Positions 1 through 64,000 of a stretch of 64,000 bases of DNA are shown in pieces (the stretch's first letter is position 1; each line of letters opens with the position of its first letter). The translations under genes were made by a program, and so were the position numbers. This DNA comes from Cubamyces lactineus (Eukaryota > Basidiomycota > Agaricomycetes > Polyporales > Polyporaceae). The notes below the pieces were generated by a model. That model saw only the letters and a list, made by a program, of their open reading frames with translations, was not told where the DNA came from and searched no databases. The stretch covers positions 62,001-126,000 of the forward strand of contig JACDTU010000013.1 in the NCBI GenBank assembly GCA_022376465.1, read 5' to 3'.

Positions 1-1053
1 CAGATCAGCTAGGCTAGCCCGGGTAAAGGTGCTTTCGTCGGTGACCGAATACGCGACACCTTCCTTGAGGATATGGAGCTCCTCCTTCCCACCATTCTCG
101 GTGGCGTCGTGCACCTCGCAGAACGCGGTAGTGCAAGGCTGCTGGTCCACGGGCATGACTTCACGGCGCAAAAGGGCGTTGACAAACGTGGACTTCCCCG
201 CATTCAGATCACCAGTGACCAAGACCTTGGAAGACGTGTCCTCAATGCGAGAGCGGAGCTTATCAAGATGGTTGACAGCGTTGAGAATGCGGTCATCAAG
301 CAAATTCGCGATGGAGGATTTTTCGAGTTGTGCCACAAGAGCAGCGGGGGAGGATGAAGATCCATGAGCACCGAGCTTGAGATCAAGGCGGAAGACGTGG
401 AAGTCAGACGCCTCAGCGGGAGAAACAAGACGGTCGGCATCCTCTTCCGACTCGGCAGCAGGCTCCTCTTCCCTGTCAGCGATAGTCGCAAGGGTGACCG
501 AACGAGTAAGTCCGGCTTTTGCTGGGCTAACGATGACTTCGGCTTCGAAAGAGGGGTCGTCGGGGAACGAAAGCGAGCGGCGCATGCTCTTGCGGCGCGA
601 GGAGGCGGCCTGCTCCGTAGCGGGTGCTTGTTCCCTCAACTGAGGATAGCGCACGACCCATGAATCCTTGTTGAACTTGCGGAGGTCACCAAGGATGTTC
701 TTCGTCGAGTCCAACGCTTGGAGCAATCTGCAGATACGTCAGAATGCAGAACACGTTGTTTTCGAACCACCGATCATATAAGTCAAGATCAGTGCGTGCA
801 TTCCTATGGAAAAGGCATCATGGTCGACCGGGCGCGTCTATAGCGGACGGTGCGACCGTGATGCTCTACAGCCGTTTGCATACTGTCGCCCGTTGACCAT
901 AGCAGTAGTAGTATGGAGATTCGCTTGAACGCACCTGTTCTTGTGCTCAACATACACCTCCTGCACTCCTTCAATTAGATGTTTGGGTGAACTCTCCACC
1001 GTGGGCTGCGGCGACCCAACGCGAGCAGCGCCAGGGAAATACGACAGAGCCAT
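1..1053 (-). CDS. fzo1: Mitofusin-type transmembrane GTPase Fzo1, 5' part (runs off the window)
   Basis: Dynamin-like GTPase of the mitochondrial outer membrane that drives mitochondrial fusion. Two exons are visible: 1053-935 and 727-1, joined across a 207-nt intron with GT at 934 and AG at 728. Together they give 282 codons from the N-terminus. The G1/P-loop reads GDLNAGKST, followed by VNALLRREVMPVDQQPCTTA, which is the mitofusin version of the switch region with the G2 threonine. Upstream lies a Ser/Arg-rich, acidic spacer and an N-terminal helix, as in fungal Fzo1. The rest of the GTPase domain, the heptad repeats and the two membrane segments lie beyond base 1. The ATG at 1053 opens a clean reading frame. 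The family call is secure; the exon 1 junction is inferred from splice signals. Confidence 0.88.
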
Positions 1054-2709
1054 GTTGTTTCACGGAAACGTTGCTCGTTGTCGCTGCAGCAGCAGTAAAG
1101 CAGTAGCAGTCGTCGTCGTCAGTGGTGAAGATGGTGCCGAGCGTTCTCGACTCCGGTTGGTGCATAGGTTGTCATGATAATTCAGCATTCTCACGCCCCA
1201 GCTTGAAGCGGAGACTTGAGCAATGGTGGAGGAGCTTCCCGGCACTACTCGGCATTTCCTCTTTCTAGGGGTATGTCTCTGTTAATACAAGCTCCGCCTC
1301 TGTATGGAATCTCCGCTCCCGACATTCCCCGACCGGAGCATGAATCACTTGTCCTGGTCCAGCACCAGGCTCGGCGCTCTCTGGACTTGCTCTGGACCAA
1401 CTGCAGATCTACTGCACAAGCCCATCCTATTGACTGACAGTGACAGAACAGAGCCCCTCCCCTTGTCTCTCAGATCTCAACGTTCATAGTTAGATTGAGT
1501 ACCTCTACTGTTGAAATGCAGTGCTGACAAATCCTCGTTACGTGTCGCAACTTGAAGCACTAAGCGTAGGTTCTCTTAAATTGTTCATACAGCTCTCCAT
1601 AACAGTCACTCAGTTCAATACCCAAGCTACCCACGGCCATTGAGCACCCGCATATATTCGCCGCTCATAGGTTGGGGAGCCTCGGTTGAGCCATACGGTT
1701 GCGTGCATACATCCGGCCTTCGAATTCTGTGCTTTACCATTGACATCAATTCCTTGTGAGCGGCGAAACGAGAGCTGAAAATGCATCACGATGATGCAAA
1801 TACTCGTCTCCGGCAGCTGCTTTGTCGAAGCCAACTCAAATGTATACGATGCGCACAGACATTGAGTGCAGGTAAGTAACTGGGACGTTGTGGCACAGCG
1901 CACATGTGCTTCGCCACTGTCTGACGGTACCTGCACAGAACCGTCTGCTCCGAGGTACCTTACTTGTCAGGGCCCAGGACCGGCGTCATGTTGAATCAGG
2001 GACTATCATACACATTCCGGGCTGCTTCTCTGAAGACTGTGAGAGAGCACAAGCCGGGTGGATGCGAAGATTGATGCAATGTCTACTACGACTGCCATTT
2101 TTGGCGGAGCACGGCAGCGGTGTGTATGTAAGACGGGATGTTCCTCTCCTCCTTTTTACCCTGTACCATCTCGAACGTCTGCTCCAACAAGAAGGCCGTC
2201 GTTTGCATATCCGCTGAAGATGCAAGAGAAATCACCTTTTCTCAACACGTCTATGCCGCTTTACCGCCATGTTCTCCCGGACTGCGCGGGCTGCTCCACC
2301 GTGTGGTGGGCCCCGACTCATGGGATCACCCTGAGCTGACAAGTATTCCGAGCACTCCGAATCTCCGTGCCGTGTGCCTCGACCCGGAGGCAGATGGTGC
2401 AGCGTGGTTCTTGCCCTCTCTTTTCCCCCTTCGCTCCTGCCCGCCTCCTCGCCGCAGGTACACATCATGATCAGCCATTCACCGGACGCGTACTGACAGC
2501 GCTGATACGTCCGGCACTTCGAAGTCAGGTCTTCAGGTCCCAGCGCCTGCCAACTGCAGATTCTATACCAGTGTATCGCGCCCGCGCGCGTCTCTGCGCC
2601 GTCTGCCACGCCCGCCGAGCGAAGCACTGTAAGGACCGCCTTATAACAGACCAGGTCCTGGCGGACGCGTGTGCTAGGCTGTCCTTGCCTCCCCCCATAA
2701 CCTACCAGT
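1054..2709. other. Divergent intergenic region, fzo1 / GH16
   Basis: Shared promoter region of the mitofusin and GH16 genes. A CAG/GTC-type triplet-rich patch lies at about 1084-1122, just upstream of fzo1. A TTATAA box at 2641-2646 is well placed for the GH16 gene. I see no convincing gene here; the open frames carry no recognisable domain. Confidence 0.5.
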
Positions 2710-4360
2710 ATGCCTTCCCCTGCGTTAGTCGCGTGTGCAGCGCTCCTCCTACCCATGGCAGTCGTTGCCCAGTACAACCTAGTCAAGGAGTACGCCGGAG
2801 AGTCGTTCTTTGACGACTGGACCTTCTACAACCACTGTAAGACCGACACTCCGTCCCCATCGAATGTTTCTGCTCACTGTTCGCTCCAGTCGATAATCTA
2901 ACAAGCGGGAACGTCAAGTGCGTATTCGCTCCACCACTTTATACCCATAACTGGCAAGACTTAGCTAATGCCCGTATACTACTCCACAGCTTCCTGGGCG
3001 ATATCGACGCGTACCACGATAAACTAGCATTCATCAACGATGCCGGAAACGCCGTGATGAGGGTAGACAACACCTCCACACTGAAGTTCAACCAAAATCG
3101 GAACTCTATTCGGATATCTACGAAAGACCAATACACCGTGGGCTCGGTGTGGGTCGCAGACCTCCGACACGTACCATACGGCGTACGCGTGCATCGCTCC
3201 TGATCATGTGCGAGGCCGAGACTGACGTCGGGCTCTCACGCGCAGTGTTCCGTCTGGGGTGCCTTCTGGTCATCCGCACCGACATGGCCCCTTGGAGGGG
3301 AGGTGAGTCTTCACTTCACGCCGACCGCAAACTCCGTCTGACAATGCTCCGCGCAGATTGACACCTTCGAGGCAGTGAACCAAGATTACTATAGCCACAT
3401 GGGCCTACACACCAACCCCGTGCGTCATTCGCCCCAGTTCCGTACCGCTTCGCTCGGAAACTCATATTGCGGCCGCTTGTCCGGCTCCGTCAGGGATGCA
3501 CGCACTCGAGCAGCGCCGTGCAGTCTAGTACGCTGATCAACTCGACGGACTGTTCAGTCCAGGCCAACGGCAACCAAGGCTGCATCGTCTCGAATCCCAC
3601 CCACGCGTCATACGGGGCAGGTGCGTCGTTTTCCCGAGGCGCGCTCCGTGTCGTAAATTGATCCTCTGCATCTCAGATTTCGCCAACTCTGGCGGTGGCG
3701 TGTACGTTACTGAGTTTGCGATTGACGGCATTTCGTGAGTCGAAGCTGCGCTCCGCTCGCTTATCCGCCGTATGTCCTAACGCCTTTGTATGTCAGCATC
3801 TGGTACTTCAATGTATGTGCCGCGCGTTCTTGCTATCGACGCCGGCGATGATGCGATTCCTGACCGGCACGGCTTCTAGCGTTCTTCTATTCCTAGCGAG
3901 CTGCAAGGCAACGTGAGCAGTATTAACACCCAGAACCTGGGCATCCCGGTCGCGAACTGGCCAGCGGACGACTGTTCGATAAACGAGTTCTTCCAGCCTC
4001 AGGAGCTCGTCTTTGACATTACGTTATGCGGAGGTGGGTGCCTCGCCCAACCCCAGCTTTACCCGGTGCCGCCGACAGAGATACTGATGGCTTCTGCGGC
4101 ATTTTCCAGACTACGCTGGGGCATCCAGTGTGTTCTACCAGACGTGCACCGGCGTGTGTTACGACGACTGGGTCCTCGGAGATCCATCGCATTACGATAC
4201 GGCGTACTTTGAAGTGTCGTATGTGAGAGTGTATGGCCAACCTGGGGAGCTCACAGTCCTTCAACCGTCAGCCGGCGGTCGATCCGCGGAGGCGCATGGT
4301 CTCGGCGCGGGACTTTTGCTTGTTCTGGGCTGCATGTTTGCCTTGTTCCAGTTCCTCTGA
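2710..4360 (+). CDS. Glycoside hydrolase family 16 (beta-glucanase / transglycosidase-like), secreted and probably GPI-anchored
   Basis: Acts on beta-1,3 (or mixed) glucans in the wall or in substrate. About ten exons splice to roughly 350 residues. The N-terminus is a signal peptide (MPSPALVACAALLLPMAVVA, cleavage before QYNLV). The catalytic signature is GGE-IDTFE, the GH16 E-x-D-x-x-E motif, with an intron falling exactly between the first Glu and Ile (GT at 3302). Paired Cys and several N-x-S/T sites fit a secreted glycoprotein. The C-terminus is a small-residue stretch followed by a hydrophobic tail (GAGLLLVLGCMFALFQFL), typical of a GPI signal. One exon is only 16 nt (3797-3812). A TTATAA box lies 64 bp upstream of the ATG. 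Exact glucan specificity cannot be read from sequence; GH16 subfamily assignment would need an alignment. Confidence 0.88.
3797..3812 (+). other. 16-nt micro-exon of the GH16 gene
   Basis: The reading frame passes ...DGIS, then this micro-exon (C ATC TGG TAC TTC AAT), then RSSIPSELQGNVS. Both sides have GT-AG introns (GTGAGT at 3735 and CAG ending at 3796; GTATGT at 3813 and TAG ending at about 3879). Automatic gene models often skip such exons. Confidence 0.7.
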
Positions 4361-5261
4361 AGGGTGAGATTCGGACGATGCCGCCTTCCTCGGTTGTGGC
4401 GCGTGTGTCAATCCGACGTAGCTTCTCCGTCGCTCACTGTGGTCTAGCTTTGTTGTATACCTACGGACCTTATCATCCGTTAGAATCGGGGGGAGAAATG
4501 TATACCATACAGCACTCCGCGGACCATGGTTTATCTCCTCGAGCTACGAACATTCAAGCTGTCCAATCGTCCGACATGCACCCTCATGCATATGTCGAGA
4601 TATGTCGTCTGCTGTCTGTGGCGCAGATAGGTGCGGACGCATATCGCCCAGGCGGCCAGCCTATTACCACTGGCTGGGTTTCAGAGATGGTTAACGGCTT
4701 TAGGAGTGAGGCCTGGGAAGATACTGCGCGGTTTCGTGACCGGGACGCCGGAAGGGTGCCGTAAGCACGGGTCTGACGCTGCAGACAGTGACATCAACCG
4801 CCATTCGAGGCACTCTCTGAGCTATGCCATTGCCAGGTTTCAGTAGAGTCAGCCTCCTCACATGCACAGCGCACGGACAGTTACGGTTGGTGGCGCTTGC
4901 TAGTACTGTCAGCCATTGGACACTGATATTTTATTGCGCAACGCGCCGCCACCTGCTGTGCGCCTCAGGTAAGATCCATCAAACATCAGGAGCTCTTGAA
5001 CCACCTCGGCCAGCCTGTCCCTCTACATAGTCCGCGTTCCGATCAATTACTTACCCGCGCGCCCATAGCGAAGACTCGTGTCAGGATCTGTCGTTCGTAC
5101 GCGGCTAGGCATTTACATTTTTGCTGGATGTTGCCGTAACGGAGCAGACCGACTGCCTACTTAGACAGGAGCTCGCTAGTGCTCGGACCCAGTCAGCTTT
5201 CTGCACCACCTGTGCCACCTCCTCTCCTCTCTTCTGCGCAGAAGCACACTTCCCCATAGCT
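4361..5261. other. Intergenic, GH16 3' side to SDR promoter
   Basis: This holds the GH16 3'UTR and the SDR promoter. I see no supported gene, RNA or repeat. Confidence 0.4.
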
Positions 5262-6442
5262 ATGCCATCCGCGTGCGACACCATCCCTTGCCTCTCCGAC
5301 ACTCGCACACTCTTCAGTGTCGAGGGTCTCGTCGCCGTCGTCACTGGCGGAGGTACAGGTACGTACATCGTCCGCGATAAAGCCATAGCGGCTCGCATCT
5401 CCCCCGCACTCCCACCTATCTACACTACGTTGGTCGCTAACCGAACCCTTCCCCGTTGCAGGTATTGGCCTGATGATCGCGAAGGCTTTAGAGCACAACG
5501 GCGCGACGGTGTACATCGTCTCAAGACGAATGGCCGTACTCGAAGCTGCTGCGCGCGACCATAATGTGCGTAGATTCACGCTGCCCGTGTCAGCCTCGCG
5601 CGATCTGATGAGCGCACCGCCCACGTTGCACAGCGCCGAGGCAATCTCATCCCCCTCCAGGGAGACGTCACGTCGCGCGAATCCATGCAGGCAGTGGCAG
5701 AGCAGATCCGCCAGCGACATGGCTATGTGAATCTGCTCGTAAACAATGCCGGCATGGCGAAAAGTTTCCTGCCCAAGCTGCCTGGACCCGGACAGGCTGA
5801 CATGAAGAAGTACCAAGAGCTGCTCTGGAATGCTGGGCCCCCGAACGAGTTCTCCGACGCGTTCGACGTCAACGTCACCTCTGCCTGGTACTGCGCGGTC
5901 GCCTTCCTGGATCTGCTCGATGCTGCCAACAGGCGCGGCAACATGCCTGGCGTCACGAGCCAGATCCTGACCGTCTCGAGCGGCGGCGGGTTCCGGAAGG
6001 ACGACAAAGTATTCAGCGTGCCTTATACGCTCAGCAAGTCCGCCGCGACGCATCTCGGCAAGATGCTTGCCCATTTCCTAAAGGACTGGAATATCAGGAG
6101 CAATGTCATCGCGCCCGGCATTTTCCCCTCAGGTCCGTCTGGCTCGCGTGTCTCCGTACGGAGAGGACGCTGACTGTCAGCGCCGGATCTCATAACAGAG
6201 ATGACCGAGGGCCTCATCAATGACGCATACGTCGCTGCAGGAGTGCCCCTTCGCCGCGCGGGCGATATCAACGATATCGGTGGTCTCATCCTCTTCTTGT
6301 CGAGCCGGGTACGTGGAATACTTTGATGTGCCTTGGTAACGACATGCATTGACTGAATGCGCCACAGGCGGGCTCCTACGTGAACGGTACCGTGCAGCTT
6401 ATTGATGGAGGCCGACTTCTGTTGTATCCTTCCACCTACTAG
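5262..6442 (+). CDS. Short-chain dehydrogenase/reductase (classical SDR, NAD(P)-dependent)
   Basis: Oxidises or reduces an alcohol/ketone substrate with NAD(P)(H); the substrate is unknown. Five exons splice to about 300 residues. The cofactor motif TGGGTGIG is split by an intron after TGGGT (GT at 5359). Next come a GDVTS segment, NNAG (residues in LLVNNAGMAKSF), the serine in TVSSGGG, and the catalytic Y-x-x-x-K in VPYTLSKSAA. After that come the IAPGIFPSEMT loop and the C-terminal GSYVNGTVQLIDGG. This is the order of classical SDRs resembling 3-oxoacyl-ACP reductase. The insertion between NNAG and the catalytic serine (KSFLPKLPGPGQADMKKY) is longer than usual and is a feature of a fungal subgroup. 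The start ATG at 5262 precedes the Rossmann strand by about 25 residues. Confidence 0.88.
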
Positions 6443-6606
6443 GCTAGGAATCATCTATAGGTGCTCCCTTTTCTTGGCTTCGGATCCGAAGTACCCTATC
6501 CCATGCATCGTATCGACGTGTAGTACAACGCATTGGTTCCTGTCTTGTAGCACACCTTGGCTATAGTACAATCCTATATTCCAATCTCCTCCATCGGCCA
6601 CGCGTC
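6443..6606. other. Short convergent intergenic gap
   Basis: SDR (plus) and oxygenase (minus) end 164 bp apart, so their 3'UTRs face or overlap each other. Confidence 0.4.
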
Positions 6607-8149
6607 TCAGTGCTCTGATTTGGAATGCGCGTAAGTTGCTTCGAGTCTTGACTTGACGTACTCGCCCGCCGTCACTACTTCATACTTGGGAGGGAATTCC
6701 TCGGAGACGCAGCTCGGTAACGTCTGCCGCTGTGTTGAGCGCGATGAAATCTCATAGAGTATGGCAACTTACCTCGAGTCTGACGTTGTAGTCCGTGCCG
6801 AAGAAAAGCGGTATAGAATATCGCTCTACACCAGAGCGGTTGACTGCTCTGTGTACCGTAGACTTGAAGACATCATCTACGGGACGATCAGTCGCACATA
6901 CTTGGGATACAGCGGAGTCTAAAGCTGACTTGTCCACCTGGCCAGCTGGTCACCGAGACTAGGGCAAGCACAAGTAAGGCCGAGTACTCATGCTAATATA
7001 TGAATTGAATATGTACTTCACCACGAGCGTTCCGGGTATGGGCACCGCGTCGATCCACTTCCCGGCATTGTTCAAGACTTGCAAAGCAGGAACGTCATCT
7101 TGCCAGAGGATGGTAAAGCACTGATCCAAAAATAGGTCGTCACGAACTTGCTACGAGCGGAATAGGGGTAATGTAAGCCTACCTCGTAGCTGCACAGAAA
7201 GTTGCATATCAGCATGGCGCCCCATATCATCCTCGACGTGACTAGCATACTCAGTGTGAGCACCGATGCCTTGGACTCTATCGTCGACTTCGCCTGTTTG
7301 GGGTGGATAGTACAGCAAGCGCATGATAGCGGCGGGCTTCGTCGTCTGTGAGTCGTGGTTAAAGGGATTACTTATAGAAAATGGACTACGAAATATACCT
7401 TATCGTCGAAGAAATCCTCGGGCAAGTCTAGCGCGAGTGCGAACAGAGGAAACAGAGCTTTTCCGAGGTTGACCGCAGCATAACTAGTGAACCATTAGCA
7501 TGTATCACGGGCTCGAAGTTTGCCCTGTGTACTTACTAGTATGCGAGGACAGCGTCTCTGAATCCCGGCAGATCGTCAGGCCACACGTTCTCTCCTGACA
7601 TCGCGCCGTCATCTGATCGACCCGTACCAGAGGCGTCTTCCCACCCTAGGTCGAAACCCTCGTGCAGATCACCCCGGTTCTCTGGATTGGTATTCTCGCC
7701 CAACAGCGCGGTGTACCCTTTGAAGTTCGCGCTTTTGTGGATGTCGATAGCTTGCTTGACAGGCAAAGGAAGCGCGAAGAAGCGCTTTGCCGCTGACACC
7801 GCAGCAGAGATGATTTCTGCCGGAATGCCATGGTTCTTCACTGTTAGTTCCCGAGATCCGTGCAGGGTGCAGTGAGTGTCTGATCGAACTTGGCGTCGGG
7901 GACTTGACTCTACCATAGAAGAATCCTACGTTCACGCAAGCGTCTCGGATTTCGTCCGCCAGCGCTCTTCGAACAGCAGGATCCTCGCTATCTCGATTCT
8001 CAAGATTGCTGTGAAAGCACGCGGAATATCAGTCGAGGCTCAAATCCGCGCATGCATAAAAATGTGAAGTACATGATCGGTATTTCCTCGAAAGCACTCT
8101 CCGTCCGAGCAGAGGCAAGCAGCAGCGGTCGCTGTGGTGTGGATGTCAT
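6607..8149 (-). CDS. 2-oxoglutarate/Fe(II)-dependent oxygenase, isopenicillin-N-synthase-like (DIOX_N + 2OG-FeII_Oxy)
   Basis: Oxidises an organic substrate with O2 and 2-oxoglutarate at a non-haem iron; the substrate is unknown. Ten exons splice to roughly 340 residues. The N-terminal DIOX_N part reads ...ACVNVGFFYVKNHGIP and FFALPLPVKQAI. The catalytic core contains GIGAHTDYECFTILWQDD with iron ligands His and Asp (H-T-D). It is followed by LQVLNNAGKWIDAVP, the distal His in STVHRAVNR, and the R-x-S 2OG-binding pair in ERYSIPLFF. The HTDYE segment is only produced by splicing in a 7-nt micro-exon at 7183-7189. The stop is at 6609-6607. The gene converges with the SDR at 5262-6442. The start at 8149 is the first ATG of the frame and gives a normal family N-terminus. 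Confidence 0.88.
7183..7189 (-). other. 7-nt micro-exon completing the iron-binding motif of the oxygenase
   Basis: On the minus strand the preceding exon ends ...GCT CAC ACT GA at 7251, the micro-exon supplies CTACGAG, and the next exon starts TGC TTT ACC at 7120. Joined, they read A-H-T-D-Y-E-C-F-T, the canonical family sequence. The flanking introns are 61 nt (7250-7190, GTATGC...GCAG) and 62 nt (7182-7121, GTAGGC...TCAG). Confidence 0.85.
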
Positions 8150-9269
8150 GCTGGATCCACTCGGTTTGCCAACCTCGTTGCTTGCAGATTAGAGAGCGGG
8201 CCCGTAACAGATAAGAGGAACCTGGGATCGCTGGATGGAAGACGACGGTGGTGGATTGTGGGCTAGGTGGCAGTGCTCGTCAGATAGTCGACGTGAAGAT
8301 AACCCAGCTGGGAGCTCCGCGCAGGGACCCTAGATCATCGTACGCGTCTGGATGTTCTCCCAAGGCAGCGGGCGAAGGCATCGTCCCTGTTTTCCCATAC
8401 ACCGGATACAAACTCCGGCAGCTGTAGGAATGTACGTAAGTTACCGGAAACGAATGTCAGTTATGCGAACAAACTTCACGGGCTTGCCAGGGGTTCAAGG
8501 CATTGTAACAGTGGGCGACAGTAGTCAGTGGCACTCTCATAGACCGAGTCGTACCTAGCCATAGTTCACTTGCGGGACTAACTTCGTGTGCATTGACATC
8601 TGCTCTGCAAAGTCTCGGATTTAGTAGGGCCGCAAATCCAGCTAATGAGCGTGGCAATGGGTAGCATGATCTGGCTCACTTACTAAATCTACTTAAACAG
8701 CTACAGCCTTACAAATAGCAAGGAATGTTAGTGCTTTTGACGTCGAGACGTTACTTCAACTCTCGTATGTGGAGGACGTGTGGAGAGTAGTATGTCCCGC
8801 GAATACTGGCCATGATAGCAGCAGATGATGGTCGTTCGTGAGAGACATGCATCGTTGAGCAGATGTGCCGCGCTGGGGCGACGCCGGTACGATCCATCAC
8901 TCAGCAACACCCGGTCAGGACATAAATAGAGGTTGTGAGCGTATTTACACGTCAGACTACAACTAGCTAGGCATACACGCGATCCAGAACAAACACATCA
9001 TGTTCACTCTCGGCCACTGCAAAATACGTATGATTCGGGGACAAAAAGAGAGAGGAGGATGCTTTGACGGAGTGGTATAAAGTGACATAGACGCGCCGCG
9101 GCAGAAAGATACTAGGTAAGAGGCGAATTCAAGCCAGGAATCGAGGTAACAGTTGTAATACTTTGATGGCCCCTAAGGCCGACTTCTTGTGTGCGCACCA
9201 CACCCCCAATCCGAAGTCTAGGGTGTCCGGTATCCAAGGGCAGCCGACGCACAGAAGGAAGCTTTGCGT
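8150..9269. other. Intergenic, oxygenase promoter to vts1 3' side
   Basis: 1.1 kb with only short open frames lacking recognisable domains. It must hold the oxygenase promoter and the vts1 3'UTR. I see no RNA gene or repeat. Confidence 0.4.
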
Positions 9270-11563
9270 TTAGGCGGGGGTGGCAGAACCCGCCGGGCTG
9301 TCGATGCCCATCTTCTTGCGAACGACCTCGAACGTCTTGAGCATCTTCCTCCGCGCCCCCAGGGCGGCGACGCCCTTCGCCTCCAGCGCGGCCTCGTCCA
9401 TCACGACCATGTCACGCCACGACATGCCCTCGAAGTTGGGCGTGTACTTGTGCAGCCGCAGGCTCCGCAGCCATCCCGGCACGTCCTCAAGCAGCTTCGG
9501 GTCGACGTCCTCATCGTCCTTCTTCTCCCGCTGTCCCGGAGATTTCGAGTTCCCGCCCCTGTTGCCCATACCGCCTCGGTTTCCACGCATGTTGTTCTGA
9601 TTCCCGAGACCCATCCCGAACGCGCCCAGTCCGGGCTGTCCAAGCTGCCCGAGCTGGCCAGCGGCGGCCATCTGCATCGCAAGCATCTGCTCAGGAGTAA
9701 GACCCATCGCGGCGAGGTTGGGAACATTGAACATGCTGTTGAACGGGCTGACCGGTGCCATGCCTGCAGCGGCAAGCGCAGCCATGTTGAACCCACCAGT
9801 GCCAGGGAGGCCAAGGGCCGGGTTGTTCATGCCCATGTTGAATCCACCCATACCCAGGCCGTTCATGCTGCCGTCGTCGCTAAACCGGCCGGACGTGTTC
9901 GAAAGCGCCGGGCTGCGCGCGCCACCCCAGCCCGCCTGGCCGCCGAACGCATTGAGGTTGCCAGCCCCGCTGGCGTTGCGCATACCGCCAGACACGCTGC
10001 GCTGGTTTCCGTTGTTATGGCCCTGATTCATATCCTCGTCGTTGCCCTGAGCGCCCTTCGACAGACGGTTGAGCCTCTTCGGCGGATCAGAGATAAGCGG
10101 TACCGCCGCGCCGCCCGAGGAGTTCCAGTCGTTGAGCTTTTGTGCCGCCGCATCAAGACTCTGGTTGGGGTTCCTTGTGTCCTTGAAGATAGGAATGAGA
10201 GGCGTGTTAACCATGCTCGCCCAGCTGCCTCCGGGCATCGGAGACAACTGTTCACCCTCGTCACCACGAGGCGACTTGAGCGCATTGGCGAGGCCGGAGA
10301 AGTCGGTGCTCTTCGGGCGTGAAGTGCCGTTAGACGAGGGGATAGTGATCTCCTGAGCGGGGGACGAAGAACGCTCATCAACTTGGCCAAGTTGGTTGGA
10401 TCCTGAGCCCCAGGTGTTACGGTCTCCGACAGCGGAAGAGAGGGCTGGAGCAGAGATACGATGGGCAGCGTTGCTCGCCTTGAGCTTCGCTCGCTGTTGC
10501 GCAAGGGTGGTTGCAGGGTCATTTCCGCCCGAGTTGTTGACGTTGTTAGCGGAGTCGGGCGAAAGGAACGATGAGCCTGAGAAGTTGCGGGTAGTCGGAG
10601 AGGCAGGCAGGTTCGACTTGAACCCAGGCGACTTCAGGTTCATCTGGGCCAACTTGGCCTCCATCTGACTCTGCATGGAACCTGTCATTTGAAGCAGCAT
10701 TAGTGAGGTATCCCGTTGGCACACATAATATCAATCTATGTACCTCCGACGGCGGGAGAAAGCAGAGCAGTCATAGGGTCGGACCGAGCCATCTGCTGCA
10801 GGACGGTAATGAAGAAACGAATTTGAACTTGCGTAGAATGTTGCAAAAGACTGTAAAGAGCGGCTGTGCGCTCAGCTTCGGAGAGAACCTTGAACCCTGT
10901 TATGAGTGGAGAGTCAGCGCTCAGCGTTACGGGAAACATCCAAAGAGAGTGAAGTTGGGCGCCTGGAATCTATACATAGACACTCCAGTCCAGATCCCCT
11001 CTCGACTACACGCCGTGGTCGTAGATGTCAACATCGGATGCAATGTTGGTTGGAAGGTAGTCTCCGCGCAAATGACGCCACATAGAATAAGCTAATCAAG
11101 CGTGACAGTACGTACATTGCTCGATGGCACTGAGCTCCTCCTTGAAATTGACGTCCAGAGAGGCAGCAGCCATTTCTTCCTGCATGGACGTGAGACATCC
11201 CAATACGACACTGTGGGTGGACGGGCACATACCAGCGTCGCCTCGTAATTCTGAAAAGTCTCGAACCACTGGTCGATAGCCTCCGCTAGACGTCGTATGA
11301 GTACTCGTGTTTAGAACACCAATCAAGCAGCGGGGTTTACCTTCGGGGGTCTGGAACATGCCGGCGCTGCCCAAGAGCTCGCTAGTGGGCCTCGCGCCGC
11401 CGTTGGTCGCACCTGGGCGAGGAGAGGCGGGAGGGAGCCCGCCCTGGGAACCAACCGGGCGAGCAGAGGGACCCATGGAGGCACGGAAGTTGGGGGACCT
11501 GCCGCCGGCATTGCCGCCAGGCGCGGGAGAAACGCTAGGGCTAGGAGGAGCAAGACTAGACAT
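9270..11563 (-). CDS. vts1: Vts1/Smaug-family SAM-domain RNA-binding protein
   Basis: Post-transcriptional regulator whose SAM domain binds CNGG-type stem-loops and recruits mRNA deadenylation machinery (known for yeast Vts1 and fly Smaug). Five exons give about 640 residues. The N-terminus is Ser/Pro/Gly-rich, followed by a conserved helical region ([18 protein letters not shown]..., then [19 protein letters not shown] and [17 protein letters not shown]). The centre is Asn/Gly/Met-rich and disordered, with [18 protein letters not shown] and [12 protein letters not shown]. The C-terminal SAM domain runs from [20 protein letters not shown] to [18 protein letters not shown]. The intron after EQ is unusually long for this window (about 220 nt, GT near 11115, AG near 10897). 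The start ATG at 11563 opens the Ser/Pro-rich N-terminus. Confidence 0.92.
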
Positions 11564-12300
11564 GTTTAGAGAAAAGCTAAGGACTGCAAGTCGACGTCGA
11601 GTCGGGGTTGGCTAGAATCAAGCAACACGTTCCGAGGGGCGTGCAACGATGTCTAGACAAGACCAGCGGAACCTGCCGGTCTAGGAAGTGACAAAGTCGG
11701 TGAGAAGACTGCTCGCGGCGGCGACGGCGACGACGAAGAAGTCGAGAAGGATGTCGAGGACGATGAGGACAATGAGAGAAAAGGCGGATGGAGGGTGGGC
11801 AAAGGCTTATGCTGGCACCCCAGCGCCCGTCCCACCACACAAACACGCACAAACACCTCCTGGTGGCTGCTCTGACTTGATCCTTCATCACACATCTGTT
11901 CATCGGCCCATGCATGCACTGCCCTCTCGCCCTCTTCTCACCTGTCTCAAACAAATGCACAGTGGGTGGATATAGTTTGTGATCTTCGGCCAGTCACCGC
12001 GGATGGCGGGAACACGAGGCATGGTCGCCGTGTTGCCCAGAGCAATCTCGGTGTACCATCGACGGGCTCAAGACCGCAGTCATACAAAAAGTAATAATAA
12101 CCGCCATCGGTTCTCTACAAGACCTCTCAGGGCACAGCGCAGGTCCCCGTGATGATGAACAACGCGCCGACTGTGTAGAATCCCATGTGCCATCAGCATA
12201 TCGTAAGGGCTTGTACAGCCGTCGAGTGAGTATATCGACGAGGGGATGGAGAACTTACGTGTACAATGACTTTGCGGGACTTGCGTCTTCAACACATGGC
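11564..12300. other. Intergenic, vts1 promoter / CE8 3' side
   Basis: CT/AG-rich, poly-pyrimidine-like 5'UTR sequence of vts1 lies at about 11690-11800. No other gene is supported. Confidence 0.4.
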
Positions 12301-13908
12301 TCATAGCTGGTACGAGTAGTCGATCCAGGTAGGTTGTTCTAGGAAGACACTTTCGATGGTGAATCCTTTGGCCTCTTGCCCATCAAGTATATGTTCGAGC
12401 GGGATACGGTCCGATACGTTTCCACCGGGGCCTACATAGTTTTCCAGCTATCAGCAGTACTCATCAACTATCGAAGACGGTTTTTCGCATACCGTATGAA
12501 TGGTACTCGGCATAAAACGTTGTATTCATGATCACAGGTCTTCTCAACATGTCAACATTGCGCTTATCCGGAGAGCTTAGACGTATCACTCACCTCGCGC
12601 TGTCGAACGGCGTCCATCCCGCAGGGTTGACACTGTCATCCATGAATGTTCGCAGGTACACGGTCGTCGCGAGGTCGTTCCATGGACGACCGAGGAAACA
12701 CCTTCCATCCGTGACCGTAGTTGCATTCGCATCGGGAGACTGGTAACATTGAGATTGAATCAGGGAGTGCCGAATGCGTCTGGTGTCGTTCAGCTACGCA
12801 CCCGGATAATTCTGGAGTTGGAGATGTAGGCTCCATACCGGTTACCCGGGGCGTCCGTGAGATTCGTCCCTTTCCAGGCAGCGATGCCCCCTCCGCACGC
12901 ACGGTTGGCGAGGGTTACCTTTTCGAACCATCTGCACGAAAGTTTAGTTGGGGAGCGTATATCGGACGTGATGGATGACATAAGCGCACGCAGTGCCAAA
13001 GCCAAAGAGGTCTACAATAGCGCTTATTGAGCGGCATTCGGGCGACTTATAAGAGTAACTCACAGTCTGTTTGGCCGTATATGATACTGTCGACAACATA
13101 CGTGCTAGCATTGCGTCCAGTATACCACGTGTCCTGGTAGCTAGCGAAGGTGCAACCATAGAACGACGCGTTTGCATACGAAATGTCAGTCACAAGCGCC
13201 TGGGAGATGGAGAAATTGGCCTGCACGAAACTATCAGCCGTGTCTACTGTTTACGGGTGCACGAGTCGTACCGCTCGGTTTTCAAAATCGATGTTGTAGG
13301 CTTTGAAGTCGACGTTGCCAAAAAGTGGCTGTAACGGCGCCCCAGTGGGTCCGGCACCGATCAAGGACGCATTGAAAGAAGGGGCGACAAGGAGGACGGC
13401 TGACTGCGCGTCGTCCATCCCGGTTTGCACGAACTTGTTGTCCCATATATGCACCAGATTACGAGTGGACGCATTACCCGCTGGGTCGAAGGCGGTACGA
13501 GGATCGAGTTGGCCCTATAAGTAAGTTCAGCACGAGTGTCATTCGCCAAACAACCTCCACGAACCAAGAGGGTGATTGGGCCTTTGCGGGTCACGTTGAC
13601 CGTTTCGTGATAGTCCCCAGCACCTATGAGGATTGTCGCGTGACCTTCATCGGGACTGCACGCGAATGAGCAACAGCACGCACATCCACCGCGACAACGA
13701 CTCACAGGGACAAAATTGCCTGCTGTACGCTAGAGAAGTGTGCACGAGGGTCGCTCTGAGAAACATAAATTGTGCCGGAGACACAGCCCTCTGTAGGTGA
13801 TCGCTTATGAGATTTCTGTAATTGACATTGCAGATGTGTCGGGGACAATGCCCGCCCCAATGAGAGGGCAGTGGAGAGTAAAAGTAGTGCACTGCCGAAG
13901 ACTAGCAT
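12301..13908 (-). CDS. Pectin methylesterase (carbohydrate esterase family 8), secreted
   Basis: De-esterifies plant pectin outside the cell, releasing methanol and exposing galacturonan. About nine exons splice to roughly 370 residues. It starts with a signal peptide (MLVFGSALLLLSTALSLGRA). Family blocks appear in order: SVQQAILSL; ATILIGAGDYHETVNVTRKG; the catalytic region FYGCTFASYQDTWYTG with the conserved Gln in YQDT; the catalytic Asp in GQTDYLFGFG, interrupted by an intron between D and Y; and the Arg in CFLGRPWNDLATTVYL. The C-terminus holds ILDGQEAKGFTIESVFL. Several N-x-S/T sites fit a secreted glycoprotein. The ATG at 13908 lies about 52 bp downstream of a TATA-like box. All three CE8 catalytic blocks are intact. 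Confidence 0.9.
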
Positions 13909-13958
13909 GTCAAGAGGACCGAGCCGGGTGGGTCGAAGCTCAACTTATCCCAACTCTT

Positions 13959-13966
13959 CTTATACT
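13959..13966 (-). promoter_or_regulatory. TATA-like box of the CE8 gene
   Basis: AGTATAAG on the minus strand, 51-58 bp upstream of the CE8 start codon. Placement fits a short 5'UTR. Confidence 0.45.
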
Positions 13967-14397
13967 CCGTGGTCATAGCCGGGCGACGGCCCGCGGGGGT
14001 CGTCATAAGACCTGGTCGGGGATCTTGGACGTCTAGGAGCACTAGGAACGCGAAGATATTCTAGTAACCTGCAGCGGGTGCACACCAACGTTTCAAGTGA
14101 ACCACCGGGACGGTGACGCTATCACAGGCACGTAAGCACACGCAGGGCATAGCTCGGAGACACGAACTGCCGTGGTTGCCTGGACGCGAGGAATCCAATC
14201 CGTCTCCAGTGTGCTTGTTCACTTATTCACTTGGTTTCGTACGAGCTGTGAAGGCCGACCGAGGCTTCCAATTCTCAGTATCGGAATGGAGCAACACCCA
14301 TGTGAATTAGTCGTGTGTACTAGTACATCTAACTCGCCGCGCATGTACTGTAAACAGTGAGCTAGCAGTCATGACCTCCTAGAGAGCGGCACTCACC
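13967..14397. other. Intergenic, CE8 promoter / uL5m 3' side
   Basis: I see no supported gene or repeat. It holds the CE8 upstream region and the uL5m 3'UTR. Confidence 0.35.
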
Positions 14398-15300
14398 CTA
14401 TGATCTCGCAAAGGGGATCTGGAACCCCGACAACAGCGCCCGTGCGCGATTTTGTGCCCCAACACCCTTCGCGTTCGTGAAGAAGTGGATGTGCATACCG
14501 AATGGTTGAGGGTATGCGTCGAAGTTGACCTCGATTTGGGGGAACAAGCCGAGAGCTTGCGGGGGCAGACCGAACGAGACGACGCCTGACGCCGCGCTCA
14601 TCTTGTCCAGGCGCGATGAGGGGCCCTCCATGGGGACACCTTGGAACTCTCGGAGACGGGGGAGGACGAACTCAACGAGGATGCTAAGGAAGTCGTACAT
14701 TTGCGGACCCTTGAGGTCAACCTTGACACCGACGGGCAGCCCGGGGCGCACCCAGCCCTGAATGTTCTTCCGTCCCCTGACCAGCTGCACACCCTCCGCC
14801 GTATGCTGTCCGCCTGCCTTCTCGTTAGCACCGGTGATTGAGCGGAGAGCCATGATGGGCCCGAGGAGGTTGACACGACTGCTCGCTGCGTTCTTGATCA
14901 TACTGTGAATTTGGATACGCTCAAGCTGAACAATGTTGTCTGGCGCAGACGGGGGAGGAAGCTGCTTCGACCAACGGTTTCCACCGAGCGGGGGGTTGAA
15001 ACGATGCTTGGTGTACGGGTCGTTGGGGTCATATGCAAGACGAACGGGACGAGGCGGCTTGCGAGGGTTGGGCTCATGCACGTAGGTCATGTACATGAGA
15101 TCGTCTTGCAGCGTCTGGAAGTAGTGGTCTGCGAGACGAGACCGGTGCGTGTCACGGACGATGAGGTTGACATGGGGGATAGGGACGCCCTTCTCGTCGC
15201 GCTTGAGCGGCTTGAGTGTCGGTGCTGGCCTCGTCCGACGCACGGTACGACCCGCGGTTGTCGCCAAGCGCGGTGCGCGCGTCGCTGCCTGAGCACTCAT
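14398..15300 (-). CDS. mrpl7: Mitochondrial large-subunit ribosomal protein uL5m (Mrpl7-type)
   Basis: Structural protein of the mitochondrial 54S ribosomal subunit near the central protuberance. It is a single coding exon of 300 residues. The N-terminus is rich in Arg, Ala and Thr with no acidic residues (MSAQAATRAPRLATTAGRTV), a mitochondrial presequence. The L5 fold follows, with VQLVRGRKNIQGWVRPGLPVG, KVDLKGPQMYDFLSILVEFV, LPRLREFQGV, and SFGLPPQALGLFPQIEVNFD. The C-terminal GMHIHFFTNAKG segment is typical of uL5. The ATG at 15300 is chosen over an in-frame upstream extension because a splice acceptor (CAACAG) ends exactly one base before it, implying a 5'UTR intron. Confidence 0.92.
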   Translation of the reverse strand: MSAQAATRAPRLATTAGRTVRRTRPAPTLKPLKRDEKGVPIPHVNLIVRDTHRSRLADHYFQTLQDDLMYMTYVHEPNPRKPPRPVRLAYDPNDPYTKHRFNPPLGGNRWSKQLPPPSAPDNIVQLERIQIHSMIKNAASSRVNLLGPIMALRSITGANEKAGGQHTAEGVQLVRGRKNIQGWVRPGLPVGVKVDLKGPQMYDFLSILVEFVLPRLREFQGVPMEGPSSRLDKMSAASGVVSFGLPPQALGLFPQIEVNFDAYPQPFGMHIHFFTNAKGVGAQNRARALLSGFQIPFARS

Positions 15301-15368
15301 CTGTTGGGAAATTTCATAGTTGAGCACTGGAAGAGTGCAGGTGTTGTATCTCAGAAAGCACAACATAC
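15301..15368 (-). other. 5'UTR intron abutting the uL5m start codon
   Basis: On the minus strand GTATGTTG starts at 15368 and CAACAG ends at 15301, directly before ATG at 15300. The exon upstream of it has no in-frame ATG reading through, so it is best read as 5'UTR. The intron is 68 nt. Confidence 0.55.
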
Positions 15369-16194
15369 CTTACGGTCGGAGGTGGCAGGGCGTATAAGAA
15401 ATACTCAAGCGCCCAAATCCATGTCGCCAATTCCACCTAGGCGTCGTCGAGACCCCAGGCACCGCGGCAAATGCGCCCAAGTTGCGCATGCCACATACTA
15501 ACAAGCTGCACTTGCATAGCGGCACCGGTTACATTACTTCAGGCACTCTGACTCGCCCATCTTCAAAGCACTTGGACAGCGAGTGAAAATACGCGAGTCC
15601 TTTATGTCTCTCGTAGGTACATAACAGACCAGTGATGCGTCGTATCGTACGGGTGAGAGGGCCAAAGACCGGTGGCGCAGGAAAGGACGATGACAATGCA
15701 TCGGGAGGGACACTAAGGGTAATCTGCTTAGAGTACGTGGGTATGATAAACGAGCGATGGGGGTTCCAGGATTCCGGACAATATGACGCAATCAATGACC
15801 AGAGGAGAAAGAGAAGGAGGACAGGACACCGGGAGGTGAGAATGATGCGGCAATGCAGAGTCGTACATATTGATTAGAGGACGGCAGAAGAGGAAGAGGC
15901 TGCACGAACACGCTCTCGGTCTGGCAGCAGCGGCCTATGCGCCATGGCTTGCCAGACCGAGCACGGTGGAGAAAGCGAGAGGGAGGGGGGCAAGCGCAAA
16001 ACGCGCCGATGAGTGAACGCTACGTACTAGTAGTGACAAGGGGCAAATGCGAATGAAGAGCGATAAGCATGAGTATGAACGATGCAAAAGCAACACGATG
16101 TCGATGATAAAGTGGAGTATGGGGGGATACAAAACGGGAGCTGCAAACGGAATACGCCAGGGGGTGGAATGCATCGTTGCGCCAGACCAACATC
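15369..16194. other. Intergenic, uL5m promoter / CaaX-gene 3' side
   Basis: Purine-rich stretches (about 15790-15840 and 15880-16000) but no supported gene. Confidence 0.35.
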
Positions 16195-18400
16195 TCACAT
16201 GATGACGCACTTGCAACAACCTCCACTGGGCTCATCTTCGACCATTTGCTGCTCTTTGGTCGACTGCTGTAATGCCCCCATGTGCTGAATAGGTTGCGAT
16301 GTCGGTTGAGTGTTGTCCGTCTGCGCATAATGCGCAAACGGTGGAGGGGAAGGCGCACGGTTGGAACGATCGAAGGAAGACGGTGTGAGGGGCGGTATCG
16401 GTGAAGGTGCCTGAGACGTGACTGAAAGCTCGTTGGAAGTAGGAGGCTGAACATCTGAGTTTGGCTTTTGTCCGAACTCGTCCATCTGGATCTCCTCTGG
16501 ATTCCCGTTTTGTCGCCTGCGTGCTTTGGTGGGATCGTACCCAAATGTACCAGGTGCCTTGAGAAGCGTCAATACATAGCTGCGAAGGATACGGACGCCC
16601 CACTTACTGGTTCATACACGACAGGTTCAGGGTCCTTAGGTTTCGGACTACCGTCCGCCGTTTGGTACAGACCGTCAAGGCCCTTCTTACGTGCTACCAC
16701 AGGTAGGACAACCTAACGAAAAACACCATCAGCAGGGATAGCAAGGGTATACAACACCAGTCTCACATCGTCCCAATTACCGTTCGCAGGTATCGGCTGT
16801 GTCCATGTAGGAATAGCGTCTTCATCGCCCTCCGGCGCAGGGTACTGCCCAATAGAACGACGATTTTCTTCCTTCTGCGTCGGTCGTTTCTGCATAGCAG
16901 ATGGCGGAGACTTCGCCTTCGGCTTCTTGGCAACAGAGGCAGACGATGCAGCTGCTGGGCTCTTCGCTCTTCGTTTCGCAGTCGGCGTCTGGGACGTTGA
17001 TGTCGATGTAGGGGACTGTGTCTTCTGTTGAGAAGTAGTACGAGAGGTCTTCGGGGAAGCAGTTGGCGATGTCGAGGTCGATGCCCCGGGCTCAGAGGCA
17101 TTGCGTGTCGGTTTGGTAGGTGTGGCAGTTCGGGGAGAAGTGGAGGGCCGAGATGAAGGTTGAGGTATCCGACTACGCGTCGTGTTCTGCGTATGCCGAC
17201 TGGTGGGTGTGTCGCTACGGTCAAGGGATGGCGAAGATACGGAGCCATTGACATGGGGCTGGATGGGATTGGAATAATATTCCTCCTCCTGGTCACCATA
17301 ACCTTCATCCTCCAGATCCGTTAGCGGCCGCTCATCCAAAACCATCCCTGCCTCCCCCACACCATCGTCCTGGTCAATGTATATGCTCTCCCGTGCGCCG
17401 ACACTGTCTGCACGCTGTCTTGCATGCATTCGGGCGTGTGCTATCTCCCGTCCGCGCGAACTCGACCGCGACCTCGTGGACAGGCCGCCAGGTGTATGCT
17501 TGCCAGATGCCTTTCGCAGCGTGTGGCCGTAGTTCGCTATATCGAGCATCTCCTGGCGCCGTGCCACCCGCAGCTCGCCCACGCCTCCGTTGCGCGCAAC
17601 ATCTCCGCGGTACCAGTGCTCGAAGGGGTGCTCTTCCGATTCGGAGGACATGCGGTCTGGCGACTGACGACCAAAGTCGAAGTTGCTCTGGGAGGAGGAA
17701 AGGGAATTGGGGACAAAAGGCGCCTGCTCGTTGAATATGTCGGACACCTTATGCCTGGGCACGCGTACCGTGGATCGTGAGGTGTGAGACTGCGTCCTTT
17801 CTTCCACAGGTGACAAGGGTGGCCCGTCGAGTGCCTCTCCGTTCACTCTCCCATTCGCACGCCCGGTGGTGACACTGTACGTTGATTGAGCTTGACTGGA
17901 CGTGCTCCCCGTTCTCCTGCGCGATACGGGTATGCGGGTGCCTTTCGGCACGTTCGCAGGCGAAATGGATCGTGAATACTCGGAAGGTGGTGAGTCCGCG
18001 GAATTAGCGAGGTCGAAGGAATAGGGCTGTGAAAGGGCGCGGGCGCGTTGGAAAGTGGGAGGTTGAGCAGCGGCATAGGTGGTCGAGGGAGAAGAATCAG
18101 CGGTCCTGGATTGCTGTAGGCTTGGGCGTGGGATGGCACTGGGCCTTGCTTGGGAAGTCGAGGGTCCTGGACTTGCGGCATAGTACTGGCCTAGCTGGTC
18201 TTCGTTCGACGTTATGGAAGCGGCTGAGATGCGTTTGGAAAGGACGGTGCTTTCATCCTTTAGCCCTGGGTAGAAGGTCAGGAACGGAGAGTGTCTCATT
18301 GCTGAAGGAATGATTTACTCTTGCGCAGGGCAGGCACGATAACCTCGTCCCAGGCAGGCTCTCGAGGCAAGGCAGATTGAGCAGTAGCGGTCAAGGCCAT
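16195..18400 (-). CDS. Large Ser/Pro-rich protein with a C-terminal CaaX prenylation box
   Basis: I do not recognise a named family. Four exons give about 680 residues. The short N-terminal exon (MALTATAQSALPREPAWDEV, then IVPALRKR) joins LKDESTVLSKRISAAS and looks like the only folded helical part at that end. The middle is mostly disordered and rich in Ser/Thr/Pro/Arg/Lys, with a long run of SPT/STS repeats and basic stretches (AKRRAKSPAAASSASVAKKP). A second conserved-looking block reads WDDVVLPVVARKKGLDGLYQ and is followed by FGYDPTKARRRQNGN. The protein ends GGCCKCVIM-stop: CVIM is a CaaX box with Met at the last position (farnesyltransferase preference), and the Cys pair two residues upstream is a likely palmitoylation site. 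I infer a membrane-tethered scaffold or polarity-type protein. Splice junctions are all GT-AG and in phase. Confidence 0.75.
16198..16209 (-). other. CaaX box CVIM coding site
   Basis: The last four codons before TGA (16197-16195) read TGC GTC ATC ATG. They are preceded by TGT TGC AAG, giving C-C-K-C-V-I-M, a dual lipidation-type tail (prenylation plus palmitoylation). Confidence 0.8.
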
Positions 18401-19040
18401 GGGCCACGAAGAGAAGGAACGAGAAAGCCAAACAGCGTGTGGACTGCCTTCAAAGCGGAAGAAGAAAGGAGGGAAACGAAGGGCAGCAGGTCGTCGTCGG
18501 TCGTCGTTGTCGTCGGAGAAGGCGGAGAGCCCGACGTCAATCAACGCCCAAGTGCGCGACTTGTCTTAATTGGTGGTTCTAGTAAGTACAGTCTTGTGAA
18601 CGCGCCGTAAGCTCCCCGCTAACGCCCGCTTTGATTGTCATCAATCGACCGATTAGACAGCTTCCGCCCTCTAACAAATCCAGTAAATCAATATATAAGT
18701 CTTTATTCTTACCCATCAGTACTGAGAGGCAATCCCGATCCCCGAAGACTTGATCAGAAGCTGTAGCCCGGTGGCCGGGTTCGTGTTGGACGATGGCACC
18801 TCTGGTGAACGGGTAATCACTACACATATTAGACCAGCTGTAGGTATGACTATGATGCGCGGTATGTGAGATGTGAAGATGCATGTAACGATGGATGCGA
18901 GATGTGGATGGTAGTGACCAAAGGAAAGTGCACGATGATGTTGATGTTGGTGACCTCGAAAGCAAATGAACGTAAGAGCGACCGGAAGGGACATGCAGAA
19001 GAGGGCTAAATGACGAGGAAATAATACAGTTACACAATAG
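18401..19040. other. Intergenic, CaaX-gene promoter / kinase 3' side
   Basis: 640 bp holding the promoter of the CaaX gene and the kinase 3'UTR. GTCGTC-rich sequence lies at about 18493-18515. No gene is supported. Confidence 0.35.
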
Positions 19041-22000
19041 CTAACGCCGCTCCGACCCTTGCCATGGCACCTCGCTCAACTGGTGCCTAGCGGGTCTTCC
19101 GTTGCCCGTGGCATTGCGCGTCGTTGGGCGCATTCCGTTCGAACTGCCCATGGAGCCTACAGGGTTGCCGGCCAGCGACTCGGAGGCGTGGCGCCTCATA
19201 CGTTTCGGCGCGATAGCTTTCGCCGACTTGGGGGTCTCGATACCCTTCGCAAGCCTCGCAGAGGGCTTGAGTGCGGGGGCGAGCGTTGGGACGATCTCCC
19301 TCGCGAGCTCCCGAACAAGTACCGCGACGTCTTCCTTGCTAAGCTTGGCAACGATGTCGTAAATGCCGTACTTGTCCACGAGCATCGCGCGATTGGGGTG
19401 GACATCGCACACCGTCCGGAGAATCCGGAGCAGATTGAGCCGCACAACGGCCTTGCTCGAACTCAACTTGTCGATGAGCCGCTTGAAGAACTGCGACTTC
19501 GCGATACCGATGGTGACATTGGTGGATATGCGGAATATCTTCAGGAATGGCTCGAGGAGATTCTCAAACGAATTCGCCTTTGCCGACACGAAGCAGCGGA
19601 GGAGGGCATCCAGCGATTCGGGCTTCATGAGTTCATCTTCTATCCTTGCCGTCTCATCTTGCAGCCTGACAACAGTCAGCTGCGCTCGCCTGCGGCTCCC
19701 AAGATGGACTCACCATGATAGAATAGCCTCCAATGCGCTGACCTGGAAGTACGGGTCTTCCAAAAGGCGGAGATACATCGACAAACCGTCATGCTGCCAC
19801 AGCAAATGTCTGCAACTCTTGCCTGCACTGGCCAGATCGCAGAGGATTGGCAGAGCGAACTGCTTGAGCGGCGAGCTAGACTCGATGACTCTCTTGAGGC
19901 TCGGGATGATCCCAGCCTGCGCCGCTTCCTCTTGCCGAGACTTGTTGAGCCGACAGAGGTTGTAGCAAGTTTGGAAGATGTGATTGGACATTTCCTGGTG
20001 CGTAGGGTGAGTACGATTTGTGAACAGGACGCTGTATATACATACCGTGCCATAAGGCCCGGAACTCTGCTCGTCGAGGATCTTGACTAGAATCTCGATA
20101 GCGTTGGCGTTCTGCAACACTTCAAGCAAGTTCGCGTTCATTGACAGGTGCTTGACCGCCTTGAGCATATGTACCAGGTACTCTGGCTGAAGAAGCTCGC
20201 AAGCTCTGAGTAGACCTGGATATATGCGATTCAACAAAGTGACACTAATTTGCTGGCAAGCCTAGCACTCACGACGAACGACCTTGCGGGTACCAAGCGC
20301 GTTCCGGACGTGGATATCCGACTGCGACACTTGACAGAAGACCAATATGATCTGAATAATCTTCTGCTTCATGTCTGCAGTGGCCTCCCCGCGGCTGGTC
20401 ATGACGTTCAACAGAGCAGAAGACAGCGGGTCGAGCAGGCCCTCTCTGATGAACATCCTGCAGAAGTCGTTCTTCGTCGTCGGACTTTGAAGCTCGAACA
20501 CGCTACAAATGCCATTGAGCGCATGGATGACCAGTTCGGACTGGTCGGTGTAATCCTCGTCTAAGAGGTCGACAAGAACCTTCAATCCACGGCAGCTGTA
20601 TGCGGTGCTTAGTCGAGAGATTTGACATGACAATTAGCACCGTGACTTACGAGATGAACATCTGCAACGTAAGGACGGAGGAATGACAGAGCAGCCTGAT
20701 GAAGTGGGATGCCTCCAAACGACATTCCGAAGGATACTTCTTCGATGTGAAGCCTAGGCCAAGTACGTTAGCTTCGTAACACGGCATTGGATCTCCCATG
20801 TCGCTTACCCATGACGACCGGAATACCCCTATAATACACGTTCAGTCACAGCCATGAGAAATGCACAGCAGCCACTCACCCAATCAGACAGAAACTCTCC
20901 AGGAACCCCATGTCGGTAGTGACTAACTGCAGTCGAGCGAATCAGAGACGGCCACATCAGTGTATATCGTCTCCCTTACCGCGTTAATGATCTGCAGCAA
21001 CTTGAGAGTAACATCGCGCGACGTCCTCGACTCGAGCACCTCCAGGATAGCCAGCATCCCGTGGGCAGAGACCAGCTGCGACTGCATTTCTGGTGTGTCG
21101 TGGATGATATTGAGCTACGCATACTCTCAGTCCCACTGTCCCCGTCCTCGAGGGTATATGCTCACCAGCTGGTCGCATGCATCCCGGAGCTGGAAATCCG
21201 GCGCAGACGGTGTGAGCTCGTCGATGAGCTGAGTGACCGTGTTGCACAATCGTGCGTATTTGTCGCGCTGTAGATTGGCTTCAAGGTCTTCTTCTGCGTA
21301 TCCTTCGTCGATCTGACAAGGTGTCAGCTACGAGTGATTCACCATGTAGACACAAGAAAACATACCTCTGCGAATGGATCTTCCTCGTCGTCATCGTCGC
21401 CGAGCTATCACGTATATGAGTACTCCAGCATATATCAGAATCCGACCCAGACTGACCCATGACTTATTAGACAACCTTGTGTTGAGCTGCAGTGTCTGCA
21501 TCGGATTCGCAGAGGTACCGTTGGCCTTTCCGAACACATCCTCATAGTCCTCGTCGTCGTCTTCCGCATACTTGCCGAAGTCGCTCTGCAGTTGCCGAGC
21601 TTGCGATCGACCGAACGACTCTGAGTTTGAGCCAACGAAAGAGGAGGATCGTGAGTGCGCCCGGGCGGAAGAAGGACCACTGGTCGACCCAGGAGCTGGA
21701 GAAACAATGGGGCTGAGGGACGGTCGAGACTTGCGGTGAGTAAGGCTGGGTAGTGGTGCAGTCATGGGACCGGGTGAAGGAGGACCCAACCCGACTGTCT
21801 TAATGTCATTGGGGTGGAAGAGACCGCGCCTGAATGAGTTCCTCATCTGTAAAATACGTCAGTGAATATACTTGGCTACGCGCAGCTTGAACGTACCTTG
21901 AAGTCGGCCACCTTCTCCTCCAACTTGTCATCCTCGTCAAACGCGATATCAGAGTAGTCCTCCACTATGGGTGCGATCTGCGGTTCTGGTGCCTTGGACA

Positions 22001-24058
22001 CTGGAAGGGGCACAGTCTTCCCAAGCCCTTGTGGGCTGCGGCCGGGACGAATGGTCTGAGCATTATCGTCCGCTTCGACCTTCTCATCCTCTGCGGGGGT
22101 CTTCTCCAGCGCTGTAGAGAACGGAAATCAGCGCAGAACTGAATGGCGGGGTTCCGATTGGCATACCATGCAACTTCGTGAGGGAGATTCCCTCCTCGAA
22201 GTCGTCATCCCAATTGTCCGTTTGTTCTTCAGGTTGCTGGAGGATAAAGGGCATCGGCAATGTTTCCCGAATGTGACCCAATGCGCCGGGAACTGCAGGC
22301 ATCTTCGGGTTTGGCAAAGAAGCGGGTTTCCGTTGTCCTAATAGCAGTGATTGCTGTGGTACACCGAGGGACGACGCAGCCTGCACGGAGGCGATCATGT
22401 TGGTCGGAGATGGCATAGGAGATAGCGGCCGGCCAGTCGTAGACGTCTTGCGATTGCGCTCAGGATGCTTCGAGGGTCGTGAAGGCGCTAGAATGGGTTT
22501 TAGCAACAGAGGGGATGAAGTCCATATAGTGCCTCACACTTGAGAGCCTCATTCCACTCCTGTACCTTCAACACGGCTTCATCGTAGTTGTAATTGCTCG
22601 TCGGCCGCTTGCCGACGCCGTTCGTACTCCCTTCCGCAACTCTGTCGCTCTGCGCACCCGCCATCTGCTTTCTCGCTGCGACCATCCAGGGGTGTCTGAG
22701 CAATTTCTTCGCAGAGACGCGGAGGTTACAGTCCTTTTGAAAGCAGTGATAGAGAAAGTCTTTGACAATAGGCGAAGCGCCCTCGGGGATGGGAGGACTA
22801 TCGTCATTGACGATGCGGAACAGCGCTGGCATAGGGTCCAAGAAGTGATAGGGTGGTTTTCCCTCAAGCAGCTCGATGACAGTACACCCAACACTCCTGC
22901 ATAGGCTATTAACGTTGTGTTCACGTCCTTCATGTTCAAATTACTGACCATATGTCCGACGCGGTCGTCGCGCCTGATTGCTCGATCACCTCAGGGGCCA
23001 CTGCATTCCGTCAGTGTTGAAACAAAAGCGCATAGAATCGCTAGGGACGCACTCCAGTACGGGCTCCCTACCACTGCATCGTCGCGTACGGCACCCGCAG
23101 CAGTGCTACTGGCAACACCGAAATCCGCCAGTTTAACGCACCCGTCCTTGTTCGTCAAAATATTCGCGCCCTTGATGTCACGGTGGATGACACCCTGGTC
23201 GTGCAAATACACCAACCCTTCCAGAACCTGCGCAATGTACACACCGACCAGCGTCTCCGGAAACTTGCCGAATTTCTTGCATATGTTATGAAGCGATCCG
23301 TTCTCGCAAAACCTATCGTTGCAGACAGGGTGTGAGCACAAACCGATGGGCAGCACGTCAAAGACATACTCTAGGATTATATACAAGTACTCCCGCGTCT
23401 TCTCGAACCCTTTGTACTTCACGATATTCGGATGCTAAGAGTAAGATCCAAGTCAGTATCAGGCGGCTTTCCAAACCTTCAAAGAGTTCCCGGTTGAATG
23501 AATCTCAAAGCGACAGGAAAGATGAGAGATGGATCGGATAGTGGGTCCAGATGCCACTCGTAGCTAACGCGTAGCTAGCCCGATTACTGGCAGACGAAGC
23601 ATTGCGCAGCTCAAGGGGCCAAGGAGGGGCCAAGTGGTAGAGACGTAGTGATGAATGGACACTGCAACTCACGTTTAGGTTCTTGAGCAGATCGATCTCG
23701 GACTGTGGGGTCAATCCGGTGAGTTAGGTAGAGTGCTCGCGTACAAGCAAGGTGCGTACCATGATTTGTCCTATTTCGCTCTTTGGGATGTTGCTCAGTT
23801 GAATCTCCTTGATTGCAACCGTTTCTCCCGTAGCCCAATTGAGGGCACCTACCGCACATGTCAATGTGGCTCGAATAGCCATTGTGGCTGAACGGACATA
23901 CGGTACACTTGTCCGAAAGCTCCCTTGCCTAAGGAGTCTCCCAGTTGCTACGATACGCATATGAACATTCACGCACACGTAGTTTTCTATAAGATCCAAG
24001 GACGCACATATGCATTGAGGAGCTTGTTGGAACCAGAACTAGATGGCGTTGAAGGCAT
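19041..24058 (-). CDS. sepH: Septation-initiation/mitotic-exit protein kinase, Cdc7 (fission yeast) / Cdc15 / SepH type
   Basis: Ser/Thr kinase that signals from the spindle pole body to trigger septation and mitotic exit, acting downstream of the Spg1/Tem1 GTPase. Many exons splice to roughly 1,300 residues. The N-terminal kinase domain has the glycine loop [20 protein letters not shown], the lysine in [22 protein letters not shown], and GSPYWMAPEVIEQ (the APE motif is split by an intron), then [20 protein letters not shown] disordered Ser/Pro linker holds [13 protein letters not shown]. The C-terminal half is a long alpha-helical HEAT/armadillo-like array (for example [44 protein letters not shown]), as in Cdc15/SepH. 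It ends in a basic tail. The start [17 protein letters not shown] at 24058 precedes the glycine loop by a normal distance. The stop is at 19043-19041. The kinase call is certain; the subfamily rests on the glycine-loop sequence plus the helical tail. Confidence 0.88.
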
Positions 24059-24664
24059 GACGGAAGTCGTACTAGAGAGCGTGATGGGTGGCGAAAGAGA
24101 GTGATCGAACGTGTCCAGACAAAGCAGAAAGACGGCGCAGTCAGCTCAGCAGCACCGCTCAGCGGACGACGACAGACATGGACTGTCAGTCGTTTGAGCG
24201 GCGAGTAGTTGGTCGGAGGTAGACTACTACAGCCGTTTAGCAACAGCACTAACCGCCTCCAGTGCCAGGGGGCCGTTGCTACAATGTCTATACCCAGCCT
24301 GCTATACTAGAGTGTCAGGGGTCTGCGGAGACTACGACTCTGGTTGCGTTAAACGCTTCGATATTCTCCACTCTTGACATTGTGACTAGTCTTCAAGTTG
24401 CCGGTGTGTATGGTGCTGATCATGAGTAGAACCATGGCGAAAGGTAAAAGTTATCACTAGATCCTAACAAGTGACAAACGGTCGCGCCGAGACCTGCATG
24501 CTCCTCACAAGCGCCGGAACGCGTCGAGTTCCCGGATGGCTTGAATAAGTGAAACCTGGCTAGCTGAGTGCCTTGAAATACTCCAAGTCCATTCACCAAC
24601 TTCGACTGCGACCCATCACCCCCACATTCATCGTAGGAACAGGAGCGCCGACACACAGAAAACC
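24059..24664. other. Divergent promoter region, kinase / first MYND gene
   Basis: Shared 606-bp upstream region of the septation kinase (minus) and the MYND gene (plus). No gene, repeat or clear core box stands out. Confidence 0.4.
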
Positions 24665-25336
24665 ATGCCCCTTCCTTGCCAACTGTGTTATGAAGACGCG
24701 ACTCTTGTCTGTTCGGCCTGCAAGTGCGCACGATACTGCTCGTACGTTTCCACAGTGGTGATGCGCGATGTATGGGATTGCTACTGACAACGATGGTATA
24801 GGGAGAAATGCCAGAAGCAGGACTGGAAGACTCATAAAAAGGGCTGCGAATTCCAGCAGATCTTGAACAGAGTGAACGAGGAGCATGCAGCAGCTCCTCG
24901 TGCTCGACCCAGCAGTAAGCGATGCACGGGTTGCAACGTCAAGTTCTCTAGGGACTATCCCTGCGAAGACGAATGTCCGGACTGCGGCTATGTCGCTTGC
25001 GAGTCTTGTGCGTGCGACTCAAGCAGTGGTAAGCTTCCGTGCGCTTTCCCCATGTTATTGTCGATAGTCGTGATTGAAGTATTCGGCACCACTTCACTAG
25101 GTACTTGCTACTGCCCTCAGTCCAACTTCGGCAGGAAGTACTGTTCGATGGAACCCAAGTGGTACCATACCGATGGAAATGGACAGGCGTACCGTGGTGA
25201 TCGCCACCCGGAGACCTACCCTGGGGAGGAATATCCGGATGACATCTACGAACCAGAGCCAAGGGCGTGTAACAATTGCGGAGAGGTCACCAGGGTTTTC
25301 AAGGAGAAGTATCGCGACCATGCTTACTTCTCCTGA
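24665..25336 (+). CDS. MYND zinc-finger protein, paralog 1
   Basis: Small protein of about 175 residues from three exons. The N-terminal MYND finger has the ligand order C-x2-C (CQLC), C-x2-C (CSAC), C-x3-C (YCSEKC), H-x3-C (HKKGC). MYND fingers usually bind proline-rich peptides. A second Cys-rich part follows: CTGCNVKFS, CPDCGYVACESC, TCYCPQSNFGRKYC, then EPKWYHTDG, GDRHPETYPGEEYPDDIYEP and CNNCGEVTRVFKEKYRD. This second module looks like two further zinc-binding knuckles and is not one I can name. Introns: GT at 24742 inside YCS|EKC and GT near 25029 inside SSG|TCY. A close paralog follows at about 26 kb, so the pair is a tandem duplication. The molecular function is unknown. Confidence 0.8.
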
Positions 25337-25997
25337 AAGTGTTTTGGTATGTGTTGTTCGTCGGCGGCAAATGTATCACAACGATAACATTGTCTTCAGT
25401 GGCTCGATCCCCTGTGTACACGACCGATGGCGTTGTCCAAGGACTGCTATATCACCCTACAAAATGAAGTGAGTTCCCAATTAATATGTGCACGAAACAA
25501 GCCATTGAACAGTTAGAAGTATGGCTCGGTATAAGATAATTTAACAACCATGTTCGGCCAACCATTTGCGTCAGCCTTTGAATCAAAACGGCATTGACAC
25601 GACGAGCTATCACTGAGTCCGTTAGTGGTTCATATTGAGAATGCTACCGGACAGATACTAGGATTGTATCGCGTTAGTGGTGTAGACTGTAGCTGCATTG
25701 CGGTTTGCCATACATTCTTGAGTGCTTCTCAGCAGGCGCACAGATGACTACATGATGGTAGCCTATACATCTACTACCTATCCGCACATAGTAAACCAAC
25801 CGTGAGTTCTTCGCGATCGTAAGAAAGCGACGTGTAGCCGTACAGAACGCGTGGGTTCGTGTGTAGGCAGTGTATAACGCGTAGGATAACAGCGTGACGG
25901 ACGCGCCGACACGGCAAAGGGATCGTCCCCACTGAGCGTCAAAAGGCGTTCGACCTTGTTCTGAACCACCACCTTCCGGTCCTTCTGCATCGACGCT
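25337..25997. other. Intergenic between the two MYND paralogs
   Basis: I see no supported gene. It separates the duplicated genes. Confidence 0.35.
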
Positions 25998-26869
25998 ATG
26001 CTTCTCCTGTCGATGTCGACGTTGGCAGGCGCGATGGTCATTATAACCCTTGCAGCCATCTTTATCCCTGATCCGCCCCACCCACTCGAAGAGGACCGGT
26101 GCGGCTTCGCCTTCTGCGAGGTCTGCATGAAGGAGGCTCCCTATACATGTTCAGCCTGCCGCACCACTCGCTACTGCTCGTAAGCACAGTCCCTAACACA
26201 GTAATAATCCCACTCATGTGTGGTCTAGTCCAAGATGCCAAGGCACAGATTGGCGGGTGCATCGACAGTCGTGCAAGATTCACCAGTCGCTGAACGAGAT
26301 GAACACCCGGATAGCCATGACCCCGCCGAAGCGACCCCCGCTCGGCCAGTGTACGGGGTGCAATGCCAAGGTCGGAGAGGGCCGCCGCCTAGCAATGTGC
26401 AAGGATTGCGGCTACCAAGCGTGTGGCTCATGCGAGTCGCACTATTCCAGAGGTATGTCTCCCCTGCCCTTGTCCCCGAGGCCCAGGGCCGTTCTCCTGC
26501 CATCCGCCTGCGGATCCTGGTCGGCGTGGACGTCACTAGTAGCCTCGTGGATAACGGCAGTCATCCCGTGCCCGCTTTTGATACGAGATATCATCCGGAT
26601 CCTCGTACAGACGCTGATGGCGTTCTGGACAAACAGGGACGTGCTATTGCCCCAACTCCAACTTTGGCAAGAAGTACTGCCAAATGGAACCGCGATGGTA
26701 CCATACCAATGGCCGCGGGCGGGGATACGCCGGCGACCGACACCCAGAAACGCACGGCCAACCGTACCCGAACGAAATGTACGAGCCCGCAAAGCGGGCG
26801 TGCGACAACTGTGGGCTGGTCACGAAGGTCTTCAAGAAAGAATATCGCGACCCTTGGGTGTGGCACTGA
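25998..26869 (+). CDS. MYND zinc-finger protein, paralog 2
   Basis: Tandem paralog of the gene at 24665-25336 with the same domain order and intron positions. The MYND part reads CEVC, CSACRTTRYCSPRC, DWRVHRQSC. The downstream module reads CTGCNAKVG, CKDCGYQACGSC, TCYCPNSNFGKKYC, EPRWYHTNG, GDRHPETHGQPYPNEMYEP, CDNCGLVTKVFKKEYRDPW. The first intron (GT near 26179) again splits the Ser after YC. The second runs from about 26453 to 26638 and is longer than in paralog 1 (about 186 versus 70 nt). The N-terminus is uncertain: the open frame starts with a hydrophobic stretch (AGAMVIITLAAIFIP) not present in paralog 1. ATGs at 25998, 26016 and 26034 are all possible, or a 5' exon is missed. If the stretch is real, this copy may be membrane-anchored. 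Confidence 0.72.
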
Positions 26870-27278
26870 GCGCTGTGCGCCATCGCCGCACACATATCTC
26901 GAACCCCTTCTCGCCGTCGTCATCGCACCTGCTTTCCATCGCTATGCATCCCATCTCTGTACCACTAGCATCTGCATCATCTTCTGCTGTATCTAGTTCA
27001 CTGACATTTACGCCCCATTATGCACCTCACGACACTGTACATACGCTCACGCCACAGTTCTCGCTGACATTTTCTCGTATGCATCATCTCACCCTCATTA
27101 ACAGACATTTCTCGCATCGCATCGTTTGTATATACCCGAAGCAATGCGAATGTAGTCATACATTCCAATCTGGCGGTACGAGACCGTTCCCTTGACTCGT
27201 ACAACTCCCAATAGGTTTCCTAAGCAAAGACGATACATATGCACGTAAACCATCGACACATGCTATGCTACGAGTAGA
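26870..27278. other. Convergent intergenic region, MYND 2 / L1-domain gene
   Basis: 409 bp between converging genes, holding their two 3'UTRs. Nothing else is supported. Confidence 0.35.
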
Positions 27279-29549
27279 TTATAGCTTTTTCTTGCCCACG
27301 AGCGCGTCCTTTGCGCTCTTCGCGGCAGGCTTCGCCCCAACAACCTTCTCCTTCTTTTTCTCCACGCCTGCAACACTCTTCTTCTGCTTCATCTCCTCCG
27401 CGGTCAAGGACGGAGCAGCAGCAGAAGCGGCGGCAGCAGCCTCGAGCGCAGCCTTCTGCTTGCGCTTCATCTTCTTCGCGGGCGTACCCTCCGCCCCGGC
27501 AGGCGTAGCAGGAGCCTTTTCCTCCTGGGCAGCAGACGCAGGGGTGCCCTCAGCCTGAGCCGCATCCGTGATAGCCTTCTGCTTCCGCTTGCGTTGCTTC
27601 TTGCCGGATGGGGTCTCCACGTCCTCTCCAGGCGTCGCAGCATCCGCCTTCGCAGCAGCGGGCGCGGGCGTGGCAGGCTCCGCCTGGGTAGCAAGCTTCG
27701 ATATGGCCGTCGTCACAGGCGTATCGACAACATCACTCTTTGAGCGTTTCTTGCGCTTCCCGCTGGCCGGAGTCTCCGCAATAAGGCCATCGGCAGGGGT
27801 GTTGGGCGGCACAACAGCAGTGCGTGCGGCGGGCGTGGCGGCGGCGTCGTCAAAGAAATCGACCGCAGACGCACGCCGCTTCTTCTTGCTGATTGAGGGC
27901 GTCGCCGGGGCCGCAGCGTCAGCAGCAGACTCAGCGGCTGGTTTGGGTGCGTTGGCTGGTGTGGCGGACGTCGGCGCAGCTGCGCGAACAGACGCGGTGG
28001 CGTCGGACGACTCGGCAGCCGCGAGAGACGCACGAGCCTTTTTCCTCTTCTCTTTCTTTGCAGGTTGGGCGGCAGCGGTAGCCGAGGTGGCGTCGGCGAT
28101 TTGTGCAGCGTTCGAAGTTGCAGAGGTGGATACGGCGGGTGTGGCAGGTGATGCGGAGGAAGCGGCGGAGGCTGGCGTAGCGGGAGCGTTAGTCGCTGCT
28201 TGTGACTTTCTCCGCTTGTGCTTCTTCTCCTTGTCCGCGCCCTCTGCAATAGGCTGAGCGTCGACGGCCTTGTCCGTGTCCTGTGCGTTGCTTGCCTTCT
28301 CCACGGCGTCAGCCTCGGAAGCCACGGCAGGCGTAGCATCGGCGTTGGATTTGCGCCTTTTCTTCTTGGCGGGCTCGCTTGCAGGCGCACTGGACGCAGC
28401 GGCCGGAGCAGGTTCTGTGGCTTTGCCTTTTGCTTTGGTCGACGCAGAGGGCTCTGCCGCCGCCTTAGCCTTCTTCTTCGGCTGCTCCCTCTCCCCCTCT
28501 GTCTCCTCGGCCACTCGCTTCTTGCCTTTGTCCTTCGCGCTCGCAGAAGGCTTGTCTACCTCCATCTCGCCCTCCGAAGCACCCTCGCTATCATCCATTT
28601 CCTCATCTTCGTCTTCGCTCGCGCCAGCGACAAGACCCTCCCAGCGACCACCAGCGTCCGCACTCAGATCGCATTGCCAGACAGGCAGCGCGGCGGACGA
28701 GTTTGTCTTGATGAAGAGACTCTGAATGTTATCCCACCCACCCTTAATGTGCTGCACCACGGCAGGGAGAGCGGTTTCGAGGTTCGCCAAGACCTGCGCA
28801 GGTGTTTGCGCAACTGTGCCGATCTTGACAGAACTGTAGAAGGGTGAACATTTTGTCGATAAACAGTAGATAAAACGACATACGTGCACGTTCCCTGATT
28901 TTGGTGGAAATAGGTGGAGGAGATCGCACGCTCAAGCTCGCCCTTCAGGTCCTTCCGTGTGATGCAGACTGGAATGGGCTGCCTGTAAGAAGAGGTGAGT
29001 GACATCAAGGCGTAGTAATGGCAATGTACGCACTTTTTTGCTTGGAAGAAGGGCTTCCCGAGCAAACCAGGAAGCAAGGGGACGACTCGCTCGTCGGCCA
29101 AGAACAACCCATTCTCCTTCAAAAGCATCCGCCGCGCCTCAAACGGCTTCCACTTGCCCTTCAAATGCTTGATATCGACGACACGAGAGATAAACTTGAT
29201 GCCATGGTTTGCGATGAGGTCCTTGTATTCTCGCTGCGGATCCTTCACAATGAGACACACTGGTGAAGTACGGGGGTCGACAATAGGGTATTTCAGAGGT
29301 CTGCACGATGAATTAGCGTGCGTGCGTGCTTGAGAGGACTGAGACGTACATCTTCGCAGGCTTGAGCTTCTTCTCCGGATGCATGAGCTTTGTGTTCACA
29401 ACGAGCCAGACGTTCTGCTCCTTGCCAGACAAAAGTTGAGTCTCTGCCTTCTTCTCCTCGAACTTGGTTGCGTGACTGATGAGTGCATCAACAGCGCGTT
29501 TGCACTGCTGCAAGGAGACATGTTCGTCGATGAGTGTGTCATTCGCCAT
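27279..29549 (-). CDS. Ribosomal L1-domain ribosome-biogenesis protein (Utp30/Cic1/RSL1D1 type)
   Basis: Nucleolar factor binding pre-rRNA during subunit assembly. Four exons code for about 710 residues. The first 270 form an L1-like domain: LQQCKRAVDALISHATKFEE, NVWLVVNTKLMHPEKKLKP, IPLKYPIVDPRTSPVCLIVK, FISRVVDIKHLKGKWKPFEA, RRMLLKENGLFLADERVVPL, LGKPFFQAKKQPIPV, and VKIGTVAQTPAQVLANLETA. The rest is a very long low-complexity tail, first acidic (ASEDEDEEMDD), then Ala/Thr/Pro-rich with regularly spaced Lys/Arg clusters ending in VGKKKL. The tail is far longer than in yeast Utp30 (274 residues) and resembles other nucleolar tails. The ATG at 29549 gives MANDTLIDEHVSLQQ; the stop is at 27281-27279. 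Utp30 versus Cic1 orthology is not decided. Confidence 0.88.
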
Positions 29550-30267
29550 TGCGAGGAGACCAAGGCAAAAGGTGTCGAGAGTTGGGCAACTGCAGTCGAC
29601 CGCGGCGGAAGCGCGGACATGGTCTAAATTTCTGGCATGTCACGTGGCGTAAAGGCTGATGCTCCGATGTTATCGGAGAACATGGAGCATGGCGGCGCCT
29701 CTGGGAAAAGCCACTCTGTCATACAGACGAAGGATATACCGTGCGCACTGCAGTAAGAAGCGTTGGATAATGCGAACTAATTGATATTATGACCATACAA
29801 ATGCTAAATAGAATGACAGTGACTTCAACAACCATACCACTACAGCTTTCGCCGGTGCCCAAGTATTACAGAACTACATGAAAAGCAGCTTGCTACTATA
29901 ACTAGAGACCCACTATTGCGCCAACGGGGCAGACAAGTACAGTATTGAAGAGATTAGAGTAAAAGTCCTTGCAAAGGGAACAGGGTAACACCTCCGTCCA
30001 CAACGTCGACTATGCTTCTTCGGTATCCAAGCCCCAGAGACGACCCACGGCGGCATGGCCGTGGGGCCATAGGTGGGTTGGTAAGATGATAGGGGAGTGT
30101 TCGCCATGCAATTACGGCACTGGGCTGTGCGCCCGGAGCGGATGTAGTAGAATTCGAGAGATAGCGCGCTGTATGGGACTGCGCCGGAGCACTGAGGGAT
30201 GTGTCCTTCGGAGGGGGATGGGGGGGTGCAGGCCGTGGATGAGCGGTTGATGCGTGAAAGTGTGTGC
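29550..30267. other. Intergenic, L1-domain gene promoter / short-peptide A 3' side
   Basis: No domain-bearing open frame. It holds the L1-domain gene promoter and the 3'UTR of the short gene at 30268-30390. Confidence 0.35.
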
Positions 30268-30390
30268 TCAGAAGAACACTGGAACGACAGCACCCGCGTT
30301 GGTGCGAATGATGTTCTGCGAGGTGGATGATGGTTTCGGCTTCGGCGCATTCTGGGAGCACGAGAGCGGGGTGGACGCCGCGGCGGACAT
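30268..30390 (-). CDS. Short S/T/P-rich peptide ending in the IRT...VFF tail, member A (40 aa)
   Basis: Intronless 41-codon gene of a family I do not recognise. The N-terminus is low complexity (MSAAASTPLSCSQNAPKPKP). The last 17 residues are SQNIIRTNAGAVVPVFF-stop, matching two other short ORFs in this window in the gapless pattern SQxxIRTxA[AG][AT]xx[PA]VFF. There is no hydrophobic signal peptide, no membrane segment and one Cys only. Codons strongly prefer C/G at the third position, as in the window's real genes. A TATA-like CTATAATAT lies about 105 bp upstream, and a stronger GATATAAAG about 235 bp upstream. The ATG context (GATCACCATG) is good. The shared tail, promoter and codon use argue for a real gene despite its size. 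Function is unknown. Confidence 0.68.
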   Translation of the reverse strand: MSAAASTPLSCSQNAPKPKPSSTSQNIIRTNAGAVVPVFF

Positions 30391-30494
30391 GGTGATCGTA
30401 GATAGAACGAAGAAGGTTGAGTTCGAGAGAATTGGACGCGGTGCCTCCGTATTAAGAGTGGATAGGCGGTAGCCGGTATGGAGGAGGCGAAGAG

Positions 30495-30503
30495 ATATTA
30501 TAG
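30495..30503 (-). promoter_or_regulatory. TATA-like box of short-peptide gene A
   Basis: CTATAATAT on the minus strand, about 105 bp before the start codon. An alternative TATATAAAG-type box lies at about 30621-30629, but it would place extra ATGs in the leader. Confidence 0.4.
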
Positions 30504-32031
30504 TGGTCTGAACTCTAGTAGAACCTGGAGGGTGCCCCGAAAGGGGTGGCGGGTCTGCTCTGATGTGAGGAGGTGAACGTCGCTGGGTCAATGGCCAGCA
30601 TCCTGCGCAACATGGCCCTCCTTTATATCGCTGAGGACGCTCGCAGCGCATCTCGCCGCACGCCCGTCATGCACAGGTAACCCGCGCAATCAACGTCAAA
30701 GGAAGCCCGACTCTAGCGCGGAGTGATGCAGAGAATCACGCCTGCGGCCACAGATGCCAGGACCAGAATGCCGCAGTCAGCCTCGAGTGAATAAGGCAGT
30801 GTTCGCTCCCCTTGCATCCACGGCGCAAACGCCGCGTAGAAGCCCAAGGGACGAAACCCGAAAATCATGCGCGCCAATCTTCAGGGGTGCAGCCGAGGAA
30901 GTGCTGGCTGTGCGAAACATTGCTCATGCATATCCCCGGATTACTCGCGATTGCTCCTGTCACTGGACCGATTTGGTATGCGGAACACTGTGCAGCACTG
31001 AGAGACACTCTAAATCAAGGGGCCCGACCGGTGCAATTGTAACGGAGGTGCACTGGAAATAATCCTCGTGAGCGTCAGCAAGAAGTTGTTACCGATGCGC
31101 CATGCGAAGAAGCCCGGACTCTTCCCCTTGGCGCAGGCAAGCTCCCGCGCGTGCACATGATGGAGTGCCATGTTCTACAAGAGGCATAGTGCTCGGCAGG
31201 GGTCCCAACGCCGGACGCCAATGATGATCGGAGGTTGTTACCCACTCTGGACGGATGGCGCTGGGAAGATTTGGGGAAGCAGTGGACCGCAGGCTTCAAA
31301 ACCTGGAAAACATTCGTCAGATACAGAAGGAGGTCAGTCAACAATATCGGAGACAGATAGCAATGTCTGTCGTTTAAGACACCAGTCGTATCCTTCATCA
31401 AATGTTTGACATGCTGATCCTGTTAGCCGCGCGTAGAATCTGCCTGCCACTTCAATGCTGCTGCACGTTGGGCTGAGCGTGCCAGTTACGGAAAGCCTCG
31501 CAATACACTACCTGACAGCGGTTATGAAGTCAGCTCGGCAAAGTTCCTTGTGGTGTTTCGAAAATGGCTTACGATGCCCCGCGCGAGTATCGTAAGGGTA
31601 TCGTTGTTGCGACTCACTTGAGAATTCCGCACGAGAAGCAATATGATGTAGTCATGAAGCTGCAGCCCACTGAGGCGACCTGGGGCAAATGTTGTTCTTC
31701 GAGATGTCCAAGAAGTCGTTGCGACGAACGTTTGAGCGTTTGAAAGCGGGGCGCCTGTAGAGCCGAACTGATCACAGCTCAATCGAACCAAGTCCAGTTC
31801 GGACTCAAGTATCATCTTGGGTTCAACGCTAGAGAGTGATGTCGTCATCGATCGTAAGTACCACTGGTACCTGCTTACCCTGGCCAAGTTGCTTACAAAA
31901 CAGTACTCACAGTCACCGGCATCAGTCCTACGGAACCAAATGCCGGTATATATACTGACCAGCGATATGGAACGTCGCGATTCGAACGTCATCAATCTTG
32001 TATCACCACTACCACCACCACAACGAACACC
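30504..32031. other. Intergenic, short-peptide A promoter to quinone oxidoreductase promoter
   Basis: 1.5 kb with no supported gene besides the promoter elements of gene A. CCCCGAAAGGGG at 30535-30546 upstream of gene A contains an AGGGG/CCCCT stress-element-like core; this is weak evidence. Confidence 0.35.
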
Positions 32032-33629
32032 ATGCGGGCGATTCTCGTTAAGGACGGCAAGGGTCCGGTGGAAAACCTCTATCTAGGCGACGCGGCGCAG
32101 CCTACTCCAAGTCCTGGCAAAGTGCTTGTGAAGGTGATAATGATTGGCACGCCAGGCAGATCTCAACATGGCACCGTGTGACTTACATCCAACATAATCA
32201 GGTCAAGGCCTTCGGTCTCAATCGGATGGATATCCTGCAGCGGGAAGGCAAGTATCCCCTACCGCCAGGGACGTCTGATATCCTGGGAGTCGAATTCTCC
32301 GGCCACGTCGTCAAAGTCGGGGAGGGTGTGCCCGAGTGGAAAGAAGGGGATGAAGTGCTTGGACTTGCTTCCGGCGTAAGTTCCCGCTGCATTCGTCGGT
32401 TCCTGATGGTGGTGTTCAAAACAATAACTGATGGCCATTCTGTAGGGCGCGTACGCCGAGTTTATTGTCGCACCGCACAGGAATTTGATTAGGAAGCCTG
32501 ATTACTTGTCATGGGTCGAAGCCGCCAGCATACCTGAAGTGTTCCTTACAGGTAAATGCCATGCATTGACTGCCCATCTTGTCCGATTGCGGCGTCTGGG
32601 CCCATCCTCACATTGTGAACTGTAACTGTCTCAGTTTGAGAGACACGTCTACCACCACTACGTCGGGTCATGATGATCACACACGACACGGAACGAAACT
32701 CACATTTGCGCGTTTGACAGCGTTCCAGGCTCTCGTCGTCCTTGCGGAAGTCAAGAAAGGCGATCACGTCCTTGTCCATGCTGGCGCTTCAGGCGTTGGG
32801 ATTGCCGCCATTCAGTTGGCGCGTCTGTATGGCGCGTAAGTGTCGACCTGCCGTGTGCCATATCGTTCTGCAGCTTACGGCTATACAGCACGACGGTGAC
32901 AGCTACTGCGTCTACCCAGGAGAAGCTTGATATGGTTCTGTCTCTCCCGCATGGCGCTACGCATGCCGTAAACTACAAGACGCAGGACTTTTCTGAGGAG
33001 GTCAAGAAGATTACGAACGGAAAGGGCGTCGACGTGATCATCGACTTCGTCGGCCAGTCCCACTGGCACAAGAACATCGACTCGTTGGCCTATGACGGGC
33101 GTATGACGTTGCTCGCGACCCTGAGCGGTAACGACACTTATTCGTCCATGCTGGCCTCGAAACTGACAGGTCGCATCTCGACGGCACGCTAGGTGATCAA
33201 GTGCCCAGCTTCAGCCTGAGGCCAATCTTGTATAAGCGCCTCCGTATCCAGGGTTCCACGTTGCGAGCTCGCTCCGAGGACTACCAGGCTCAACTCGTTG
33301 CAAGGTTTGTCGTCCTCAATCCGATGGGTATCGGGGCTGACATACGCTGTTGTAGGTTCAAGAAAGAGGCCTTCCATCACATCACGGGTAGCTCTGGCGA
33401 CGGCCAAATCCGTACATACATTCACAAGGTCAGTACCCTGAGATAGACCGCAGGCCTATTCCCGAGACCGAATGCTGCGACATAGGTTTATCCGTGGACG
33501 GAGATCCAAGATGCCCATCGCGAGATGGAAGCGAACAACAACAGGTATGTGGACCGCGTTATCAAGTGAACGCAAGCAGCGCGCTGAAATCTTACGAGCA
33601 GTGGGAAGATCGTAGTAGAGGTTGTCTAG
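32032..33629 (+). CDS. Quinone oxidoreductase / zinc-independent MDR dehydrogenase (PIG3/QOR type)
   Basis: NADPH-dependent reductase of quinones or enones. Nine exons splice to about 335 residues. The start is [20 protein letters not shown], followed by [20 protein letters not shown]. Then come [20 protein letters not shown] and [19 protein letters not shown], the MDR core without zinc ligands at the catalytic position. The Rossmann motif is [20 protein letters not shown]. Next come [34 protein letters not shown] and [20 protein letters not shown]. The end is [17 protein letters not shown] and SGKIVVEVV. This sequence pattern is the PIG3-like branch (TP53I3/quinone oxidoreductase). Introns are GT-AG and in phase, including one of 66 nt after LSG (GT at 33129). 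The ATG at 32032 follows an ACC-repeat leader. Confidence 0.9.
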
Positions 33630-34952
33630 CCGCTTGATGGAAACCCTCGGCGACTTCAAAGAATCAGGCAGTGCGAAGCTGTTTTCATCGTCTTCATTGC
33701 TGTTGTATTTGAATATCCTAGAGATGTAATATACGACTGCACGGATCCTAGTGAGTAGCCTGTAGTCGCCATATGTGCAATGTTTACATTCATAGGACAT
33801 TTTTGTTAGAAGGAATTTATAGCACATCCTTGTCGGCGACTCAGCGCAACACGTTCCCTATGCATCGCGTCTATCTCGCTACGACAGATATTTCTGGCGT
33901 GCTGTCAAGTGCAGATCTATGACGTCGATTTTCGTTCGTCCTAGACGACGAAGCAATAGGTCGACGTCAATAGAGTACGTCGTATGACGTGTGTAGATGT
34001 CGTGTGAGACAACGTTTACGCCGCTACTGAAGGGTCTCGAGCTAGATGCAAGGTTCTTAGTGCCGGGTTTAGCGCATTCTGCGGCCACTCCAAACTCCGG
34101 GCACCATAGACGGCTTCGACGTCCCCCGTACGACACCTGGCCACCATTTCTCCTTGTTGGAAGGAACCGTATAACGCAGAGCATCGGATAGGTCGCGGGA
34201 GAAGGCTGGTCGCTGTGGAAGCGCTGTACGTCGGATGCTCTTATGAACCCCTCCGAAGACGAACATGCCGAACTTCATCGGCATTCTCTATGACACGTGA
34301 AACCGTATGGAAGAGCGAGGTGCGCGATGCTCATCTGAAATACTGATACCGATTCGCACTCACCACATTCACTCCAGAACGATTCGCAATTGAGTTGCAT
34401 AACTCAAAGTGAGACCGCGACTGGTCTCGCCCGCTTTCATGCAAGGTTCATGGAGGCGCTAAGTGGCTTCTCTCCGGATTCATAACTTGGCGCGATGTGT
34501 TCGGCATTCTAGCATCGGTAAAGAAGCAGGATGTAGAACGATTTGGTACGTGGCCGTTCAACTTCGTTCACTTGGTCATCGCTGTACTCACTGTTCCAAT
34601 GTCGTACCCCCTCACAGCGCCGTCACGTCGTGGCAAACTCTATCGACCATGAGCGCGCGTGTTTGAGTCATAATCCTCTGGGCTCGTGAGCGATCGAGCC
34701 GTCCTGTCTCGCGGCGCGCACCGAATATCACCGCACTTCCGTTCACACGGGCTAGCGGATAGAACATGAGCATGCGAGCATGGTCATACAAGGGCAGTGG
34801 CATTGCTCCTTACGAGTTCCTGACGCGATTGGCCACCTTCTCATAGTGACCCGCGGCATTGGACTACACCCTCGCCGCCCGATCACCTTGACCACTTGGC
34901 GTTTTCGAGGCCACGCTGAAACGAAGGGAGAGGGGCATCTGCTGCGGCATAC

Positions 34953-35586
34953 ATGCCTATCGCCGATTCGTTGCTAAATCGGTTGGAGCGGACAAACGCA
35001 CAAGAGGCTGCACGCGCACAGGCACTGCAGGCGCCGCAAGAAGTCGCGAAGCACATGTCCAGGCGCGCGCTGTGAGTAGCTCCCGTGGATGGTGCCCTAC
35101 CCTACTCATTTTGATGACTTCTCTTCCAGCGAGAACCGCCGGTCGGCGGGGGCTTACGGGCACGTCCTGTCTGAACGCGAGAGTGCGATCCTTGCGAGTG
35201 CGCGCAGCACGGAGCAGGTCAGGCGCAGTCGCGCAGTGTGGTCCGGCGGGTGTACTCGCGACGGCCTGGCGTACCTGCGCCGCATATACCCTCGAGAGGC
35301 TACACATGGCATTTTGACAGACATGCCCTCGCAGCGCCCCGGGTGTATTCTGGAGAATGGTTGGGGTTCCGGCACCCAAATGCGGCGAGCTGCCAGTACC
35401 AGCTTGCCTGACATGAGCGGGGGAAGCAAACCTGCGGTGAGCATATCCGGAACCGACGTGTTGCCATCTGCCATTGTAGAGCGGGTATCACGTTGGTGCA
35501 ACCAACGCTCACTACAGTCATCGGTCCTTCGTAGGGCAAACCCGGAAAACGCTCTGTGTTTGACAGGAGGGCAGCAGCGTAGCTGA
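34953..35586 (+). CDS. Possible two-exon hypothetical gene or gene relic
   Basis: Weak candidate. From ATG 34953 the frame reads MPIADSLLNRLERTNAQEAA, then RAQALQAPQEVAKHMSRRAL, a highly helical sequence. A GTGAGT donor near 35070 and CTTCCAG acceptor near 35130 join it in phase to ENRRSAGAYGHVLSERESAI, then LASARSTEQVRRSRAVW. After that the sequence loses coding character, although the frame stays open to 35586. The helical Ala/Arg/Glu-rich composition and clean splice sites suggest coding origin. I know no family, and a decayed 5' fragment of a larger gene is equally possible. Confidence 0.25.
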
Positions 35587-36426
35587 GTTCACCTTTGTTG
35601 GCAGAATGTTCACAACTAGGATTAGGCGAACAATGCGGCGTGTTCCGCAGGTACCTAGGTGCGTTGTTTGGGTTTCATGAATTATGGACCTTTTTCTCTA
35701 GCGCACTCTTTACGACAGGTTCCCGGAGCGGCGACTGTGATTTTGTGCGCGTATTGAAGGAGAATGTGAAGGGTTTCTGGAGAGATGCTGCCCGATATGG
35801 ACATGCAGATCCGCTCTCCGGTGAGAGACGCTCTCGGACTCGGCGTGAACTCTCGCCACTGGGCGGGCGCAATACGTGCACTCGTGCGAGTACGGCTGAA
35901 GATCGGTACAGGATCAATAATGCGGTAAACGGTGCCAGGTCTGTCAGCAACAGTCTAGACGACTGTCGGTGCTAATGATCTCGCTTGTTGCAGTTCAACA
36001 TATCTGCGAGCCGCCGCCACCGCCGCTTGTGCGCCAGGGAAGGCGGATGATCAGGGTTTTGGTGCTCCGCCTGTGCCTCCGGAGGCACTGCTCGCTTAGG
36101 GAACAAGGCTTCTTTCATATAGCTGGGGCTGTCCAACAGACTATCAATGGTACGTACCTCCGAGTCGAAATCGGGTACGAATTCCCCGAAATCGCAGCCG
36201 TTTGCGGGGTGAGTTCTGGGCACGACAATGCTTGCTTCTTTCGGTCCAAGGTTCAGGTCGTCGGCCCCTGCTGCAGAACATTGAATAGTGACAGCTTCTG
36301 TCGATAGCGCTCCGTCATATAAGGATGCCGCACTCCAACTGACATTCTCCAGCAAACCAAACCCAGCGACCCATCGTCCCCTCGGACATCACCAGTGTCA
36401 ACGACGCATCATCGACACGGTACACC

Positions 36427-36434
36427 TTTATAAC
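36427..36434 (+). promoter_or_regulatory. TATA-like box of short-peptide gene B
   Basis: TTTATAAC on the plus strand, 51-58 bp before the start codon of the gene at 36485. A CCCCT core lies at 36378-36382. Confidence 0.45.
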
Positions 36435-36484
36435 CCGACTCTCCAGCTCTTCCTCGTTCCATACCAACTTCAACTTCACGCATC

Positions 36485-36637
36485 ATGCACACCACGAACA
36501 CAGCTGCTGCCGCCACCACGGCAACTCTGCTCGCTAATGGCCGGCCGACGTCTACCACTTCCCGTCCCCCGTCGCGACCTACATCTCAAGGTGTCATCCG
36601 CACGACCGCCGCCACATCCGCGCCCGTCTTCTTTTGA
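36485..36637 (+). CDS. Short S/T/P-rich peptide ending in the IRT...VFF tail, member B (50 aa)
   Basis: Intronless 51-codon gene. The N-terminus is low complexity (MHTTNTAAAATTATLLANGR, then PTSTTSRPPSRP). The last 17 residues are SQGVIRTTAATSAPVFF-stop, aligning without gaps to members A and C. No Cys, no signal peptide and no membrane helix. A TATA-like box lies just over 50 bp upstream, and the leader (CAACTTCAACTTCACGCATC) has the C/A-rich look of fungal 5'UTRs. It sits alone in a gene-poor stretch, 3.4 kb from member C on the same strand. Function is unknown. Confidence 0.68.
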   Translation: MHTTNTAAAATTATLLANGRPTSTTSRPPSRPTSQGVIRTTAATSAPVFF

Positions 36638-39600
36638 CCCGCGGCGGCCTTTCTGTCTCCCACCCATCTACGGTTAACACGGCGTTCCCGCTGACCGTGC
36701 ACCATACAATAACCCGTCCTCGGCGTATATCGCCATTCTATCCGCGAGCCGTGACGACACGCTGGACACCACCTATCCCCCCGCATCCCCGTGCAATAGC
36801 AGCACTACTCCACATCGCCTTGAGCGGCACATTAGCATCACGGACACGACCTCCGCGCCTTCCATTCCATCGGGGGCTTACCTACTCACCGGTGCCCTTC
36901 GTGGGTATCCGATCGGAGCCCAACGCGCCTGATGCTGAGGGCCGGGGTCCGTCGCACGCGCCGGGGTTGTCGTCTGGGAAGCAAGCGACCAGTGCCCTCG
37001 AGTTCTTCCGAACACAACGAGGACGCAGCGAGGACGGCCATCGAAGTCGGGAGAAGAGATGGTCGAAAACAGAGGGTGGGAGAGGATGAATACGGCGGCA
37101 CCGGAAATGGGACTTCTTGCACGAACCCCGGACGCCCGGCGGAGGGCTCTAGCTTCGCGGATTCTATAATCGATACAGCTCGTGCTTTCTGTAGTAGTGC
37201 CTTGCTCTTGGCTCCCAAAGACAACCAGTTCCTGATCCAATCTGAAGTCCGTCTACGCCGAGCGAGTAGCGTCCTGACAGAGCTCAATGGGAAGCCGTTT
37301 ATAGTCAATTGTAAGAAAAACCGACATCGATGTCCATGTGCGGATTGTCGATAATTGCCCTACTCCGTTCGGCACAGCTTCTTGATCGCGCGGGTAGCGG
37401 TCCGTACAGATTAGTAGGCACAATTATGTGCCATAGCCTCGGGACGTCATCTCGAGTCATTGCCAGAGTTGATCATATGTAGAGTGGTAGCGACAACAGC
37501 GTCTACCGTAGTCGAGCGGCTTGGGCGTTTATGAGGCACAGACAGGGCATTGACTCGCTTCTATGGAGGCCACACCGAGACCATCGGACATTATCACCAT
37601 CGTCAGCTTCCGTACACGCCCGGACCGGGGCGAATGTGAAGGTGGTGTAGTATCGCTGCCGCACCTTGCATGCGCCGAAAGGCTATTTCCAAGTCTGGGC
37701 ATGCTACCATCTACGACCAGCTGGATGATGTGGTCTCGAAGGGCCGGGCGCGGTGGCGGCGGCGACTTACTAGAGCCTGAGTCTCACGGTCAGGGGTGAA
37801 GTTTGAACTTTGTGCATATGCAACGGGGCAGCAACTCACCGTGAATCTTAACGCCTGAGGCCGGCGCCAGCAATGCGTCTGACGCTCTTTTGTGCCATCA
37901 AATTCAGGGACATTCCAGGTCAAAATATACTATGCACTGGCAACGTGTAGATCGTCTCTAAAGAAAGGGATCATGGGTTACAGATGTCGGGAAGCCGTTG
38001 GACCACCCCTAGTCGCAACCGGAAGGATGCTGGGACGATGAACTTACGCACAGCGCGCTCCAGATCTGTCAACGACAAGGGCGCAACGCGGAAGACATAT
38101 TCCGCGAGCGTGGAACTGATGGCAGATGGGCAGGCCCTCTGGGGAACTCATCGACGTGCGGGAACAAGATCTCCGACAGTGGTCAAGGGCCTGTCTAAAT
38201 GACTGATGAGCGTCGGCGGAGTCTCAGCTATGACGCAGGACACATACCGCACCAGATCTGGAGGCAGGTAACCACACGCTCGTGCGATTCATCAACCAAT
38301 GCTGAGCCAGCGACTGGACGAACGATCCCGGTGAACTATGTATGCTGTCAGTCCTTACCACGCTAGCGTGTGGTCGATGCCCCGCTCGCGTCTGGACCCA
38401 GCACGATATATGTTGTGAACATGATGTGCCGTCGGAGCCTACTGGACGGCCCAATGTGCTGCGGTCTTGAAGTCAGCGTGAAAGTACTAATTGGTATATT
38501 GGCACGATCCAGACTCACTTGTGCAGCCTAGCATCTATGCTGCGGTGTTGCTCGACCCATCCAGACCGGAAGGCAATGACGACACACCGCGCACGAAAAT
38601 ATCTCATGCGGACTTTAACAATGCAGCATCTTGGTTCTATAGCGTACGCCCACGCTGTTCGATATCGCCTAGCTTCACGGGTAGGGATAACGTTCGGAGT
38701 CCTCGAGCACCCTCGATAGCTTGTTACTGGGGACTCAAACGTCAGTTTTGACTCTCGACTACCCTCGCCTGCGGCCGGCTTTCGCGACAGAAGATATCAG
38801 AGGCTACGAACTGTTGTAGACATTGCAAACTGTATGCTCTTCAGTTTCAATTTGTCTTCGTATATCTCGTAACAAGCTAAAGTTAGAGACTAGACGGCAG
38901 AGACAGGATACATTCGAGTTCCACCAGACGTAGAGCAAATCGCGATGATACAGGGTCGCGACTCGGGTGTCGGAGTGTGGTGCAGCACGTTCGGCTTGAG
39001 GCAAGCACTGGCGGGTACGTAAGCGCTGGGTTGGGTCAGCGCTTCCTCGCCTTTGGGCTTTTCTTGCCACCATCTCCTCCCCACCATCATGACCATGTGC
39101 AACCTAGTCTACCCGTTCTAAGCGGGACAGACTATGGCCGGAAGCACAATGGAAATGTCAACGTCAGCTCATTGTACAATCTTTGGACCCTGTGGTGCCG
39201 TGATCATCTCTGACTCGACTCAACTAGGCCTTGTCCGATAGTAGGCACCGCCCACAACTCGACTGGCTCACAGCATTTGGCCTCGAGGCCCGAGGTACGT
39301 GCTTTGACGGCCCAAGAACACAGCCAGAACGGTTGAGACGAGTCAAGAGTGTCGTCGTGATGCGCTCGCCCTCGGCGGGGCGCAGCGGCGCAGCCTCACC
39401 GATGGGTGAGGCGGCGAGTCAGCAACTGACTCTAGCGCTCACTGGCGTTGCCGAAGCGTCTTCTATCTTGACCATCTCCCACATGCTGTACACGGTACGC
39501 GTCCTCTCATTCGCAGACGTGTCGTCTTTCTGTCTCCTGTCCGGCGGGAGGGGCCGAAAACACTTGCGCAAGCCGTTTCGTCGCTTGGGAGCCAAGGTTT

Positions 39601-40043
39601 ACGTGACCACACCTGATGAAACGGTGTTTCCATGTGCTGCGGGATCCCTTCCAAGACTGGTACATCGCAGTGAAGTGTGCGGCTTGAGGTCTGGCCGCTT
39701 CCGCAAAATCTGTCTAATCTGCGGGAGCGAACCGCATTCATCGCATAACTTCACAGCATCTGGCAATGGCGCGCTCTCTGTCGTCCTGTCGACTAGTCAT
39801 TCTTGTCCGGATTTTCAGGTACCGGTCCAGAGGAGGTGAGGCTTACGCGGCATACCTGTAACCGCATCACACCACGTCATCGGAACTCCTGTTATTGAAG
39901 AGGAAATATCTACCTATGCTCCGTTTATGGGTCGACGCAGTATAAAGGGATGCGGTGTGTCCACGGGTATGTCCTCAACCCAGTATTCTCCCATCCTCAC
40001 ACACTCAGCACTTGAACTCCAGATTTGACCCTCATCGTTTCTC
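36638..40043. other. Long gene-poor intergenic region between short-peptide genes B and C
   Basis: 3.4 kb. Open frames exist (the longest 39231-39839, plus) but show no domain or splice structure. I see no inverted or direct terminal repeats by eye. It holds the promoter of gene C. Confidence 0.4.
39941..39946 (+). promoter_or_regulatory. TATA box of short-peptide gene C
   Basis: TATAAA in CAGTATAAAGGG, 103 bp before the ATG at 40044. It is the best core promoter match of the three short genes. Confidence 0.5.
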
Positions 40044-40175
40044 ATGATGTTCACTTCGTCGATCTCTCCCGCCTCCTTCTCCCAGTCCAGCTCGACCTCG
40101 AAGCCCTCGAGCTCTTCTGGTTCACAAACCTCTATCCGCACAGCGGCGGCTACACACGGGGCTGTCTTCTTCTGA
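40044..40175 (+). CDS. Short S/T/P-rich peptide ending in the IRT...VFF tail, member C (43 aa)
   Basis: Intronless 44-codon gene starting at tandem ATGs (40044, 40047). The N-terminus is Ser-rich (MMFTSSISPASFSQSSSTSK, then PSSSSG). The last 17 residues are SQTSIRTAAATHGAVFF-stop. It shares S, Q, I, R, T, A, V, F, F at fixed positions with members A and B. Third codon positions are mostly C or G. A TATAAA box sits at 39941. The antisense strand is open over the same bases, but that frame lacks the promoter and the family tail, so I take this strand as the real one. Function is unknown. Confidence 0.68.
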   Translation: MMFTSSISPASFSQSSSTSKPSSSSGSQTSIRTAAATHGAVFF

Positions 40176-42164
40176 ACCACGCGCCGCTTCGTTTAGCTTC
40201 TCGACCTATGTCTACGAATACACTTCGTGCCTTATGGAACGACCATGCAGGCACCTGTCCTCCTACCTTACAGCTCGGCCGTGTAGCCCGTAGCGAATGC
40301 GCGTCTCGAGGCACGTTCGCTGCGACCGGTCTAATCACTACCCCCGTCGAACACATTCGTCGACCTGCGCTCCCCACAACCACCCATCCACACGCTCGCC
40401 TGTCCACCCCAACCTTTCCCGAGCGATCACTGCGATCGAACGTCAAATACTGAAAGGCGCTCCTTCCTTCCACCCGTCTAATGTGCCTCAATGCAGTGCC
40501 TTCGCCGTTCGGTCCGGTGGCTCTCTCATCCCGCGATCACTTCCAGGGGTCCACACACACTGGCCGACCCGCTCCAGGGGGATGACAGGCGGACCGCTCT
40601 GTTCGGATGAGAGCGTCCCCTGCAGGCCCACTCTCACTGCGGTGATTGCGGATGAAGCACCCCGCGGGATTGTCGTGGTAGGCCAGGGGAAGGGCCAGGG
40701 GAAGGGCGAGAGGAAGAATCAGGGGCGCGAAGTTGCGACTACGTCCGGCCGCTCCGGGGACATTCATCCATCCATCTCATGCTACTTCTTTCGGACGCTT
40801 TCTCTCTCGGGCTATTCATCATTAATCACGTAAATATATGCACTGTGCGATCGGCGGACTCGGTACTGTATCATTTACTACTTATATGCCTCGGTGTATT
40901 TCTTGACAGATCCCACAAGTAGCACTATACGGTGCATTCGGACGTATGTACGGCATTATGAATAGAGCCATCATCCAGTCGTCACCGCTTTCCCCTCATT
41001 TGCTTGTTGGCCGAGCAGGAAGTCAAGCAATGATGTAACATGGGGCCGCCCTTAAAGCTGCGACATGAGACATCATTAGCCCGGCTGGATGCCTGCGTAT
41101 CTCAAGAACTCTCTAAGTGCGCCGTTTCAGTCACGGTGTTCATCAATGCGATGGGAGCCTGTGATGCAGATTTGCTGACTTGCATTCAACCTGGGCAATA
41201 GAGATCCCGGCGGCGCATTCGCCGCAACACCCAGCCAGGAATGTTCGTGGACGATACAACTACTAAAATATCCGACGTCGATTGCATCATCGCCCTTCAG
41301 CTTCAGGAACGTAGGGCAAGATGTAGCGAATGACACAAATAGTTGCTCAAAGCCGGAGAAAGATGGGCCCGGCCAGAGGTTGCTCCGCTTGCTCATCGCT
41401 GACAGCGGCAGCTTGCCGGAAATTGAGGAGAACTCCTTGTATCATCGGAGCATCGAAGATAGAATCCATAAGGCTATGTTGCGGGGTAAAGCCTCCGCGG
41501 CCTGACAGTCTTTATCAAAAGGCATGATAATACCATTGAATGATGTGCGACGCCCCAAGGTGCCTGCCGCAGCACATCCGATGTAGCTAAGCGTTTACCA
41601 TCGCTGGTAAATATAAGAGACCATTTCCTTGCTACGAGCGATTCACGAACGACGTATGTACTGGCCCAGGATCCTCCCGCCCAGTAAGCCATTGGGGTCC
41701 TCGGGCACAATAAAAGCCGAAGCCTTCACAGTTCCTCCGCATTCTCGTTCATACCGTATATATTGCTACCTGTACAAGGTAGTTCATGCAAAAGGTTCCT
41801 GTGCAGTTACATAGACTAGTGTCAACAAGTGCTACGGCGAGGCTGCCGGCGCTCCCGGGTCGCTGACTTGCCGGGAGGGTTGACTACCAGATGAAACTTT
41901 GCTATAGTCGCCTGAGTTATTTCGAGTGCTTAGGCAAATAATGGCTGAGAAATATATCGAAATATTAGTCACCGTTCAAGTCTGTGAGCGCGAAGTAGAC
42001 ACAGGGCAAGAGCCATAACTCGGATGTCTTCGGGTGGTGTTTGTGAGTGTTAGGATCAAAAGCTATTGGCCTCCCGATCTCATCTTAGCCGCCCACGGGC
42101 GCTCATCGGCCGCCGCGCTCACTCTTGCGATATACCACCACCATCCGAATATCCATCATCATCC
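40176..42164. other. Intergenic, short-peptide C 3' side to GGTase-I beta promoter
   Basis: 2 kb without a supported gene. It contains the 12-nt tandem repeat at 40681-40716, listed separately. Confidence 0.35.
40681..40716 (+). repeat. 12-nt G-rich tandem repeat, 3 copies
   Basis: Two perfect copies of GGCCAGGGGAAG (40681-40692, 40693-40704) and a third imperfect copy GGCGAGAGGAAG. The runs of three to four G could form a G-quadruplex on the plus strand. Confidence 0.8.
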
Positions 42165-43686
42165 ATGACAGGCTCTCCAAGTCTTGCCAGAGGCGGGCAC
42201 TCTCTGCACTGTAAAAGGTGTCTGATTGCCCTCCCTTTCAGTCAGGTCGAAGTCGATCCATCGAGGTACATGTTTACCAGCGATACATACACAGTCCCAT
42301 GACATCGGTTCTCAGGATCGCAGTCATATTCTACTGTCTTGGGTCCCTCGATATCCTTGACTCGCTTGGCTCCCAAAGTAGCGATTTAGAGCGCGAGACA
42401 TGGAGAGATTGGCTATGGGAGCAGCAGATATGTCCGTCCAATGGGGTTTAACTTCCGCTACGCCCGTTGATCCAGTAATCCAGCCGGAACCTATGGGTCA
42501 GGATTTCGACCAAGCCCATACATGACGCCTGAAGACTTCACCGTAAGCACACGTTGTTTTCCTGTCAAAGAATGCTGCTAACTCGTTCCGATACTTTCGC
42601 AACACTAGGGCGATGCGTCGGAATACGACTTGCCTCATCTCGTGATGACTTACACAGCCCTCAACTCGCTCTCCATTCTGCGCGACGACTTCTCTAAGCT
42701 CGACAGAAAGGGAATTCTACGCTTTCTGGGCGCTTGCCAGCGAGAAGACGGAAGGTAGAAGTAATGACCTCGATTTCAGAAGTCCTCGAAACTCAGTCAC
42801 TTCGTTCCGACAGCTTCTCGGCTCTTCCGAATGGGGGCGAGTCTGATCTGAGGATGCTATATTGTGCATTTGTTATCAGCAGTATGCTGAATGATTGGAC
42901 CGGTATCGATGTCGATCGTGCCATTCACTACATACGACGGTGCTATGTGAGATGTACCATTCCGGTTGTTTCGATCTAGCAACTTATCTCGTGGTCTTCA
43001 GAGTTACGAAGGTGGGTTTGGACAAACGCCCGGAGGAGAGGCACTGGGTGAGTCAATCATATCATAGGCCTCAATGGGATTGTATGCTGACATTATCACA
43101 GGCGGGACTACCTATTGCGCCGTGGCGGCACTACATCTCGCTCCTAAGACCCAGGGGTACCCGCGAGAGAGTCGGTTGACGCCAGAAGAGCGCTCACGCA
43201 CCATTCGTTGGCTGGTACAAAATCAGACACCCTCTGGTGGGTTCAGCGGGCGAACCAACAAGCTCGCAGACGCATGCTACTGTTTTTGGTGTGGCGCCGC
43301 ACTTTGCGTGAGTTCTGGCCATATTTCCATCGAACCATGCGCTGACATTTTTTTTGCAGATACTCGACGCCGGAGACCTCGTTAACGAGCGGGCACTGGC
43401 TGGTTTTTTGGCCGATTGCCAGTTCAAATTTGGTGGCATATCAAAGGCTCCCGGGGAACGTCCAGGTTGGCTGGTGTAGTCTGCGTGTGTTGCAATCACG
43501 GTTGACCTACTTTTGACAGATCCGTACCACACGTATCTATCGCTCGCAGTCCTTTCCATCATACCCACGGATCATGGAGATGATGAGAGTTGGAAGCTTC
43601 CCAGGCTCGACGCGCTGTTGAATGCAACCGAGCCGACTGCAGCATGGGCCCGAGAGCATATCCCCGCCAAACGAGGAACCAGTTAG
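42165..43686 (+). CDS. cdc43: Protein geranylgeranyltransferase type I, beta subunit
   Basis: Transfers geranylgeranyl to the Cys of CaaL-type proteins such as Rho/Cdc42, together with the shared alpha subunit. Nine or so exons give about 350 residues. The N-terminus reads HCKRCLIALPFSQVEVDPSR, then IAVIFYCLGSLDILDSL. GFRPSPYMTPEDF is the family hallmark. Then come HLVMTYTALNSLSILRDDFS and ILRFLGACQREDGSF. The prenyltransferase repeats follow: ESDLRMLYCAFVISSMLNDW, SYEGGFGQTPGGEALGGTTY, and PSGGFSGRTNKLADACYCFW. The zinc ligands appear as Asp/Cys in KLADACYCFW and His in DPYHTYLSLAVLSI. An intron with GT at 42430 and AG near 42482 creates QQISGTYGSGFRPSP. The start ATG at 42165 follows an A/C-rich leader; an upstream in-frame codon is less likely. 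Confidence 0.9.
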
Positions 43687-43910
43687 GTGTATCGAACAAG
43701 GTCAGTCGTATCCGTGCGAATCGCGGCGTAGCCGATGAATACACGATAAGATGATGATTGGGTATCGACTACAGAGGCCATGTTGCGAAATGTCATACAA
43801 ACACTGGAAGGAACGCGATCTCAGTAGCTATGCGATAATGTGAGAGATTAACTGGTAGGTAAGAATCGACGGGGAGTTGTCCGAGGGAGCTACATCGTGT
43901 CGCCATATGC

Positions 43911-45331
43911 TCACAAGGGCGTGCCAACGCGGCCGGTAGCATACAATGGCGCAGGTTGAGCGTAGGCCTGACTGGGGGTCGTGATCGTTGATTGTCGAGG
44001 CGTTTCGTCATACCCGTAACCCTCGAGGGTCGTTGGCACTCGAAGCCAGCCACGCTGCTTCACGAGGATGTCGGACACGTTCCAACGCTCAACGGCGCGT
44101 TCGATGGCCTGTCGTCGACACCGTGAACATCAATAATCGAGAGTATCTGGACTAGTAAGCACTCACCTCAAGTTGCACGTTGACATCGTTATCGCCAAAG
44201 GCAGCATCGAGCGCACTCTGTCCGGGCTTGATACGGGCAGAGTTTGTCTTAATGCTGCGCATGATCTGCCGCATTTGTGTCGGATCCACATCTGCGGGGC
44301 GGTAATCCAGGCGACACAAGAGGGCTCTCGCACCGCGCAGTTGCTCAATCCAGCGCATGTCGTCGACTAAGAGGTGCAGGCATTGGAATACAAAGCCTAA
44401 GTGCACCAGATTATGCGTGAAGAGCTCGGGAATGTATGCTGCAGTTGCGAGTGCAGGTGTAAGCGCTTTGGGGGAGAATTGGGTCTTTGCCGTCGAGTTC
44501 CGATGGGGGAAAGTGAGGAAGGAAGTCGGTGAACCCTGCAAGGTATGGTTCAAAACTTCTCGATCTACCACCAACGCAGAAGGTACTCACCTCCTGCCAA
44601 AGCGTTGCGAAGGTGCGCCACAGAGATCGCATGAGGAATATTCTGAAATATCCTGACGTTGCTCCCCCGGCACACAGTCCAAAGGCGCTGGACATCGCTT
44701 TCGCGAAGCACGCTATCTGCACCAGATCCTGGCCCTCGTGGTCTCTCACCCGCGTTATGAAGTGCTCGGTGAGCCCTTGCATAGTCTTCGCATTCCACAA
44801 GTGAGACACAACGATAGTCCTCGCGTATTCCTTTCGAACTTTTGGGTCGATAGCCGCAGCTCCAGCGCTGAACTCTGCCGTCCACGGATGATCTACTTGC
44901 TCTCCATCCTTCGGCGCGGTCGCACGAGCAGACGAAGGGATGAACTCTCCCGCGTTAGGGTTCAGCCCACCCGTTTTGGCTGGCTTGTCGCTGGTGTACT
45001 CTAAGAATTCGGATCGTGCCTCCTCAGCGCAGCGTTGGGCGAACCACGTCGGGAAGTTATGAGTTTCCCAAGAGGCCATATCCTCAGACGCAACGACCTC
45101 ATTAGGCAGACCAAGGAATCGTGCCAAACCTTCCTTGTCGCACCGAGCTGTTCCGTAGTATTGGTCTTCCTCCGCAAGGGTCTCGCTTGTTTCATCGCTG
45201 AGGCCAGGCGTGGAGGCAGGCGTTGGGCCAGGCCAGGGCGCTTGGAAGTGTGCGGGATGGGGCTGCAAGAAGACATGCTCTTGGGGGTGCTTGGGGGTGG
45301 GGGCGGACAAGGTGGGTTTAACGTGTTGCAT
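43911..45331 (-). CDS. PAM2-motif protein with a MIF4G-like helical region
   Basis: Three exons give about 435 residues. The N-terminus is Pro/His-rich. A helical segment (LARFLGLPNEVVASEDMASW, NFPTWFAQRCAEEARSEFLE) leads into GGLNPNAGEFIPSS at residues 121-134. This matches the PAM2 consensus (L-N-P-x-A-x-x-F-x-P) that binds the MLLE domain of poly(A)-binding protein. The rest is alpha-helical: VVSHLWNAKTMQGLTEHFIT, FRIFLMRSLWRTFATLWQE, then AYIPELFTHNLVHLGFVFQC, which resembles the F-I-[GA]-E-L-[FY] signature of MIF4G domains. PAM2 plus MIF4G is the layout of animal Paip1. Motif PAM2 is seen directly; the MIF4G reading is an inference from a short stretch, and I do not recognise an established fungal family. 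Introns: GTGAGT after WQE and after VQLE. Confidence 0.65.
44936..44965 (-). other. PAM2 motif (PABP MLLE-binding) coding site
   Basis: Codons for LNPNAGEFIP. All hallmark positions are present: Leu, Asn, Pro, Ala, the key Phe, and Pro two residues later. Confidence 0.7.
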
Positions 45332-45813
45332 GATGTCGTAGGAGCGACGCAAGTCAATCAGGGAAATGTTGTAGCGAGTTATGCGTGGTAGGGAGGCGGA
45401 TTCTCGGGCTGGATGGCTCTCTCGGGCGAGTGAGCCTTATATGACTTTCCCTCACATCAAAGCGTCGTATCGCATTGCCTGCGAACGACACGAGTAGTAA
45501 ATGACTCTCGGTAGCGCAACTGGGGTGCTTTGACCACCGCGTCAAGGCGCGTCCAGGGACAACAGAATGGGCGTCTAGTGGGACAAACAGCTGTCCGTAA
45601 CCATGGAATACTACTCCCCCGCTCTCCCTGTTGTGTTACGGCCGTCGGTATTGTATCTACACGCACAACAATACAGTATAAATTCACACGAGACGTATGG
45701 TGATATTTCCGGGTGAGATACAACGACTTGCATAGGCAGGCGAGGGCACAAAAAGGTATGAACACCAGCAGCGTGCTATCTATAGGACCATGCGCTACAG
45801 GAAGGCATACCGA
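45332..45813. other. Intergenic, PAM2 gene promoter / carboxylesterase 3' side
   Basis: 482 bp. It holds the PAM2 gene promoter and the esterase 3'UTR. I see nothing else. Confidence 0.35.
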
Positions 45814-47981
<2,168 letters not shown>

Positions 47982-49047
47982 GATTTTCGTGGCCACTTGT
48001 ACCGAGTATAGTGTTCGAGACGGTTGGGAATGCGGAGGTGGCAGCCAAGAGCGTGTAGGGCTTTATAGCTCTCGTCTCAATCTCTGGACGTGGCGAGGTT
48101 ATGGATACCGAGACATATAATCATGCTTGGTAGCCGCAAGTAGCTCATTCATCGTCTCCTGACAAGGGTCAACTTGGTTTCGCATCAACGCCGAGGTGAT
48201 TGCCACCGCATTGCCGTGTGCTGCCCTCGGGGGCATGAATCATAGCACTGTAGCCGATAGCAACGTGACTTTAATGTAGGCATCCAAATTGAAGAACAGA
48301 AACATTCCACATGCAGCAATGTCTCACCTTGTTTAGCAGTCACTGGGTGAGCGGGTCAGTCTCCAAGGTGATGACGGCACCCCGTCTCCAGGACCTGGGG
48401 GAATGGGATAGGCTGGCATGATTCACTCAATCGATATTGCTTGATGGAATGCTTGCGCAGGTTTGCCTACACATGCATATCGGAGACTCAGATGGGTCAG
48501 TAGGCGTGAGTTGCGATCGCTCCTGGACCGATTCCGATTTCGGATTCTGGCTTGGTAACAACCTGCAAAGTAGACTTAACCAGCCAGTGGATTGTGACGA
48601 TATTTCATGAACGATACCACAATGTTCCAGACAATCTGTGTCTTTTTTCAGCTCTCTATCGTAAGCAAAGATGAACATGATACGGCCGTCTCACATACTG
48701 ATGACGACGACTGACGGCAAAGCGTCCGAACAACACCGAGCCACCGTCGGTGATTATACATGGCGCACGCAGGGCGGGGGCATCGTGGGTCAGTGCGATA
48801 TGTCGGCGAGTCCTCTTAGATCGGTATTGGCTTCGAAGATGCACCTGTCACTAGTAACATGTGCTGAGGCGATTCAAGCCAAATCGCAAGGAGTCGGACG
48901 GAAGGTCTCGTTCAGTCCCGTTCCGAGTGTCCGAATTTGGTATGCGACTAAGTTGAGTCATAGCGCCGAACACAGGAAGCGCTCATCAATTTCTTGCGTT
49001 CGTCTTTCATCTCCACGGCTTCGTGAGATTGCGCGCATCAGGACGCC
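47982..49047. other. Divergent promoter region, carboxylesterase / MFS transporter
   Basis: 1.07 kb shared upstream region. An open frame at 48671-49063 has no domain and I do not call it. Co-regulation of the esterase and the transporter from this region is possible but unproven. Confidence 0.4.
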
Positions 49048-50875
49048 ATGGCCATGCAGATAGAAGGGCAAAATGATTCCTTCATGCAGTATGAGATGTC
49101 TGTCCTGCAAGGGGAATCCAACTTGCAAGGAACCCCTCACGCGCTTTCTGCCCAATCTTCTCGTGCAGCGCTTCATGCCAACGATCCTCAAGAAGGCACA
49201 ACTATACAGGAGCTGCCTCCTGTAGATCGTGGGTTCAAAGCATGGGCATTTTGCCTCTCAGGATTTGTTTTGGAAATGATGGTTTGGGGTTTCGGATTCA
49301 GGTCTGTGCTAGACTCTTCGCATTTTGAGCTCATACCCATGCTGACTGGTTCAATCTCCACAGTTACGGTATATTCCAAGGTGAGACACGGAAACGGCGC
49401 CGTGAAAATACAGATCGCACCAAGCGACATCTGACCCTGTAATGCCAGATTACTATACGTCACATCCGCCGTTCAATACAGCATCCGGCGTTGCGATCTC
49501 TGCGGTCGGCACGGTAGCGCTAGCTATCCAGTATGGAGAGGTTAGCACATTCTCGTCATACATACGAAAATCTGACACCAGCAATGGGATCTAGGTCATA
49601 TTCCTCTCATTTTTCTTCGGCCGATATCCCGATTTCCTAAGGATGGGGATGTGGCTAGGACTCCTGCTCTACTTCGCAGCATTGTTTTTCTCTAGCTTCG
49701 CAACAGAGGTGAGCCCTTGGCCTGCATGACTATGCCTTACAATGTTTCTGACCATGTGCGAAGGTATGGGAGTTGATCGTCTTGCAAGGCGTTGGAGTTG
49801 GGTTCGGCGGAGGCCTCTTGTACATGCCCGTGATCAAGCTCCTCCCCGAATGGTTTTCAGAGAGACGTGGGCTTGCGGGGGGCATTATCTTTGCCGGAAC
49901 TGGTGTAGGAGGTTGGTCTCTTTCGGACGTCAGCGTCATTCAGTATTCACTAACGCTCGATGTCCAGGCTTCGTATTCCCATTTATCCTAAACACTCTTC
50001 TCGACAAGGTCGGCTTGAGGTGGACCTTGAGGATATGGGCAATCGGCACGACTTTGTTCTCTGCCTTAGCTTTGTTCGGCATGCGGAGTCGATTCCCGGT
50101 CCACAAGTACACCGCAAACCAGAGACGGCCTCGCTTCATCCCTCCACACATCAACTTTGTCAAGAATCCACTGTTCTGGACATTCGTGCGTGATTCATGG
50201 CGTGTATTGTCACCTCGCATACACTGATTACAGTCTTCATTAGGCCATCACCAATCTCCTGCAGGGGCTGTCGTACTTCCCCGTGTCGTTATACATCGCT
50301 ACGTTCACCAAGAGTCTTTCAAGCCAACTCACGGCTACTGTCGTTCTGTCGCTCTTCAACTCGTCCGCCGTTGTCGGACAGATCATCCTCGGACATCTCA
50401 GCGATCGGTTCCCGTACCCAGTCATCATGGTCGTCAGTGCGCTTGGGAGCGCGCTCGCAGCGTTCTTCCTCTGGGGCTTTGCTAACGCGGCAATCTTCCT
50501 TTACTTCTTTGCAGTTATCTTCGGCGGTCTCGTAAGTACCTCACGTTCTAACGATCGACTCTGATATTCATCGTCATGATATAGAGCGGTGGTTTCTCGT
50601 CCACCTGGCCGCGTGGCGCTATGGAGTCCGCTGGAAGTCAGCCCGAGTACGCTGGAATGGCCTTTGCGGGGACCGCCTTCTTCAAAGGAATCTCGGCCGT
50701 CATCGGGCCGATCATATCTGGGTTGCTCCTGCAGGCGGGCAACGGTTCGTCCATGCACGGAGGCTTCGGTCGTTTCGGTTACGGGGCCGTCGAAATCTTC
50801 GTGGGCTCCTGCGCCCTTGCGAGTGGTGTTGGCAGCATGGCAGTCGCGTTCGCAAGGCAACGAGTCGTCTCTTGA
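49048..50875 (+). CDS. Major facilitator transporter, monocarboxylate-permease-like
   Basis: Plasma-membrane carrier of the MFS/MCT-like fungal group; the cargo is unknown. Multiple exons give about 470 residues. After a 60-residue hydrophilic N-terminus comes PPVDRGFKAWAFCLSGFVLE, the family entry motif (DRG-x-x-AW). Transmembrane segments follow: MMVWGFGFSYGIFQDYY, GVAISAVGTVALAIQYGEV, MGMWLGLLLYFAALFFSSFA, and VWELIVLQGVGVGFGGGLLY. The loop LPEWFSERRGLAGGIIFAGT is the conserved MCT-like signature. More segments follow up to GHLSDRFPYPVIMVVSALGS, AIFLYFFAVIFGG and MAFAGTAFFKGISAVIGPII. Exon 2 is only 17 nt (49364-49380). The adjacent divergent esterase could feed products to this carrier, but this is inference. 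Confidence 0.9.
49364..49380 (+). other. 17-nt micro-exon of the MFS gene
   Basis: Reads T TAC GGT ATA TTC CAA G between introns ending CACAG (49363) and starting GTGAGAC (49381). It completes the ...FSYGIFQDYY sequence of the first membrane segment. Confidence 0.8.
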
Positions 50876-51850
50876 CGAGGTGTGCATGTCAATGTCATAT
50901 CAGTTCTTCAGTAGTCGTGCTTTTGTAGGATGTTCTTAGGCTCGCTTTGCGATGTTGATATTGTCACTGAAATACTACGCGTACTTACACAATCGGCGGG
51001 CCACTTGAATGTAATGTGTTTGCTCACTTGAAGGTGATGCAGGAACGGTGCGTATGGTACCCGTAGGAAAGGACAGAGTTTGTAGAAGGGTTGAAGCGGA
51101 CTACATGCCAGACACAGAAGCCGAGGGAATAAGACTCGACGAAGCACTTTGTAGCACAACGCGGTGGTAGCTGCGGGAAATTGCTACAATACCAGTACTG
51201 TATCGTGCCCGGATACGGGATGGATTTCGAGAAAAAGTGAATTCCTCTGGATCCTCAATGACAATCCAACTTTGTATGCCACTGAACAGTGTGCCATCTA
51301 CCTCTAGATGCCCTGTAGAAAAATCAGCTCGAAAGGACAACATCTACAAGCAGATCTGGCGTTGTACCCAGATGCGGGATGGTCCGGTTTTGGGGCATTC
51401 TACTCTCTCACAACTTCTACACCTTGGTCTATTGCACCAAATTCTCATGTATGCTGCTCTTGCAGGTCCTGTGATTACTCTCTACGGTTGAATGCGAAAA
51501 ATGGGAGGGTCTGGATGACGAAACACGATGTATTGTAAGGTCGCTGGTCCATCACCGATTTCTCGCCTGTCTCTATTCTCCCCAGCCTCTCCTTTGTGCG
51601 TGGTTCTTTTTGTAGCCAATTCTTCCGATGTCTGGCTAGTGTCAGGCATAATATTTGAGGCATACTGAGCAGAGTCGAATTGTAGAAGCTGTTTATCCCG
51701 CTACCGGGTACGCGCGCGCGCCATCCCGGTCCAGGGTCCGATACGGTAGTATGTAATCCGCTATATAACTGTGATAGGCAGTATATTAAGGTTTATTCTG
51801 ATCAAACCATAAATGGTACTTAGATACAATTGTGAACCCCACAATTGTCG
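50876..51850. other. Intergenic, MFS 3' side / lipase promoter
   Basis: 975 bp. A TATATAA box at 51763-51769 precedes the lipase gene. A CG-dinucleotide repeat (GCGCGCGCG) lies at about 51712-51721. No gene is supported. Confidence 0.4.
51763..51769 (+). promoter_or_regulatory. TATA box of the Tgl2-like lipase gene
   Basis: TATATAA 82-88 bp before the ATG at 51851. It supports that ATG as the start rather than the in-frame ATG at 51951. Confidence 0.45.
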
Positions 51851-53858
51851 ATGACGCCCGCGCCGGCTCTTCTTGCCCCAAGCTGTTTGCCAGTGATTCC
51901 TGAACTCGTTCGACGTCGTGCTACATGTCTTCCTCGTCGCCCGCCGCGACATGCAGACCGTCTGGTTTCCTGTCCCTGTCGCTGCCCTCTTTCGGCGGAT
52001 CGTAAACGTGGTCTCTACGCTTTCTATCTCTCATCACTATCTACACCAGCCATCGGCAGACGCGGATTCTCCACGTACCCATGCATTTCAAGCCCTACGG
52101 TGGCCAGCTTGGCTGCGGGCTTCTCAGACCCCCTGGAACCTGACATTAGCAGATGGATCAGGCGCGGATATCAATCCGCAGGGAGACGACCTACAAGAAC
52201 CTACACGAAGGACGATATCCCCATCCCGACCGCGGCGAAATGACCAAATCCACCAACTCATCAGCCACCCTGCGTTGTATGACCCGGTGAGAAAGCCGCG
52301 GTATCCCATCGTCCTGTGTCATGGTATGTGACCAAGATCGCACTTTGGCAAGTTTAGCATACCGACGATAGACAGGTCTCTATGGGTTTGATGTTCGAGG
52401 CCCTTCCTCCTTCCCAATCTTGCAGCAACATTACTGGTCCAACGTCCTGAACGTCCTTCGCGGCAAGGTAGGTGCCGAAGTGCTTGTCACTGGAGTGCCA
52501 AGGTGAGCTTGTCATGCTCCTCTAGCCACACAGCGGCACAGTCTGACTATGATTTAGTACCGGTTCCATATCTTCGCGTGCGGAGAACCTCGACCGCTTC
52601 CTCCGTGACAAGGCTCCCGGTAGAGGGATCAACTTCCTTGCACACTCTATGGGAGGCCTTGACTGTCGGCACCTCATCAGCCACATCAAACCGACGGATT
52701 ATACACCGCTGTCCCTGACTACAATTGCTACTCCTCATCGCGGGAGTCCCTTCATGGATTGGTGCAGAGTAAGTGGTCGCGAAATCCGGTCGAAGTATAT
52801 CTACCTAACCGGTAGCTCAGCAATACATCGGTCTTGGCCGATACAAGACCGAATATCATGAGCAACGTAACTTCAAAGATGGGACGGACCGCCCCTCATC
52901 CGCTTCGCAGGAGTCAGTGTCGTCTGGCAGCAAACAAGTTGCTGGCGTCAAGTCCTTGCTCTCACTCGCCTCCCTTCCGTCCTCGTTCACTACACTCCTG
53001 CTTTCCCTCCTCGACTCACCCGCCTACGCAAACCTCACCTCCACCTACCTGAATACGATATTCAACCCGGCTACTCCAAACGATCCTTCTGTGAAGTACT
53101 TCAGTGTCGCCGGACGGATATCCAGCATGAGCATCTGGCATCCCCTATGGTTGCCCAAGATGGTGCTCGACGGTTTCGAGGAGAAAGAGCGCGCGCGCAT
53201 GCGCGAGTCGGGGCATCCTATCGCCGACATGGACTCGGAGTGGGGTAACGACGGCCTCGTCACCGTTCAGAGCGCACGGTGGGGCGAGTACCTCGGCGTC
53301 CTCGAAGGCTGCGACCATTGGGATCTTCGAGGTGCACGCGGATTTGACGTTGACCTGCCTTCAATACCAGGCCCGGACGGGTGGAACTTTGCCGATTGGG
53401 GCAAATTCGTGCGCGCGTGGAAGCGGGAAGAGAAGGAGGCCGCGAGGAGCGCAGGCGCCAAACTTAGCGAGCAGAAGCATGAGGAATCACTCGCCTCGGC
53501 TTCAGCAACGCAAGCCGACCGGTCCGACGGGAGGAGGGACACGCGGACTTCTCGCGAACGGGAGAGGGACAGTGCGAACGCGGATGAAGTGGTGAAGAGT
53601 TCGACCGACAAGCTTTCCGCCGTGTTCGACTGGATCGTCGAACAAGTTCCAGCCCCGCGTTCACTTGCCCCGCTCTCGGCGATTGCGGGAGGCTCTGGAC
53701 CCAGGGTTAGCCAGAGTGGTGAAGACCTTACCAAGGAGCGGGTGCGGGAACGAGATAGGCGGACAAAGCAAGCGGAAAGGAGCGACTTGGAGACTAAGGG
53801 GGACCTTGAACGGTTCTACGTTGCTCTGTGTAAGAAACTCTATGATGAGGGGCTATAA
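51851..53858 (+). CDS. tgl2: Tgl2-like triacylglycerol lipase (alpha/beta hydrolase)
   Basis: Hydrolyses acylglycerols; the yeast homologue Tgl2 is mitochondrial. The core is clear: KPRYPIVLCHGLYGFDVRGP, QQHYWSNVLNVLRGKVGAEV, VLVTGVPSTGSISSRAENLD, then INFLAHSMGGLDCRHLISHI with the nucleophile Ser (A-H-S-M-G). LTTIATPHRGSPFMDWC follows. The Asp is in WGNDGLVTVQSARWGEYLG and the His in LEGCDHWDLRG. A charged tail of about 130 residues rich in Glu/Arg/Ser ends RFYVALCKKLYDEGL. Introns interrupt after LCHG, VPS and CR. The 5' end is uncertain. The core frame first offers ATG 51951, but a 14-codon exon from ATG 51851 spliced over a 64-nt intron (GT 51893, AG 51956) joins it in phase and sits behind a TATA box. 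I favour 51851. Confidence 0.82.
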
Positions 53859-54687
53859 GCTCCCCGAGCAGCCTGTGAGTCGTATCGTTTGGTCGTGCTA
53901 TCATGTCCGTGCATGTATGTATGTATAATGGTCGCATATTATTGTAATGCACGTAATACTACTCTTCTCTGCCCTGAACCGTCATACTAGCGTCGAGGTA
54001 TAGATCCGTTGGCGCGGCCGCATGGTACGGTGCTAACGCGCGCCTAATGGCAACGCGTTCAGTTGCCGTTTACCTCCATCGATCGCGAAGAAACCTTCGC
54101 ACCATTCTGACATCCTCGGAACATCTTGTAGAGTTCGCTTAGCCTGGTAACAGGTATGTTCAAGCACCGTGCATGGGAATTCTCAAGGGCTTGACGCTGA
54201 GGCATGCAGCATGACACAACAGGAGGCGAACGGCTGAGGTCCCAGCCCTATCTCTACGCTTGCTCCTCGGGCGAAGACAGCGCGCATTGCGCGACATCTA
54301 GCCACAAGCCATCCGCTTCATGCCGATGTGAGTGATGTTCTTGTAATTGGTGGGATGTTTTATATAGGCATGTAGACATCACCGGGGCCTCCCTGCATGA
54401 TGGACTGACTATCGCAACCTCGTAAACTGCTATGGTCTAGTCAGACTTTTTCCGTCTTCCAAGCTGTACGCGTCCCCACGTCCGATGCGTGCAGAGCAGC
54501 ACGGCCCGGTCGTCGTCAGCCTTCACTGTAACGTTAATATACCTCGGGCGTCCATCACTTTGCACTGTCCTTGCTCACACGGCTTTCCCTGCGTCAGAGC
54601 CCTCTTTTTCCTTTGCCTTGCTACCACCACAGGCCCATCGAGCACCCGGCACTGAAGAGCTTTCGAGGTACTCACAGTCTTACGACT
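53859..54687. other. Intergenic, lipase 3' side / F-box paralog 1 promoter
   Basis: 829 bp; no gene, repeat or RNA recognised. Confidence 0.35.
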
Positions 54688-56519
54688 ATGGCGACCCAAG
54701 TAGCCCTTCATACCCACGATATTCTGCACGCCATCTTCGAGTACTTCAGTGTAGATCGCTGGCAGTACCGCTTTTCGATATACCGGCGCGATAATCCAGG
54801 GGAAGACGCACGGCGCCAAGCCCTCGCTCGCAGTGCTCGCGTTTGCAAGGCGTTTCGTGATGCTGCCCTTCCGATACTCTGGGGACGTCTCCATAATCTG
54901 GTCCCTTTCTTCCGTCTGCTCTCGACGTGTATTGTCATCAAAGAAAGTCCGATGGGTCCCAAAGACCGCAAGAAATGTATATATGTACGTCGATTGTCAT
55001 TCCTGCTGCAGGGGCGCGACGACCAACGTTTATTTTTGCGCTCTAGTCCCTCGCTGCAGGCCCAGTCCGACCAGGAGAACTACAACGGCTGCGAGCCTAT
55101 GGCGCCCTTATACATACCGTTGGAGGAAGCACCCAGGCCTCGTTCACTACGAAGGGCTTCTTTGACATTGTCGATGGTTCTTCGCTTGCCATCCTGAGCG
55201 CTCTGGTCGGGGACACACCGGAGGCAATCCTGCCAAACCTCCGCTCCTTGTCTTGGCCATTCTCGTCCACATCGGATCCTATGGCCCTCAGGGTGCTCTT
55301 GTCTCCATCTATAAAATCACTACACTTCGAAACCGGCTCTGAGAGGGTGAAATGGCAACCTCTGCTCGAACAGGTACTTCACGCATCACTCCGGGCTACA
55401 CCCCACCTAGATCATCTAACGATCAATTGCGCTGCCCACTTCTGCGATCTACGACTGTCCTCTTCGACCACTCTTCTTATATCCGAGCTGCGCTCGCTGC
55501 GTAGCTTGGTTCTCTTGTTCCCTACATACGAGGATTGGAACGCGATCAGCTCGGACGTCATGCTAGACGCGCTGTCTCTCCTTGCCCCGCTCACCACTCT
55601 CGAGCGTCTGGAGTTTCGACCTGGATACGTTATCGAGACTTCCAAAGCACCTTCCTGGAGCTCTACACGCCGGTCCTTATTCCCAAATCTGCAAGAATTG
55701 AAGCTGCATCGGGTCAACTGTCGACAAAGCCTCCACCACCTCTTCGAGATGTTGCAAACGGAAACGCTCCGCAGCTTCGAGGCCACGTTCGACTACGCCA
55801 ACGACACCGCCTGCCATAAGACGTTTGAGTCGCTCGCGCGCTGCTTCCCTGGATTACGAAGTCTGCGGTGCATCATGAAGTACATGTATGAAGAGCGGAA
55901 CCAATCATCCAGCAGCGCGCCGTCGTTGCGCGAGCTCATCTCACCCCTGCTCACTGTGCATTGTATGGAGGCAGTGATATTACCGGGTGAGATTCGTCCT
56001 CGGTGCACTGTAGGCGACACGGACCTCGACGCTATGTCCGCGGCTTGGCCTCGTCTTCGAATATTGGACCTTGGCGAGTACCCTTTCACACCTTCTCCTC
56101 GAGGGTTGAAGGGAATTGGCATCAACACACTCGCGCTATTCGCCACCAGGTGCCCCAACCTGGAGCGGCTCTCGTTGTCCAGCTTTGACATGCAGTCCCT
56201 CGATGCTCTTGTCGAGCCCCACGACGAACTCCCTTGCACGAAGCACGGGCTTCGTCACATCTCTTTCAGAGCGTTGCATGGCACCGAGGATGGCTGTATT
56301 CGTTGTGCGCATATCCTGGACCGGCTGTTCCCTCATCTCAGCGTCGTCGACACTCTGGTTGGTCTGATCAGACCTGGAAGGACGAGCACCATGGACCTCT
56401 ACGCACAGCCGAGGTGGAAAGGTAACCCTGACCATATCCTAAAGTACAGCTTGTTCTTGTCGATCCTGACGTACCAGGACACGAGATGGCATGATCCATG
56501 GGTCGACTATGGTTTATAG
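54688..56519 (+). CDS. F-box protein with LRR-like C-terminal array, paralog 1
   Basis: Likely substrate adaptor of an SCF ubiquitin ligase. Exons 54688-54984 and 55047-56519 give 589 residues. The F-box spans about residues 8-70: HDILHAIFEYFSVDRWQYRF, then ALARSARVCKAFRDAALPIL and WGRLHNLVPFFRLLS, the basidiomycete F-box-like pattern ending in the LW motif. The remainder is leucine-rich, with irregular LRR-type strands (LPNLRSLSWPFSS, SPSIKSLHFETG, LDHLTINCAA, LERLEFRPGYVIE, FPNLQELKLHRVN, WPRLRILDLGEYPF, CPNLERLSLSSFDM). The correct acceptor is at 55046 (CTCTAG), not the nearby CTGCAG; only this choice keeps the paralog alignment (ELQRLRAYGALIHTV). It is the first of three tandem copies; the alignment to the third is clear through both exons. 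Confidence 0.85.
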
Positions 56520-57026
56520 ATTCACTTCCCATATCCTTGTTGCGCTGCTTGTGAGCCATCCCCTGCTTCAGTACGTGGTACGTCGTGAAATGACTCTTTC
56601 CAATGAAAGAGGTTTCCGATGCGCGTGTCCAAGAAGCACCACGGGAAGAGCCATATGCGTATGCCAACACCTTTCACAACACCTCGTCGAGGCAACTCAA
56701 TCCGCCCCTCCACACAGCTTATTCGTGGCGCCTCACTCATGCCTGCGTAGCTGGTGGGAAGAGGCGATATCTGATGACAAGTGACATTACTGTGTGTAAT
56801 AAGCAACGCACCGCTCTAACCAGTGCGACAAATTGTATACGAAGTCCCCGGGCGTCCATCATACTCTGCAGCTCTGCGGTTCTACTCACACGATGGTGCG
56901 CAGTAGCCTGTTGTCATACTATTGGCGCTTGTCTAGGGGATCCCGGCATCCCTCATATCTCTCTCAGGCTCTTTTCCCTTCATAGATTGTTGACACTAAG
57001 TGCTGCTCACGCCGGGCTTTGCATCG
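56520..57026. other. Intergenic between F-box paralog 1 and the F-box pseudogene
   Basis: 507 bp, the duplicated unit's spacer. No gene recognised. Confidence 0.35.
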
Positions 57027-58247
57027 ATGGCCACTCACCAGACGCTATGCAATGAGGATATCCTCCACCGCATCTTTTCAAGGTTGAATGTAGACCAATT
57101 CGGCTATCGACGCAGCGACCCACAGCGCTCGGAGCGTGTACGCCGCTAGGTCCTGGCTCGAAGTGCTCGCGTTTGCAAAGCCTTCCGCGATAACGCCCTT
57201 CCCGTCCTCTGGGCACGTCTCCACAACCTCGCACCCTTCTTCCGTCTGCTTTCTACATGTACGGTCGTCAAGGAGACATACTTAGGACCAAGGGTCAGCA
57301 GGAAACGCGTACATGTGAGCTCGTCGTCTGGCAAACAGTACTAATAGAAGTTTGAGCTAACCTATGGCCTGCCGTTCTCTCGTGACTAGGCACTGAGTGA
57401 GGGCACAGTACCACAGGAAGAGATAGAACGTTTACGCTACTATGGTGTGTTCATACGCGTCGTTGAATGGAATCGCCACGCAACGCCCAACACGCCGGGA
57501 TATCATGATCACATCGAGGGATCCTCATTGAACCAGCTGCGCCTGCTGCTTGGCGACACGCGAAATACCCTCCTGCCAAACCTCATTAGCCTGTCGTGGA
57601 AGCTTACATTGACTCAGCACCCCGCCGCGCTATCTATCCTCATGTCGCCCACACTGAAGACCCTCCGGGTAGACATGGTCTACGAGAAAGGAGAGTGGCA
57701 GCCATTCCTCGAACAACTCCTCACCGCGTCGCTCCCCATTGCACCAGATCTAGGGTACCTATGCCTCAACTGCACTGCGTACTACTCCGAGCTGCGAGTA
57801 TCTCCGGATTTAACACGCCCCATCTCCAAGCTGCGTTCCCCGCGCAGCTTGGGTCTCTTGTTCCCGACACACAATATCTGGAACGAGATCCGCTCTGACA
57901 CCATGCTGGATGTATTGCGGCTGCTTGCACCTCTCGAGCACCTCGAGTATCTCGAGTTCCGTCCGGGATACATCGTCGAGGGCTCAACAACACCATCCTG
58001 GATCTCAGAAGAACGCGAACGCCTCTTCCCGAACTTGCAAGAGCTTAAGCTCCATCCAGTCGAATGCGCTCCGTCTGCTCGTCTTCTGTTTGAAGCGCTA
58101 CGGACGCCGAGCCTTTTACGTCTCGAGACGCAGTTTGGCTTTGGTGGCGCCATCGCGCTTCAGGAGACCTTTGGGACAGTCGCACGCTGCTTTCCCAACC
58201 TTCAAAGCGGATGCGACGGGAGCGGCTACGTTCCTTGGAGAGGCTGA
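57027..58247 (+). pseudogene. F-box paralog 2, broken copy
   Basis: Middle member of the tandem. It aligns closely with paralog 3: MATHQTLCNEDILHRIFSRL, then RRSDPQRSERVRR, then an in-frame TAG at 57147-57149 where paralog 3 has GAG (codon 41, Glu to stop), and then LARSARVCKAFRDNALPVLW. Exon 2 (from about 57392) reads on without frame loss: FIRVVEWNRHATPNTPGYHD, SLNQLRLLLGDTRNTLLPNL, LRSPRSLGLLFPTHNIWNEI, LEYLEFRPGYIVEGSTTPSW. It stops matching after CFPNLQS (about base 58208). There the last 230 or so residues of the family are missing and unrelated sequence follows to a stop at 58245-58247. Two lesions, a nonsense codon and a 3' truncation, make it a pseudogene, although the rest of its frame is intact, so decay is recent. 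Confidence 0.8.
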
Positions 58248-59402
58248 TCCCTATTTCCGAGTTCTAGGTTTGGTTAGCTTCGTTCTCCCAGTGTCTCTCG
58301 GTAACTCAGGACTCCCTACGAGCTCGGGACAGCTAAATGGGCTAGCATATCAAGTCGCGCGTGTAGTTCATACCTTTGAGCACAGTGATTTTTGCCGCGG
58401 TCAGGCCACAGTCAGACTTTTCAGGGACTCGTACTTGGATTCATCATTCAAGCTCAAGGCCTGTAATCTATTACTCGATTTGGTACGAAGACCAAGAACA
58501 AGCGCCCGTGGGTCTGCTGCAACATTCCGCGCGACTATAGCTATCTTCATCACTGCCCTCCCCCTCGTGAGTCGTTTGACGCGTTCTGGACTTCTGAATA
58601 TTGCGCTGAACGCCGCAGTTTAACTGGTGTCTGCCGCCAGACCGGGGAACCCCCTCCATGCAGTCAACCTGGACCGCCACGCTTCTATCGCGTCTTCAGC
58701 GTTTGTCCGCGACTGAGCACTGCCCTAATAGCCTAGCGGTGGTATCATATTTCCATGAACTACGCTGACTCGCTGTATGGTGTACGATGGATGTTGGAAC
58801 CCATCGTGGATGGTAAAGACTGTGTCTGTGTCTGCTCTATCCGTGAACGCTCAAAACGCTATGCCGCACAAACATCGAGCTATGGTCGTTGACGTGTCAC
58901 GTCATATGAATTCAAGGGCTGTGTTTTCTGACGACGCCTTCGCTATCTGCAGTAGTCGTTCAACCGCTCAATGTCGGATGCACCTCGAGCCCTCAAAGAC
59001 GTATAGCCTCGCGGTTTAATGGGGCGCTATGACATGATGCCCCCTGCTGTGGACGCCTCTCGCGTGCACTGCAGACTAGTCAATCCCTCCCTTGAATACC
59101 GTGGATATACTCGGATCTCCTGCCAAATCGGAGAGCCGGTTTTCCATCAGGTACTGTAGAGCATTCGGGCCCGGTTGTGACTGAATTATTCCTGGACTGC
59201 CATAGTCCTATCGTCTCTTCCAGCATTCACCATGCTGTGCGACTCTACCGATTCTGCTCACACACGGCCATGCGCAGCATTCTGGCTTCGTACTAATAAC
59301 TCAAGTCTAGGACGTCCCAGCTTACCCTCATCCGACCTCCTCCTGGACTACAGATCGTCGCTATCGTGACCGAGCGTCCCCCTTTCATTCGATCTCGCAC
59401 TG
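58209..59402. other. Unrelated sequence after the pseudogene break, then F-box paralog 3 promoter
   Basis: The sequence after the breakpoint shows no resemblance to the F-box family. A frame through 58209-58623 stays open (ATFLGEADPYFRVLGL..., ending in ...LLNIALNAAV) but has no domain I recognise. An inserted or rearranged segment is likely. Confidence 0.4.
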
Positions 59403-61193
59403 ATGGCGACTCACCAGGCTTTGAAGAATGGGGATATCCTCCATTGTATGTTCTCGAAGTTCAATACACACCAATTCGACTATCGACGCAACGACCTCCA
59501 GCACTCGGAGCGTGCGCGACGCGAGGCCCTGGCTCGAAGTGCCCGCGTTTGCAAAGCCTTCCGCGACGCCGCCCTTCCGATCCTATGGGCGCGCCTCCAC
59601 AACCTCACACCCTTCTTCCGACTGCTCTCTACGTGCATAGTCGTTCAGGAGACGTACTTGGGACCTAGAGTTAGCAAGAAATGTGTATACGTGAGCTCAT
59701 CGTCTTGCAAATCGTGATCTTGTCTGACCTGTCGGATATTCCCTTGTTACTAGGCCCTAGGTGAGGATTCGGTGCGACGGGAAGAAATAGAGCGACTACG
59801 GCACTATGGTGCGCTCATACGCGCCGTTGAATGGAACAATTACGCCACGTCCGACACACCGGGACACCATGACTACATCGAGGGTTCCTCACTCAAGCAG
59901 CTGCGCCTTCTGGTCGGCGACGTACCATCGGATCCCCTCCTACCAAATCTTGATACCCTGTCGTGGAAGCTCACATTGATCAAGGACCCCGCCTCCCTAT
60001 CCATCCTCATGTCGCCGGCGCTGAAGACCCTCCAGATAGACTCGGTCTATGACAAGGGGGAGTGGCAGCCTCTTATCGAGCAGCTCCTGCCCGCGTCGCT
60101 CCCCATTTCCCCGAACCTAGAGCACCTACGCCTCAACTGCACTGCGTACTACTCCGAGCTGCGCCTGTCCCCCGAGGCCACACGTCCCATCTCCGAGTTG
60201 CGTTCCCTGCGCAGTCTGACTCTCTTGTTCCCTACACACGAGACATGGAACGAGATCCGCTTGGACGCCGTACTGGATGCACTGCAGCTGCTTGCGCCTC
60301 TCACACGTCTCGAGCGCCTTGAGTTCCGTCCTGGGCACATCGTCGCGGGCTCAACGGCACCGGCGTTGAGCTCACGAGGCGACCCGCTCTTCCCGAACCT
60401 GCAGCAGCTTAAGTTCCATCAAATCAGCTGTGGACCCTCCAGTCATGCCCTGATCGAAGCACTGCGGACGCCTAGCCTGCGACGGCTCGAGGCGTCCTCT
60501 GAATACCGCAACAACGCCGCGCTGAAGGACATGTTTGCGGCAGTGGCCCGCTGCTTTCCCAACCTTCAGAGCATCTACAGTATGATTAGTCAAGACGACG
60601 AAGCCGACAGGTCAGAATACGACCGGCAGAGCCCGCTCGAAGAGATCATCTCCCCTCTGCTGAGCGTGCGTTCGATGGAGATGCTGGCCATCCTGGGCGA
60701 AATACGGCCTCGCCACACTGTCGGGGATGCCGACCTGGAGGCCATCTCCGCCGCTTGGCCCCGTCTCCAAGTGCTAGACCTGGCCGGCTTTCCTCCCCCG
60801 TCGACTCCGGATGGGCAACGTTTGTACATCGGGATGTCCCCCTTGGCGTCCCTCGCGACCAGGTGCCCCGGCCTGCAGCGTCTCGTGCTGGCCAGCCTCG
60901 ACATGATGTCGCTCAGCACCTCTCGCGCACTCGAGGACGAATATCCCCGCACGGACAACCAACTGCGCTCCCTCACCTTCCGGGAGGTGCATGGGACGGA
61001 GGCGGACTGCGTGCGCTGCGGACGCGCGCTGGATCGGCTGTTCCCGCACTTGAACGTCGTGAAAGAACTCGTCGACGGCACCCTACCGGGAGGCCTCAAC
61101 ACGACGCAGGCGTATGCACAGGTGCACAGTCCTCATTCGCTTCGGTACAAGCTGTTCTCGACTATCAAGGCGTACCAGGACGCGAGAAACTAG
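59403..61193 (+). CDS. F-box protein with LRR-like C-terminal array, paralog 3
   Basis: Intact third copy: exons 59403-59690 and 59754-61193 give 575 residues. The F-box starts MATHQALKNGDILHCMFSKF and continues ARREALARSARVCKAFRDAA, then LPILWARLHNLTPFFRLLS. The leucine-rich part includes SLKQLRLLVGD, LPNLDTLSWKLTLIKDPASL, SPALKTLQIDSVYDKGEWQP, ISELRSLRSLTLLFPTHETW, LTRLERLEFRPGHIVAG, FPNLQQLKFHQISCGPSSHA, WPRLQVLDLAGFPP and CPGLQRLVLASLDMMSLST. The ending RLFPHLNVVKELVDGT matches paralog 1. The single intron has GTGAGC/CTAG ends at the same place as in paralog 1. It is presumably an SCF adaptor; target unknown. Confidence 0.87.
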
Positions 61194-61601
61194 GTTTTGA
61201 ATGTCTTGGCTGTATCTCTCTAAATCCTCGGGGATCTTGTTGGGTTGCTATAGGATGGTTGTTGTTTATGTCACCCGCTGAGGCGAATTCATTCGTGCTT
61301 TGCGGATGATCTCGACTCCTAGTCCGAGTCCAACGGGGATTGCCCACAGGTCTCAACTACAGCACAATGCAAAGCATTCCTATCAAAGCACTGAGCAAAC
61401 GACATACTACACAAGACTCAACGATCCGCCCATCCCAAACATCAGCGACGTCGCTTCGTCGTTCATAATTCTACAAGATTCCATTATTTCGTCTTCCAGT
61501 CGTCTTCTCGTGTCTCCGCCCCCATACTCCGTTTCTTTTCTCTCCCCTCGTTCCTATATGAGTTATACGAAAGTCCATCTGCTCGTCCCTTACCAAGGAG
61601 A
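61194..61601. other. Convergent intergenic region, F-box 3 / SDR 2
   Basis: 408 bp between converging genes. It holds two 3'UTRs; nothing else is supported. Confidence 0.35.
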
Positions 61602-62997
61602 TCAGTCGAGCTGCGCTAGACCGTCGCGAATGTACTCCTCGAAGAGCGCCTTGTAATCCTTGTGCCAGCGTGAGAGCGCAGGGCGGCCCTCGGCGATGTC
61701 GCCTGCGCCCCACATGATGCGGAGTTGGTCGACCTCGCGGCGCGTCTCGTTGTCGGGGCAGAGTATGTAGAACTGGCCTTGGCGGACCTTGTCGAGCTAT
61801 TGGGGACGGAGTGAGCGAAATGAGACAGATGACGATATTAGAAGCCAACGACAAGCACATACCATGTAGAGCACAGTCTCCTGCGCGGACCAGGCACCGG
61901 CGGGCTTTTCCTTGCCCGCATTCGCGCCAGTCATTCCGGTGAAGGTCCATCCGGGGCTATGCAAGCGTTGAGCGACTCCGTACCGCATGTGATCGTCGAG
62001 GTGATCAGACTTACATGAGCAGATGCGCGGTGAGGTTGGAGGCGGGCGTTTCTCGAAGCTCATGCGCGAGGCTTTCTGTCAACGACTTGACGGCAGCTTT
62101 GGTCGCGTTGTATGCAGGATTTCCACTATCGAGTCATATTAGGGCGAACCCCCTCCCGAACGAGCGGAACGTGATGACTCACGGAGGGTTGGTGATGCCT
62201 TGCTTGGACCCCGTGTTGATGATAACGGACGGGTTTTCCTGGTGAAGCATGTTGGGCACGAACGTGTGCTGTACGTTCAGAACGCTGCACGCGAGCCAGA
62301 TAGACTGAGTAGCAGCCCTTCCGGATGAAACACATTAAGCGCGCACCCAAAGAGGTTCACATCGAAGACCTTGCGCCAGTTGTCGATGCCTTCCCAGGAA
62401 GTGCCCTTGGGGGCGATCGCGGCGTTGTTCATAAGGACGCCAACCTGGCAGAGCAGACAGAAAGAGAGTGATGTGAGGTCACCACTGTTCAGCAGCGCGG
62501 ACAGCCCTCCTCAGATCCCGCTACGCCACGGTCGACACGGGGGACGGCCGGCGCGAGAAGCACGCTGGCTCACCTCGCCCCACGCCTCGTACACCTTATC
62601 GCGGAGGCGTTCGACCTCGTCGAGCTTGCTGACGTCGGTCGGGACGGAGATCACGTTGGCTTCGCCGACGATCTTCGAGACCTCCGCTGCGGTTTCGCTG
62701 AGGCCCTTCTCGTTGACGTCCGCGATGGCGATCTTGAGCCCGATCCTGGGTGCATTGAGCAGATCAGCGAGAGGCACGCGGGGCGGAAGAGGGGGGCACT
62801 CACTTCGCGAGCTCTACTGCAGCCGCGCGACCAATACCGCTGCCTGCGCCGGTGATAACGGCGACGCGACCGGAGTGGATGACTGGGTGCACTTCGTCGT
62901 CCATGGGGGTGACCGGGTTCTCGCGAGCGAAGGATGCGCCTGGGCGGAGAGGCGATGGACGACGGCTGCCGTTCGCAGAGGAAAGGCCGAGAGCCAT
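61602..62997 (-). CDS. Short-chain dehydrogenase/reductase (SDR) 2
   Basis: NAD(P)-dependent oxidoreductase, substrate unknown. Six or seven exons give about 330 residues. After a 45-residue N-terminal extension comes VAVITGAGSGIGRAAAVELA (TGxxxGIG) and the Asp-containing IAIADVNEKGLSETAAEV, which suggests NAD(H) preference. Then come VPTDVSKLDEVERLRDKVYE, VGVLMNNAAIAPKGTSW (NNA), NVLNVQHTFVPNMLHQENPS, the Ser in VIINTGSKQGITNPPGN, and catalytic Y-x-x-x-K in PAYNATKAAVKSLTESLAHE. The PG loop is LLIPGWTFTGMTG. The C-terminal part (QGQFYILCPDNETRREVDQL, RWHKDYKALFEEYIRDGLAQ) is longer than the minimal SDR. In the usual catalytic-Ser position the sequence is NTGSKQ, so Ser is present. The ATG at 62997 follows a TATA box by about 115 bp. 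Confidence 0.88.
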
Positions 62998-64000
62998 GGT
63001 ATAAATACGATGGAGGCGGTGGGGATGAGAAGAAAGAGACGGAAGGAGATGGATGGATGGAAAGCAGTTTACAAGTCTATGTCCTCTCGGGGTCTGCTAC
63101 AGACTGATCTTATATACCACGCCCTCGCCGTGATGACGTTAGGGGCATCCCAGTATCATCCCACAGGTGCCAGGGGGCTTGCCTCTCCCATCCCCGGTCC
63201 ACAGCCGGAATACTTATGGGTAGCACTCTTAGTACCATCGTGTGTATGCGCGGAAATATGCAGTATATTCGACAGCATTCGACTCGCCCTCTGGTGTTCA
63301 ATCGACGAGGTGGGAGCATTTCTTGACCGCGAAGTGGGTACAGGGAGATATGTACTCGCACCCCTGGCACCGCCCGCCAGTACGCCTCTCGCCAGAAGAT
63401 AACAAACAAATCCCAGAAGAGCAATAGGCCAGAAGCTCATCCTCGCCAGACCGTACTCAACGTATTCGGCATATCGACTCGGCCTTGCATCGAGGTCATG
63501 CGCCATACAACTCCCCAAGCACGAATGGCCGATGCAAATGCCGATGCTCGGCGGGCCGTCAAAGTTTACGACCACTACCCACCGTGGTGATCCCAGTTCT
63601 GCCAACTGCGCAACACGTTCACTTTCTCTCGTCCATGCGGCAAGTCATGCTTATTCCACCTGACTTGCGCCCATCGCTGACCGTATATCCAGTGACCCAT
63701 CGGCACTCTAGCGTGCGAAGTTGCGTGAGCGAGTAATCGCGCATCCCATAGTCGACCGTTCGTCGTAGCACCGAGTGCCACCAGCATCCTTGTGGCGTTA
63801 TGGGATACGCAGCAAGACTCCCTTTTGCCGAGAAGCCGTGAGCCTACTATTATAAGCGCACGGAGTGAGCGTAGGCCTGTGGAAAGTACGGCATAAGGCG
63901 CATGAACGGTAGAACATCCGTAATCTTTCCCTCGCTATCTAAGTCCTGATTACCACCACCGTGAGAGGTAAGTAGGCTCGCCAGGAATCAAGGTCAGTCC
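62998..64000. other. SDR 2 upstream region to window end
   Basis: Contains the TATA box of SDR 2 (listed separately) and a C/T-rich leader. Beyond about 63150 I see no supported gene. Confidence 0.35.
63110..63116 (-). promoter_or_regulatory. TATA box of SDR 2
   Basis: TATATAA on the minus strand, about 113-119 bp before the start codon, followed by a pyrimidine-rich leader (CTTCCGTCTCTTTCTTCTC), as usual for fungal promoters. Confidence 0.5.

Follow-up and report, generated by a model that had tools for sequence, protein, structure and literature searches.

Three tiny open reading frames (ORFs) in the window, the whole 64,000-nucleotide stretch of Cubamyces lactineus DNA analyzed here, form, as judged from their sequences, a real protein family with a conserved C-terminal tail. 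The three copies (A, B, and C; Table 1) are paralogous, single-exon ORFs encoding basic microproteins without acidic residues, and the family looks real because the same 17-residue ending is also present in proteins from other sources. With a probability of roughly 0.5, we read the products as small, disordered proteins whose free C terminus would dock on a conserved, putative partner. Annotation usually drops ORFs of such short length; the family is apparently undescribed and offers a test case for the number of functional microproteins hidden in mushroom genomes.

Three ORFs Share a Stop-Anchored Tail

The window is part of one contig (C5) of a genome of 36.3 Mb in 43 contigs. Retranslation reproduced exactly what the first-pass annotation had given for the ORFs, namely their coordinates, strands (with A on the minus strand), lengths (40, 50, and 43 residues), and tails; each ORF, used as its own query, was recovered once in its own genome. 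Ser, Thr, Ala, and Pro make up 53 to 64% of residues. Dibasic sites are absent from all three copies, and visual inspection shows no apparent signal peptide.

Table 1. Positions of the three ORFs, their tails, and the upstream TATA-like elements in the window
Feature	Position	Strand	Description	Remarks
Copy A (A-type)	30268..30390	-	40 codons + TGA	Relatives P0004, P0005, P0006
Copy B (B-type)	36485..36637	+	50 codons + TGA	Relatives P0007, P0008
Copy C	40044..40175	+	43 codons + TGA	Upstream part akin to A-type
Tail of copy A	30268..30321	-	17 codons + stop	SQNIIRTNAGAVVPVFF
Tail of copy B	36584..36637	+	17 codons + stop	SQGVIRTTAATSAPVFF
Tail of copy C	40122..40175	+	17 codons + stop	SQTSIRTAAATHGAVFF
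TATAAA before copy A	30622..30627	-	237 bases before start (TATAA also at -112)	Consensus match only
TATAA before copy B	36429..36433	+	56 bases before start (another at -167)	Weak consensus match only
TATAAA before copy C	39941..39946	+	103 bases before start	Consensus match only

As noted at first pass, nine of the 17 tail columns are identical across A, B, and C (pairwise identities: A-B, 10/17; A-C, 9/17; B-C, 11/17). Four outside relatives (P0004, P0005, P0007, and P0008) bring the tail-bearing members to seven; a further relative, P0006, is left out because its annotated C terminus departs. The last 17 residues follow the pattern S-x-x-[IVS]-I-R-x-x-A-x5-V-F-F-COOH, with S1, I5, R6, A9, V15, F16, and F17 invariant and the tail free of indels in 7/7 members; length variation is confined to the region upstream. 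The nine positions hold within the window, but two of them are not family-wide, since Q2 and T7 are both changed in P0007 and P0008, and T7 in P0005 too. The tail is more conserved than the upstream part in all nine pairs compared (B vs. P0008: tail, 13/17; upstream, 15/35 columns), the smallest margin being that of P0004 vs. P0005 (tail, 14/17; upstream, 19/24).

Outside Relatives and Two Subfamilies

Three profile searches of protein databases (threshold E ≤ 10) yielded five distinct outside relatives: P0004, P0005, P0006, P0007, and P0008. Profile A1 (A, B, and C) kept 4 proteins of 48 candidates; profile A2 (B, P0007, and C) kept 2 of 95, of which one was a row of the profile itself; and profile A4 (P0008, P0004, and P0005) kept 3 of 18, all own rows. 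The European Nucleotide Archive (ENA) proteins P0004 and P0005 (41 residues) match copy A along the whole length and, as queries, do so at E = 2.9e-11 and 1.4e-11 (E-values for one genome). Two further ENA proteins, P0007 (46 residues) and P0008 (49 residues), match copy B. P0007 had E = 0.09 in the profile A1 search and draws independent support from its match to copy B (68% identity, E = 4.3e-7 for one genome); the corresponding value for P0008 is 3.3e-6, again for one genome. Copy C has no closer outside relative and is weakly matched by P0004 (E = 0.024).

The fifth relative, P0006, is the hypothetical protein FKP32DRAFT_1671470 of Trametes sanguinea (Polyporaceae; E = 3.5e-5). Its first 29 residues match copy A, with 73 to 74% identity where aligned and including KPKPSSTSQN-x-IR, but the annotated C terminus departs after VIR and is without VFF. 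Comparison of the sequences suggests that the public gene model probably includes a falsely predicted intron and thereby loses the conserved tail.

The first-pass annotation knew of no named family for these ORFs, and indeed none of seven members scored above a curated Pfam or NCBIfam cut-off; a weak CBM13-like match on copy B reached E = 0.044 and 14.4 bits vs. a cut-off of 30. An Rfam scan of positions 29000-41500 gave no matches, and a profile search of the PDB gave one hit (E = 3.6) that is not credible and no solved relative. Eight queries (P0001, P0002, P0003, P0004, P0005, P0007, P0008, and the 17-residue B tail) confirmed no genome copy beyond A, B, and C, in a search of low sensitivity: seven of the eight recovered one copy only, and P0004 recovered two. 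A weak extra match of P0004 on contig C23 (E = 0.75) was rejected, as a tail was not found at its locus. The exhaustive scan for copies covered ~256 kb of the 36.3 Mb, and others may lie elsewhere.

Upstream of the tail, the ORFs had been described as rich in Ser, Thr, Ala, and Pro and unalignable. The composition is as described, and B indeed aligns with neither A (p = 0.14) nor C (p = 0.08); A and C, however, are alignable (p = 0.0018), as are P0004 and P0005 with C (p = 0.0008 and p = 0.0004, respectively). A-type members and C have in common a block that reads roughly [TS]P.S[CYF][ST]Q....KP.SS; the B-type block is LANGRP or LVSGRP, followed by a stretch with PSRP. By these alignments copy B is a second subfamily, apart from A/C. 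The one conserved, stop-anchored tail that both subfamilies carry provides a concrete 17-residue bait for finding a partner.

Tail Recurrence Exceeds Chance

Any single pair of tails could be chance similarity of non-coding ORFs: the pairwise identities are close to the chance maximum of 8 to 10 for tail pairs in 30 windows simulated under a Markov-1 model. The signal above chance is that the same columns recur across A, B, and C and their outside homologs. We built a profile from the tails of P0004, P0005, P0007, and P0008, excluding the window copies, and scanned the window plus 192 kb of contig C5 (~256 kb of 36.3 Mb, less 5000 N). B, A, and C took ranks 1 to 3 among 8043 stop-ended 17-mers (scores of 49.2, 48.1, and 29.4; next, 6.0) and were also top of 306,622 open 17-mers of any kind, where the next scored 16.5 vs. 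29.4 for C. A previous profile, which had A, B, and C among its rows, led to the same picture but was circular. In ~256 kb, four open frames that are 25 codons or longer end in FF*, and three of the four are copies A, B, and C. The ranking and the whole-genome matches of P0004 and P0005 to A and of P0007 and P0008 to B refute chance unless the database proteins share the window's species, an origin disfavored by their upstream identity of 43 to 67% to A or B; chance similarity is hardly credible.

Selection, Coding Signal, and Upstream Elements

Paralog selection was estimated by the NG86 method over the 17 tail codons of the three pairs, where 13 to 14 synonymous sites per pair make for rough numbers. 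The dN values are 0.29, 0.39, and 0.30 vs. dS that is saturated, 2.09, and 1.36, the same direction in all three pairs; the differences at codon positions 1/2/3 number 4/5/12, 5/6/10, and 5/4/9. Such low replacement change beside high to saturated synonymous change indicates purifying selection, acting on the protein sequence of the tail in old duplicates. Together with the homologs elsewhere, this pattern bears out the original claim that these tiny ORFs are a true family united by a conserved C-terminal tail.

It also bears on a third reading of the tail, as a C-degron: the hydrophobic VFF end, found in 7/7 tail-bearing members, would shorten the life of the protein, giving pulse signals or keeping products low. 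Degradation determinants of noncanonical proteins have been the subject of published work. A generic hydrophobic degron, however, would need neither Ile-Arg and Ala at set distances nor low dN across the whole tail, and we consider this reading unlikely.

The coding signal of A, B, and C is weak. Their per-codon coding scores are 0.168, 0.095, and 0.085, all above the 90% quantile of longer ORFs (0.077, n = 701), and six of seven downstream frames scored at most 0.030; on the same scale two known yardstick exons are also low (-0.010 and 0.042). The synonymous-codon score of the ORFs is reached by 7 to 14% of random open stretches, and a cruder, ill-scaled codon score, which flagged no coding segment at 22-52 kb, by 13 to 25%. 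The G/C-ending codons pointed out at first pass are present (shares of 0.78, 0.64, and 0.72 in A, B, and C), but shares at least as high occur in 8%, 37%, and 17% of random open stretches, so this signal is slight.

The TATA-like boxes attributed to all three copies are weaker than claimed: TATAAA precedes A and C, but B has TATAA only. Elements were sought within 250 bp upstream, and 2.1% of random 250-bp windows contain TATAAA and 8.8% TATAA. Upstream ATGs lie at -223 and -211 before A, at -160 before B, and at -128, -117, -94, and -75 before C, the last opening a short frame that ends at -18; depending on the transcription start, the ORF thus need not be the first. The 1-kb upstream stretches of A, B, and C all contain the 9-mer CTCTAGCGC (on either strand), at unrelated distances; its presence may be due to chance. 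A scan of 30000-31000 for bacterial-type promoters and terminators, whose models are inapplicable to fungi, gave nothing.

Genomic Setting

I-R, A, and VFF keep a constant spacing from the stop codon, which implies that the tail is read by way of its free C terminus or by the terminating ribosome. The latter is the main rival explanation, in which the tail, in the ribosome exit tunnel, would stall termination at TGA and so control a downstream ORF or mRNA stability. Conservation that runs up to the stop codon, without indels separating it from the conserved residues, fits this proposal, as do the TGA stop of all three copies and the gene for an L1-domain ribosomal-type protein (Pfam matches) that follows A on the minus strand, its first ATG ~720 bases past the stop of A as read from ORF positions. 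For B and C, however, no main ORF was recognized in the frames examined: a Pfam scan of four downstream ORFs gave nothing at E = 0.05, and only one of five scored frames is coding-like (36678-36929, without Met). B and C also carry TATA-like elements at -56 and -103. Arrest by the nascent tail is, in our estimation, rather unlikely; we prefer the free C terminus because little after B and C is coding-like and a separate TATA-like element precedes every copy.

The interval from A to B contains a zinc-binding dehydrogenase, and farther out are a kinase exon and carboxylesterase-like and glycogen-synthase-like exons, the latter two below cut-off; none of the eight ORFs scanned in the 34-44 kb interval matched Pfam at E = 0.05. 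An antizyme-like frameshift gene was considered and rejected, there being no Pfam match at E = 0.05 in the other-frame ORFs overlapping A (29954-30451 and 29913-30497, minus strand), B (36538-37089), or C (40016-40453). Elsewhere in the window, ORF 9270-10730 (minus strand) has a C-terminal SAM domain. A repeat with copies ~2.4 kb apart, at about 57.4-57.7 kb and 59.8-60.1 kb, has matching stop-ended tails on both strands and sits inside ORFs 57390-58247 and 59754-61193; a leucine-rich-repeat-like ORF (55047-56519, below the Pfam cut-off) precedes its first copy.

Precursors of secreted or modified signaling peptides, pheromone-like or RiPP-like, are typically encoded by tiny, clustered, single-exon genes, a description that also suits A, B, and C. 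The three copies nevertheless have neither a CaaX end nor a dibasic site. Matches to the pheromone receptor STE3 number at least 15; all 15 of those listed are on another contig, C14, and none listed is on C5, which argues against a pheromone locus. With VFF closing every tail-bearing member, the earlier view that these are not CaaX pheromones stands, and a signaling precursor of any such kind is very unlikely. The STE3-like receptor exons cluster at G000:C14:394427-426723, about five genes by spacing.

A Candidate C-Terminal Docking Peptide

Docking by the free C terminus, our favored reading, starts from features seen directly: the ORFs, their homologs, selection on the tail between paralogs, and its fixed spacing to the stop codon. 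The variable Ser/Thr/Ala/Pro stretch would act as a flexible leader and the last 17 residues as the docking peptide, with a conserved partner protein or complex binding the face made up of Ile-Arg...Ala together with the free Val-Phe-Phe terminus. The microprotein may thereby modulate, or compete for, its partner. We infer, beyond these features, that the ORFs are expressed, that the products are disordered in the cell, and that a partner exists and is modulated. An AlphaFold2 prediction from the seven-row alignment (pLDDT = 63.8, pTM = 0.12) lists no helix or strand, and DSSP returned nothing; this result accords with a motif as opposed to a domain, and the microproteins of copies A, B, and C are probably disordered, low confidence in itself being no proof of disorder.

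Counting against docking are the upstream ATGs, the weak coding signal, and the stop-anchored conservation, which fits a ribosome-arrest peptide equally well. PCNA-box, calcineurin-docking, and kinase pseudosubstrate motifs were set aside, as their spacing, as generally described, does not fit. More tentatively, and as a possibility that we hold to be somewhat doubtful, the tail may be one 17-residue C-terminal key for a single conserved lock protein, carried in a fungal lineage by a few paralogous microproteins whose A- and B-type heads vary regulation or location, and which gene models miss or distort.

Comparison with Known Systems

The fungal arginine attenuator peptide is an arrest peptide from a tiny ORF. 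It and other fungal arrest peptides share with A, B, and C the tiny ORF and the stop-anchored conservation; unlike those systems as generally described, B and C have no recognized main ORF downstream. Fungal CaaX mating pheromones are likewise tiny, single-exon, and present in several copies, whereas A, B, and C are without a C-terminal CaaX and unlinked to the STE3 matches. The Pleurotus ostreatus small proteins of PMC5674062 are, by that paper's description, also small basidiomycete proteins, but they are annotated as secreted, whereas inspection of A, B, and C by eye showed no apparent signal peptide. Titles and abstract openings in one open-access library gave no account of the tail family, and A, B, and C appear to represent a new family within a known general class, that of microproteins with a C-terminal motif.
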